A stretch of DNA of 43,805 bases from assembly GCA_031292625.1 (NCBI GenBank), contig JARLGU010000040.1, forward strand, positions 1-43,805, given 5' to 3'. Below the pieces are notes generated by a model. The model saw only the letters and a program-made list of their open reading frames with translations. It was not told the DNA's origin and did not search any database. The position numbers were made by a program, and so were the translations under genes. This DNA comes from Capsulimonadaceae bacterium. Lineage in GTDB: Bacteria > Armatimonadota > Armatimonadia > Armatimonadales > Capsulimonadaceae. The stretch's first letter is position 1. Each line of letters opens with the position of its first letter. This document shows, in pieces, positions 1 through 43,805 of the stretch.

Positions 1-2
1 GG

Positions 3-128
3 GCTGAATTATGGGGAAAAGCGATCGGCGTGAATTTAAGCGGCTTCGATTTGAAAGACGAACTCATGAGAACCGTGCTAAATTCAAAGTCCAAGATCGA
101 ATCCGCAGTCATCTACGCGACAGGATAG
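3..128 (+). CDS. 3' end of an unidentified protein
   Basis: The third forward frame is open from the window edge to a TAG at 126-128 and encodes 41 residues, beginning AELWGKAIGV and ending SAVIYATG. Its amino-acid composition is that of a soluble protein, and the other two forward frames close within the first 35 bases. The gene start lies outside the window. I do not recognise the family from this fragment. A short GC-rich inverted repeat with one mismatch follows at about 142-161 but has no T-run. Confidence 0.5.
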   Translation, partial: AELWGKAIGVNLSGFDLKDELMRTVLNSKSKIESAVIYATG

Positions 129-524
129 CCAAACATGAGAGGCCGGCCCTTTCAGGACCGGACTCGCGCCGCTGTTAACGGTCATAGATGCGATCGCCCT
201 AACAGATGATGCTTGACGGAAAGAACCTGGAGTGCCATAATAGCATAACGCGCGATGCCGGGATATCGACAAGCGCGAGGTGAACTCATCCATTGAGATA
301 CGTTGCGCGACGCCGTCAGGGATATTGGCTGCGTCGCGCTTTTTCTATTCCGAAACCGCCCACACCATCTGATGCCCCGTCCTTCCTTGGCGTGCGGCAA
401 TAGACGACCTGATCGTAGAATAATCCTCTCTCACCCGCATATTGTCCTCGACACTGTTCTCCGCCTCGTGTAAAGTAGCTGCAACGACACGGGCGATCAG
501 TCCCGTTTTCGCAAGGAAATTACA
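129..524. other. Intergenic region, no gene seen
   Basis: These 396 bases hold no ORF with convincing composition on either strand. They contain a small inverted repeat (about 142-161) after the upstream stop and the leader of the next gene, including a ribosome binding site AAGGA 7-8 bases before the ATG at 525. I see no clear -35/-10 pair. Confidence 0.4.
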
Positions 525-1988
525 ATGGCGCGCATAATTCTCGGTCGGGAAGAGTTTCGTCGCAAAGTGCTCGGATGCTGGATAGGCAAAAACGTCGGCG
601 GGACGCTTGGTACGCCCTACGAATGCCAAAAGGGAGTCCTGAGCCTTTCGTTCTACGATCCGGTTCCTACGGAACCGCTGCCCAATGACGATCTCGATCT
701 TCAGCTCGTGTGGCTGAAGATGCTGGAAGATCGCGGACACGATGTGACGGTCGACGACTTTGCGGAGTACTGGATGAAGTATCTCTCGGCGTATCCGTGG
801 AACGAGTATGGCTTCTGTGCGCGGAACCTGGAGCGCGGACTAAAGCCGCCGGTTAGCGGTTGGTTCGAGAACTATTACGTCGACGAAATGGGTTCGCCGA
901 TCCGCAGCGAGATCTGGGCGTGTCTTTGTCCCGCCGATCCCCAAAGAGCTGCTGCGCTTGCCTGGATGGACTCCGCCATGGACCATGCCGGGGGCGAAGG
1001 GACTTGGGGCGAAATGTTCTGGGCGGCCGTCGAGAGCGCTGCGTTCGTCGAGAGCGATCCGTTGACGCTCATTGAGATCGGCCTGGCGATGATCCCGCCG
1101 TCCTCCGACATCTCGCGCGTTATTCGCGAAGCGATCTGGTGCCGTGCGAGCGGCCAAACGTGGGCAGAGGCTCGGGAAAGGGTCGTGACCATTTTCGGAA
1201 ACAACCAACCGTGCAACGCCATCCAGAACCACGGCTTTACGATTATCGGCTGGCTGTATGGGGAGGACTTTGGAGACAAGCTCTGCAAGGCGGTCAATTG
1301 CAGCTACGATACGGATTGCACCGGCGCAACCCTCGGTTCGGTTCTCGGAATCATTGGCGGTGTCGAGTCGATCCCGGAGAAATGGATCGCTCCGATCGGA
1401 CACGGAATCGTGCTGCATAGGTTCACCGGGAAGTTCGATTCGCCCAAAACGGTCGAGGAACTGACGGATCGTACGATTGCGCTTGCAGAATCGTATGTGG
1501 CCGGCGTCTCGCCGGATGTCGCGTTTGGCGCCGCGACCGCCCTTCCGCCGGACATGCTGGGGTTGCTCAGCCGGACATCGCTCGCGTATGCGGCGTCGGC
1601 GCGCGACGTTCGCGCCGCGACCGTCCGGACGGGCGATGCAACGATCAGCCTGCACTACAACGGCGACCCGGTGCTGCGCCCCGCGCTTTCGCGGGAAATC
1701 GACATCACCGCCGAATACCAGGGTCAGCCCAGCCCGGTCAGCGACGTTACCGTCGGAGCGCCGGCCGGATGGGTTGTCACGCAAACGGGCACTTCTCGCT
1801 TTTCCGTGACTGCGCCAAGCTTCGATAAGGCGGTAAAACTTACCGTCGCGGCCGTGGTCGCGGGCACGCAGCGCTCCGCTAAGTTCACGGTCTTGTCACC
1901 GGGCGAGGCCACGGGCTACGCCGCTGCGAAGGGCGTCCCGTCGTGCCCGAAATGCGGCGGTCGAATTGGCGCATGCATCTGCGAATAA
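525..1988 (+). CDS. ADP-ribosylglycohydrolase family protein with C-terminal Ig-like and Cys-rich tail
   Basis: This 487-residue protein belongs to the ADP-ribosylglycohydrolase (DraG/ARH) superfamily, whose binuclear metal site removes ADP-ribose from proteins or small molecules. Visible motifs are the N-terminal GCWIGKNVGGTLGTPYE block, the acidic NDDLD at residues 54-58 and the distal YDTDCTGATLG block at 261-270; both acidic motifs are the expected metal ligands. From about residue 370 the sequence changes to a beta-rich Ig-like segment, then ends in a four-cysteine tail (CPKCGGRIGACIC) that could bind zinc. Many environmental members of this subfamily act near sugar-metabolism genes, so the substrate cannot be assigned. 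The ATG at 525 has a good ribosome binding site. It appears monocistronic, with a strong hairpin directly downstream. Confidence 0.85.
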   Translation: MARIILGREEFRRKVLGCWIGKNVGGTLGTPYECQKGVLSLSFYDPVPTEPLPNDDLDLQLVWLKMLEDRGHDVTVDDFAEYWMKYLSAYPWNEYGFCARNLERGLKPPVSGWFENYYVDEMGSPIRSEIWACLCPADPQRAAALAWMDSAMDHAGGEGTWGEMFWAAVESAAFVESDPLTLIEIGLAMIPPSSDISRVIREAIWCRASGQTWAEARERVVTIFGNNQPCNAIQNHGFTIIGWLYGEDFGDKLCKAVNCSYDTDCTGATLGSVLGIIGGVESIPEKWIAPIGHGIVLHRFTGKFDSPKTVEELTDRTIALAESYVAGVSPDVAFGAATALPPDMLGLLSRTSLAYAASARDVRAATVRTGDATISLHYNGDPVLRPALSREIDITAEYQGQPSPVSDVTVGAPAGWVVTQTGTSRFSVTAPSFDKAVKLTVAAVVAGTQRSAKFTVLSPGEATGYAAAKGVPSCPKCGGRIGACICE

Positions 1989-2006
1989 CCTGGTTTGCAT
2001 AAGTCC

Positions 2007-2046
2007 GGCCTCCTTCGTCCGCCCTGCGCGGCGGATGAAGGAGGCC
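2007..2046 (+). terminator. Long hairpin after the ADP-ribosylglycohydrolase gene
   Basis: A 17-bp stem (2007-2023 with 2030-2046, one G-U pair) closes a 6-base loop 18 bases after the stop codon. The T-run is weak and displaced (gtttt near 2054), so termination is probable rather than certain. Confidence 0.7.
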
Positions 2047-2141
2047 GCGAACCGTTTTAGAGCGACCGGAACCAGCCTCTTCCCAACCTTGTTATTGCCC
2101 TGAAGTCCAACTTAATGCAGGGAGGCGAAAGGGCACTCTAT

Positions 2142-3098
2142 ATGAGAGTTCTGGTAATCGGAGCGTCTGGGTTCGTGGGGAGCTATGCGGTTCAGGCGCT
2201 GGTGGAGGCGGGCCACCAGGTCATCGGCGCGTCGCGAACCCTTCCCGAGCAGAGTCGTTGGATCGCCGAAGCGCGCTATGTGGCGGGCGTTGATGTTGGC
2301 GATATCGCCACCCTCGCGCCGGGACTGTTTGACAACATCGATGTTGTCGTCCATCTGGCCGGCATTATTCGCGAGCGGGGCGAGTCGCAGACGTTTCAAC
2401 GCATTCACGTGGACGGCACGAAAAATATTGTTGCGCGCGCGAAGGCAGCCGAGTCGGTCGACAAGCTGATCTATATAAGTGCAATCGGCTCCGACGCCGA
2501 CGCGCCATCCAAGTACTCGCGAACCAAGTCGCTCGCGGAAGACCTTGTCATCGACAGCGGCCTGCCATTCGTCATCCTGCGCCCTTCGATCATTCTTGGC
2601 GCGGGCGGCGAGTTCTCGGCGCAAATGAGGGATCTCGTGCTCCACGGAGGCCTTCCTGTCGATCTCCCGTTTCCTGTCATACCTGTGCCGGGGGACGGGC
2701 GTACGCAATTTCAGCCCGTGCATGCTGGAGACTTGATGCGCTGCCTGGTCGCTGCGGTAGGTCTCAACGTTGCTGACAATGCCACGGTTGAAATCGGAGG
2801 GAGCACGAGGGTGACGTTCAACGAGATTCTGGATGCGTATGCTTCCCGTCTCGGCGTACGAAAGCCCAAACTACATGCGCCCCTGCCGCTTTTGATGGCT
2901 GTCGCGCCCTTTCTGGAGCTCTTGCCAAATCCGCCGGTGACGCGCGATCAGCTTCGTAACCTGAGCAAGGACAACGTTTGCGACATCGCGGACATGCGTC
3001 GCAGGTTCAAAGTCGAGCCTCTCTCGTTTGAGCAAGCGATGGACCTAACCGTCCCGCGTGCAGGGGCTGCGAGCGGCGGAAAAGCCTGTCGCACGTAG
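2142..3098 (+). CDS. NAD(P)-binding epimerase-like protein (atypical SDR, NDUFA9-like)
   Basis: The 318-residue protein opens with MRVLVIGASGFVG, a GxxGxxG Rossmann motif of extended/atypical short-chain dehydrogenases, and keeps a YxxxK pair (YSRTK) near residue 128. Proteins of this type include complex-I-associated NDUFA9-like proteins and quinone- or sugar-linked reductases; the substrate is not readable from sequence. The frame is open from an ATG at 2115, but the ATG at 2142 is preferred because the Rossmann strand begins there and a purine-rich ribosome binding site lies 8 bases upstream. It converges with panB, the two stops being only 7 bases apart. Confidence 0.85.
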   Translation: MRVLVIGASGFVGSYAVQALVEAGHQVIGASRTLPEQSRWIAEARYVAGVDVGDIATLAPGLFDNIDVVVHLAGIIRERGESQTFQRIHVDGTKNIVARAKAAESVDKLIYISAIGSDADAPSKYSRTKSLAEDLVIDSGLPFVILRPSIILGAGGEFSAQMRDLVLHGGLPVDLPFPVIPVPGDGRTQFQPVHAGDLMRCLVAAVGLNVADNATVEIGGSTRVTFNEILDAYASRLGVRKPKLHAPLPLLMAVAPFLELLPNPPVTRDQLRNLSKDNVCDIADMRRRFKVEPLSFEQAMDLTVPRAGAASGGKACRT

Positions 3099-3105
3099 AC
3101 CGCGA

Positions 3106-3921
3106 CTAATCGAAGCTGTTCTCGACGGTCGGGAATGCGGCGCTTTCGACCTCTTCGCGGTATGCGGTGACGGCGCCCTTGATGATGGACGCCACATCCG
3201 CATAGCGCTTGACATGACGAAATGCGTGTCCGCCGAGTTGCAGTCCGATGAGGTCTGCCGTGACGAGCACCTGGCCGTCGCACGATGGACCGGAGCCGAT
3301 GCCGATCGTCGGGATGCTCACGGATTGCGTCACTTCGTCCGCGAGCAGGCGCGGAACGAGTTCGAGCACGATCGCGAACGCTCCCGCCTCCTCAATGGCC
3401 TTCGCATCCTTGACAATCTGGCGGGCTGCCTCGTCGGAGCGGCCTTGCACGGAGAGGCCGGTCAGCTTGGCGTGTTGCGGCTGGAGCCCGATGTGGCCGA
3501 CGACCGGGATGCCGATTTCGACCAACCGCCGGACGATCGGCGCGATGGCCTCTCCGCCTTCGAGTTTAAGCGCGTCCGCTTCGCCTTCCTGAATCAAGCG
3601 TCCAGCGTTGCGCAGAGCCGTCGTTTCGTCGATCTGGTAGGTGAGGAACGGCATGTCGGAGAGCAAGAGGGCTCGCTGCGTGCCTCGGCGAACCGCTTTG
3701 ACATGGTGCAGCATCTCTTCGAGGGTCACCGAGATGGTGCTCTTGTAGCCTAGTTCTACCTGGCCGACGGAATCGCCGACGAGGATGATGTCGATCCCGG
3801 CATCGTCAATAATCCTGGCCGTTGGATAATCGTAGGCGGTCAGGACGGTAATCTTGCGTCCCTGCGGCTTCTTTTGCAGCAGACTTGCAACCGTCACTCG
3901 TTTCAATTTTGTCTCGCTCAT
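3106..3921 (-). CDS. panB: 3-methyl-2-oxobutanoate hydroxymethyltransferase
   Basis: PanB transfers a hydroxymethyl group from 5,10-methylene-tetrahydrofolate to alpha-ketoisovalerate, giving ketopantoate, the first committed step of pantothenate and CoA synthesis in the cytoplasm. The 271 residues match the usual family length. Landmarks are ITVLTAYDYPTARIIDDAG near the N-terminus, the metal-binding ILVGDSVGQVELGY block, VVGHIGLQPQ in the middle, and IGIGSGPSCDGQVLV towards the end. An in-frame TTG lies 45 bases upstream, but the ATG at 3921 is chosen because the conserved protein begins there. No panC or panD is adjacent. Confidence 0.95.
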   Translation of the reverse strand: MSETKLKRVTVASLLQKKPQGRKITVLTAYDYPTARIIDDAGIDIILVGDSVGQVELGYKSTISVTLEEMLHHVKAVRRGTQRALLLSDMPFLTYQIDETTALRNAGRLIQEGEADALKLEGGEAIAPIVRRLVEIGIPVVGHIGLQPQHAKLTGLSVQGRSDEAARQIVKDAKAIEEAGAFAIVLELVPRLLADEVTQSVSIPTIGIGSGPSCDGQVLVTADLIGLQLGGHAFRHVKRYADVASIIKGAVTAYREEVESAAFPTVENSFD

Positions 3922-4015
3922 ACCCCCATTATGGCGGCGAGCGTCGCCAAACGCAAGCAGGCTCAAGGAGCGCTCGGTCGCGACCGATGTGAGATCTGGC
4001 GTCCGGCAGGCAGCC

Positions 4016-5089
4016 TCAATTGTCGTCGCCGATACTTGGCAGTTCCGTGAAAATGGCGACGAGATTGGGATCCCACTGCGAACCCGCGCCGGACATCAGG
4101 ACGGCCATGGCTTCCGAGTGGGAGAGGCCGTGCCGGTACGGACGCACCGAAATCATCGCATCGTAAGCGTCCGCGATTGACAGGATGCGAGCGCCTAGCG
4201 GAGTTTCATCGCGAGCGAGGCCGTCGGGGTAGCCGTGCCCATCCCATCGCTCGTGGTGGTGGCGAACGAACGAGAGCACCAGCGGATCGTCGGGGAAGAG
4301 CGGCTTGAGAATACTCTCGCCGAGGACGGGATGGCGGCGAATTTCGTCGAACTCGAGAGGCTCAAGCAAATCGCGCTTGTTGAGGACAGCTTCTCTGATG
4401 CCGATTTTGCCGATGTCATGCAGCATTGCGGCGATGCGGAGCTTGTTGGCGAACTCGGCGTTGTAGTCCGGCAGTTGCTCGGCCAGCTTGAGCGCGACGC
4501 GAGCGACTCGCGCGGAGTGGTCTCTTGTATTTTCGTCTTTGGCTTCGAGAGCGGCAGTCAACGATTCCATCGATTGCAGCAGCAGCGACCGGATCCGTCC
4601 GGCCTGGTCGCCGACCTTTCGCTGCAGGTCTGCCTGGTAGTTCTTGAGCTCAATTGCGGTTGCGCGCCGTTCGAGAGCTTTTTCGACGCGCACGGAGACA
4701 TCGTGCAGATCGAAGGGCTTCAGGATATAATCGTAAGCGCCTGCCTTCAGGCATTCGACGGCAAGTTCCGTGTCGGCGGCCGCCGTTACGAGAATGACGG
4801 CGAGATCGGGGTGTAGGCTTTGAGCGCGCAGCTGGAGTTCGTCTCCCCGAAGGCGCGGCATTTGCAGGTCCACCAGCATCAGGTCGTATTCCTCGGTATC
4901 GAGGCGGTCGAGAGCGGTGAGCCCATCGGTTTCCGGCTCAGCCTGGTAGCCGGCAAATCGGAGCGAGCGGACGAGTAGGTTGGCAACATCGATTTCGTCG
5001 TCTACGGCGAGGATCCGGGCGCGTCCATTGACGCGACCGTCTCCTACCGGCGCGGGATCATAATAGTGGATCGACTCTTGCCGGAACAT
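4016..5089 (-). CDS. Response regulator with HD-GYP output domain (cyclic-di-GMP phosphodiesterase type)
   Basis: This 357-residue protein joins an N-terminal receiver domain (about residues 24-140) to an HD-GYP domain (about 170-350). The receiver has the acidic pair in VDDE, the phospho-acceptor Asp74 in LVDLQMP and the conserved Lys124 in LKPFD. The output domain has H224-D225 (LHDIGKIG), the HHHE cluster at 277-280 and GYP at 286-288, so the signature residues of a cyclic-di-GMP phosphodiesterase are intact. Phosphorylation by an unlinked sensor kinase is expected to control it; no kinase gene is adjacent. It begins at an ATG just beyond the divergent promoter region shared with the membrane TPR gene. 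Confidence 0.92.
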   Translation of the reverse strand: MFRQESIHYYDPAPVGDGRVNGRARILAVDDEIDVANLLVRSLRFAGYQAEPETDGLTALDRLDTEEYDLMLVDLQMPRLRGDELQLRAQSLHPDLAVILVTAAADTELAVECLKAGAYDYILKPFDLHDVSVRVEKALERRATAIELKNYQADLQRKVGDQAGRIRSLLLQSMESLTAALEAKDENTRDHSARVARVALKLAEQLPDYNAEFANKLRIAAMLHDIGKIGIREAVLNKRDLLEPLEFDEIRRHPVLGESILKPLFPDDPLVLSFVRHHHERWDGHGYPDGLARDETPLGARILSIADAYDAMISVRPYRHGLSHSEAMAVLMSGAGSQWDPNLVAIFTELPSIGDDN

Positions 5090-5121
5090 AGTATTGCAGG
5101 TTCCTTACGAGTTGCGAATGA

Positions 5122-5145
5122 AATACTGGCGAAATTGCCGGTATT
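5122..5145. promoter_or_regulatory. Inverted repeat in a divergent promoter region
   Basis: AATACTGGC (5122-5130) and GCCGGTATT (5137-5145) form an inverted repeat with one mismatch around a 6-base spacer. It lies 33-56 bases upstream of the HD-GYP regulator start, in the 226-base gap between two divergent genes. It could be an operator or simply a hairpin; no regulator is assignable. Confidence 0.3.
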
Positions 5146-5315
5146 CTCGCCGCGTGACGTCTTATCTTACCAGCACTTTCTTACTACCGCAAGGTTCGAT
5201 TTGTGCGAGTTGTCTATCTTAAACGGAATAACGTGCTTGATTGTCTCTGCTAGCAAGCAACGATTATCAGACGCTGCTTGTTATTGCGTGGTATCCTAAC
5301 GTAAGGTTTAGCCTT

Positions 5316-6968
5316 ATGAATCCTCCAGAGCGCGTATCAAAATCCGTCAATTTGTCGAGGCCGTCGTACTCCATCTGGGCGGGCGCCTGCGCGATTGTCG
5401 TCGCTACAGTAATCGTTTACCTGCCTGCCCTTCATGGCGGCTTTTTGCTGGACGACGACCTGCTCCTGACCGCAAATCCGCTCATCAAGAATCCCAACGG
5501 TTGGTGGATGTTCTGGTGTACCCACAATACGCCCGACTACCTACCACTCATGTCGGATTCTTTTTGGGCTGAGTGGCGCTTGTGGGGGATGAACCCGGCG
5601 GGGTATCACGTGACGAACATTTTACTGCACGCCGTGAGCGCCGTCATTTTCTGGCTCCTGCTCAGAAGGATGGGCGTTCCCGGCGCATGGATTGCCGCGG
5701 CGATCTTTGCCGTGCATCCGGTGAATGTCCGCTCGGTCGCATGGATCGCGGAGCGTAAGAATACCCTTTCGATGCTTTTCTTCCTCGGAACCCTTCTCGC
5801 GTTTGTCGCATCCGAAGACACGCGCTCCAAGCGCGTGTATTGGCTCGCCGTCGCGCTCTTCGCGTGCGCGCTTCTCAGCAAGTCCAGCACGGTCGTCCTG
5901 CCGATGGTCTTGCTAATCATTACCTGGTACCGGCGCAGGCGGATCACGGCGGATGACTTGCGGGCGTCGATGCCGTTCTTTGCGATGTCCGCGATAGCGG
6001 CTGTCGCAGCCATTTGGTACCAGTATCATGTTGAGATCAAGCCGTGGAACATCTCCGCCGAACCGCCGCTCTGGCGTCTCGCCAGCGCCGGGTATTCGGT
6101 ATGGTTCTATCTCGGCAAGCTGATTTTGCCAATCAACCTGGCGATGATCTACCCGCGAATCCAGATCGATACCGGCGCTCCGCTGAACTATCTGCCGCTG
6201 TTTCTCGTGATCGCCGCCCTTGCATTGTTCGCTTGGAAAAGGCGGACGTGGGGAGCCATTCCGCTTGTTGTCTCCGGCTGTTTCGTCGCGACCCTGCTGC
6301 CGGTGCTCGGCTTCGTCAATATGGCGTTCTTCAAGTCGTCCATGGTCAGCGACCACCTGCAGTACATTCCGATGCTCGCGATCGCGGCGGCGGCCGGGGC
6401 TGGCATCGCGTGGGTTATGCGACGCATAGGTTCGATTTCAGGCGAAGTAAATTTCGGCGCGAACAGTATCGAATGGCATAACAAGCCGCCTCTTGGCACG
6501 GTATTGCCGGCAATCGTCCTGCTGACCCTCGCGATGCTCTCATGGACCCAGGCCGGCCTCTATCGCGATCGTGTTACCCTCGCGAAGGATACGCTGCGCA
6601 CGAATGCGGGATCCTTTTGGGCGCATGGAGAAATGGCGGGAGCGCTTGCAAGCGCGGGCGATTTGGCGGGGGCGGAACGCGAATTGCGCGTCGTGATCGC
6701 GCTTGATCCGCGTTCGATCGCCGGATACAATAACCTTGCCAATATCCTGATCCGGGAGCAGCGCTATGCGGAAGCGTCGGAATTGTTGGTTGCCGCCGAG
6801 CAGGCAAACCCGGAAAGCGTAATGGTGCATATGAACCTGGGATTGCTTTACGCGAAACTCGGTTATCTCGATCAGTCGCGGCAGGAGTTCGCGCGCGCTG
6901 CCCGAATCGACCCTTCCAACGCCATGGCGCGGGATGCGCTTGCGCAAGTTGGCGGCGCGAGGCGTTAG
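5316..6968 (+). CDS. Polytopic membrane protein with GT-C-like region and C-terminal TPR repeats
   Basis: The 550-residue protein starts with a transmembrane helix after a short basic N-terminus and shows about ten hydrophobic segments to residue ~420, followed by a soluble tail of tetratricopeptide repeats (AGYNNLANILIREQRYAEASELL, VMVHMNLGLLYAKLGYLDQSRQEF). The first loop carries acidic residues (GFLLDDDLLL), and FAVHPVNVRSVAWIAERKNTLS is typical of the TMTC/PMT-like membrane proteins that combine a GT-C fold with TPRs. Such proteins transfer sugars from polyprenyl-phosphate donors to secreted proteins or polymers; donor and acceptor are unknown here. An in-frame TTG at 5241 would add 25 residues, but the ATG at 5316 gives the normal N-terminus. 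Confidence 0.75.
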   Translation: MNPPERVSKSVNLSRPSYSIWAGACAIVVATVIVYLPALHGGFLLDDDLLLTANPLIKNPNGWWMFWCTHNTPDYLPLMSDSFWAEWRLWGMNPAGYHVTNILLHAVSAVIFWLLLRRMGVPGAWIAAAIFAVHPVNVRSVAWIAERKNTLSMLFFLGTLLAFVASEDTRSKRVYWLAVALFACALLSKSSTVVLPMVLLIITWYRRRRITADDLRASMPFFAMSAIAAVAAIWYQYHVEIKPWNISAEPPLWRLASAGYSVWFYLGKLILPINLAMIYPRIQIDTGAPLNYLPLFLVIAALALFAWKRRTWGAIPLVVSGCFVATLLPVLGFVNMAFFKSSMVSDHLQYIPMLAIAAAAGAGIAWVMRRIGSISGEVNFGANSIEWHNKPPLGTVLPAIVLLTLAMLSWTQAGLYRDRVTLAKDTLRTNAGSFWAHGEMAGALASAGDLAGAERELRVVIALDPRSIAGYNNLANILIREQRYAEASELLVAAEQANPESVMVHMNLGLLYAKLGYLDQSRQEFARAARIDPSNAMARDALAQVGGARR

Positions 6969-7388
6969 TGCCGGCGGACCCGTAGTCGGGACGGATGCGC
7001 CAAATCCGGCAGGATGGGAATTCGCGGAGCCGCGGATTTTCCCGCGGACGACAGCGCTCAACACGCGCCGTCTCAATGAGCCGAGTTCGTCACTGTTGAC
7101 GTTTCCGATAATATTCAAGAAAGATGGTAAGACTGCTCGCCGCAGAGGCAGCCTATTCGGCTAGAACCAACGTGACGTTGGACCCATAATCGGCTACGCC
7201 GACGGATCTGCGGCATGAGCTAATATTCGCTGTCCCTAATCGTGAACTGTTACCTGAGTCACCGTGAGTAAGCGCTCGGGAGTCGGACCGGGTACAATCC
7301 GTCTAAAGACCCATGCGTGCCTTGCGGGACGCATGGTAACCTGTGACTGAGAGGCGTATGCCTTCGACGAGGAGTGTGAAATCCTACC
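6969..7388. other. Intergenic region with a hairpin before the dioxygenase gene
   Basis: No gene is supported in these 420 bases. The one clear structure is a perfect 8-bp inverted repeat, CCATGCGT (7311-7318) and ACGCATGG (7329-7336), about 50 bases before the next start codon, placed like an operator or 5'-UTR hairpin. A TACAAT at 7293-7298 could be a -10 element but lacks a matching -35. Confidence 0.35.
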
Positions 7389-8147
7389 ATGGCCGATCGT
7401 GAATTGAAAGTCCTTTCGCAAAAGGAAGTCGACTTTTACCGGCATTACGGATATCTGAAGGGCTTCCCGATCTTCAACCAGTATGAAGTGGCTGAAAACG
7501 AACTGGGCTTTCAGGATCTTTGCCGCCAACTCGAGCCCGGAGAATCGCCAAGCGTCATCAAAGGGTGGGAGCGGACAAGCGCGTTTATCTACGCCATTGC
7601 CACGAATCACAAGGTCCTGGATATCGTCCAAGATCTGGTCGGCCCTGACCTTCTGCTTTGGTCGACACACTTCCTATGCAAGTTTTCCGGAGAGGGCAGC
7701 CAGACGCCATGGCACCAAGATGCGCGCTACTGGCCGCTGGCTCCGCATGAGACCGTGACCGTCTGGCTCGCGTTCGATGATTGCGACGCGGAGAACAGCG
7801 GTTTGGTCGTGATTCCGGCGAGCCACACGATTGGCATTCAGGGCTCGGACAACGCCAGTTCGCCAGTCAGCCGCGCGCGAGAGAACGAGTTTCAGGAAGA
7901 GGACGCGGTTGTGCTCGATCTCAAGCTCGGCCACATTGCGATCTACGACGACAATTTGATCCACGCGACGCTGCCGAACCGCTCGCAGCGGCGTCGCGCG
8001 GGCTTAATCATGCGCTACTGCACCCCGCGCGTCAAATGCGACCTGACTCAGTGGCCCGGCTTCTGCAGCACGGTCGTCCGCGGCTCGGACCCATTTAAGC
8101 ATAATCCGTCCTGGGATCCGTCCGACATCTACATGGCGGCGAGTTAA
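7389..8147 (+). CDS. Phytanoyl-CoA dioxygenase (PhyH) family Fe(II)/2-oxoglutarate oxygenase
   Basis: The 252-residue protein has the iron-binding facial triad of the PhyH family: H109-x-D111 in TPWHQDARYWPL and the distal H192 in NLIHATLPN, with a basic residue about eleven positions later (RRRAG) to hold 2-oxoglutarate. The flanking WLAFDDCDAENSGLVVIPASH block is also typical. Bacterial members hydroxylate or halogenate varied small molecules, so the substrate is open; fatty-acyl-CoA is not implied. The gene stands alone with a strong intrinsic terminator behind it. Confidence 0.9.
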   Translation: MADRELKVLSQKEVDFYRHYGYLKGFPIFNQYEVAENELGFQDLCRQLEPGESPSVIKGWERTSAFIYAIATNHKVLDIVQDLVGPDLLLWSTHFLCKFSGEGSQTPWHQDARYWPLAPHETVTVWLAFDDCDAENSGLVVIPASHTIGIQGSDNASSPVSRARENEFQEEDAVVLDLKLGHIAIYDDNLIHATLPNRSQRRRAGLIMRYCTPRVKCDLTQWPGFCSTVVRGSDPFKHNPSWDPSDIYMAAS

Positions 8148-8168
8148 TTTGCCCAGCAGTCGAAAACA

Positions 8169-8216
8169 AAACGTCCCGCGAAGCCAGTGACCGGCATCGC
8201 GGGACGTTTGCTTTTT
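8169..8216 (+). terminator. Intrinsic terminator of the PhyH-family gene
   Basis: A perfect 13-bp stem, aaacgtcccgcga (8169-8181) with tcgcgggacgttt (8197-8209), closes a 15-base loop and is followed by gcttttt (8210-8216). It starts 21 bases after the stop codon. Confidence 0.93.
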
Positions 8217-8219
8217 GAG

Positions 8220-8238
8220 CGTGGCAGCGCGTACGGGA
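8220..8238 (+). repeat. Imperfect copy of the tRNA-Glu 3' end (candidate attachment site)
   Basis: The 19 bases cgtggcagcgcgtacggga match 12936-12954, the CCA end and 3' acceptor/T-arm strand of the tRNA-Glu gene, at 17 positions; both differences are transitions (C/T and G/A). The two copies are in the same orientation and bracket the accessory block 8239-12935. This is what a site-specific integration at a tRNA 3' end leaves behind. The inference is weakened by the absence of an integrase gene. Confidence 0.5.
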
Positions 8239-8445
8239 GTAGTCGCCACAAAGGGCGACTTTAACCCGATGGCATCTGGGGGGTCGATCCTCGTGCCGGG
8301 TGGCGGGGGGGGCGCGGAGGGAGAAGGAAGGATCGACTGCGGCGAAGCCCCTTGCTTTGGCAATCAGGCTTCACCGAATCGTTGTGAGCTCGCTTCTGAC
8401 GATAGGGACGCCCTGGTTGAATGTCTCCTGAAATCTCGAGGTCAG
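8239..8445 (+). other. Gene-free stretch with several hairpins; possible structured RNA
   Basis: No convincing ORF is present. Successive inverted repeats are AGTCGCC/GGCGACT (8241-8247 with 8254-8260), GTCGATCCT/AGGATCGAC (8283-8291 with 8329-8337), and a further one around gaagcc/ggcttc (about 8344-8375). The stretch lies between the PhyH-gene terminator and another terminator at 8446-8481, so a short independent transcript would be neatly bounded. I could not match it to SRP RNA, RNase P, tmRNA or 6S RNA by their conserved motifs, and no promoter is evident. Confidence 0.25.
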
Positions 8446-8481
8446 CAAGGCGACCCTCTCCGGGTGGCCTTGTTGCTTTTT
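8446..8481 (+). terminator. Intrinsic terminator upstream of the toxin-antitoxin pair
   Basis: caaggc (8446-8451) pairs with gccttg (8467-8472), extended inward by ccc/ggg (8454-8456 with 8462-8464) across a small internal mismatch, and ctttttat follows at 8476. No protein gene upstream on this strand needs it, since the PhyH gene already has a terminator. Confidence 0.6.
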
Positions 8482-8541
8482 ATGCCTTCTTGCGGTAGCA
8501 TCTAATTCAATGCGCCTGGAAGGAGATACAATCCTACGCCG

Positions 8542-8829
8542 ATGCTCAAGCTAAAACGCGACATTCGCTCGCTCACGGATTTCAAGCGGAATACGGCCGA
8601 CTACATGCAGCAGCTCAAAGAGACCAAGAGGCCCGTCGTACTGACAGTCAACGGCAAGGCTGAAATTGTCGTTCAGGACGCCGATAGCTACCAGGATTTG
8701 TTGGACAAGGCCGAGCAGATGGAGACGATTGAAGGAATTCGCAGAGGGCTTGAGGACATGCGAACAGGGCAAATGCGTCCGGCTGCGGAAGTGTTCGCCG
8801 ATATGCGCCGGAAATTGAACCTTGGCTAA
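8542..8829 (+). CDS. Antitoxin of the Phd/YefM type
   Basis: The 95-residue protein has the Phd/YefM pattern: a basic N-terminus, an early SLTDFKRNTADYMQQLKETKRPVVLTVNGKAEIVV beta-alpha-beta domain that binds operator DNA, and an acidic/amphipathic C-terminal tail that wraps the toxin. It neutralises the RelE/ParE-type protein encoded directly behind it; the genes overlap by 8 bases, the usual arrangement of a type II module. The promoter is expected to be repressed by the antitoxin-toxin complex, but no clear palindrome was identified. It lies inside the tRNA-bounded accessory block. Confidence 0.9.
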   Translation: MLKLKRDIRSLTDFKRNTADYMQQLKETKRPVVLTVNGKAEIVVQDADSYQDLLDKAEQMETIEGIRRGLEDMRTGQMRPAAEVFADMRRKLNLG

Positions 8830-9145
8830 GCGCTACCAAACCCAGATCACGGCAACCGCGGAAGCCGAGATGTATGCCGCCTATCAATGGATAGCCAATG
8901 AAGCCCCGGACAGCGCGCAGCAATGGCTAATGGGGCTTCGTGACGCCATCTCCTCTCTTGAAAGCTTTCCCGAGCGCTGCCCCATCGCGCAAGAGAACGA
9001 TTTGTTTGATGAGGAGATCCGGGCACACTTATATCGCACGAGCAGCGTCTACCGCATCCTTTTTACCATCCAGCAAGACAAGGTCGTAGTTCTTTGGGTC
9101 CGACATGACGCTAGAGATGCGTTGAAGCCATACGCTGGGCAGTAG
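8822..9145 (+). CDS. RelE/ParE-superfamily toxin
   Basis: The 107-residue product is the toxin of the module. It has the ParE/RelE layout: N-terminal strand and helices (TATAEAEMYAAYQWIANEAPDSAQQWLMGLRDAISSLESFPERCP), then RTSSVYRILFTIQQDKVVVLWVRHDARDALKP, where YRILF and VLWVRH are the characteristic C-terminal strands. Family members either cleave ribosome-bound mRNA or poison DNA gyrase; this one cannot be assigned. Translation starts at a TTG at 8822 that overlaps the antitoxin stop, so coupling is likely. Confidence 0.88.
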   Translation: MAKRYQTQITATAEAEMYAAYQWIANEAPDSAQQWLMGLRDAISSLESFPERCPIAQENDLFDEEIRAHLYRTSSVYRILFTIQQDKVVVLWVRHDARDALKPYAGQ

Positions 9146-9263
9146 CAAGACACGTGCTATGCTGCGCTGGATGTGACGCGTTCGAGTTGCTTTCTGGTGC
9201 TCGGCCTCGCCTCTTCAGGTGTGCCATTTGCGGCCGGGCCAGGAGACAGGGTTCGGCATTCCA

Positions 9264-9347
9264 ATCCCAAATCTCATCCAATGCGAGCTTGGCTTGCGGG
9301 GAGTACTGGACCTTCAGCTTGGGCGTTTTGCCAGCCATGCAGTGCAT
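9264..9347 (-). pseudogene. N-terminal fragment of a second ParE-type toxin
   Basis: On the minus strand, MAGKTPKLKVQYSPQAKLALDEIWDWNAE is the start of a ParE/RelE toxin (the YSPQAKLALDEIWDW helix is characteristic). After about 25 family-like residues the frame continues as unrelated sequence to a stop at 9111, so the catalytic half is missing. The start overlaps the end of the decayed antitoxin frame by about 25 bases, preserving the original antitoxin-toxin order. Confidence 0.6.
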
Positions 9348-9559
9348 TTCTGTGCGAAATGTTCACGGATCTGGTCGCTTGTATAGACCGGACGGCCGGA
9401 TTCCACTACTGCGGCAATGCCCCGAAGATCGGCGACGATTTCAGGTGCAAATAGATGATCGTAGTTTTCCGCGTCGGCGGATTGTTTAAGCAGGTTTTCG
9501 GTTAAATGGTTTCGTGGCGGACTATCGCACCTGCCCTTACCGTGATCAGCGCTGGCCTG
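9314..9559 (-). pseudogene. Decayed antitoxin upstream of the ParE fragment
   Basis: A minus-strand frame is open for 81 codons, from a TGA at 9560-9562 to a TGA at 9314-9316. Its C-terminal half reads as protein (NYDHLFAPEIVADLRGIAA, then VVESGRPVYTSDQIREHFAQ), and it ends overlapping the toxin fragment, as antitoxins do. There is no ATG, GTG or TTG in a useful position; short plausible segments appear in other frames further upstream, suggesting frameshifts. The exact antitoxin family is not identified. Confidence 0.5.
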
Positions 9560-9656
9560 TCACATTGATAGGCTTAAACCGATTCGTTTCGACATATCGA
9601 CGGACCTTCTGAACTGCGGGATATCGACAACTTGACTGGCAGCGATGTCCTTTGCC

Positions 9657-10154
9657 TTATCGCGTGTCAATATGAGACTGCCGCTTAATCACTTCCCATT
9701 CGTCGGGGCTCACCCGTCTTACTCGTAGCGTCGCGAGCAAGTCCGCTCGCAAACCGTCCGGCGCTTTACCCGAGTCGTATACAAGGGCAGTGAGATTTGG
9801 TATCGGAATCGCGGCCAGTTTGGCATTTGAGTAGTAGGGGTTCGTGACAAACGGCTTGTTCGATGTTGGGTCGATGAATTGTGGATCTGTCAGCTTCGCT
9901 TTGTATTCGAGCGACGCAAGATCCTTCGTACTCTTGAGCGACGGCAGATAACCGCCGCTACCTGTAATGTGCTGAAGGAGGTCTATGCCGATTACGGATA
10001 GCCTAGACTTGGACCCTCTGCCTACGTCATAAGTCTTTGCGGGCATAGAAAATATCGAATATAGGAAGTAGGCCGCTAGAATGAAACCAATAATCAACCA
10101 AGGGGGAGATTTGGTGAATTGCCCGTCAGTTTCCATCATTTTCCCCATGGCCAT
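9657..10154 (-). CDS. Membrane-anchored protein, probably a degenerate prepilin-like (H-X9-DG type) derivative
   Basis: 165 residues with one N-terminal membrane segment (PPWLIIGFILAAYFLYSIF, about residues 18-36) and a soluble remainder. The order DLLQHITGSGGYLPSLKST, FIDPTSNKPFVTNP, AIPIPNLTALVYDSGKAPDG, LRVRRVSPDEWEVIKRQ resembles the C-terminal half of the DUF1559 prepilin-like proteins common in Armatimonadota and Planctomycetes, in which a DGHV motif precedes the last basic helix. Here DGHV is replaced and the [10 protein letters not shown] prepilin cleavage signal is absent, so it would be a non-pilin relative. That relationship is inferred by eye. It could instead be another island-specific envelope protein, for example an immunity protein. 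Confidence 0.55.
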   Translation of the reverse strand: MAMGKMMETDGQFTKSPPWLIIGFILAAYFLYSIFSMPAKTYDVGRGSKSRLSVIGIDLLQHITGSGGYLPSLKSTKDLASLEYKAKLTDPQFIDPTSNKPFVTNPYYSNAKLAAIPIPNLTALVYDSGKAPDGLRADLLATLRVRRVSPDEWEVIKRQSHIDTR

Positions 10155-10277
10155 CCGCTATCGTTTTGCTTTGCGTTTCCGTGACTTGCGAACGGAACTT
10201 TCCAGGTGATCGCTATCATATAATCGAGCGCATTTCCGCCCATGATGCTGCTGCCAATGCCTACGACTACGAGCCAC

Positions 10278-10751
10278 TTACTTCCAGTTTGATATGACTA
10301 CGTCGTGGTGATCCCAGTCTCGGAACTTAAGAATGCGCGGAGTTACAATGAGCGGAAGCAACCGATCCGAGATGATTGGCGGGTCATAAGGCGAGAAGGC
10401 CACTACAGGGGTAACGATGAATGATACGTTATGATTCTCGAACAACAAAGTGACACTTGTACTTCCAGTTGCCGTGCCAACGAGACGGCGCTTCGGATAT
10501 AGATAGTAGCACCCATATGGCGTGTATTCCGTCGTGCCATCGTCCCCTGTCGTGGTCACCAGAAGATCGCGCCCTTGTCGATAAACCGCGCACTTTGGCA
10601 CGAAACCGCCCGGATTAGTCGCCGAGACCTCCCAAGCGCGCCACCAAAAACACGGCCAGACCCAGCAAACGGCGAACATAACGATCGGCCCAGCGACGCT
10701 CAAGGAGATCAGTTTCGCCCATCTGCTACGTTTGGAGAATCGCTTATTCAT
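10278..10751 (-). CDS. Small membrane protein, second (orphan) immunity-protein paralog
   Basis: 157 residues: a basic N-terminus, one membrane segment (about 13-37, rich in Trp at its outer edge) and a soluble, presumably periplasmic, beta-rich domain. It is a clear paralog of the protein at 11117-11593: the first 30 residues are almost identical and blocks such as YPKRRLVG and VSFIVTPVVAFSPY are shared, while the middle and C-terminus differ. Directly upstream lies a remnant of the effector's 3' end, overlapping its ATG exactly as the intact effector overlaps the other copy. It therefore looks like the immunity gene of a displaced effector tip. The divergence fits altered toxin specificity. 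Confidence 0.65.
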   Translation of the reverse strand: MNKRFSKRSRWAKLISLSVAGPIVMFAVCWVWPCFWWRAWEVSATNPGGFVPKCAVYRQGRDLLVTTTGDDGTTEYTPYGCYYLYPKRRLVGTATGSTSVTLLFENHNVSFIVTPVVAFSPYDPPIISDRLLPLIVTPRILKFRDWDHHDVVISNWK

Positions 10752-10839
10752 GTGGAGTGTATCTCCGAACCGTTACTTTCCCGTCGACGTGATCCTCTCA
10801 GACCTGGTCAACGGTTCCAAGATTGACATCATTTTTAAC
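10744..10839 (-). pseudogene. Leftover 3' tip of a second effector copy
   Basis: In the frame that overlaps the downstream ATG, 31 codons read VKNDVNLGTVDQV, stop (TGA), EDHVDGKVTVRRYTPHE, then TAA. This aligns without gaps to the last 31 residues of the intact effector (GKNDVKLATVEQV-W-KDHVGGQVTVRRFIRHE). The effector's Trp (TGG) is a TGA here, so the copy is dead as well as truncated. Upstream of KNDV the similarity stops. Confidence 0.75.
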
Positions 10840-11116
10840 TGTTACTTCCTGCGTGTGATCGATCAAGGGGGTAGTCGGCCACTAACGAGGCGGTCATTCT
10901 GAAACAGGCTGGCTTGCGGTCAAACGGTTTTGAGGCGGAGGTATACACCGGCCTTCACACTCTCCTCCGGCGACAAGCATGCCCCGTCGCAACTTTATAA
11001 TCTTGGCGTCGTCTCCAACAAAATAGCGACGGGCCGTTGCCAGAGAAGCACCAGGTGAACAATCTGAAACTTGCGTTACAAGTCCTTTATTTGGTTCTGG
11101 TCGGCTGATGAGCCGT
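10840..11116. other. Spacer between effector remnant and first immunity gene
   Basis: About 280 bases without a supported gene. A minus-strand frame of 80 codons (10894-11136) overlaps the end of the immunity gene and has no recognisable features; I treat it as non-coding or as further debris of the duplicated effector/immunity unit. Confidence 0.3.
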
Positions 11117-11593
11117 TTACCGCCAATGGGAAACAACGACCTCGTGATGTCCAGCGCCCTGAAACTTAAGTTCGTTACCTACTATAGTCAGCGAGTGCAA
11201 GGGATACCGACCATCATTCGGCTCAAAATAGGGCGAGAAGGCAACTACTGGGGTAACGATGAATGACACGTTATTATTCTCGTACAGCGCAAGAAAACTT
11301 GTGCTTCCTGTAGTTCCTCCAACGAGACGGCGCTTCGGGTAGGCGAGGTAGCAACCGTACGGCGTATCATCACCAGTGGACTCTTCTAATCTCGTGGTCA
11401 CCATTAGATCGCTCCCTCGCCGGTAGACCGCACAGTTTGGCGTCAATGCGCCCGGATCTGTCGCCGAGGCTGACCACGAGCGCCACCAGAGAAATGGCCA
11501 GACCCAGCAAACGGCGAATACAACGATCGGCCCAGCGACGCTCAAGGAGATCAGCTTTGCCCACCTGTTACGTTTGGAACATCGCTTATTCAT
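11117..11593 (-). CDS. Small membrane protein, probable immunity protein of the adjacent amidase effector
   Basis: 158 residues with a basic start (MNKRCSKRNRWAKL), one membrane segment (about 13-37) and a soluble outer domain of about 120 residues containing two Cys-Tyr motifs (NCAVYR, GCYLAYPKRR). The ATG at 11593 overlaps the last codons of the effector gene (ATGAATAA shared), so the two are translationally coupled. A membrane-anchored periplasmic protein encoded immediately downstream of a peptidoglycan amidase is the standard layout for immunity to cell-wall-degrading effectors. Function is inferred from position and topology; the family itself is not one I recognise by name. Confidence 0.6.
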   Translation of the reverse strand: MNKRCSKRNRWAKLISLSVAGPIVVFAVCWVWPFLWWRSWSASATDPGALTPNCAVYRRGSDLMVTTRLEESTGDDTPYGCYLAYPKRRLVGGTTGSTSFLALYENNNVSFIVTPVVAFSPYFEPNDGRYPLHSLTIVGNELKFQGAGHHEVVVSHWR

Positions 11594-12593
11594 GTCGAAT
11601 GAATCTCCGAACCGTTACTTGTCCGCCGACATGGTCTTTCCAAACCTGTTCAACGGTTGCAAGCTTGACATCATTTTTACCAGCATAGATTAACAGGTCG
11701 CCACCCAAGCCAATCGTTGCATGCCCCATATAATGCCAAGGCGAAGGTTCAAACGCCACGATGTCGCCGGGATGAAAGGAAACTGGTGGACTGGAGTGGC
11801 TTCCCAGCACTCGCTCAAACGGTCCGATCTTCTTCTCGCTTGGATCTGCAAGCGCTTCCGCCGGTTCCGGATGCAGAGCGTGGTTCCACGGCAAGATCGG
11901 TTTAGTGACTGGATATCCCTTGCCGCCGAAGCCGATGCCCGCCCCGACACCATAGGCCGCTGCGACGAAGTAGTTGCACTTCCAGCTCCCATTGTTTGCT
12001 GTTTCCAATCCCGGGATCGAAAGCTTGGATTGCTTTCCGAATTTCTTATCTCCTAGATGATCGAGCGCCCATCTTACTGCCATTAGATTCGCAGGTTCGG
12101 GAGATCCAGGCGGAAGCTTGAGCATATCGGCTTTGATCGCCTGAACAGCCTGATTTGCGTCTTGCGCGGAAATGCCATTCTGAGCGGCGCAGTCCAGCAG
12201 GTGATGCAGCCGCCGCTTGTCCTCGTCAGAAATATCTCTCGCCGTCGGCTGAGTTGAGTCTACCTTCTTGCCGCTATCTCCCGGTTGCTGCGCACGTTGC
12301 GCTTGATCGCCCGGCTTGTCAGAGCCTTGAGCTGGGCAGCTGGCTGCCGATGAGTGGTTCTGCGTTTGTCCGGCCTGCCCCGTCGTCTGCGTCGCGGAAC
12401 GTGCGTCCCTGCTGCCTCCTTGCGCTGCGCCGCCGCTGCTCTCTACGCTTGCCTGGGTATCCGTTGCGGAGCCCCGTTGTGGCTGTGCTGTCGAGGGCTG
12501 ATCGAGGGAAGCCCATTCTCCCATGAGCCGTACTACGTAGCGTTCCTTGACGGTTCGGCTACACCGCACGCGAGCTTCGGCTTGTCCCGGCAC
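11586..12593 (-). CDS. Putative peptidoglycan-amidase effector (NlpC/P60- or CHAP-like C-terminal domain)
   Basis: 335 residues. Residues ~1-30 are charged, ~31-110 form a low-complexity Ser/Gln/Ala/Gly/Thr linker, ~120-165 are helical, and ~165-335 are a papain-like amidase domain. The catalytic Cys is C206 in GSWKCNYFV and the His is H291 in YMGHATIGLGG, with PGDIVAFEP between them; this KCNxFV/PGDxVA/GHxxI pattern is that of amidases acting on peptidoglycan. No signal peptide is visible, so delivery would need a dedicated machine (type VI secretion, a contractile particle or similar), none of which is in the window. The GTG start at 12593 has a strong AAGGAGG site 8 bases upstream. The gene overlaps the immunity gene downstream, and a relic of another effector tip follows it. 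Confidence 0.65.
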   Translation of the reverse strand: MPGQAEARVRCSRTVKERYVVRLMGEWASLDQPSTAQPQRGSATDTQASVESSGGAAQGGSRDARSATQTTGQAGQTQNHSSAASCPAQGSDKPGDQAQRAQQPGDSGKKVDSTQPTARDISDEDKRRLHHLLDCAAQNGISAQDANQAVQAIKADMLKLPPGSPEPANLMAVRWALDHLGDKKFGKQSKLSIPGLETANNGSWKCNYFVAAAYGVGAGIGFGGKGYPVTKPILPWNHALHPEPAEALADPSEKKIGPFERVLGSHSSPPVSFHPGDIVAFEPSPWHYMGHATIGLGGDLLIYAGKNDVKLATVEQVWKDHVGGQVTVRRFIRHE

Positions 12594-12893
12594 TTCGTCG
12601 TCCTCCTTCGCAATTTGAAGCGCACGTACGTTCGCAATGCGGCGCGCTGCCTTACGTCAATTGTGCCCCGGAAACGAACATGCGTACCCATCCCGGGCAA
12701 GATTTTTTGCACATTTTCTCTAGCGCACTATCGACGGCGCTGCTCGTGGACGTGGATGGAGGATTCGTCGCCGCAGCGACATTCTTAAGGACGGAGGGTT
12801 ACCGCCGCACAGGCACGGCGATCCGAACGGAGCGCGCCCGCCGCAATAAGCGACAGCAGACACATTGCGGAAACCGGGTATAGCCAATGGAAT
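12594..12893. other. Gap upstream of the effector gene
   Basis: No complete gene is seen. The effector frame stays open upstream of its GTG to a TGA near 12657 but offers no other start. Short protein-like stretches occur in the two other minus frames near 12660-12790, separated by an A6 run, so the effector may once have had a longer N-terminus; this is weak evidence. Confidence 0.25.
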
Positions 12894-12933
12894 AGCCCCG
12901 CCTGGGTTTCGAGCCCAAGCGGGGCTTTGTCTT
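12894..12933. terminator. Hairpin next to tRNA-Glu
   Basis: agccccgc (12894-12901) pairs with gcggggct (12919-12926), and the stem continues with tggg/ccca (12903-12906 with 12914-12917) after one mismatch. The T-rich tail ttgtctt (12927-12933) is on the plus strand, while the tRNA is transcribed the other way and would reach only att; the hairpin may work in both directions. Confidence 0.6.
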
Positions 12934-12935
12934 AT

Positions 12936-12954
12936 CGTGGTAGCGCATACGGGA
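12936..12954 (+). repeat. tRNA-Glu 3' end, partner of the repeat at 8220-8238
   Basis: cgtggtagcgcatacggga contains the encoded CCA, discriminator base and acceptor/T-arm 3' strand of the tRNA gene (on the minus strand). It matches 8220-8238 at 17 of 19 bases in direct orientation. It marks the tRNA-side boundary of the accessory block. Confidence 0.5.
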
Positions 12955-13014
12955 TTCGAACCCGTGGTCTCTACCTTGAGAGGGTAGCGTCCTAGGCCGC
13001 TAGACGAATGCGCC
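12938..13014 (-). tRNA. tRNA-Glu (anticodon CUC)
   Basis: The minus strand folds as a standard cloverleaf: acceptor GGCGCAT with ATGCGCT (a G-U closing pair), a D-arm with TCTAGCGGCCTAGGA, an anticodon stem CTACC/GGTAG around the loop CTCTCAA, and a T-arm CGGGTTCGAATCCCG. The anticodon is CTC, reading GAG (Glu). CCA is encoded (12938-12940). Its 3' end faces the accessory block, and an imperfect copy of that end lies at 8220-8238. Confidence 0.96.
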
Positions 13015-13096
13015 GCAATCCGATCTCAAGAGCCGTATTATAGCCGGTCGCCGCGGCCGATGTCAAGACGGATCCCAGGCGCTGAAAACCCATCGC

Positions 13097-13543
13097 CTAT
13101 CGTTCGTCGCCGGAAGGCGGCTGAATGGCGCTAGACGCGCCGTTGGACGGCGCGACGAGACCGCCGACCTTTTTGTCGCCTCCCGGATGCGCCGCGTTTT
13201 CCGTGTGTCCAGACGGAAGACCGATGAGCAGCGCGCCAATGCGGCTGACGAGATCGCGGGGAGGCTGTGCGTTGGACTGAGCAAGCGGCGTGCCCGACGT
13301 CAAGCTCAGGCCGCCCGATTGCGCGAGGCGAGTGCCGACAATTGACGCGATCAGGACGACGGCGGCCGCCGCGAACGCCAGAGCCATCGCGAACCTCGCG
13401 GATCGCGGTTGTCCCCAAAACCCTCTGCGACGTGTCTTCACAAGGACGCGCTCGTTGAACTCCGCGGCTCGCAGCTTGCGTACGGGCAGCGACGCCAGGC
13501 CATCGCGGAGAGCCTCGTCTATTTTATCGCGATCGTCGCTCAT
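13097..13543 (-). CDS. Membrane protein coupled to an ECF sigma factor, probable anti-sigma factor
   Basis: From the ATG at 13543 the product has 148 residues: an acidic/charged cytoplasmic part (about 1-42), one membrane segment (RFAMALAFAAAAVVLIASIVGT) and a low-complexity outer part rich in Gly, Pro and Ser. Its ATG shares one base with the sigma-factor stop (TGATG), so the two are co-translated. Position and topology argue for an anti-sigma factor, but the zinc-binding HxxxCxxC motif of the ZAS family is absent. The sensed signal is unknown. An upstream in-frame start would add 10 residues but has no support. Confidence 0.7.
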   Translation of the reverse strand: MSDDRDKIDEALRDGLASLPVRKLRAAEFNERVLVKTRRRGFWGQPRSARFAMALAFAAAAVVLIASIVGTRLAQSGGLSLTSGTPLAQSNAQPPRDLVSRIGALLIGLPSGHTENAAHPGGDKKVGGLVAPSNGASSAIQPPSGDER

Positions 13544-14109
13544 CAATCTTCCTCCGCGCACGCGGCAAGCCACAAACCACGGAACTGGGCTCGCGCGGAG
13601 TTCAGTCGGGAACGGACGGTTCCCACCGGAACTCCCAGAACGTGGCTGATCTGAACATAATCCATGCCTTCCAGTTCGCGCAACACGAGGGCCGCGCGCG
13701 CCGGAGGGGGCAACTGGTCGAGAAGCTGGCCGACCAAAATCTTTGTATCGATTGAGCCTGCTTGCGAATCGCCGGGCATTCCGGGAGGCTCAACTCGAAA
13801 GTCGCTGCTCACCTCGCGCTGCCACCTTGCTCCGCGACTGCGGTCGATGCACAGCCGGACCACGATGCGCATGAGCCACGTCGCGAATGAACCGTCCATC
13901 GAAAGGCTTTTCAAGCTGCGAAACGCCTGAATAAACGCCTCCTGCGCCACATCCTCGGCCTCGGCATCGCGCCGCAAGACATGCGTCGCCAATCGAACCG
14001 CGCGCATCCGGTAACGATCCAGCAGCCACGTGTACGCCGCTTCCTCGCCAAGACGAGCGCGCGCCACCCACTGCGCGTCGGCGTTTTCGCCTGGGCAGCG
14101 GTCAGACAT
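13543..14109 (-). CDS. ECF-subfamily RNA polymerase sigma factor
   Basis: About 188 residues with region 2 (EEAAYTWLLDRYRMRAVRLATHVLRRDAEAEDVAQEAFIQAFRSL, then FATWLMRIVVRLCIDRSR) and region 4 (LPPPARAALVLRELEGMDYVQISHVLGVPVGTVRSRLNSAR); no sigma regions 1.1 or 3. It directs RNA polymerase to a small regulon under control of the coupled membrane protein. The frame is open further upstream, with alternative ATG at 14148; the ATG at 14109 is chosen because it leaves the usual short N-terminus, but neither start has a strong ribosome binding site. Confidence 0.9.
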   Translation of the reverse strand: MSDRCPGENADAQWVARARLGEEAAYTWLLDRYRMRAVRLATHVLRRDAEAEDVAQEAFIQAFRSLKSLSMDGSFATWLMRIVVRLCIDRSRGARWQREVSSDFRVEPPGMPGDSQAGSIDTKILVGQLLDQLPPPARAALVLRELEGMDYVQISHVLGVPVGTVRSRLNSARAQFRGLWLAACAEED

Positions 14110-14759
14110 CGTCACAGATTTAGCGTCTCGCGTCGTTGTGGCGATCATGCCAATTGAGACCGTTCTTCTGTTCGGAATATGTCCCTGAAACCTACCTTGT
14201 ATGGTTGGTGTTGCCGGTGCGTCGCCATCGATCACTTACCGGCGGCAATTCGCGACCGATTAGTCTCCCTCGAAACCCGTCAACCTTGGTATGGCGCGTG
14301 TCTACAACTACAAGGACGCGGCGAGGCGTGGAAAAAGTTCACTATATTGGTCATCGTTATTTTGAGACGTTCACCCGAAGCGCTTCCGTTAACTTTACAC
14401 CATCATGTCGTTCGTAGCCAGGCAGGCCGCCGAAGCGTGGGAGCGTTCTTTAAGGGCGAGTGTCACAAATCGAAATGTTTTTAAGACGGCTTCGTTGCCG
14501 CCGAGGCAATTTTTGATTAAGGGCCGCCGCGGCGGATTCGTGGCTTCACGGTGTGCGCTGCAATCGGTCGTCGGCGGCAAAACGCGGTGCGCGTGTCGAC
14601 GATTCTTCGTACGGCGCCGCCGTGAACGAGGCGCGTGCAAAAAATGACCCGGCTGCACAAGCAGTCCTGAATCTTGTCCGCGACATGCCCGGTAAGTACA
14701 CGCACGCCTAAATCTTCCGGCTCGCGAAAGTTTGTCCTCTTGAGGCGCTTCCAGCACGA
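14110..14759. other. Long intergenic region without a supported gene
   Basis: About 650 bases between the sigma factor start and the acetyltransferase stop, both on the minus strand. Short ORFs exist on both strands (for example plus 14179-14484 and 14405-14647), but they lack ribosome binding sites and have Arg/Cys-rich compositions typical of shadow frames. The sigma-factor promoter should lie in 14110-14250; I cannot point to it. No terminator was seen for the acetyltransferase gene. Confidence 0.35.
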
Positions 14760-15224
14760 TTATGACACCATCAAGCGGTACAGATGCCACTCGCTCAGGT
14801 GCTTTGCGCCGAGCGATTTGTAGAACTCCTGCGCGGCCGTGTTCCAGTCGAGCACCGTCCACTCGACGCGGCCGCAGTCGCGTTCGGTTGCGATCTGGAT
14901 GCAGCGGGTGAGCAGGAGCTTGCCGATCCCCGCGCCGCGGTGTTCGGGGAGGACGAAAAGGTCCTCGACATAGAGAGATGGCTTGCAGAGAAAGGTCGAG
15001 TACGTTTGAAAAAAGATCACGTAACCGATCGCGCCGGCGTCGATATCCTCCGCGAGATAGGCCTCATACAGCGGCGGCTGGCGCTCGAATCCGTGGGCGA
15101 TGAAGCGCTTGACAGCGTCGTCATCGGGGCCTGGCAGGTTCTCGAAGTCGGCGAGGCTGCGGATTAGCCCGATAAGCGCGAGGCCATCCTCGGGCGACTG
15201 GGCGCGGCGGATCGTTGCGGTCAC
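14760..15224 (-). CDS. GNAT-family N-acetyltransferase
   Basis: The 154-residue protein has the GNAT core: an N-terminal substrate-side part (TIRRAQSPEDGLALIGLIRSLADFE), the strand YVEDLFVLPEHRGAGIGKLLL containing the acetyl-CoA pyrophosphate loop (RGAGIG), and a final strand/helix AAQEFYKSLGAKHLSEWHLYRL. It resembles diamine/spermidine acetyltransferases in layout (DLFVLPEHRG, WNTAAQEFYKSLGA), but the substrate is not certain. The GTG at 15224 is chosen because it has a GAGGAG site 7 bases upstream; that site lies over the end of ftsY, and the genes are separated by only 10 bases, suggesting one transcript. Confidence 0.88.
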   Translation of the reverse strand: MTATIRRAQSPEDGLALIGLIRSLADFENLPGPDDDAVKRFIAHGFERQPPLYEAYLAEDIDAGAIGYVIFFQTYSTFLCKPSLYVEDLFVLPEHRGAGIGKLLLTRCIQIATERDCGRVEWTVLDWNTAAQEFYKSLGAKHLSEWHLYRLMVS

Positions 15225-15234
15225 GCGTCGCTCC

Positions 15235-16140
15235 TCACTCGAAGATGCCCTTGACGAACGTGTGCGGCTCAAACGCTTCCATGTCCTCGGGCTTTTCGCC
15301 GGTGCCGATCAGCTTGATCGGGACTTTGAGCTCGTCCTTGATCGTGATGACGATCCCGCCGCGTGCGGTGCCGTCGAGCTTGGCGAGAATGATCCCGCTG
15401 ATATCGACCGCCTTCTTGAACTCCTGGGCCTGCAGGATTGCGTTCTGGCCGGTCGTAGCGTCCAGCACCAACAGCGTTTCGTCGGCTGGCCCGCCGCCGC
15501 GTTCGCGCAAGATTACGCGGTTGATCTTCTTGAGCTCTTCCATCAAGTTCTGTTTCGTGTGCAAGCGGCCCGCCGTGTCGCAGATGACATAATCGGCGCC
15601 CGCTGCCCGCGCGTGCCGGATTGCGTCGAAGACCACCGATGCTGGATCGCTGCCTTCCTTGCCGCAAACGACCGTTACGCCAAGCCGGTCGCCCCATATT
15701 TGGATCTGGTCAATCGCCGCGGCGCGGAACGTATCCGCGGCGGCGAGAACGACCTTGTGTCCGGCTTCCTTGAAGCGGTATGCCATTTTTGCGATGCTGG
15801 TCGTCTTGCCGACTCCGTTGACGCCGACGACGAGATAGACGGTCGGCGCGGTTGGCGACTGCTTGAGCGGCGAGAAGTATCCTTCGTCGCCCGCGACCAT
15901 CGCTTCGACAAGCGCGTTGCGCAGGATGTCCTTGACATCGTCCGCCGTCCGTGCGTCCTGGTCGCGCACCTGATCGCGCAGATCGCGCATGATGCGAATT
16001 GTCGTGTGAATATTTAGATCGGCCCCGATGAGCGCCTCTTCAAGCTCTTCGTAAAGCTGCTCGTCGATCTTGCGGCTCTTCCCCGTGAAGAGTTGGTCGA
16101 TCTTCTGGAAAACGTTCTTGAAAAAACCGCCTTTAAGCAT
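15235..16140 (-). CDS. ftsY: Signal recognition particle receptor FtsY
   Basis: FtsY is the GTPase receptor that docks SRP-bound ribosomes at the membrane for co-translational insertion. The 301-residue protein has the N helical bundle (about 1-85), the P-loop GVNGVGKTTSIAK, the DTFRAAA block of SRP GTPases, CDTAGRLHTKQNL (G3), LAKLDGTARGG (G4) and the closing GTGEKPEDMEAFEPHTFVKGIFE. It is a short form: the acidic A domain of the E. coli protein is missing and only a short amphipathic leader (MLKGGFFKNVFQKIDQLF) precedes the N domain, as in many non-proteobacteria. It is followed closely by the acetyltransferase gene. Confidence 0.97.
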   Translation of the reverse strand: MLKGGFFKNVFQKIDQLFTGKSRKIDEQLYEELEEALIGADLNIHTTIRIMRDLRDQVRDQDARTADDVKDILRNALVEAMVAGDEGYFSPLKQSPTAPTVYLVVGVNGVGKTTSIAKMAYRFKEAGHKVVLAAADTFRAAAIDQIQIWGDRLGVTVVCGKEGSDPASVVFDAIRHARAAGADYVICDTAGRLHTKQNLMEELKKINRVILRERGGGPADETLLVLDATTGQNAILQAQEFKKAVDISGIILAKLDGTARGGIVITIKDELKVPIKLIGTGEKPEDMEAFEPHTFVKGIFE

Positions 16141-16405
16141 AACCGTGTTCGCTTCGCCCTGCTTTCATTCGATGCGGCATCATTGTACCTTGCGGGCTGC
16201 CCTGACGATGCGTGCGCACTTGCGATGGAGGAACCCTCTCGCGCGTAGGGCTGCCGCCTCGAGAGGGGGGACGCGTGCGGGGTGTTTGCAAGAATTTGTT
16301 GCGGAACCGGAATTGTTAGGCCCGATTGCTTGTTTAAAGGAAAGCGCATCCCTCGCGATCTTACGAGGGATAATCAGTAATGACCTGCAACGGAAAGTCG
16401 TTCTC
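16141..16405. other. Divergent intergenic region with two inverted repeats
   Basis: No gene seen. Two perfect 8-bp inverted repeats occur: CCCTCTCG/CGAGAGGG (16234-16241 with 16260-16267) and ATCCCTCG/CGAGGGAT (16348-16355 with 16364-16371). The second lies 35 bases upstream of the -35 element of the reductase promoter, where an activator or repressor site could be. No regulator is assignable. Confidence 0.35.
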
Positions 16406-16435
16406 TTGACACTGTCGTTCCGTCGCGGTTATAAT
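16406..16435 (+). promoter_or_regulatory. Sigma-70 promoter of the nitrite/sulfite reductase gene
   Basis: Perfect consensus TTGACA (16406-16411) and TATAAT (16430-16435) separated by 18 bases. Transcription would start near 16442, leaving a leader of about 45 bases before the ATG at 16489, which has GAGG upstream. Confidence 0.85.
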
Positions 16436-16488
16436 AGTCCCTAATCTTGATCGCTCAGGTCGAGATAATGCATTGACGAGGCCGTCCG

Positions 16489-18093
16489 ATGAACAAGTTC
16501 GAAGAATACAAGCTAATCCACCAGCCGCTGACCGTAATCGATGACATACTGCGTTACGCTAAGACGGGCTTCGACACCATAGAGGAGGAGCATTTCAACC
16601 TTTTCAAGTGGTATGGCATTTATCAGCAGCGGCCAAAAGACGGCTACTTCATGATGCGCATCAAGGTGCCCGGCGGACGCATTACGGCACAGCAGCTTCG
16701 CTTGCTCGCATCGCTCACGCGGCAGTATGCGCGCGGCATTTCGGATATTACGACGCGCCAGACGTTTCAGGTTCACTGGTTGCGTATCGAGGACATGCCC
16801 GACGTGTTCGCGCAGCTTGCGTCGGTCGGTCTGACCACGCTGGGAGCATGCGGCGATATTGTGCGGAACATCACGTCGTGTCCTGTCTCCGGTCTCGATG
16901 GCGGCGAGCTGTTCGATACGCGGCCGACAGTCGACCGGCTGCAGGCGTACTTTTACAACAACCCTGATTTTGCGAACATGCCTCGCAAATACAAGATCGC
17001 GGTGACGGCGTGCCCTGTTCAATGCGTCCATCCGCAGATCAATGACCTTGCGCTCGTCGGCGCGAAAAACGCGAAAGGCGAAAACGGCTTCCACTTTTAC
17101 GTCGGCGGCGGTCTTTCCACTCAACCGCACATCGCGCAGAATATTGGCGTGTGGCTGCCCGAGAAGCAGGCGCTCGATGGCGCGCGGGCGGTGTCGGAGA
17201 TCTATCGCGACTCGGAGCAGCTTCGGGAGCGCCGGACCCACGCGCGACTGAAGTTCCTGGTTGCGGCGAAGGGCGCGGAATGGTTTCGCGACGAGTTCGT
17301 GAGCCGGCTAGGCTATACGCCCGAGCCCGCCGGTCCGTCCACGCTGGCTGACGATACCTACCGAGACCATGTCGGCGTCAATCGCCAGAGCCAGCCGGGC
17401 CTCAATTGGATCGGTTGTTGCGTGCTGGCAGGGCGTCTGACGGATAGGCAAATGGCGGCCGCAGCCGATATCGCCGATGAGTTTGGCGACGGCGAACTCC
17501 GGACAACCAACCTGCAGAACCTGCTCTTCCCGAATATCCCGACCGACCGGCTGACCGATGCGCAAGATGCGTTGAAGGCGGCGGGCTTCGAGTGGGATGT
17601 GCCCAATATCCGGCGCGGCGCGCTTGCCTGCACGGGGATCGAGTTCTGCAACCTCGCGCTTGTCGAAACCAAGCAGCGCCTCAAGGAGATCATTACCTAC
17701 CTCGAAACCGCCGTGGAAACCGATCGCGGGATCAAGCTTAACGTCAACGGTTGCCCTAACTCGTGCGCGCACCATTATGTGGGCGACATCGGGCTGCAAG
17801 GCTGCATCGCAAAGCTTCCAAACGGGGAGAAGGTCGATGCGTACGACATTCATCTTGGCGGCCAGCTCGGCTCAGACCCTCGTTTCACGCGGCCGATCCA
17901 TCGCAAGGTGCCTGCCGATAGCGTAAAGTACGCGATCGAGAACATCATCAAGCGCTACCAGGAAACGCGCGACGGCGATGAGCGGTTCTCTGTCTGGGTG
18001 CACCGCTACACCAACGAGCAACTCGACAGCTTCCTGGGAGTTCCGACGATCCAGGGCGCTCCCGATGTTCCGGCATCCGCCGCGTCCGTGTAG
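16489..18093 (+). CDS. Ferredoxin-dependent nitrite/sulfite reductase (siroheme, [4Fe-4S])
   Basis: The enzyme catalyses six-electron reduction of nitrite to ammonium or sulfite to sulfide in the cytoplasm. The 534-residue protein has the duplicated ferredoxin-like and siroheme domains of the family, including TTRQTFQVHWLRIEDMPDV, and the cluster ligands Cys381 and Cys387 (CTGIEFC) plus Cys422 and Cys426 (NGCPNSC), followed by VGDIGLQG. No flavin domain is fused, so a ferredoxin-type donor is expected. Nitrite versus sulfite preference cannot be settled by eye and no nitrate-uptake or cysteine genes are adjacent. It is monocistronic, with a consensus promoter and a strong terminator. Confidence 0.92.
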   Translation: MNKFEEYKLIHQPLTVIDDILRYAKTGFDTIEEEHFNLFKWYGIYQQRPKDGYFMMRIKVPGGRITAQQLRLLASLTRQYARGISDITTRQTFQVHWLRIEDMPDVFAQLASVGLTTLGACGDIVRNITSCPVSGLDGGELFDTRPTVDRLQAYFYNNPDFANMPRKYKIAVTACPVQCVHPQINDLALVGAKNAKGENGFHFYVGGGLSTQPHIAQNIGVWLPEKQALDGARAVSEIYRDSEQLRERRTHARLKFLVAAKGAEWFRDEFVSRLGYTPEPAGPSTLADDTYRDHVGVNRQSQPGLNWIGCCVLAGRLTDRQMAAAADIADEFGDGELRTTNLQNLLFPNIPTDRLTDAQDALKAAGFEWDVPNIRRGALACTGIEFCNLALVETKQRLKEIITYLETAVETDRGIKLNVNGCPNSCAHHYVGDIGLQGCIAKLPNGEKVDAYDIHLGGQLGSDPRFTRPIHRKVPADSVKYAIENIIKRYQETRDGDERFSVWVHRYTNEQLDSFLGVPTIQGAPDVPASAASV

Positions 18094-18104
18094 CCGAAAC
18101 CTGC

Positions 18105-18142
18105 CGAAGTCCGCTCCATTTCAGAGCGGACTTCGCTTTTTC
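18105..18142 (+). terminator. Intrinsic terminator of the reductase gene
   Basis: A perfect 12-bp stem, cgaagtccgctc (18105-18116) with gagcggacttcg (18124-18135), has a 7-base loop and is followed by cttttt. It begins 12 bases after the stop codon. Confidence 0.95.
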
Positions 18143-18300
18143 CAGGTTCTCAATCTCGCACATTTAGAATACCGGTCGCAGAATATCGGGTTGCGTCCGC
18201 GTCCGCCCGAGCACGTGCGCAACCGAATCTATCGCAACATCGTGTCGCAATTGGTTCGTCCGCCATGGCCGCTAGTCGGCTTCCCCTCCGAAATATTCCC

Positions 18301-18329
18301 TTGACAATCCGGTTGTCTTCTGATATATT
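18301..18329 (+). promoter_or_regulatory. Sigma-70 promoter of the GntR/LacI-type regulator
   Basis: TTGACA (18301-18306) and TATATT (18324-18329) with a 17-base spacer. The start site would fall near 18336, about 30 bases before the ATG. Confidence 0.8.
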
Positions 18330-18364
18330 CATACTTGATAGTTTGAACATCCTGGTTTGAGTCT

Positions 18365-19459
18365 ATGTCATCGGCAAAACACATTGAAGTCCGGCGGCTC
18401 TTGGAAGGGGCGATTCGCAATGGCGAATACGTCGCTGGGGAGCAGTTGCCCGCGGAGCAGGACCTTGCCGTTCGGTATGGCGTGTCGTATACCACGGCAC
18501 GGCGTGCGGTTTCGGATCTTGTTGGAGCCGACATTCTGGAGCGCCGGGGGCGAAAAGGAACCTTCGTCCGTCAGCGCACGCAGGAGAGATTGCAGCAGAC
18601 GACGCTGCACGTGATCTGCGGCACCTATGCCACCAGCGCCGCGGAAGCCTTTATGCGGAGCGGCATTCGAGCGGCGCAGGCTCGCGGCTGGAATGTGAAT
18701 ATCCTGCGGTTGGGATCCGGTCAGCAAGACCTGGCCGTTCGTGCGCTGGCGTCCGGCGGGCCGGCATTGATTATGCTGGAAGACATTCGCCAGAGCAGCT
18801 CCTTAGGGCTTGCATTGCGCTCCTCGCGGGATCGCGTGGTCGTTCTGCAACCGGACCTGAGCGATTTCGGCATATCGACCGTGCTGACGGATCTTCGGGC
18901 GGATATTCGGATGGGGCTGGATTACATCCGCGCGGCCGGCCACACACATATCGCGATTGCTGTTCAGCTTCCCGCCGACGAGCGGGAATGCGAAACATTT
19001 TGGCAGCGGCAGACGTTTAAGCTCATCGCCAATCTCGATCCGTCGATAGAGATCGTGCGCGTCGATACTCCAACCGGCATGTCCCCGATGATGCACGCGT
19101 ACGAGGAGATCGGGCCGTTTCTTCGGCGGCATCCGGACGTGACGGCGTTGTTTACGTTCGGGGACGAACTGGCGATCGGCGCAATGGGAGCATGCCGGGA
19201 TCTGCGTCTCGGTATTCCGGATCGAATCTCGCTAATCAACAAAGGCAATTCGCCGCTTTTGGAACTGGTGTCGCCTGCGATTACGTGCATCAGCCACAAT
19301 GTCGAGATGCAGTGCGAAGAAGCGATTGCGATACTGCATTCGCGCATGAATGGCGGCGATAGCGGAGATGCGCTTCACGTGATTCTGTCGCGGCTGATTG
19401 ACCGGGGCAGCGTCGCCAGCGTACCGGCCCGTTCGGAGTACTCCGGCGCAGCGGTCTAA
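18365..19459 (+). CDS. GntR-family HTH / LacI-type sensor transcriptional regulator
   Basis: The 364-residue protein combines an N-terminal GntR winged helix ([63 protein letters not shown], about 5-68) with a periplasmic-binding-protein-like sensor domain of the LacI/GalR type (about 78-355), seen in [49 protein letters not shown] and the closing [23 protein letters not shown]. Such AraR-like hybrids control sugar or polysaccharide genes and release DNA on binding a sugar. The prepilin-like and glycoside-hydrolase genes follow on the same strand, making it the likely local regulator. Confidence 0.9.
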
Positions 19460-19494
19460 TAGAACTTATCGGTAGAGGGCAAAGGAACGAAACG

Positions 19495-20376
19495 ATGAAA
19501 CCACGACGAGGTTTTACTTTAATAGAACTGCTCGTAGTTATAGCAATAATTGCTATTTTAGCTGCAATCTTGTTTCCGGTGTTCGCGACGGCGCGGGAAA
19601 AGGCTCGGGCGACCGCCTGTTTGTCTAACGAAAAGCAGATTGGCTTAGCGGTCGTCCAGTACAATGCCGACTATGACGAAACCGAGCCCTGCGGCTTTTC
19701 GCGCACGAACAGGCTCATCGGCTGGGCGTGTCAGCTATATCCTTACGTTAAGTCCAAGGCTGTTTTCGTCTGCCCGAGCGATACGACGCCAGGTGCGTCC
19801 AGTTCCTACGCGATCAACAACAACATTATTGGAACCACCGGTTCGGTCCCGTATCCCGGCCTCGCGCTTTCGATGTTTACCGCGCCATCAAAGACCGTGC
19901 TGCTGGCCGAGATCACGGGTTCGGCGGGGTACGATGTTTCCGATCTCAACTGTGCCGACTATGTGAGCGATTGCCACTACCAGGCCGGCAACATTGGAGG
20001 GTATTCTCCGAGTTGCGTCGGAAGCGGCGATGCCGGCAATGGGGGCTATGATCCCTATACGAGCTCCTATTTGGCCACCGATATTGCATGTGGCTCGTCG
20101 GGCGGTTGCAACGCAAATTTCACGCTCAAGTACGCGACCGGCTATATCTCGAACACATTGCCCGCCGATTATCCTGTTTTTTCTTCGCCTACCGGGCGAC
20201 ACAACAATGGGGCCAACTATATCATGGCGGACGGGCACGTAAAGTGGCTGATGGGCACGCTCGTCAGCGGCGGCCAGTTTAACTCGACATATACTCAAAA
20301 TACGAATCCGTACGTTGACGCCTGGTCCGCCGGCACGGCCGTGACTCCTTATGCGGCAACATATAGTCCCATATAA
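19495..20376 (+). CDS. Prepilin-like protein with N-terminal methylation signal and H-X9-DG motif (DUF1559 type)
   Basis: 293 residues beginning [20 protein letters not shown]: a short basic leader, the prepilin peptidase site before Phe, Glu at mature position 5 and a long hydrophobic helix. The next block, [20 protein letters not shown], and the terminal [18 protein letters not shown] (His, nine residues, Asp-Gly) define the H-X9-DG type prepilin-like family, which is strongly expanded in Planctomycetes and Armatimonadota. It should be processed and anchored in the envelope, possibly as a pseudopilin of a type II-like apparatus; the role is unknown. It sits 35 bases after the regulator and before a secreted hydrolase, suggesting co-expression. 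Confidence 0.9.
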
Positions 20377-20388
20377 TCGTCGCTCAAA

Positions 20389-20426
20389 ACGTTCCAGGGT
20401 GAAGGCTTTGCTCCGCCCTGGAATGT
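20389..20426 (+). terminator. Hairpin after the prepilin-like gene
   Basis: acgttccaggg (20389-20399) pairs with ccctggaatgt (20416-20426), one G-U pair, starting 12 bases after the stop. The T-run is poor, so it may only attenuate transcription into the hydrolase gene. Confidence 0.6.
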
Positions 20427-20471
20427 TCAGTATCCGAAGACTAACCTGAAAGATTGCGTCCCCTTAAGCAA

Positions 20472-23400
20472 ATGAAGATCATCGCCACTCTTGCCCTCTT
20501 AGTTTTATTGTTCAGCCGCGCCCCCGCTTTCGCGCAGACTTACACGCAGGATTTCGAGCACGTTACGAAAACGTGGTTTCATTCGCCGCCGATGGGGGCG
20601 TCGCAAGACGGTTCGTCCGCCGATGTCAGCAAGGCGCGCGCTCACTCGGGCAGCCAATCGGGACACCTGTCGTACAAGTTCAGCAAGCGCGGCAACGTGT
20701 CGTTGACGACCGACGAATATCCCGTGGTGCTCCAGACGGGAAACAAGCTTCGCCTATCCGTGTGGATCTACGGCTCCGGGCAGAACGATTTCCCCAACGG
20801 CGGAGGCCTGACGCTGGTCGACGCCGGCAACGAGACGTTTCTCTACTGGCTTGGGAAGCCGTTCGGCGACGCATTGGACGGTTCCGGATGGAAACTGTTC
20901 ACGGCGGATATAAATGTTGCAAAACCTGCCGGACATTGGGGCGGGAAGAATACGGGGGATGTCCAGATGCCGTTGCGGTTCCTTGGGTTTGGTCTCGATC
21001 ACGCTCCTGATGTGGCGGCGCAGGGAGAGATCTTTATCGACGACCTGGCGCTGACCGCCGATGCGCCGTCCGCCGTGCAAGCCGGCGGCTCGCCGGTTGC
21101 CGCGACGCTTTCGCTCTCGGCGGAGGATGCTTCGCCGGGCTTCGCTGCGCCCGGAACGCCGGTTGGCGTGCATGTTCGCGGCAGAAACCTGCCAAACGGG
21201 GCCTCGGTGGATTGGACCGCCGTGGATTTTGACGGCGCGGAAGTCGCGAAGGGCCGCGAGACTCTGGACGCATCCGGCGGCGCGCGTTTCGTCGTGACGC
21301 CCAAAGAGCCGGGCATCGTGACGGTGCGCGCATCGTCAGGCGGCGTAAGCGGCGAGACACAGATCGCGGCGTACCCGGTCCGGTCGTCCTCGGCGGACCA
21401 GAGCAAGCTTCCGCTACTCTTTGGCGTCTGCACGCACCTGCACGGGCTCGGCGCCGCCGACGCCGAGCGAGAAGTCGCCTGGATCGCCGCGCTTGGCTTT
21501 CGCGCATGCCGCTTCGACTGTAGCTGGGGCGCGATCGAGCCGGAGCAGGGCGTCTGGAAATGGGACCTTTACGACCGCATTTTCGGGCTCATGAAGAAGT
21601 ACGGCATCGAGCCGTTGCCGGTCATGTCGTATTCCACGAAATGGGCGTCGACGGGCGATCGGAACGCCAAAGACTGGACCGTGTGGGCCAATTCGCCTCC
21701 GGATACGCAGGCGTTCTCTACGTTTGTGCGAGAGTGCGCGCTTCGCTACGGCTCGTCGGTGCACTATTGGGAAATTTGGAACGAGCCCGACAACGGATTC
21801 TGGCGCGGGACGCCTGTGCAGTACGCCCAGCTCTTTGACGCGGCATATGGAGCGATCAAGGCGATCAAGCCGGATGCAGTTGTAATGAACGGCGGCATAT
21901 CCGAGATCCGCAGGCCGCCGGACTTTGTGCCGAAGTGGCAGGCGGCCGCGCATGTGAAGCCCGACGTGTTTGCGTACCATGCGCACGGCGTCTTTACCGG
22001 CATGTTGCGTGCCAGCGAGTTTATCAGGACGGACCTGACTGCTGGACATTGGACGATGCCCGTATGGAACAACGAGGCCGGGTTTTCATCCTGCGGGTCG
22101 TTAACCGAGTGGGATCAAGCCCTCGCATTGTCGAAGAAGATGAGCTACGCGGCGGCCCTTGGCGACACGGCTTATTTCTGGTACGACCTGCGCAACGATG
22201 GCCGCGATCCTAATGAGAATGAACAGAACTTCGGCCTGCTGCGCAACGATTGGGCGCCAAAGGCCGCGGCCGTCGCCGCACGGACGCTGATCGACTTGCT
22301 GAGCGGCTATCGATTTATCCGCCGCGTCGAGATTAAAGATCAGAACCAGGTCTACGCTCTGCTCTTCGGCGCCCCGGATGGCAATTCGGGCGTGATCAGC
22401 CTCTGGAACGAAGGGCGGGACATGTCGCCGCTGCTCTTGAGCGTGCCGGGCAAAGCCAGCCGGACAGCGCTGATGGGCGGCGTCCAGCCGTTGCGTTCGT
22501 CGGCCGGCCTGATCGCCCTGAGCGCATCGTCCGAGCCGCAGTTCATTCGCTTCGCCGGCAATCCCGATCAACTCACGCCGATCCCGTCTCCGCTACGGTT
22601 GCCGTCTCAAATCATCGTTGCGCCAGGCGACGTGGAGCGCGTGAGGATCGTCGCGACCAATTCGACCGCGCACGCGATGAACGGGACGGTGACGTTGTCT
22701 GCTCCAGGAGGCTGGCGCGTTGCGCCGTCAACACTGGCGGTATCGCTCGCGCCGGGATCGCATAAGGAATTGACGGTCACCGTGAACGCGCCGGCGAACG
22801 TCGCGTTGCGGGACGCTCTTAACGTGCGGTTTTCGTCGCCGTCGCTGCCCTCCGACCTGCGTGCGGCAATTGAACTGAGCGGCGCGGTCGTCGTCCCGAG
22901 GGTTGCGGCCGATCCCGGTTCGCTGGGAGATCCGGCCTCGTGGCCGCAGCCAGTCGTAAGCTTGGGCCGCGCGAATCTGGTCAGCCTGTATCAGAATGCG
23001 CCGCTCGACAATTTGCTTTTTCACGGCGACGACGATCTTAGCGCGCGCGTTTCCGTTTCATCCGTACCATCGGGCGTGCGTCTATGCGTTCGCGTTCGCG
23101 ACGACGTGCATTACCAAAACGAGCCTCGCGGATCCGAATGGCAGGGTGACTCGATCCAGTTTGCGATCTCTTTGCCGACGGGCGAGAACTACGACTGGAC
23201 GGCGGCGCTGACGTCCAGTGGACCGGTTGCGAACATCGATGTCGCTCCGATCGGCGTCTCGCTCGGGGCAGCGTCATTGCCGCTGAAGATCCGGCGGGAC
23301 GAGGTTGCTCACGAGACGCTGTACGACCTGATTATCCCGCGCACGCTGCCGGGCGGCGTCAAGATCGGCGATCGCTTCTCGATGACGCTGCTGGTCAACG

Positions 23401-23498
23401 ACAACGACGGCGGCGGGCGCAAGGGGTGGGTGGAGTGGACGCCCGGAATTGGGCGGTCGAAGGACCCCAGCCAGTACCAGCCGATCGTCGTGCGATGA
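20472..23498 (+). CDS. Large secreted glycoside hydrolase (clan GH-A, GH39-like) with CBM9-like C-terminus
   Basis: 1008 residues from the ATG at 20472, with a signal peptide (MKIIATLALLVLLFSRAPAFAQ). The order is: N-terminal jelly-roll-like binding region (to ~200), an Ig-like segment (~215-300), a TIM-barrel catalytic domain (~310-620), a NEW3-type beta domain (~710-800, IVAPGDVERVRIVATNSTAH) and a C-terminal CBM9-like domain (~840-1005). The acid/base is Glu438 in EIWNEPDNG and the nucleophile is probably Glu535 in VWNNEAGF, spaced 97 residues apart as in clan GH-A. It would act outside the cell on a plant- or algal-type polysaccharide; the linkage cannot be read from sequence. An in-frame TTG lies 18 bases upstream but the ATG gives a clean signal peptide. 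Confidence 0.85.
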   Translation: MKIIATLALLVLLFSRAPAFAQTYTQDFEHVTKTWFHSPPMGASQDGSSADVSKARAHSGSQSGHLSYKFSKRGNVSLTTDEYPVVLQTGNKLRLSVWIYGSGQNDFPNGGGLTLVDAGNETFLYWLGKPFGDALDGSGWKLFTADINVAKPAGHWGGKNTGDVQMPLRFLGFGLDHAPDVAAQGEIFIDDLALTADAPSAVQAGGSPVAATLSLSAEDASPGFAAPGTPVGVHVRGRNLPNGASVDWTAVDFDGAEVAKGRETLDASGGARFVVTPKEPGIVTVRASSGGVSGETQIAAYPVRSSSADQSKLPLLFGVCTHLHGLGAADAEREVAWIAALGFRACRFDCSWGAIEPEQGVWKWDLYDRIFGLMKKYGIEPLPVMSYSTKWASTGDRNAKDWTVWANSPPDTQAFSTFVRECALRYGSSVHYWEIWNEPDNGFWRGTPVQYAQLFDAAYGAIKAIKPDAVVMNGGISEIRRPPDFVPKWQAAAHVKPDVFAYHAHGVFTGMLRASEFIRTDLTAGHWTMPVWNNEAGFSSCGSLTEWDQALALSKKMSYAAALGDTAYFWYDLRNDGRDPNENEQNFGLLRNDWAPKAAAVAARTLIDLLSGYRFIRRVEIKDQNQVYALLFGAPDGNSGVISLWNEGRDMSPLLLSVPGKASRTALMGGVQPLRSSAGLIALSASSEPQFIRFAGNPDQLTPIPSPLRLPSQIIVAPGDVERVRIVATNSTAHAMNGTVTLSAPGGWRVAPSTLAVSLAPGSHKELTVTVNAPANVALRDALNVRFSSPSLPSDLRAAIELSGAVVVPRVAADPGSLGDPASWPQPVVSLGRANLVSLYQNAPLDNLLFHGDDDLSARVSVSSVPSGVRLCVRVRDDVHYQNEPRGSEWQGDSIQFAISLPTGENYDWTAALTSSGPVANIDVAPIGVSLGAASLPLKIRRDEVAHETLYDLIIPRTLPGGVKIGDRFSMTLLVNDNDGGGRKGWVEWTPGIGRSKDPSQYQPIVVR

Positions 23499-23597
23499 GG
23501 GCAGGGGATCCAATTCGCGAGTTTAGGCGCTTGTGTGGCGGAAGGCCGCGCCTGAACTCGCTCGCGCCGCAATGGCGGTTTCTCCGGCGCGCCGCCC

Positions 23598-25343
23598 TTA
23601 CGCCTTCGCCGTCTTCCGATTCGCGTTGACGAGCGCGAGAACTGCGAGAAGGGCAAGGGAGATCGCAAGGATGGTCCATCCGGCGGTTCCCAGCGGGACA
23701 GGGCCGGATGCGGCGGCTTCGACGGAAGCGGCGGGAAGCGGCGGAATCATCCACGGCATCGTGTAGGCCTGAAGATATGTCAGAGCGCACATGATTGCCA
23801 GAAATCCGATGCTGTGCGGGAGAGCGGTCCGGAACAGCAAGCCTTCCTCGCCGACCATCCTGGCGGATGCGCAGGCGACGGCGATGCTTTGCGGCGAGAT
23901 CATCTTCGCGGTGACGCCGCCGGCGGTATTCGCGCTCACGGTGAGCAGCGGGTTGAGGTGCAGGTGCAGTGCGGCCTGTTTCTGCATGTTGCTGAACAGA
24001 GCGTTGGCCGATGTGTCGCTGCCTGACACGAAGACGCCGATCCAACCGACGATGGGACTGACAAGCGGGAAATAGTGCCCGGTTACGACAAGCGCTCTTC
24101 CCATTGCAACGGTCATCCCCGAATCGTTGGCTAGATAGGCGAACGCGACGATCGAGGCGATCGTAATGAGCGGATTACGCAACTGAACCAGGGTCGCTCC
24201 AAAGACCTCGCCCGCTTGCTTAAGCGGAATGCGTAGGAATGCCATCGTCAGGAATACGCCGGCAAAAATCGACGTCCCCGCCGCGGAAAGCCATCCGAAC
24301 TTGAACTCGTTGGACAATGGTTTGTGGTTTTCGAGGATGATCCGCGAAAGACCGCCAAACTTGAACACGTGCGTTACGCTGTCCAGGATTGAGTGAATGC
24401 CTGGCATTCCCCAATTGCCGACGCACAAAATCAGGATTAAGAATGGCGTCCACCCTCGGATCAGTTCGACAAACTCCAATGGCTTCGAAGCGGTCTCGTC
24501 GTGCTCCTTTTCGCCCGGAAAGCGCCAGATCGTCGCAGGCTTCCAGACCCGCAGGAGCAACGTGAGCGCCACCAACGAGACCAGCGACGAGAGAATATTC
24601 GGGAGCGCCGGGCCCATGTATGTCGCGACCAGCACCATCGTAATCGTGTAAGTGAGCGCGGTGACGACGATTGCGGGCCAGACCTCGCGTGCGCCCTTCC
24701 AGCCGGACATGAACACGATTAGCCATAGCGGCGTCACTAAAGACAGGATTGGGAGCTGGTGCGCGGCCATCAGGCCGATCAGGTTGGGATCGAGCCCCGA
24801 TGTCTTCCCGGCCGTGATGATCGGGATGCCAATGCTGCCGTAGGCGACCGGCGTGCTATTGGCGAGCAGACAGATGCCCGCGGCGTATACCGGCTGGAAG
24901 CCCAGGCCGACCAGCATCCCCGCCGTAATTGCCACCGGCGCGCCGAAGCCCGCGCAGCCTTCCAGGAATGCGCCGAAGCAGAACGCAATAAGCAGCGCCT
25001 GCAGACGCCGGTCGCCTGTGATCGATTCGATGCTCCGGCAGAGCGTCGCGAAGCTGCCGCACTTAACGCTCAAGTTGTACAGGAATACGGCGGAGAGGAC
25101 GATCCAGCCGATCGGAAACAGACCCGTCAAAGCGCCGTAGAGCGTCGCCAATCCGGCCAGACCGGCCGGCATCCGGTATGCAAAGACGGCCACCAGGAGC
25201 GCTGTCCCGAGCGTCGCCAGCGCCGCAAGATGGCCGGGCAGCTTTCTGGTGATTAGAAGAACGAACAGGACGAGGATCGGGATCGCGGCAACTCCGGCGG
25301 AGGCCGCGAGAGACCGGAAAGGGTCGATTGCTTGTTGCCATAT
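23598..25343 (-). CDS. L-lactate/glycolate permease, LctP family, with unresolved start
   Basis: A proton-coupled 2-hydroxycarboxylate permease of the inner membrane with about 13 hydrophobic segments; FCFGAFLEGCAGFGAPVAITAGMLVGLGF, GSDTSANALFSNMQ and NTAGGVTAKMISPQSIAVACA are diagnostic LctP blocks. The first canonical start in frame is a GTG at 25193, but homologous sequence continues 50 codons upstream (WQQAIDPFRSLAASAGVAA, a normal LctP N-terminus). That part has no ATG, GTG or TTG: WQQ is preceded by ATA at 25343-25341, and the frame is closed by TAA at 25355. Either ATA or ATT (25352) serves as start, or the original ATG has mutated. Divergent from the pectate-lyase-like gene; lactate is a plausible product of deoxy-sugar breakdown. 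Confidence 0.85.
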   Translation of the reverse strand: MWQQAIDPFRSLAASAGVAAIPILVLFVLLITRKLPGHLAALATLGTALLVAVFAYRMPAGLAGLATLYGALTGLFPIGWIVLSAVFLYNLSVKCGSFATLCRSIESITGDRRLQALLIAFCFGAFLEGCAGFGAPVAITAGMLVGLGFQPVYAAGICLLANSTPVAYGSIGIPIITAGKTSGLDPNLIGLMAAHQLPILSLVTPLWLIVFMSGWKGAREVWPAIVVTALTYTITMVLVATYMGPALPNILSSLVSLVALTLLLRVWKPATIWRFPGEKEHDETASKPLEFVELIRGWTPFLILILCVGNWGMPGIHSILDSVTHVFKFGGLSRIILENHKPLSNEFKFGWLSAAGTSIFAGVFLTMAFLRIPLKQAGEVFGATLVQLRNPLITIASIVAFAYLANDSGMTVAMGRALVVTGHYFPLVSPIVGWIGVFVSGSDTSANALFSNMQKQAALHLHLNPLLTVSANTAGGVTAKMISPQSIAVACASARMVGEEGLLFRTALPHSIGFLAIMCALTYLQAYTMPWMIPPLPAASVEAAASGPVPLGTAGWTILAISLALLAVLALVNANRKTAKA

Positions 25344-25384
25344 GGATGGAATTTACTCGCTGGCGAGAAAGTGCAGGATGCTAT

Positions 25385-25413
25385 AGAATAGCATTCCTCC
25401 TTCCGTTCGTCAA
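25385..25413 (-). promoter_or_regulatory. Sigma-70 promoter of the LctP gene
   Basis: On the minus strand, TTGACG (25413-25408) and TATTCT (25390-25385) are separated by 17 bases. Transcription would begin near 25378, about 35 bases before the presumed lctP start and after the in-frame ATG at 25394, which therefore is not translated from this promoter. Confidence 0.6.
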
Positions 25414-25414
25414 G

Positions 25415-25437
25415 CGGTTTGCATCCGAATGCAACCG
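25415..25437. promoter_or_regulatory. Palindrome next to the LctP promoter, probable operator
   Basis: cggtttgcat and atgcaaccg form an inverted repeat (one extra T in the left arm) immediately upstream of the -35 element of the lctP promoter and 156 bases before the divergent pectate-lyase-like gene. It has the size and CG-centred shape of a LacI/GntR-LacI operator half-site pair. The regulator at 18365 is a candidate, which is inference. Confidence 0.45.
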
Positions 25438-25592
25438 AAATACGTCATCCTCTTGGCAAAACAGACGCGACGTGTTATCATATGGCATTGGATGTGTTCG
25501 CGCATACGGTCGTATGACTCCTGTTTTTCGTTCGTTTCGCCACGTTCTCTCAGCGGCGCACTCGACTTCGCGCCGAAAATCGGAAACCCACT

Positions 25593-28500
25593 ATGAACAA
25601 CTTCGTTCGCTTTACCCAACTTGGTCTTCTTGCCGCCTGCCTGCTCGCCGGCGGTTCGTCACATGCGGGCAATCTCGCCCCTCGCCTGATTCACACGACG
25701 TTCGCCACACCGGACTACGTAATCGCCGTGGCGGATGTCAGCGAAAAGCCGTACGCGGCGCGCGCCGATGGCGAAGGCGATGCCGCTCAGGCGATCCAGG
25801 AGGCGATCGACGATGTCGCGAAGATCGGCGGAGGGGTGGTCTTCATTCCGGCTGGCCGGTACCGGTGCGAAAGCCCGCTGCAGATTCGTGAGGGGGTGAC
25901 CCTTCGCGGCGACTACCTCGAGCCGCAACCGGACGCCGGCCGATATAAAGTCGCGGGAACGATCCTGATGCCGGTTGCCAATCGCGGCGATGTGAATGGC
26001 GCGCCGTTCGTAACGCTCGAGCGCGGATCGGGCATCAGGAATCTGAGCATCTGGTATCCGAACCAGAGCGCCGATGCGGTAACCCCTTATCCCTGGACGA
26101 TTATCAGCGATCCCAAGGCTTTCGGCGACTGCTACACGATTCAGGACGTGACGCTTGTCAACTCATATATGGGCGTGCGCTTCGGGCCGTCCGGGAACGA
26201 AATCGGCACGTTGCGCCACGTGTACGGAACTCCGCTTCGCATGGGAGTCAGCGCCGACAGCGTCACCGACATTCCGCGCATTGAGCACGTGCGCTTCTCG
26301 CCGCGCTATTGGGCCGATAGCGGTCTGTCTGGCGCTGGAACCGTGGCCCAGATCAAGAAGGCGCTTGGCGTCGACAGCGTCGGTATTGAGATGCTGCGCG
26401 TCGATTGGTACTATCTGTTCGATGTTGCCGTCAGCGGCTACGGTGTTGGCTACCATTTCGACAAGGGACCGCGCGGCGGAGCATGCGGCGTCATGTTCGA
26501 CGCGTCGGCGGACGGAGGCGACATCGGAGTCAAGGCCGACTACATGGGGATCTGTTTCCAGTTCGCCAACTGCCGCTTCGACGGCGCGAGCGCCGCGGTG
26601 GATGCAAGCCCGCAGTTCACGACGCAGTTGCAGTTCAACAATTGCCGGCTTGGCGGGAATGCGGTCCGCGCGATTCGCCTGGACGGCAAAGGTTCGGTTC
26701 GCGCACAGAACTGCGACATCCTATCGGCTGGCGGTCCAGCGATTGAGGCGACGGCCGGAAGCCTGGGCCTCGTGGCATGCCATTTCCCAGGAAAGGGACA
26801 ACAGGTCGTTCTGGGGCGCGGCGTGCGCCGCGCCATTATCGCGGGCGGGCTTGATGCTTCTCAGGTCGCAAGTAAGGGCGTCGGCGACGTTCAGATTTCT
26901 TCCGTTGCACCGTCATCATTAAAACCGCCGGATACGAAGGTGGTTCTTCCGGACGACCGGCGGCCCGCGAAGCCTTTGCTGTTCAATGTCGTCGATTTTG
27001 GCGCGAAGGCTGATGGCAACAACGGCGCGGATGCGACGGACAATACTGCCGCCTTTCAGCGCGCCCTCGACAAGGCTGGCAGGGCCGACGGCGGGACCGT
27101 GTACGTTCCTGCGGGCAGCTATCGATTTGGCGGCATCCTGCGCGTCCCGAGCGGGGTGGAACTGCGCGGCGTTTTCGATGTCCCGCACCACACGATGTCC
27201 TGGGGCTCGACGCTCATGCCGCTTGCCGGTCGCGGTCTGGAATCCGGAACTCCGTTTATCACGTTGATGCCCAACTCCGGCGCGCGCGGACTGACCTTCT
27301 GGTACCCTGAGCAGAGGTCTGACGACGTTACGGCGTATCCGTGGACGATCCGGGCCTTGGGCCCGAGCTGCTGGGTGATCGATATTACGACGGCTAACTC
27401 GTATCAGTTCGTCGATTTCGGCAGCCATCCGAGTGACGGCTCGCTGCTCCGCTTCGTCTCCGGCGCCCCGCTTCGTCGCGGGATCTGGGTGAGCAAAGGC
27501 AGCGCCGAAGTCGACGACGGAATGTTTAATCCGCACTACTGGCTGCGCCGTCCGAAATGGGCGCCTCCCGTAACGAATAGCGGCGGAGATAACGTCGCGG
27601 GCGATCAGGTGATCGATTACGAACGCGCTTACCTCGACGCGTTTGCGTTCGGGGATTGCCGCGCGACGCAGCAGGTGGACAACTTTGTCTACGCCAGCAA
27701 CAACGGTCTGCTTTTCACCGCCGACGGCGGGCGCGCGAGCGCGGGCATCGTAATCAACCATGGCACCGATGGCTGCACGACTGGCCTTCGCGTCACCGCC
27801 GCCGAGCCCGCAGGCCTGCAAATCGTCAACGCGGAACTCGCCAATGTCGGAAAACTGGCCAACACCGCAGTCGAAATCGATAAGGATACGACCGGACCCG
27901 TGAATTTCTTTAACGGCGTCACCTGGGGACGCCGCGATATTCCGTCATTGATCCTCGACGGCGCCGGAAAGACGACGTTCCAGAATTGGGGCACGGAACT
28001 GCAACCCGCGCACGCGAAGGGCGGCGAGTTGACGATTCAGAACGCTGCTTGGACCGGCTCGATGACGTCGGCGATTGTGCTGGATGGGCCTCTGCGAGGG
28101 ATTTCGCTGGTTGCGAACACGATCGGCGATCAAGCGTTTGCGTTCGATGGCCCAAGCGGACCGCTCGTGCGCATGAACGGCGCTGAGATTCAGCCCGTGC
28201 CGCTTGTGGATACGTTCCGCTCCGGCTTTGAACCGTCCGATCCAACTCCAACGATTACGCCGCGGAGGCCTACCGGCGTCATCGATCCACAGTGCACCGT
28301 GCAGCCGGGCGCTGGACGGTCAGGGGGATCGGCGCTCGTCCTGACCGCGTCGCCGCTAGACGCCACATCGCACGGCATCGCTTACTTTGCGGTCTACGAC
28401 GTGAACATCCCGGTCAAGCCGACAACCCTGTTGCGCTACTGGATACGGCCGGGGACAGCCATGGGGACTCACGCCGGCGTCGATCTGGAGTTCACGGAGG

Positions 28501-28727
28501 GCAAGCCGCTTCGCGATTCCGGCGGTGTGCAGTCGAATGGCGGCGGTTCCCATCCGGCTGGCGATCGCGGGGCGCTCGGCCGGTGGACGATGATCGAAGT
28601 TCCGCTTGCCAACCAGGCCGGGCGCACGATCAAGAGCATTCTCTTTGCGTTCGATCACAGCGGCCTGACCGGACCCGTCCAGGTCGCCGTGGACGACATC
28701 GAGATTGGAGATATGCAAGGCGACTAG
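25593..28727 (+). CDS. Secreted protein with two pectate-lyase-3-type beta-helix domains
   Basis: 1044 residues with a signal peptide (MNNFVRFTQLGLLAACLLAGGSSHAG). Two homologous right-handed beta-helix units begin near residues 35 and 465; each starts with a Pectate_lyase_3 signature (DAAQAIQEAIDDVAKIGGGVVFIPAGRYRC, and VVDFGAKADGNNGADATDNTAAFQRALDKAGRADGGTVYVPAGSY) and repeats the motif RNLSIWYP/RGLTFWYPEQ. A C-terminal beta-sandwich (~870-1044) may bind carbohydrate. The fold is that of polysaccharide lyases and GH28-type hydrolases; substrate and mechanism cannot be fixed. It is the second large secreted enzyme of the locus and lies divergent from lctP. Confidence 0.82.
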   Translation: MNNFVRFTQLGLLAACLLAGGSSHAGNLAPRLIHTTFATPDYVIAVADVSEKPYAARADGEGDAAQAIQEAIDDVAKIGGGVVFIPAGRYRCESPLQIREGVTLRGDYLEPQPDAGRYKVAGTILMPVANRGDVNGAPFVTLERGSGIRNLSIWYPNQSADAVTPYPWTIISDPKAFGDCYTIQDVTLVNSYMGVRFGPSGNEIGTLRHVYGTPLRMGVSADSVTDIPRIEHVRFSPRYWADSGLSGAGTVAQIKKALGVDSVGIEMLRVDWYYLFDVAVSGYGVGYHFDKGPRGGACGVMFDASADGGDIGVKADYMGICFQFANCRFDGASAAVDASPQFTTQLQFNNCRLGGNAVRAIRLDGKGSVRAQNCDILSAGGPAIEATAGSLGLVACHFPGKGQQVVLGRGVRRAIIAGGLDASQVASKGVGDVQISSVAPSSLKPPDTKVVLPDDRRPAKPLLFNVVDFGAKADGNNGADATDNTAAFQRALDKAGRADGGTVYVPAGSYRFGGILRVPSGVELRGVFDVPHHTMSWGSTLMPLAGRGLESGTPFITLMPNSGARGLTFWYPEQRSDDVTAYPWTIRALGPSCWVIDITTANSYQFVDFGSHPSDGSLLRFVSGAPLRRGIWVSKGSAEVDDGMFNPHYWLRRPKWAPPVTNSGGDNVAGDQVIDYERAYLDAFAFGDCRATQQVDNFVYASNNGLLFTADGGRASAGIVINHGTDGCTTGLRVTAAEPAGLQIVNAELANVGKLANTAVEIDKDTTGPVNFFNGVTWGRRDIPSLILDGAGKTTFQNWGTELQPAHAKGGELTIQNAAWTGSMTSAIVLDGPLRGISLVANTIGDQAFAFDGPSGPLVRMNGAEIQPVPLVDTFRSGFEPSDPTPTITPRRPTGVIDPQCTVQPGAGRSGGSALVLTASPLDATSHGIAYFAVYDVNIPVKPTTLLRYWIRPGTAMGTHAGVDLEFTEGKPLRDSGGVQSNGGGSHPAGDRGALGRWTMIEVPLANQAGRTIKSILFAFDHSGLTGPVQVAVDDIEIGDMQGD

Positions 28728-28742
28728 CGGTGTAGAGCGCAG

Positions 28743-28807
28743 AAGAATGTAACCCGCCTCGATATCGGAAAATATTTCGATACGGGCTACGAAAAGGTTA
28801 CATTCTT
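28743..28807 (+). terminator. Large imperfect hairpin after the beta-helix gene
   Basis: A perfect 12-bp outer stem, aagaatgtaacc (28743-28754) with ggttacattctt (28796-28807), encloses a second inverted repeat (tatcg/cgata with ccc/ggg). It begins 16 bases after the stop codon. The T-run is short (cttt), so termination is likely but a regulatory site is possible. Confidence 0.55.
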
Positions 28808-28918
28808 TGCTGAATACTTCTCGTCCTCTTTGAACATAAGATGTTACAATAGACAGCATTGAGACCAACAGCTACCTGTTTGGCTCCCAAATTTCAAGTG
28901 TGGCTCGGTTAACAACTT

Positions 28919-30313
28919 ATGGAACATCGAACAGCAACGCGGCAAGCAGCTATCCGGCTAGCTTTTCCAACTCTTCTCGCTGCCGTCCTACTCTGTTTCG
29001 CGGCGGCGGCGATCGCGCACTCTCAGGCTTCGGGGGCAACGTACGTGATCGAGAAGGTTATCGACATCGCGCCGGTTTGGTCCGGGCATTCGGTCGGATT
29101 CGCAATGGCGACGCGCGGCGACCAGCAGTTCGCCGCGTTTTACGACGACCAGCGCCGCATGACGGTGGCGTCGCGTCGCCTGAGCGACACGTCGTGGCAA
29201 CTGGTCCGCCTGCCGGAGAAGGTGGCGTGGGACAGTCACAACTATATCGCGATGACCATCGACGATGACGGCTACATCCACGTGTCCGGCAACATGCATG
29301 TCGTCCCCCTCGTCTATTTCCGCACGCAAAAGCCGCTGGACATTACGACGTTTGAGCGGGTTGCGATGGTGGGACGCGACGAGCAGCATGCGACGTATCC
29401 GGATTTCTTCAATGGACCCAACGGCGCGCTCATGTTTGGCTACCGGGACGGCAGGAGCGGCAACGGAAACCAGATCTACAACGAGTACGATCTGAAGACC
29501 CGCACGTGGAAGCGCTTGCTGGATAAGCCTCTCACCGACGGCCAGGGCCACCGGAACGCGTATTTGACGGAGCCAGTTAAGGGGCCCGACGGCTATTTCC
29601 ACGTCGTCTGGGTGTGGCGGGAATCGCCCTTGTCTGAAACGTGCCACGATCTTTCGTATGCGCGCAGCCGGGACATGATCCACTGGGAGACGAGCGACGG
29701 GACGCCGCTATCCCTGCCGATCACGCTCACGACCGGCGAGATCGTCGATCCCGTTCCACAGAAGGGCGGCATGCTGAACGGACTCGCGAAGCTGGGTTTC
29801 GACGCCGCAAACCAGCCCGTAATCAGCTACGTGAAGTACGACGCCAATGGCAATACGCAGATTTATTGCGCGCGCAAAGTGGGAGACCATTGGAAGAGCG
29901 TCCAGGTGAGCGATTTCAACTGGCGCTGGGATTTTAGCGGAGGCGGCTCGTTGCCGTCGGGCATGGGCCTGAGCGCCGTGGAGGCGCTGCCGGACGGGAC
30001 CCTGGCGCTCTCGTACGGCTCGCCCGGCCATGGCGGCGGAAAGTGGAAGCTGGACGCCGCGACGTTCAAGCAGATCGGCACGATCCACGAACCGCCCGTG
30101 TATCCGGCGGACCTGCGCACGGTGCGCTCGACGTTCCCAGGGATGCAGTCGCGGATCGTTGTCAGCAGCGGCGGCTCGGGTGAAGAAGGCGTGCAGTATC
30201 TGATGCGCTGGGAGACGCTCGGCGCAAACCGCGACCAGCCGCGCACCGGCCCGCTTCCGGAGCCGTCGATGCTGCAGGTGGTCAAACTGCGTCTCGCTGT
30301 TCCGGCGAAGTGA
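28919..30313 (+). CDS. Secreted BNR-4 repeat (seven-bladed propeller) protein
   Basis: 464 residues with a signal peptide (LAFPTLLAAVLLCFAAAAIAHSQA, about 14-37). The body has the order of BNR_4-family propeller proteins: DGYIHVSGNMHVVPLVYFRT, DEQHATYPDFFNGPNGALMFGYRDGRSGNGNQIYNEYD, GQGHRNAYLTEPVKGPDGYFHVVWVWRES, and SYVKYDANGNTQIYCARK. Characterised relatives of this fold include ulvan and related polysaccharide lyases (PL24/PL25), which use conserved His and Tyr residues in these blocks; many others are uncharacterised. It closes the carbohydrate locus. An extended -10 (TGTTACAAT, ending at 28850) lies about 70 bases upstream. Confidence 0.82.
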   Translation: MEHRTATRQAAIRLAFPTLLAAVLLCFAAAAIAHSQASGATYVIEKVIDIAPVWSGHSVGFAMATRGDQQFAAFYDDQRRMTVASRRLSDTSWQLVRLPEKVAWDSHNYIAMTIDDDGYIHVSGNMHVVPLVYFRTQKPLDITTFERVAMVGRDEQHATYPDFFNGPNGALMFGYRDGRSGNGNQIYNEYDLKTRTWKRLLDKPLTDGQGHRNAYLTEPVKGPDGYFHVVWVWRESPLSETCHDLSYARSRDMIHWETSDGTPLSLPITLTTGEIVDPVPQKGGMLNGLAKLGFDAANQPVISYVKYDANGNTQIYCARKVGDHWKSVQVSDFNWRWDFSGGGSLPSGMGLSAVEALPDGTLALSYGSPGHGGGKWKLDAATFKQIGTIHEPPVYPADLRTVRSTFPGMQSRIVVSSGGSGEEGVQYLMRWETLGANRDQPRTGPLPEPSMLQVVKLRLAVPAK

Positions 30314-30324
30314 TGCGGCCTTCC

Positions 30325-32130
30325 TCACACGAACCGCTTTTCGTCTTCCTTCTTTGGCGGATAGACGACCTGCAGGTGCAGTTCCTTGAGCTGGATGTCG
30401 TCGACTTTCGACGGCGCGTCCATTAGCGGATCGTAGCCGTTGCCGGATTTCGGGAAGGCGATCACCTCGCGGATGTTGTCGTCGTCGGTGAGCAGCATGA
30501 TCAGGCGGTCGATGCCGGGGGCCATGCCGCCGTGGGGCGGTGCGCCGTAGTCGAAGGCCTCGAGCATGTGGCCGAATTGGCGCTGGATATGCTCGTCGTC
30601 CATTCCGATCATCCGCAGGACGCGCTCCTGAATGTCGCGCTTGTGGATGCGGATCGATCCCGAGGCGCATTCGATGCCGTTGCAGACGAGGTCGTAGCAC
30701 CAGGCTCGGCAAGTGGCCGGATCGCTCTCCAGGAGCGGGATGTGCTCGTCGTGGGGCAGCGAGAACGGGTTATGGGCGTAGGTCCAGCCTTTCGCATCCT
30801 CGTCCCACTCGAACACAGGGAAATCCGTAATCCACACATACGCCAGTTCCGGCGATTTGTCCAGGCCGAGGCGGGACGCGAACTCGCGGCGAAGGCGGTC
30901 GAGCACCTTGGCGACGATGGGCTTCTTATCAGCGATGAACGCCACCAGGTCGCCCGGCTGCGCTTCGACGAGCGCGAGAACGGCGTCGATCTCTTCCTTG
31001 GTCATGAACTTGGCGATGGGCGACTTGACGCCGTCTTCCTGTACGAGCAGGTACGCCATGCCCTTCGCGCCGAACTCCTTCGCGAGGCCGGTGAGGTCAT
31101 CGATATCCTTGCGCGAGAGGGCTGCCGCGCCGCCCGGATAGCGGATCGCCTTGACATCGCCGCCGGATGCGATCACGGACTTGAACACGGTGAACTGCGT
31201 GTTTTCGAAAATCGCCGCGCAGTTCTTGAGTTCAAGATCGTAGCGCAGATCCGGCTTGTCCGAGCCATAGCGGTCCATCGCTTCATCATATGTCAGACGC
31301 GCGAACGGGCGGAACTTGAGCTGCTTGGCCGAACAGTTTTCGATGACATCGATCATGCAGCCTTCGACGACCGCCAGGACATCGTCCTGCGTCGCAAACG
31401 ACATCTCCATGTCGAGCTGCGTGAACTCGGGCTGCCGGTCGGCGCGCTGCGCTTCGTCCCGGAAACAGCGCGCGATCTGGAAATAGCGCTCGATTCCGCC
31501 GACCATAAGAAGCTGTTTAAACTGCTGAGGGGCTTGCGGGAGCGCATAGAACAGGCCCGCTTCGAGGCGATAAGGGACCAGATAATCGCGCGCGCCTTCG
31601 GGAGTGGCCTTCGTGATGATTGGCGTCTCAACCTCGACAAAATCGTGAGCGTAGAAGTAGTCGCGGATCCGCCGAATCACGTCGCTGCGCAGCTTAAGGC
31701 GGTCGTACATGGATGGGCGGCGAATGTCGAGGTAGCGGTATTTGAGTCGCAGCAGTTCGTCAACGCACTTGTCGTCATGAACCTGGAACGGCAGCGGCTT
31801 GCTGGGGTTGAGAACTTCGATCAGTGCGCCGACGACTTCGACATCGCCGGTCGGCAGGTTCGGGTTGTCGGTGCCTTCCGGGCGGCGGCGCACCTTGCCG
31901 GTGACCGCGAGGCAGTGCTCGTTGTGTGCGTCGGATGCGGCGGCGAGCGCCTGCTCCGAGTGCGTCGCATCCGCGACGACCTGGACGATCCCCGTGCGGT
32001 CGCGCAGATCGATGAACACAATGCCGCCGTGTTCCCGAACCCTGTTGACCCAGCCGTTAAGAACGACTTCCTGACCGATATTCTCGGGCGTCACCGCCCC
32101 GCACGCTATTGTTCGTTGCGCGAAACTCAC
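30325..32130 (-). CDS. aspS: Aspartyl-tRNA synthetase, bacterial type
   Basis: Charges tRNA-Asp with aspartate. The 601-residue length and layout are those of the bacterial enzyme: N-terminal OB-fold anticodon domain ([31 protein letters not shown]), class II motif 2 ([31 protein letters not shown]), the inserted GAD domain (about 310-410) and motif 3 ([14 protein letters not shown]). Whether it also charges tRNA-Asn cannot be told from the window. It lies downstream of hisS with a 240-base gap, so it may have its own promoter. Its stop is 11 bases from the convergent BNR gene's stop. Confidence 0.97.
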
Positions 32131-32371
32131 TGTGTATCTCTCCCTGTGTGCGCCAGCATTGCGCTGAATGTTTTACGAGCGCTCGCCGCGCGGCTGCCTG
32201 CCCGGCTGGGGGGCAGCGGATCGCTGCGCCATATTGTCGCTCTCGCTCCTTTGCCCGTTGCGCCTTCGCCAAACTCTTTAGCTTTGCGTGAAACGGAATA
32301 AGCGCCTTAGCCAACCTTTGCGAAAAATGGCCCCGCGGCCATGAAGCGGTCCTAAATCTTAACTCTTCCTC

Positions 32372-33652
32372 TTATTCTTGCCCTATCGTCTTCGCGATAA
32401 ACTCATCCAGCGTCGCCTTCGTTTGTTCGCCGGTTGCCATCGTCTTGACGACCACGTCGCCGCTCGCGAGTTCATCGTCGCCGACGATCAGCGCGTACGG
32501 CGCGGCGCTCTTGCCGGCTGCGCGCATCTGAGCTTTCATGCTGCGCCCCGCGTAGTCCATGTCCGCCGCGATCCCCGCTTCCCGCAGGCGCGTCAGCAGC
32601 GCCAGACCCTGGCTCGCCGCGTTCTCGCCAAGCGTCACGATAAAGGCTGTGAGCGGCGGCGCGGTGTCAGGACGGCGATTGAGCTTTTCGAGGGCGATCA
32701 GGACCCGCTCGATCCCGAGGCCAAAACCAATGCCGGGGGTCGACGGACCGCCAAGCTCTTCGACGAGGCCGTCGTAGCGTCCGCCGCCGCAGAGCGTCGA
32801 CTGAGCGCCGAGATCCGGCGATTGGATCTCGAATGCGGTTTTCGTGTAGTAGTCGAAGCCGCGGACGAGGCGCGAATCGATTTCATATTGTGCGCCGAGT
32901 GCGGTCAGGTTGGCTTTGAACGCCTCGAAGTGCGTCCGGCATTCGTCGCAAATGTAATCGATATAGCTAGGAGCGCCTTCGAGCAGCTTTTGGTCGCCGG
33001 GGTCCTTGCTGTCCAACATGCGCAACGGGTTTTCGTTGAAACGTCGCTGGTTGTCGGCCGACATCTGGCCGACGAATGGCCGCGCGAACTCGACAAGCGC
33101 GTCGCGGTACGCTGGCCGGCAGTTCGGACAGCCGACCGAGTTCACCTTGGTGACCAGCCGGTCGAGGCCGAGACGGCGGTAGATGCTCAGCGCGAGCCAG
33201 ACAACTTCAGCGTCGATCCGAGGATCGCGTGAACCAAGGGCTTCGATGCCGAACTGCGTGTGCTGGCGGAAGCGTCCTTCCTGCGGGCGTTCGTAGCGAA
33301 AGATGGGACCGATATAGAAGAGCTTGGCAACGCCGCCTTCGGCGTAGATCGAGTTCTCGATATAGGCGCGCAGGGCCGGGGCGGTGCCTTCGGGGCGGAG
33401 CGTCAGCGAATCGCCGCCTTTGGACTCGAACGTATACATCTCTTTGGAGACGATATCGGTTCCTTCGCCGACTGCGCGCGTGAACAGGCCGGTGGGCTCG
33501 ATAACGGGTGTCCGGACTTCCTGGTATCCGTGCAGCGCCGCGAGCTCTCGGAAGATTGTTTCGAGTCGGTTCCAGAGAGCGGTGTTTTCGTGCCACTTGC
33601 GCGCGCCGGGATAGACGTCGTGTGTGCCTTTAGGGGCTTGAAACTTTGCCAT
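32372..33652 (-). CDS. hisS: Histidyl-tRNA synthetase
   Basis: Charges tRNA-His with histidine. The 426-residue protein starts MAKFQAPKGTHDVYPG and has motif 2 (FRYERPQEGRFRQHTQFGIEALG), the histidine-specific loops LVRGFDYYTKTAFE and GGGRYDGL, motif 3 (GFGLGIERVLIAL) and the C-terminal anticodon-binding domain. The hisS-aspS order is common in bacteria. No T-box or other leader structure was seen in the 230 bases upstream. Confidence 0.97.
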   Translation of the reverse strand: MAKFQAPKGTHDVYPGARKWHENTALWNRLETIFRELAALHGYQEVRTPVIEPTGLFTRAVGEGTDIVSKEMYTFESKGGDSLTLRPEGTAPALRAYIENSIYAEGGVAKLFYIGPIFRYERPQEGRFRQHTQFGIEALGSRDPRIDAEVVWLALSIYRRLGLDRLVTKVNSVGCPNCRPAYRDALVEFARPFVGQMSADNQRRFNENPLRMLDSKDPGDQKLLEGAPSYIDYICDECRTHFEAFKANLTALGAQYEIDSRLVRGFDYYTKTAFEIQSPDLGAQSTLCGGGRYDGLVEELGGPSTPGIGFGLGIERVLIALEKLNRRPDTAPPLTAFIVTLGENAASQGLALLTRLREAGIAADMDYAGRSMKAQMRAAGKSAAPYALIVGDDELASGDVVVKTMATGEQTKATLDEFIAKTIGQE

Positions 33653-33763
33653 GAGGAATTATTGTACTTCAGTGCGTCAAGCTGGGTCAAGGCGGAGACG
33701 GGCTCCTGCAGAGCATCGAGATGGAGCAATAGGACACTCCGGCTTCGCCGAGTGGATGTGCAG

Positions 33764-33772
33764 TGTTATAAT
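33764..33772 (+). promoter_or_regulatory. Extended -10 promoter element upstream of rloA
   Basis: TGTTATAAT (TG at 33764-33765, TATAAT at 33767-33772) is a perfect extended -10 element; no good -35 hexamer lies 16-18 bases before it. It would give a leader of about 105 bases before the rloA ATG, which has GAGG 7 bases upstream. Confidence 0.5.
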
Positions 33773-33884
33773 TTGCGGAATATCCGTACTGTTTTTGGGT
33801 AGAACTCTATAAGTGATCTCCCAATAATGCGTCTTGTACGGATTTATCGTATTGAGGCCATAATGATATTAGTGAGGCAGCGAT

Positions 33885-35165
33885 ATGTTAGTCGAATTTT
33901 CCGTCGAAAACTACAAGTCATTCAAGGAGCGCGCAACCTTAAGCATGGTTGCAGCCAACATTACGTCAGAAGATCCGGATCTGGACAAAAACGCGGTCGT
34001 CCCGATTTCGGCGAACCTCGGTCTCCTAAGATGCGCCGGAGTTTACGGGGCCAACGCGAGTGGTAAAAGCAACGTCGTTTCGGCAATCGCGTCTATGCGT
34101 TCGTTCGTGCTAGATTCGTCATCGAAAATGACGGCTGGGGACAAGATTGGCGTCGAACCGTTCCGATTGAGCACGGAGACAGCCAACGCACCCTCGTTGT
34201 TCGAGGTCGTATTCAGGCTTGACGGTATCCAATATCGATACGGGTTCGAGGTTACGCAGGAGGCCGTTGTGTCGGAATGGCTGTTTAGTGTGCCAAAGAA
34301 GGCAGAGAAGTGTCTGTTTAGGCGTACGAATCAAGATATCGAGGTCCACAAGGAACTCAGGGCCGAATGGCACCCTCTGACTGAGTTTACGCGGCCGAAC
34401 GCGTTGTTCCTGTCGGTTATGGCTCAATTCGAGAGGAAGTTGCCGAAAGAGCTGAACGGCTGGTTTGATCGTCTTGAAACGACCGTCGGACTACATGACG
34501 AATATCGCAATTTCACTTTAATGCTGGTGAATAGCGATTCTCTTAAGAACAACGTTATCTCCCTAATTCGGTCGCTGGACCTGGGCTTTGAGGATATTCA
34601 TCTTTCCGAACCAGATGCTACGCTGGTTTCCGCATACGCTAATCTTGACGGAGATCTTAAAGATACCCTTACGACTCTTTCGAAGCGACCGCTCTCCTCA
34701 CATATCATCTATGACAATGGTGGACATCCTGTCGGGCAAGCTGAGTTCGAAATCGATAAGAATGAGTCTCATGGCACCCGGAAACTTGTCGCGCTGGCTG
34801 GTCAGCTGTACTCTCTTCTGCGACGCGGCGGCGTCTTTGTTGTAGATGAACTCGACGCGCGCCTTCATCCCCTCATTACTCGCCGCATCGTTGAGATGTT
34901 CAACTCTGAAATAACCAACCCCGACGGCGCACAGCTCATTTTCGTTACGCACGACACGAACCTGCTCGACAAGTCATTGCTCCGTCGTGATCAGATCTGG
35001 TTCGCGGAAAAGGACCGCTTCGCTTCGACGCATCTCGTTTCGTTGGTTGAGTATAAACCGAGGAACGATGCGGCACTGGAGAAGAACTATCTCCAAGGAC
35101 GGTACGGGGCGATCCCCTTCCTGGGAGACCTGACTCGCCTACCAGGAGCGAGCAATGAAATCTAA
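33885..35165 (+). CDS. RloA/AbiLi-type AAA (ABC-like) ATPase of an antiphage pair
   Basis: 426 residues with ABC/SMC-type ATPase motifs: the N-terminal FSVENYKSFKERATLSM lobe, Walker A GANASGKS at 55-62, the signature-like NESHGTRKLVALAGQLY, Walker B GVFVVDELDARLHP and the switch histidine in IFVTHDTNLLD. This is the pattern of RloA/AbiLi-family proteins, one half of the two-gene RloAB/AbiL system that protects against phage, probably by abortive action. The rloB-type gene starts inside its last codons (ATGAAATCTAA overlap, 11 bases), confirming the pairing. Codon use is less GC-biased than the neighbouring synthetase genes, suggesting later acquisition. Confidence 0.85.
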   Translation: MLVEFSVENYKSFKERATLSMVAANITSEDPDLDKNAVVPISANLGLLRCAGVYGANASGKSNVVSAIASMRSFVLDSSSKMTAGDKIGVEPFRLSTETANAPSLFEVVFRLDGIQYRYGFEVTQEAVVSEWLFSVPKKAEKCLFRRTNQDIEVHKELRAEWHPLTEFTRPNALFLSVMAQFERKLPKELNGWFDRLETTVGLHDEYRNFTLMLVNSDSLKNNVISLIRSLDLGFEDIHLSEPDATLVSAYANLDGDLKDTLTTLSKRPLSSHIIYDNGGHPVGQAEFEIDKNESHGTRKLVALAGQLYSLLRRGGVFVVDELDARLHPLITRRIVEMFNSEITNPDGAQLIFVTHDTNLLDKSLLRRDQIWFAEKDRFASTHLVSLVEYKPRNDAALEKNYLQGRYGAIPFLGDLTRLPGASNEI

Positions 35166-35787
35166 CCGCCGTGATCCGTTTAAGCCGCAATCGTCACGGA
35201 CGTCGCGCGATAGGATCGTCGGCATCCGGTACCGCAAGAAGCGCTTCTTGATCGTATGTGAAGGCGAGAAAACCTAGAAAAACTATTTTGAGTCTTTTCG
35301 AATTCCACGTGACCTATTGGTGGTAAGGGGGACCGGGCGCAATACACTCAGCCTGATTGACATGGCCATAGAAATCAGGGAAAGAGAACAGAAGGCGGGC
35401 AAGTTTGACCAATGCTGGTGCGTATTTGACAAGGACTCATTTGATGACGACAATTTCGACAATGCCGTAGCAAAGGCAGAGGCGCAGGGTTTCCGGGTCG
35501 CCTATTCCAACGAGGCATTCGAGCTGTGGTACTTGCTTCATTTTAGTTATTGCGATGCGCGACTCGCCCGGCAGGCATTGTGCGACAAATTGGACGAAGC
35601 GCTGGGGGCAAAATACGATAAGGCCGCAGCACATTACGAAGCTCTACTTCCGCTCCAAGCGGCCGCCCTACGAAATGCTAGGAAGCTCATGTCGACCTAT
35701 ATCGATGTTCTGAAGCCGCATGAACGGTCGCCGGGAACGACAGTTCATGAGCTTGTCGAGGAGTTGAACAAAAACGTTGCTTGGTAA
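35155..35787 (+). pseudogene. RloB/AbiLii-type partner, interrupted by an in-frame amber codon
   Basis: The frame from the ATG at 35155 (AGGAG site 6 bases upstream) to the TAA at 35785 would encode 210 residues of the RloB family, but codon 41 (35275-35277) is TAG. It falls in the most conserved N-terminal motif: FLIVCEGEKT, stop, KNYFESFRIP; relatives have Glu there (CEGEKTE), so a single G-to-T change of GAG explains it. The rest is intact, with CVFDKDSFDDDNF and SNEAFELWYLLHF. Only a 40-residue peptide, or a late-started fragment from about 35317, would be made unless the codon is read through. The gene is otherwise undamaged, so the lesion is recent, suppressed, or a sequencing error. 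Confidence 0.85.
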
Positions 35788-35802
35788 AATTATTTGCGCG
35801 CC

Positions 35803-35837
35803 AAAAAAGGGGGACCGCAATTATTGCACGGCCCCCC
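35803..35837 (-). terminator. Intrinsic terminator of the hydrogenase operon
   Basis: Read on the minus strand, GGGGG and CCG arms pair with CGG and CCCCC across one mismatch around a cAATaATTg core, and the stem is followed by TTTTTT (35808-35803). It lies 30 bases beyond the hydA stop codon and also sits directly behind rloB. Confidence 0.85.
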
Positions 35838-35867
35838 GGATTGATTTCACCTTGCTTTGAGTCGTCC

Positions 35868-37613
35868 CTATCGCTGGTACACGGGAAGCCGCTTGTACTT
35901 CGTGTGCAGCAGGTGGTGCGACTTTTCGCCAAGCGGTTTGCCGAGGTACTCGTCGTAGAGCTTGATCACTGACGGGTTCTCGTGCGAGCAGCGCAGGGTG
36001 AGCCCTTCGTCCTCGCTGTAAAGGCCCTTCGCGCGCTTGATGCGTAGCTCATCGGTCACGCCGTACGGCTGGCCGCCGCCGCCGACGCAACCGCCGGGGC
36101 AGGCCATCACTTCGATGAAGTGATAAGGAAGCTCCTCGCCGTTTTCCTTGGCCTTGCGCACCTTGTCGATGACGTACTCGACGTTGGCTAGGCCGTGGGC
36201 GACCGCGATGCGAACTTCGTGACCGGCGACGTTGATCTTGGTCTCTTTGACGCCCTGGATGCCGCGAACGTTTTCGAACTCGAGCTTGGCAAGCTTCTCG
36301 CCGGTAACGTAGTGCGCGGCGGTCCGCAGGGCGGCCTCCATGACGCCTCCGGTAGCTCCGAAGATCGTCCCAGCACCCGTGTAGTCGCCGAGCAGATGGT
36401 CGCATTCTTCGCCTTCGAGGCTGTTGAAGTCGACGCCCGACTGGCGAATCATGCGAGCAAGCTCACGGGTTGTCAGGGAGATGTCGACATCCTGGAAGCC
36501 GGACGAGCTCATGTCCGGGTTTCGATGGATCTCGTACTTCTTCGCAGTACACGGCATGATCGAAACAACGAAGACCTTGGAGGGGTCGATGTTGTTCTTT
36601 TCAGCATAGTACGTCTTTGCGAGCGCGCCGACCATTTCGTGCGGAGATTTCGCCGTCGAAAAGTGATCGATCATGTCGCCGTGGAACTTCTCCATGAAAT
36701 CGACCCACGCCGGGCAGCACGACGTGATCAGCGGGAGCGTCCCCTTGCCATGCGCGAAGCGCTCGACGAACTCGCTGGCCTCTTCGATGATCGTCAGGTC
36801 CGCGCCGAAGTTGGTATCGAAGATGGCCTTGAAGCCCATCCTACGCAACGCGGCGTAAATCTGCGGGGTCAGGTTGACGCCAGGCTCGAATCCGAAGTGC
36901 TCGCCAATCGTGACGCGGACCGCGGGAGCGATCTGGACGACGCAATGAAGATCGGGATCGCCGAGCGCTTCCCAGGCTTTGGGCGAGTCGTCGAACTCGA
37001 AGATCGCGCCGGTCGGGCAGTGCGCGGAGCACTGACCGCAGCGAACGCAGGGCGAGTCGCTCAGCGTAATGTCGCCTGCTGGGGAGATGCGCGTTTTGAA
37101 TCCGCGCTCCAGGAACGACAGCGCCCAGACGTTTTGCATCTGCTGGCACACTTCGATGCAGCGTCCGCACTTGATGCACTTGCGCGGCTCAAGGACGATT
37201 GTTCCGTTGGAAGCGTCCTTCGGCAGATCGGGGATGAACTTGTCGAAGGGAACCTCGCGGATTCCGAAATCGGCGAGCAAACTTTGCAGTTCGCACTGCG
37301 TGTTGCGGCCGCATGTCGCGCACTCGTCGGGGTGGTTGGACATGATTAACTCGAGCACGGTTTTGCGGACGCTGACGATTTCGGCGTCGTGCGTGATGAC
37401 GTGCATGCCTTCTTCGAGCGGCGTACAGCAGGCTCGCGGCATTTTATTGGAACCCTGAACGCGAACGATACAGATCCCGCATCCGGCGGACGCCTTCAGA
37501 TCGGGGTGCTTGCAAAGGGTCGGGATTTTGACCTGCACCAGCTTTGCCGCATCCAGAATCGTTGTGTTCGGTTCTACCTCAACGGGGATATCATTTATCC
37601 ACGCTTTGACCAT
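35868..37613 (-). CDS. hydA: [FeFe] hydrogenase catalytic subunit (NADH-linked, HydA/HndD type)
   Basis: This subunit interconverts protons and hydrogen at the H-cluster. The 581 residues comprise an N-terminal [2Fe-2S] domain (CKHPDLKASAGCGICIVRV), a His/Cys [4Fe-4S] site (HPDECATCGRNTQC), two ferredoxin-type clusters (CIKCGRCIEVCQ, CVRCGQCSAHCP) and the H domain. All three H-cluster signatures are intact: TSCCPAW, MPCTAKKYE and EVMACPGGCVGGGGQP. The ATG at 37613 is chosen because AAGGAG lies 8 bases upstream; a longer open frame to 37859 overlaps hydB and looks random. It is the last gene of the hydC-hydB-hydA operon. The maturases HydE, HydF and HydG are not in the window. Confidence 0.96.
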   Translation of the reverse strand: MVKAWINDIPVEVEPNTTILDAAKLVQVKIPTLCKHPDLKASAGCGICIVRVQGSNKMPRACCTPLEEGMHVITHDAEIVSVRKTVLELIMSNHPDECATCGRNTQCELQSLLADFGIREVPFDKFIPDLPKDASNGTIVLEPRKCIKCGRCIEVCQQMQNVWALSFLERGFKTRISPAGDITLSDSPCVRCGQCSAHCPTGAIFEFDDSPKAWEALGDPDLHCVVQIAPAVRVTIGEHFGFEPGVNLTPQIYAALRRMGFKAIFDTNFGADLTIIEEASEFVERFAHGKGTLPLITSCCPAWVDFMEKFHGDMIDHFSTAKSPHEMVGALAKTYYAEKNNIDPSKVFVVSIMPCTAKKYEIHRNPDMSSSGFQDVDISLTTRELARMIRQSGVDFNSLEGEECDHLLGDYTGAGTIFGATGGVMEAALRTAAHYVTGEKLAKLEFENVRGIQGVKETKINVAGHEVRIAVAHGLANVEYVIDKVRKAKENGEELPYHFIEVMACPGGCVGGGGQPYGVTDELRIKRAKGLYSEDEGLTLRCSHENPSVIKLYDEYLGKPLGEKSHHLLHTKYKRLPVYQR

Positions 37614-37642
37614 TGTAATTCTCCTTAAATTCCATCGCGGCG

Positions 37643-39241
37643 TCAGGCCTTGATCAGATCCTTGTATTCGTTTTCGAAGTACCGAAGGGTGGACAGGACG
37701 GGATTGGACGCCGTTTGGCCCAAGCCGCACAGGGATGCTTTTTGCATGGCGCGAGAGATCTTTCTGAGGCTGCCGAGATCGGCGAGTTCCCCTTTGCCGT
37801 CGGCGATCTTCTCGAGCAGATGCAGCATCTGCGTACCGCCAATTCGGCAGGGCGCGCATTTGCCGCAGGATTCATCCACGCAGAAACCAAGGTAGAACTT
37901 CGCGATGTCAACCATCGAGTCGTCCTCGTCCATGACGATCATGCCGCCGGATCCCATGATGGAACCGAGTTTTTGCAGCTCTTCGTACGTTACCGGGGTA
38001 TCGAAATACTCTTCGGGGATCACGCCGCCGGACGGTCCGCCCGTCTGAATGGCCTTGACCTTTTTGCCTCCGCCCGCGCCGCCGCCGATATCGTAAACGA
38101 TCTCCCGGATCGTCGTGCCCATCGGCACTTCGACCAGACCGGAGTTGGCGACCTTGCCGGTTACGGCGAAGACTTTGGTCCCAGTCGACTTTTCAAGGCC
38201 GATCGAAGCAAACCATTCCGGACCCTTCGCGAAGATTGCCGAAACATTGGCGAGAGTTTCAACGTTGTTGATGCAGGTTGGCTTGTCGAAAACGCCCTTG
38301 ACCGAGGGGTAGGGCGGGCGAGGATGCGGATAGCCTCTCTTCCCTTCGATCGATGCGATCAAGGCTGTCTCTTCGCCGCAGACGAATGCGCCGGCTCCGA
38401 GGCGGATCTCAAGATCGAACGAGAAGTCGGTGCCGAGAATGTTTTGTCCGAGGAAGCCCTGTGCGCGAGCCTGCTTAATCGCCTTCTCCGCGCGTTCGAT
38501 GGCGAGCGGATATTCGGCTCGAATGTAGAAGAATCCCTTCGTGGCTCCGGTGGCGTAACCGCCGATGACCAGGCCTTCGAGGACGGCATGAGGATCGCCT
38601 TCGAGGACGCCGCGGTCCATATAGGCGCCGGGATCGCCTTCGTCGGCGTTGCAGACGATATACTTTTCGTCCGCCTGCGACTTACTGGTGATGTCCCACT
38701 TAAGACCGGTCGGGAAGCCCGCTCCGCCTCGCCCTCGCAGGCCGCTCTTCTTCAGGTCGGCGATCACCTGCTCGGGAGACGATTCCAACAAGACCTTCGC
38801 GAGAGCCTGATAGCCTCCGGCGGCAATGTAGTCGCGAATATTGTCCGGGTCGATGACGCCGCAGTTGCGGAGAACGACGCGGAGCTGCTTGTCTTTGACT
38901 TGCGGGACCGCCCACTCCTTGATGACCTGCTTGCCCGTAATGTGCTTCTCGATAATCGCGGAAACCATGTCCTTGCTGACGTTCTTATACGTCACCGTGG
39001 GCATGCCTTCCATTGCGACCTCTACGAGGGGCTCGAAGGCGCACTTTCCCGCACAGCCGCATCGCTTAACTTCGACTTGAATCTGTGCCTTACGGAGTTG
39101 CTGGCGCAACTCGAAATAGGTTTCCTGGGCGCCCGCGGCGATGCCGCAGGTAGAGAGGCCCACCTTGATCCACGTGTTCTTGCCACTCTTAACGATCTCA
39201 TCCTGCATCGTCGCGAGGTCTTGGATGCTCGTTGGTTTCAT
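37643..39241 (-). CDS. hydB: NADH-binding flavoprotein subunit of the hydrogenase (HydB/HndC, NuoF-like)
   Basis: 532 residues. An N-terminal thioredoxin-like [2Fe-2S] domain (about 1-110; STCGIAAGA and RCGCAGKCAFEPL) precedes a NuoF-type core with the FMN/NADH site (GLRGRGGAGFPTGLKW, NADEGDPGAYMDRG) and a [4Fe-4S] site near the end (CVDESCGKCAPCRIGGTQM, with a later Cys in KASLCGLGQ). It passes electrons between NAD(H) and the hydrogenase. The protein ends right after the NuoF domain (YFENEYKDLIKA): the C-terminal two-cluster ferredoxin domain found on classical HydB/HndC subunits is missing. Good ribosome binding site; 29 bases separate it from hydA. Confidence 0.93.
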   Translation of the reverse strand: MKPTSIQDLATMQDEIVKSGKNTWIKVGLSTCGIAAGAQETYFELRQQLRKAQIQVEVKRCGCAGKCAFEPLVEVAMEGMPTVTYKNVSKDMVSAIIEKHITGKQVIKEWAVPQVKDKQLRVVLRNCGVIDPDNIRDYIAAGGYQALAKVLLESSPEQVIADLKKSGLRGRGGAGFPTGLKWDITSKSQADEKYIVCNADEGDPGAYMDRGVLEGDPHAVLEGLVIGGYATGATKGFFYIRAEYPLAIERAEKAIKQARAQGFLGQNILGTDFSFDLEIRLGAGAFVCGEETALIASIEGKRGYPHPRPPYPSVKGVFDKPTCINNVETLANVSAIFAKGPEWFASIGLEKSTGTKVFAVTGKVANSGLVEVPMGTTIREIVYDIGGGAGGGKKVKAIQTGGPSGGVIPEEYFDTPVTYEELQKLGSIMGSGGMIVMDEDDSMVDIAKFYLGFCVDESCGKCAPCRIGGTQMLHLLEKIADGKGELADLGSLRKISRAMQKASLCGLGQTASNPVLSTLRYFENEYKDLIKA

Positions 39242-39258
39242 TCCTTTTCCTTCCTAAT

Positions 39259-39750
39259 CTAGCTCGCGGCCGCGGCGGTTGCCGGCTCGGAATACTCGGC
39301 GAGGATGCCGGCGACTTGTTCGGGCTTCACGGCGCTGTAGACCTTCTGGCCGACCGTGATCACCGGGGCGAGGCCGCAGCATCCAAGGCAACGGACCGCC
39401 TGGACGTGGAATTGCCCGTCGGGGGTGGTCTCGCCGGGCTTGACGCCAATTTGCTTCTCGATTTCGTCGATGAGCTTCGGCGCGCCCTTGAGATAGCAGG
39501 CGGTTCCTAGGCATACCGACACGATGTTCTTGCCGGGAGCTTCGAGCTTGAAGTAGTTGTAAAACGTGATTACTTCGTAGATGCGGGCCAGCGGCACGTT
39601 AAGCCGCTTGGCAACCTCGAATGAGATGTCGCGCGGGACATAGCTATAGCGGTTCTGAATCTGGTGCAGAACCATGATCAGATTGCCTTCCTTCCCTTCC
39701 CACGGCTTGACAATCTCATCCACTTCCTTGCGTAATTGTTCTTGATCCAT
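39259..39750 (-). CDS. hydC: Thioredoxin-like [2Fe-2S] subunit of the hydrogenase (HydC/HndA, NuoE-like)
   Basis: 163 residues from the ATG at 39750, which has AGGAG 9 bases upstream; an open frame 60 bases further lacks support. It has the NuoE fold with cluster ligands in CLGTAC and RCLGCCG, and an N-terminal helical part (NRYSYVPRDISFEVAKRLNVPLARIYEVITFYNYF) that contacts the NuoF-like subunit. It is the first gene of the operon, 17 bases before hydB. Together HydABC form a soluble NAD(H)-linked hydrogenase of the trimeric type; whether it bifurcates electrons with ferredoxin is not shown. A Rex-like operator lies 72 bases upstream. Confidence 0.95.
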   Translation of the reverse strand: MDQEQLRKEVDEIVKPWEGKEGNLIMVLHQIQNRYSYVPRDISFEVAKRLNVPLARIYEVITFYNYFKLEAPGKNIVSVCLGTACYLKGAPKLIDEIEKQIGVKPGETTPDGQFHVQAVRCLGCCGLAPVITVGQKVYSAVKPEQVAGILAEYSEPATAAAAS

Positions 39751-39821
39751 CTGAATCGGCTCCTGAAACACTGGGTGGTAGGAGGTTAGCCTCCGGTTAG
39801 TCCACCGCAATGCGTATTGAT

Positions 39822-39839
39822 TGTGAAATATTTCACGGT
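39822..39839. promoter_or_regulatory. Rex-type operator upstream of the hydrogenase operon
   Basis: TTGTGAAATATTTCACGG contains a perfect 14-base palindrome, GTGAAATATTTCAC (39824-39837), and agrees at 16 of 18 positions with the established Rex operator form TTGTGAAATATTTCACAA. Rex is a repressor that leaves DNA when NADH is high relative to NAD+. Control of an NADH-linked hydrogenase by Rex makes metabolic sense. The rex gene itself is not in the window and no clear -35/-10 pair was found here. Confidence 0.75.
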
Positions 39840-40571
39840 CTTGTAGAAGCTGCCGTCGCCAACGACGCCGTACTTGCCTGGGTCGTTTGAACGATATTCA
39901 TCGAGCGATCGACTCTGGTGAGCTTTATGCGAGCAGCGATGTGCTCGTTTCGGCGTTGTCTGGCAAACGAACTAGAAGGCGGCCCCGGCGCTTGTCCGAA
40001 TTGGGACGAGCGCGGGAGGCGGGCAGAACGGCTGAGATGCCGCGAGACGGCTGCGCCATGTGGCTGCCTGCGTTCCGCGCAGGCGTCGCGAACTCAAGGT
40101 CTGTACGCGATCGCTAAGACGCGGACGTGCCGTAGTGCGGGTGCTAAATGAGGCATCGTGCGGATCGAGACGCCGTCTCATAGTGGCTTCAAAAACCATG
40201 AGGCAGCTTGCCCCGCCGGTCGACGCTTTTGGAGATGGCGTCTTCCTGCGGGAGTTCACAGTTACCATGTTGTCCTCCAGCAAACAACCGGCATGGCCGG
40301 CTTTGTTGCCTGATTGCTCATTGTGCGGCAGGTTTACTCGCGGCAGTTGGGGATTCGGATCGGGATTGCTCGCCGGTCCGGGTCGCCACGTCCTGCACGT
40401 ACAACGGCTCGTGAACATATTAGTCCGGGGCGCTTGAAGATGCATCCGCCCATCGGCCGATTGCCGGATCCGCTCGCTAGGAAAGCCCATTTTGCGCATC
40501 AAAACGCACTAAATCAAGCCGCTCGGGGCAGCGATACTCCGGAATTGGTTGCAGAGGGCGGGCCCACAGAC
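39840..40571. other. Long region without a confident gene
   Basis: About 730 bases between the Rex site and the malic-enzyme terminator. Several short frames overlap on both strands with Arg- and Ser-rich compositions that do not look like proteins. The best candidate is a minus-strand frame of 98 codons (40268-39972) preceded by GGAGG 5 bases from its ATG, but it has no recognisable features. A short hairpin (ccggc/gccgg, about 40290-40305) is present. Old gene debris is possible. Confidence 0.3.
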
Positions 40572-40604
40572 AAAAAGGCCCGCGGCGATTGGCCGCGGGC
40601 CTTT
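40572..40604 (-). terminator. Intrinsic terminator of the malic-enzyme gene
   Basis: A perfect 13-bp stem (40574-40586 with 40592-40604, aaaggcccgcggc and its complement) closes a 5-base loop; on the minus strand it runs into TTTTTGTCT. It begins 24 bases beyond the stop codon. Confidence 0.93.
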
Positions 40605-40627
40605 GGGCAGTTCCCGTGTTAGACGGG

Positions 40628-41776
40628 TTAGGCGAGGGGTGTCGGCACTGATGCGGCGACGGCCGGAACGACCTTCGGGTTGAAGACCGACGGGACGATC
40701 TCGGTAGGCGACGGGTTCTCGACGAGGTCGGCGAGGGCCTTGGCCGCGCGGAGCTTGATGTCCGTGGTGATCTTCGGAATGCGGTTGTCGAGAGCGCCTC
40801 GGAACAGACCCGGGAAGACCAGCGCATTGTTGATCTGGTTTGGATAGTCGGACCGGCCGGTGCCGACGATCGCGGCTCCCGCTGCGATGGCCTCTTCGGG
40901 AGTAATCTCAGGCGTCGGGTTGGACAGCGCGAAGACGATCGGATCCTTGGCCATTGACTTGATGTGATGCGGCTTGACGAGCCCCGCGCTTGCCAGACCG
41001 ATAATCACGTCCGCGCCCTTAATCGCTTCGTCAAGGCCGCCGGTCAAACCTTCATGGTTGGTGACGAGCGAGAGCTGCTGCTTGTTGGGATCAAGGTCGG
41101 TGCGGTGCTTCCCGACGATGCCCTTGCTGTCCACGAGGACGATATTGTCGTTGCCGAAGGCGGCGAAAAGACGGGCCACTCCGCTGGCGGATGCGCCAGC
41201 GCCGAGGATGGCGATCTTGAAGTCGCAGACCGACTTGCCCTTGATCTTGGCAGCGTTGATCAAACCACAGAGAGCGACGATCGCGGTGGCATGCTGGTCA
41301 TCATGCATAACTGGCATGCTCAAGCGATCCTGGACGCGGCGCTCGATCTCGTAGCAGCGGGGCGCGGAAATGTCTTCGATGTTGATGCCGCCGAACGACG
41401 GGGCGATTGCACAAATGATCTCGACGATAAGGTCCGGATCCTGCGTGTTGAGCACGATCGGATAGGAATCGATGCCCGCCTGCGAGCGGAAGATCATTGC
41501 CTTGCCTTCCATGACTGGAAGGGCGCCGTAGGGGCCGATGTTGCCAAGACCGAGGACCGCCGATCCGTCAGACACGACGGCTACGCAGTTTCCGACGACC
41601 GAATATTCGCCAGCTTCCTCAGGATGCTGAGCCAGATATGTGGAGACAGCGCCAACTCCCGGGGTGTAAAACAGGGGAAGCGTTTCAGAATTGCACTCCG
41701 CCTTGTTCTGGATCGTGATTTTCCCATTCAAGCGCTTATGGATTTCGAGAGCTGCTGCGTCAAATGCTGATGCCAT
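40628..41776 (-). CDS. NAD(P)-dependent malic enzyme (short bacterial form)
   Basis: Catalyses oxidative decarboxylation of malate to pyruvate, or the reverse. From the ATG at 41776 the product has 382 residues, typical of short malic enzymes without the phosphotransacetylase domain of MaeB. Motifs include LPLFYTPGVGAVS, SDGSAVLGLGNIGPYGALPVMEGKA with the catalytic lysine, EDISAPRCYEIE and MHDDQHATAIV for metal binding, AILGAGASASGVARL for the dinucleotide, and ALSNPTPEITPEEA. The frame stays open upstream to 42064, but that part is not family-like and the ATG at 41776 has AAGG upstream. NAD versus NADP preference is undecided. Confidence 0.94.
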   Translation of the reverse strand: MASAFDAAALEIHKRLNGKITIQNKAECNSETLPLFYTPGVGAVSTYLAQHPEEAGEYSVVGNCVAVVSDGSAVLGLGNIGPYGALPVMEGKAMIFRSQAGIDSYPIVLNTQDPDLIVEIICAIAPSFGGINIEDISAPRCYEIERRVQDRLSMPVMHDDQHATAIVALCGLINAAKIKGKSVCDFKIAILGAGASASGVARLFAAFGNDNIVLVDSKGIVGKHRTDLDPNKQQLSLVTNHEGLTGGLDEAIKGADVIIGLASAGLVKPHHIKSMAKDPIVFALSNPTPEITPEEAIAAGAAIVGTGRSDYPNQINNALVFPGLFRGALDNRIPKITTDIKLRAAKALADLVENPSPTEIVPSVFNPKVVPAVAASVPTPLA

Positions 41777-42173
41777 GTATTTTTGCCTTAAAACCTTTAT
41801 CTCGCGGGTCGCGCTAACGTCGAGCCCGTTGTCGTTCGGTGAATTTAACCGACTACACGATACATCGGCCCGGAGGAGTAAGGCATCCACAGAAAGGAGT
41901 ATTCTGAGGAGACCGGATGCTTGTTGCGAAGAAGGATCGTTTAGGACCTCGCCCTCCGTGATTGCAGGGCGGGAATAAATGAATTTCTTGAATCCACCAA
42001 ATGGCGGATTGTCGCGGCCGTTGCACAGTGATAGCCTTATCTTGAAGCATCTCGTGGACTTCACCTTTCACGGAATATACCCAAGATTGTTTGACGCGCG
42101 CGTCGTTTGACCAACATTGCTCGGCGGCAGTTGCGTGCCGCTCGACTCTCCAGCGTAGGAAAGGATCGAGGCA
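41777..42173. other. Divergent intergenic region
   Basis: No gene supported in these 397 bases. They carry the promoters of the malic-enzyme gene (minus) and the PPDK-like gene (plus), neither of which I can locate with confidence. A 6-bp inverted repeat, cgccct/agggcg (about 41950-41972), is the only structure noticed. Confidence 0.3.
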
Positions 42174-43208
42174 ATGGGCCATGAGAAGAACGTCTGGTTT
42201 TTCGACGAGGGGATGATCCCTCCGTCTTCATCCACCTTTCACAAAGCGGTGAATCTTGCCGCACTTGCCGGACGCCGCATTAGCGTTCCCCCCGGTTTCA
42301 CGTTGGAGTTCGATTCGGAATCGCGCAATAGCCGCTCAGGTCTTCCGGACAGCTTGCTTGACACGGCCAGCGCCGCGTTAGCGTCCCTTGAGCACAGAAT
42401 GGGGCGTCGTTTTGCCGATCCGGCCAATCCGCTTCTTCTGGCGGTGCGCGCTGCAGACGATACGGCTGCAAGCGGCGCTTCGCGCGGCATTCTCAACCTC
42501 GGGCTCAATGACGAGATCGCCGAAAGTCTCGTGGCGCTCACTGGCAAGCCTCGCTTTGTGTACGATTGCTACCGCCGTTTTTTAACGGGGTTCGCTCATG
42601 CCGTTTTGGGCGTCGCCATACACTTCGAGCCGTGCGTCTCTCGACTGACCAGTGTGACGGGAGAGTTGGGCGGTGCTGACGAATTGCGAAGGCAGTGCGA
42701 TCTCATCCGGACGCACGTACGCATCAAGTCGGGGCGCGAAATCCCACGGACACCGGCCGATCAGCTGGAGATGGCCCTCGATTCGGTCGGCAAATTGTCG
42801 CGCTCATCGCGCCCTGCCGCGGCGATCGTGCAGATTATGGTCTTCGGCAACATGGGGCGAGACTGCGGCTCGGGAATCGCCTGGACGCGTAATCCGGCGA
42901 CCGGGCTTCGGGAAATCGGCGGCGTTTATTTGCGCGAGGCGCAAGGAGAGGACCTGAACGGCCACCAGCGCCCAGCATTGCGCCTGTCGCAGATCGAAGA
43001 CGAGGACGAGCGGGTTGGCAGGCAGTTGCGCTCGATACGTGCGATTTTCGAGAGGTTTGCCGGATCGGATATTCAGTTCGACTTTACGGTCGAATCCGGA
43101 AAGGTCTATGTTCTCGGCTGGAGAATTGCCCCCGCTGTCGTCCCGCGTTTCGTCCTCGCCTCCGCCAAAGGCGGGCGTTGTACGGCTGATAATATTCGCG
43201 TCGCATAA
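42174..43208 (+). CDS. Stand-alone, degenerate nucleotide-binding domain of pyruvate phosphate dikinase
   Basis: 344 residues aligned by eye to the N-terminal PEP/pyruvate-kinase (ATP-grasp) domain of PPDK: KAVNLAALAGRRISVPPGFTL matches GGKGANLAEM...PVPPGFT; VRAADDTAASGASRGILNLGLND matches VRSSA..SMPGMMDTVLNLGLND; GNMGRDCGSGIAWTRNPATGL and LREAQGED match the downstream ATP-site blocks. The glycine-rich GGKG, the VRSSA and the SMPG motifs are altered, and the phosphohistidine and PEP-binding domains (about 500 residues) are absent. It therefore cannot do the full reaction and may be inactive or regulatory. No other half-gene follows. It is divergent from a malic enzyme, another enzyme at the pyruvate node. 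Confidence 0.75.
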   Translation: MGHEKNVWFFDEGMIPPSSSTFHKAVNLAALAGRRISVPPGFTLEFDSESRNSRSGLPDSLLDTASAALASLEHRMGRRFADPANPLLLAVRAADDTAASGASRGILNLGLNDEIAESLVALTGKPRFVYDCYRRFLTGFAHAVLGVAIHFEPCVSRLTSVTGELGGADELRRQCDLIRTHVRIKSGREIPRTPADQLEMALDSVGKLSRSSRPAAAIVQIMVFGNMGRDCGSGIAWTRNPATGLREIGGVYLREAQGEDLNGHQRPALRLSQIEDEDERVGRQLRSIRAIFERFAGSDIQFDFTVESGKVYVLGWRIAPAVVPRFVLASAKGGRCTADNIRVA

Positions 43209-43401
43209 TTGCTTGCTATTGGATTAGGCGCGAGGCAGGAATACCGCGCGACATTCCCTAACCGGATGGAAGCTGTTTTCGGCATAATCGACGCGATTTC
43301 GTTGACCGAGCGACCCCGGCGTAATCATCTACGGCGCCTCGCTCTTGCCAAACCGCGATCGGCGCTGAACAACGGACACGTTGCAAGGGGGTAGGTTGGC
43401 T

Positions 43402-43805
43402 ATGTTTACTCGGTTGCACAGAGCCGCGCTCTGTTTGGCGCTTCTTGTTGGAGCGGCGATTGCGTCGCATGCGCAGGGCGCTTCGGCGGCATCGGCTCTC
43501 GTCATCGATCGCGCGGTTTATCAAGCTGTCGACGGGGCTGGCTCGGCGGACGTCAAAGATGCCTTGTCGAAACTAATTTCAGGCAACACTCTGACGGTCG
43601 TCGTAGGCAACGACACGCTTGGATGCGATCCGGCCGATGGCCACGTAAAGCGGCTTCACGTCGAGTACACGCTGAGCGGCAAGAAGTACTCGCAGGATGT
43701 CGACGAGCAGGGTACGCTCACGATCCCGGATCCCAAGGCGATCCCTTTGACCGGCGCTTCTCCCGCCCCCGCGGGCGCGTCGCTCGTCATCGATCGCGCG
43801 TCGTA
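43402..43805 (+). CDS. Secreted protein with tandem DUF3395-like repeats (5' part)
   Basis: The frame opens at an ATG (43402) with a signal peptide (LCLALLVGAAIASHAQG) and runs off the window after 134 residues. The first repeat, SALVIDRAVYQA through VVVGNDTLGCDPADGHVKRLHVEYTLSGKKYSQDVDEQGTLTIP, has the pattern of the DUF3395 domain found at the C-terminus of DnaJC11-like proteins and in secreted bacterial proteins. A second copy begins at the window edge (SLVIDRASY), joined by a Pro/Ala linker. The function is unknown; the architecture suggests a secreted or envelope-associated adhesion or binding protein. Confidence 0.75.
   Translation, partial: MFTRLHRAALCLALLVGAAIASHAQGASAASALVIDRAVYQAVDGAGSADVKDALSKLISGNTLTVVVGNDTLGCDPADGHVKRLHVEYTLSGKKYSQDVDEQGTLTIPDPKAIPLTGASPAPAGASLVIDRAS

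What the first reader, a model, noticed from the sequence alone, without database searches (positions are those of the whole stretch)
35155..35787. Antiphage gene rloB carries a single amber codon in its CEGEKTE motif
Codon 41 is TAG where the family has Glu; the reading frame before and after is otherwise intact over 210 codons, and rloA is undamaged. One base change has silenced, or placed under suppression or phase-like control, one half of a defence pair. Loss of a costly abortive system, leaving the ATPase alone, would be biologically informative.
Basis: partly seen in the sequence, partly recalled or inferred. Interest (0 to 1): 0.6.

Follow-up and report, generated by a model that had tools for sequence, protein, structure and literature searches.

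The report
Defence operon with freshly broken toxin
A bacterium of the phylum Armatimonadota carries a known kind of two-gene anti-virus system (RloAB/AbiL) whose toxin gene is cut off early by one stop codon while its controlling ATPase gene is whole; this is an ordinary recent gene loss, but it fits a pattern in relatives, where the toxin half breaks far more often than the ATPase half.

Summary
Codon 41 of rloB (35275-35277) is TAG; 167 of 169 intact relatives have Glu there. The rest of the 210-codon frame is open and keeps almost every conserved residue, and rloA (33885-35165) is intact. The pair is an AbiL/RloAB-type locus: AAA_21 ATPase AbiLi plus Toprim-like RloB/AbiLii. Its G+C is 51% against about 60% for its flanks, which suggests an acquired island.

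The best explanation is a recent single-base nonsense mutation that silenced the toxic effector, without meaningful read-through. The genome has RF1, no PylS above cut-off, and no CTA anticodon among its detected tRNAs. No relative shares the stop.

A sequencing error at this one base cannot be excluded, but about 195 gene stretches searched in the same assembly show no internal stop.

What I add is an asymmetry. Among 192 distinct rloB-bearing loci, ten have broken rloB beside intact rloA and one has the reverse, although rloA is over twice as long (binomial P about 5e-5; 1e-4 without this locus). Random assembly error would give the opposite bias; toxin-first loss would give this one. Suppression or phase-like control is not supported. 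Low to moderate interest.

The parts
33885..35165 (+). rloA / abiLi: AAA_21 (OLD/ABC-type) ATPase, 426 aa, intact; predicted sensor and neutraliser of RloB
   Evidence: PADLOC AbiLi 6.6e-99, Pfam AAA_21 1.8e-38; single open frame covering the rloA profile 18-443
35155..35787 (+). rloB / abiLii: Toprim-like effector gene, interrupted (pseudogene); overlaps the end of rloA by 11 nt
   Evidence: Pfam RloB 7.9e-47 when read through; PADLOC AbiLii 5.3e-32
35275..35277 (+). in-frame TAG at codon 41, in place of the nearly invariant Glu of the CEGxxTE motif
   Evidence: Glu in 167 of 169 relatives
35317..35787 (+). longest reading frame left after the stop if translation restarted at a TTG (156 aa); lacks the EG motif, so not expected to be active
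   Evidence: ORF list; motif positions
35809..35837 (.). stem-loop between rloB and the convergent hydrogenase gene, terminator-like on the minus strand
   Evidence: the number of such sites in the region is not far above the shuffled expectation

Best explanation
The locus is a probably horizontally acquired AbiL/RloAB-type two-gene abortive-infection module in an Armatimonadota genome, in which a recent single nonsense substitution in rloB ends synthesis of the Toprim-like toxic effector after 40 residues. RloA is still encoded intact. By inference from tested homologues it would sense infection and hold RloB in check; without RloB it has nothing to hold back, so its retention is harmless and probably transient. 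The inferred reason why the toxin half breaks first is that losing the neutraliser frees the toxin, whereas losing the toxin only costs defence. Shown here: the stop, the intact ATPase, the family identities, the recency of the damage, the lack of detectable suppression machinery and the toxin-first asymmetry across loci. Inferred: toxicity, neutralisation, the anti-phage role and the selective reason.
For: Stop confirmed, downstream frame otherwise open. Glu in 167/169 relatives; of 49 columns with one residue in at least 70% of relatives, the window differs from the commonest residue, apart from the stop, only at I68, L172 and S192; at 68 and 172 its residue is a listed alternative in relatives. 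I estimate from this under about 3% neutral drift since the break; the absence of further stops alone gives a weaker bound of about 12%. rloA intact. G+C 51% in 33700-35800 against about 60% on both sides, and no rloA beside hisS in the relatives checked, fit an acquired island. RF1 present, no PylS above cut-off, no CTA anticodon. Ten loci with rloB broken and rloA intact against one the other way; binomial P 4.6e-5, or 1.4e-4 without the window, rloB being 30% of the compared core. Homologues: C. algidicarnis TOPRIM_OLD D44 (RloB-like):AAA D29 passed toxicity-neutralisation assays in E. coli (PMC10440598); F. nucleatum AbiLii is toxic in E. coli (PMC3985639).
Against: No reads are available, so this one base could be an error. 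The genome is 96.4% complete and a few tRNA genes are missing from what was found (no Ile-GAT seen), so an unassembled suppressor tRNA is not strictly excluded. F. nucleatum AbiLi did not neutralise its AbiLii (PMC3985639), so an antitoxin role for RloA is not general. No close relative of this species with rloAB was available, so the age of the mutation is only bounded.
Confidence: 0.8

Rival explanations
1. The TAG is a sequencing or assembly error and rloB is intact in the organism.
For: Single base, one nucleotide from a Glu codon, other constrained sites kept; many broken rloB copies in the phylum also come from draft genomes. No reads can be seen.
Against: 45 ABC_tran and about 150 SBP_bac_10 stretches in the same assembly show no internal stop. 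Across loci, random error should hit the longer rloA more often, but the reverse is seen.
Confidence: 0.13
2. The stop is read through or suppressed at a functional level, making RloB conditionally expressed.
For: The downstream frame is still conserved, which recoding would also predict.
Against: RF1 is present; the PylS search gives only a sub-cut-off match of the kind most control genomes give; none of the detected tRNAs has CTA; no relative shares the stop, and broken relatives carry other lesions at other places.
Confidence: 0.04
3. The C-terminal part is translated from an internal start and has a function of its own, for example as an RloA-bound inhibitor.
For: A 156-codon frame with a TTG start remains.
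Against: It lacks the EG motif; no relative was seen with a separately conserved C-terminal half, and broken copies differ in which part remains.
Confidence: 0.02

Closest known systems
AbiL (AbiLi/AbiLii) of Lactococcus lactis and the RloA/RloB pair (Pfam RloB PF13707)
   Same: Same ATPase and effector families in one two-gene operon
   Different: Here the effector has a nonsense codon and cannot be made full-length; phage defence was not tested
TOPRIM_OLD D44:AAA D29 toxin-antitoxin pair (NetFlax, C. algidicarnis)
   Same: RloB-homologous toxin next to an AAA ATPase that neutralises it in E. coli (PMC10440598)
   Different: The window toxin is truncated; neutralisation by this RloA is untested
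PARIS (AriA/AriB)
   Same: Split OLD-like layout: ABC ATPase sensor plus separate Toprim nuclease effector; a Toprim Glu mutant (AriB E26A) is inactive (PMC12409363)
   Different: The effector family matched here is RloB/AbiLii; rloA matches AbiLi far better than AriA (6.6e-99 against 1.2e-35)

Membership tests
AbiL / RloAB | AbiLi-type AAA ATPase | tested here: met
   PADLOC AbiLi 6.6e-99, Pfam AAA_21 1.8e-38
AbiL / RloAB | Adjacent RloB/AbiLii gene in the same operon | tested here: met
   11-nt overlap; Pfam RloB 7.9e-47 and AbiLii 5.3e-32 on the read-through frame
AbiL / RloAB | Uninterrupted effector reading frame | tested here: not met
   TAG at codon 41: a degraded member, not a working one
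AbiL / RloAB | Toprim fold of the effector | tested here: inconclusive
   AlphaFold model mean pLDDT 83.7; Foldseek found nothing at E <= 0.001; VIA-align lists OLD C-terminal regions at Z 6.2-7.2 (6nk8, 6njv, 6njx) and a small Toprim protein at Z 5.1 (2fcj) among unrelated alpha/beta folds up to Z 8.2
AbiL / RloAB | Protection from phages by abortive infection | not testable with these tools
   needs a phage assay
PARIS | AriA and AriB homologues as best matches | tested here: not met
   effector gave only AbiLii and a weak PDC-M12B match, no AriB match; ATPase matches AbiLi far better than AriA
Stop-codon recoding or amber suppression | Pyrrolysine system or CUA-anticodon tRNA | tested here: not met
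   RF1 present; genome 96.4% complete

The most novel reading that the evidence does not exclude
Toxin-first breakage is systematic in RloAB, and the surviving RloA is kept for a use of its own, for instance as an anti-addiction or immunity protein that neutralises RloB of incoming mobile elements, as has been proposed for solo antitoxins (from general knowledge).
Probability: 0.12. Interest if true: 0.45.

Novelty: new member of a known kind. Interest (0 to 1): 0.25.

Why it matters
On its own this is one more inactivated defence gene. Together with the survey it gives a countable asymmetry (ten loci with broken toxin and intact ATPase against one the other way) that fits RloA being the neutraliser in nature, where one paper found neutralisation by the AAA partner and another did not. 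It also warns that calling AbiL present from the ATPase alone overstates working defence.

Tried and rejected
Amber suppression or pyrrolysine: RF1 found, PylS only below cut-off, all 47 tRNA matches examined with no CTA anticodon. Phase variation: a substitution, not a change in a repeat; judged from the sequence around the site, no tandem-repeat program was run. Counting 'stops inside' from the AbiLi profile search was rejected, because that profile starts upstream of the true rloA start and counts stops before the gene; I used my own profiles instead. Sequence search of solved structures with the RloB profile gave nothing above noise, and Foldseek had no hit at E <= 0.001; no Toprim match stood out. 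Empty site: in the relatives checked, hisS has neither rloA nor the hydrogenase within the fetched stretch, and the nearest relative's contig ends soon after hisS, so the insertion point cannot be read. L024 and L232 have odd C-termini and were set aside as ambiguous. L028 was first scored intact because the profile bridges its internal deletion; it was recounted as broken by eye. L251 (only a C-terminal remnant of rloB left) was kept out of the count because it was found through rloA. No dN/dS was possible: the best relative is about 52% identical.

Full report
What is there. The window is one whole contig (G000:C5) of a 5.77-Mb, 65-contig genome. Its phylum mates are Armatimonadota: the same stretches come up under Armatimonadetes record titles. 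Between hisS (minus strand, 32372-33652) and a convergent [FeFe]-hydrogenase gene (minus strand, 35868-37859) sit two overlapping plus-strand genes. rloA (33885-35165) is a 426-residue AAA_21 ATPase matching PADLOC AbiLi at 6.6e-99. rloB (35155-35787) matches Pfam RloB at 7.9e-47 and AbiLii at 5.3e-32 when its single internal stop is read through. The pair has about 51% G+C against about 60% for its flanks, which suggests acquisition.

The stop. Codon 41 is TAG. I aligned the window protein with 169 intact RloB proteins from the loci gathered here: Glu stands at this column in 167. Among 49 columns with one residue in at least 70% of relatives, the window departs from the commonest residue at only three besides the stop (I68, L172, S192). 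My own estimate from the absence of any clear loss in 48 conserved codons is under about 3% neutral drift since the break. The lack of a second stop alone allows about 12%. The damage is therefore recent, or it is an error.

Suppression. RF1 is encoded. The PylS profile gives one sub-cut-off match, as it does in most control genomes. The genome search gave 47 tRNA matches. ARAGORN read an anticodon in all but one of them and none is CTA; the last, weak one aligns with CAU in its anticodon loop, by my reading of the alignment. No relative has a stop at this column. Functional read-through is unlikely.

Error. I cannot see reads. As a control I searched the same genome with two families: 45 ABC_tran stretches and about 150 listed SBP_bac_10 stretches have no internal stop. 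The assembly is not generally error-ridden, but one wrong base is not excluded.

A wider pattern. I collected rloB loci from the phylum, from a peptide-pattern scan of genome contigs and from 386 genomes of the phylum of a cyanobacterium, fetched their surroundings and asked, with profiles built here, whether each gene lies in a single open frame, reading doubtful cases by eye. After removing duplicates and loci fetched through rloA, 192 loci remain: 157 have both genes intact, 10 have rloB broken and rloA intact, 1 has rloA broken and rloB intact, 2 have both broken, 2 are ambiguous, and the rest have a partner absent or at a contig end. The ten are L001 (this window), L004 (TGA), L018, L026, L247 and L248 (frameshifts), L246 (frameshift with part missing), L028 (large in-frame internal deletion), L208 (frameshift or truncation) and L222 (TAA). 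The reverse is L146. With rloB 30% of the compared core, ten or more of eleven has P 4.6e-5, and nine or more of ten without the window 1.4e-4. Eight of the ten are in Armatimonadota, where my curated count finds no rloA broken beside an intact rloB. Random sequence error should fall on the longer rloA more often, so it does not explain the asymmetry. The searches were led by rloB, and one search kept the best matches, so broken rloB is if anything under-counted. The curation was done by me after seeing the data, without a pre-set rule for the doubtful cases.

Mechanism. In the literature, an RloB-homologous TOPRIM_OLD toxin and its AAA partner from C. algidicarnis passed toxicity-neutralisation assays in E. 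coli (PMC10440598). F. nucleatum AbiLii was toxic, though its AbiLi did not rescue (PMC3985639). In the analogous PARIS system the Toprim effector cuts tRNA and a Toprim Glu mutant is inactive (PMC12409363). I infer that losing the toxin is cheap and losing the neutraliser is costly, so the toxin half breaks first. An AlphaFold model of the read-through protein (pLDDT 83.7) gave no decisive structural match; OLD C-terminal regions and a small Toprim protein appear among unrelated alpha/beta folds.

Verdict. Observation confirmed; silencing supported; suppression and phase control not supported; sequencing error not excluded. It is a degraded member of a known system, with a modest new observation about the direction of decay.

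Noticed in passing
L028:1410-1700 (G210:C204): rloB with an in-frame internal deletion of roughly 125 codons: '...CEGEKTEPNYFR' runs straight into 'PSTTVHLLVQGLN', with rloA upstream intact.
   Followed up: partly
L121:3970-4546: Fischerella muscicola PCC 7414 (not a MAG record) has rloB with an in-frame stop just after the DxD motif and no rloA detected upstream.
   Followed up: partly
L009, L012, L013: Intact rloB without a detectable rloA beside it, in three genomes of one family; in L012 and L013 the upstream gene looks like an oligopeptide ABC-transporter ATPase.
   Followed up: no
L252, L253, L254, L255: AbiLi-type rloA in intact frame with no recognisable rloB beside it: solo ATPases or ones with another partner.
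   Followed up: no
G000, whole genome: About 150 SBP_bac_10 (DUF1559) pilin-like proteins in one genome; one lies in the window at 19495-20376.
   Followed up: no
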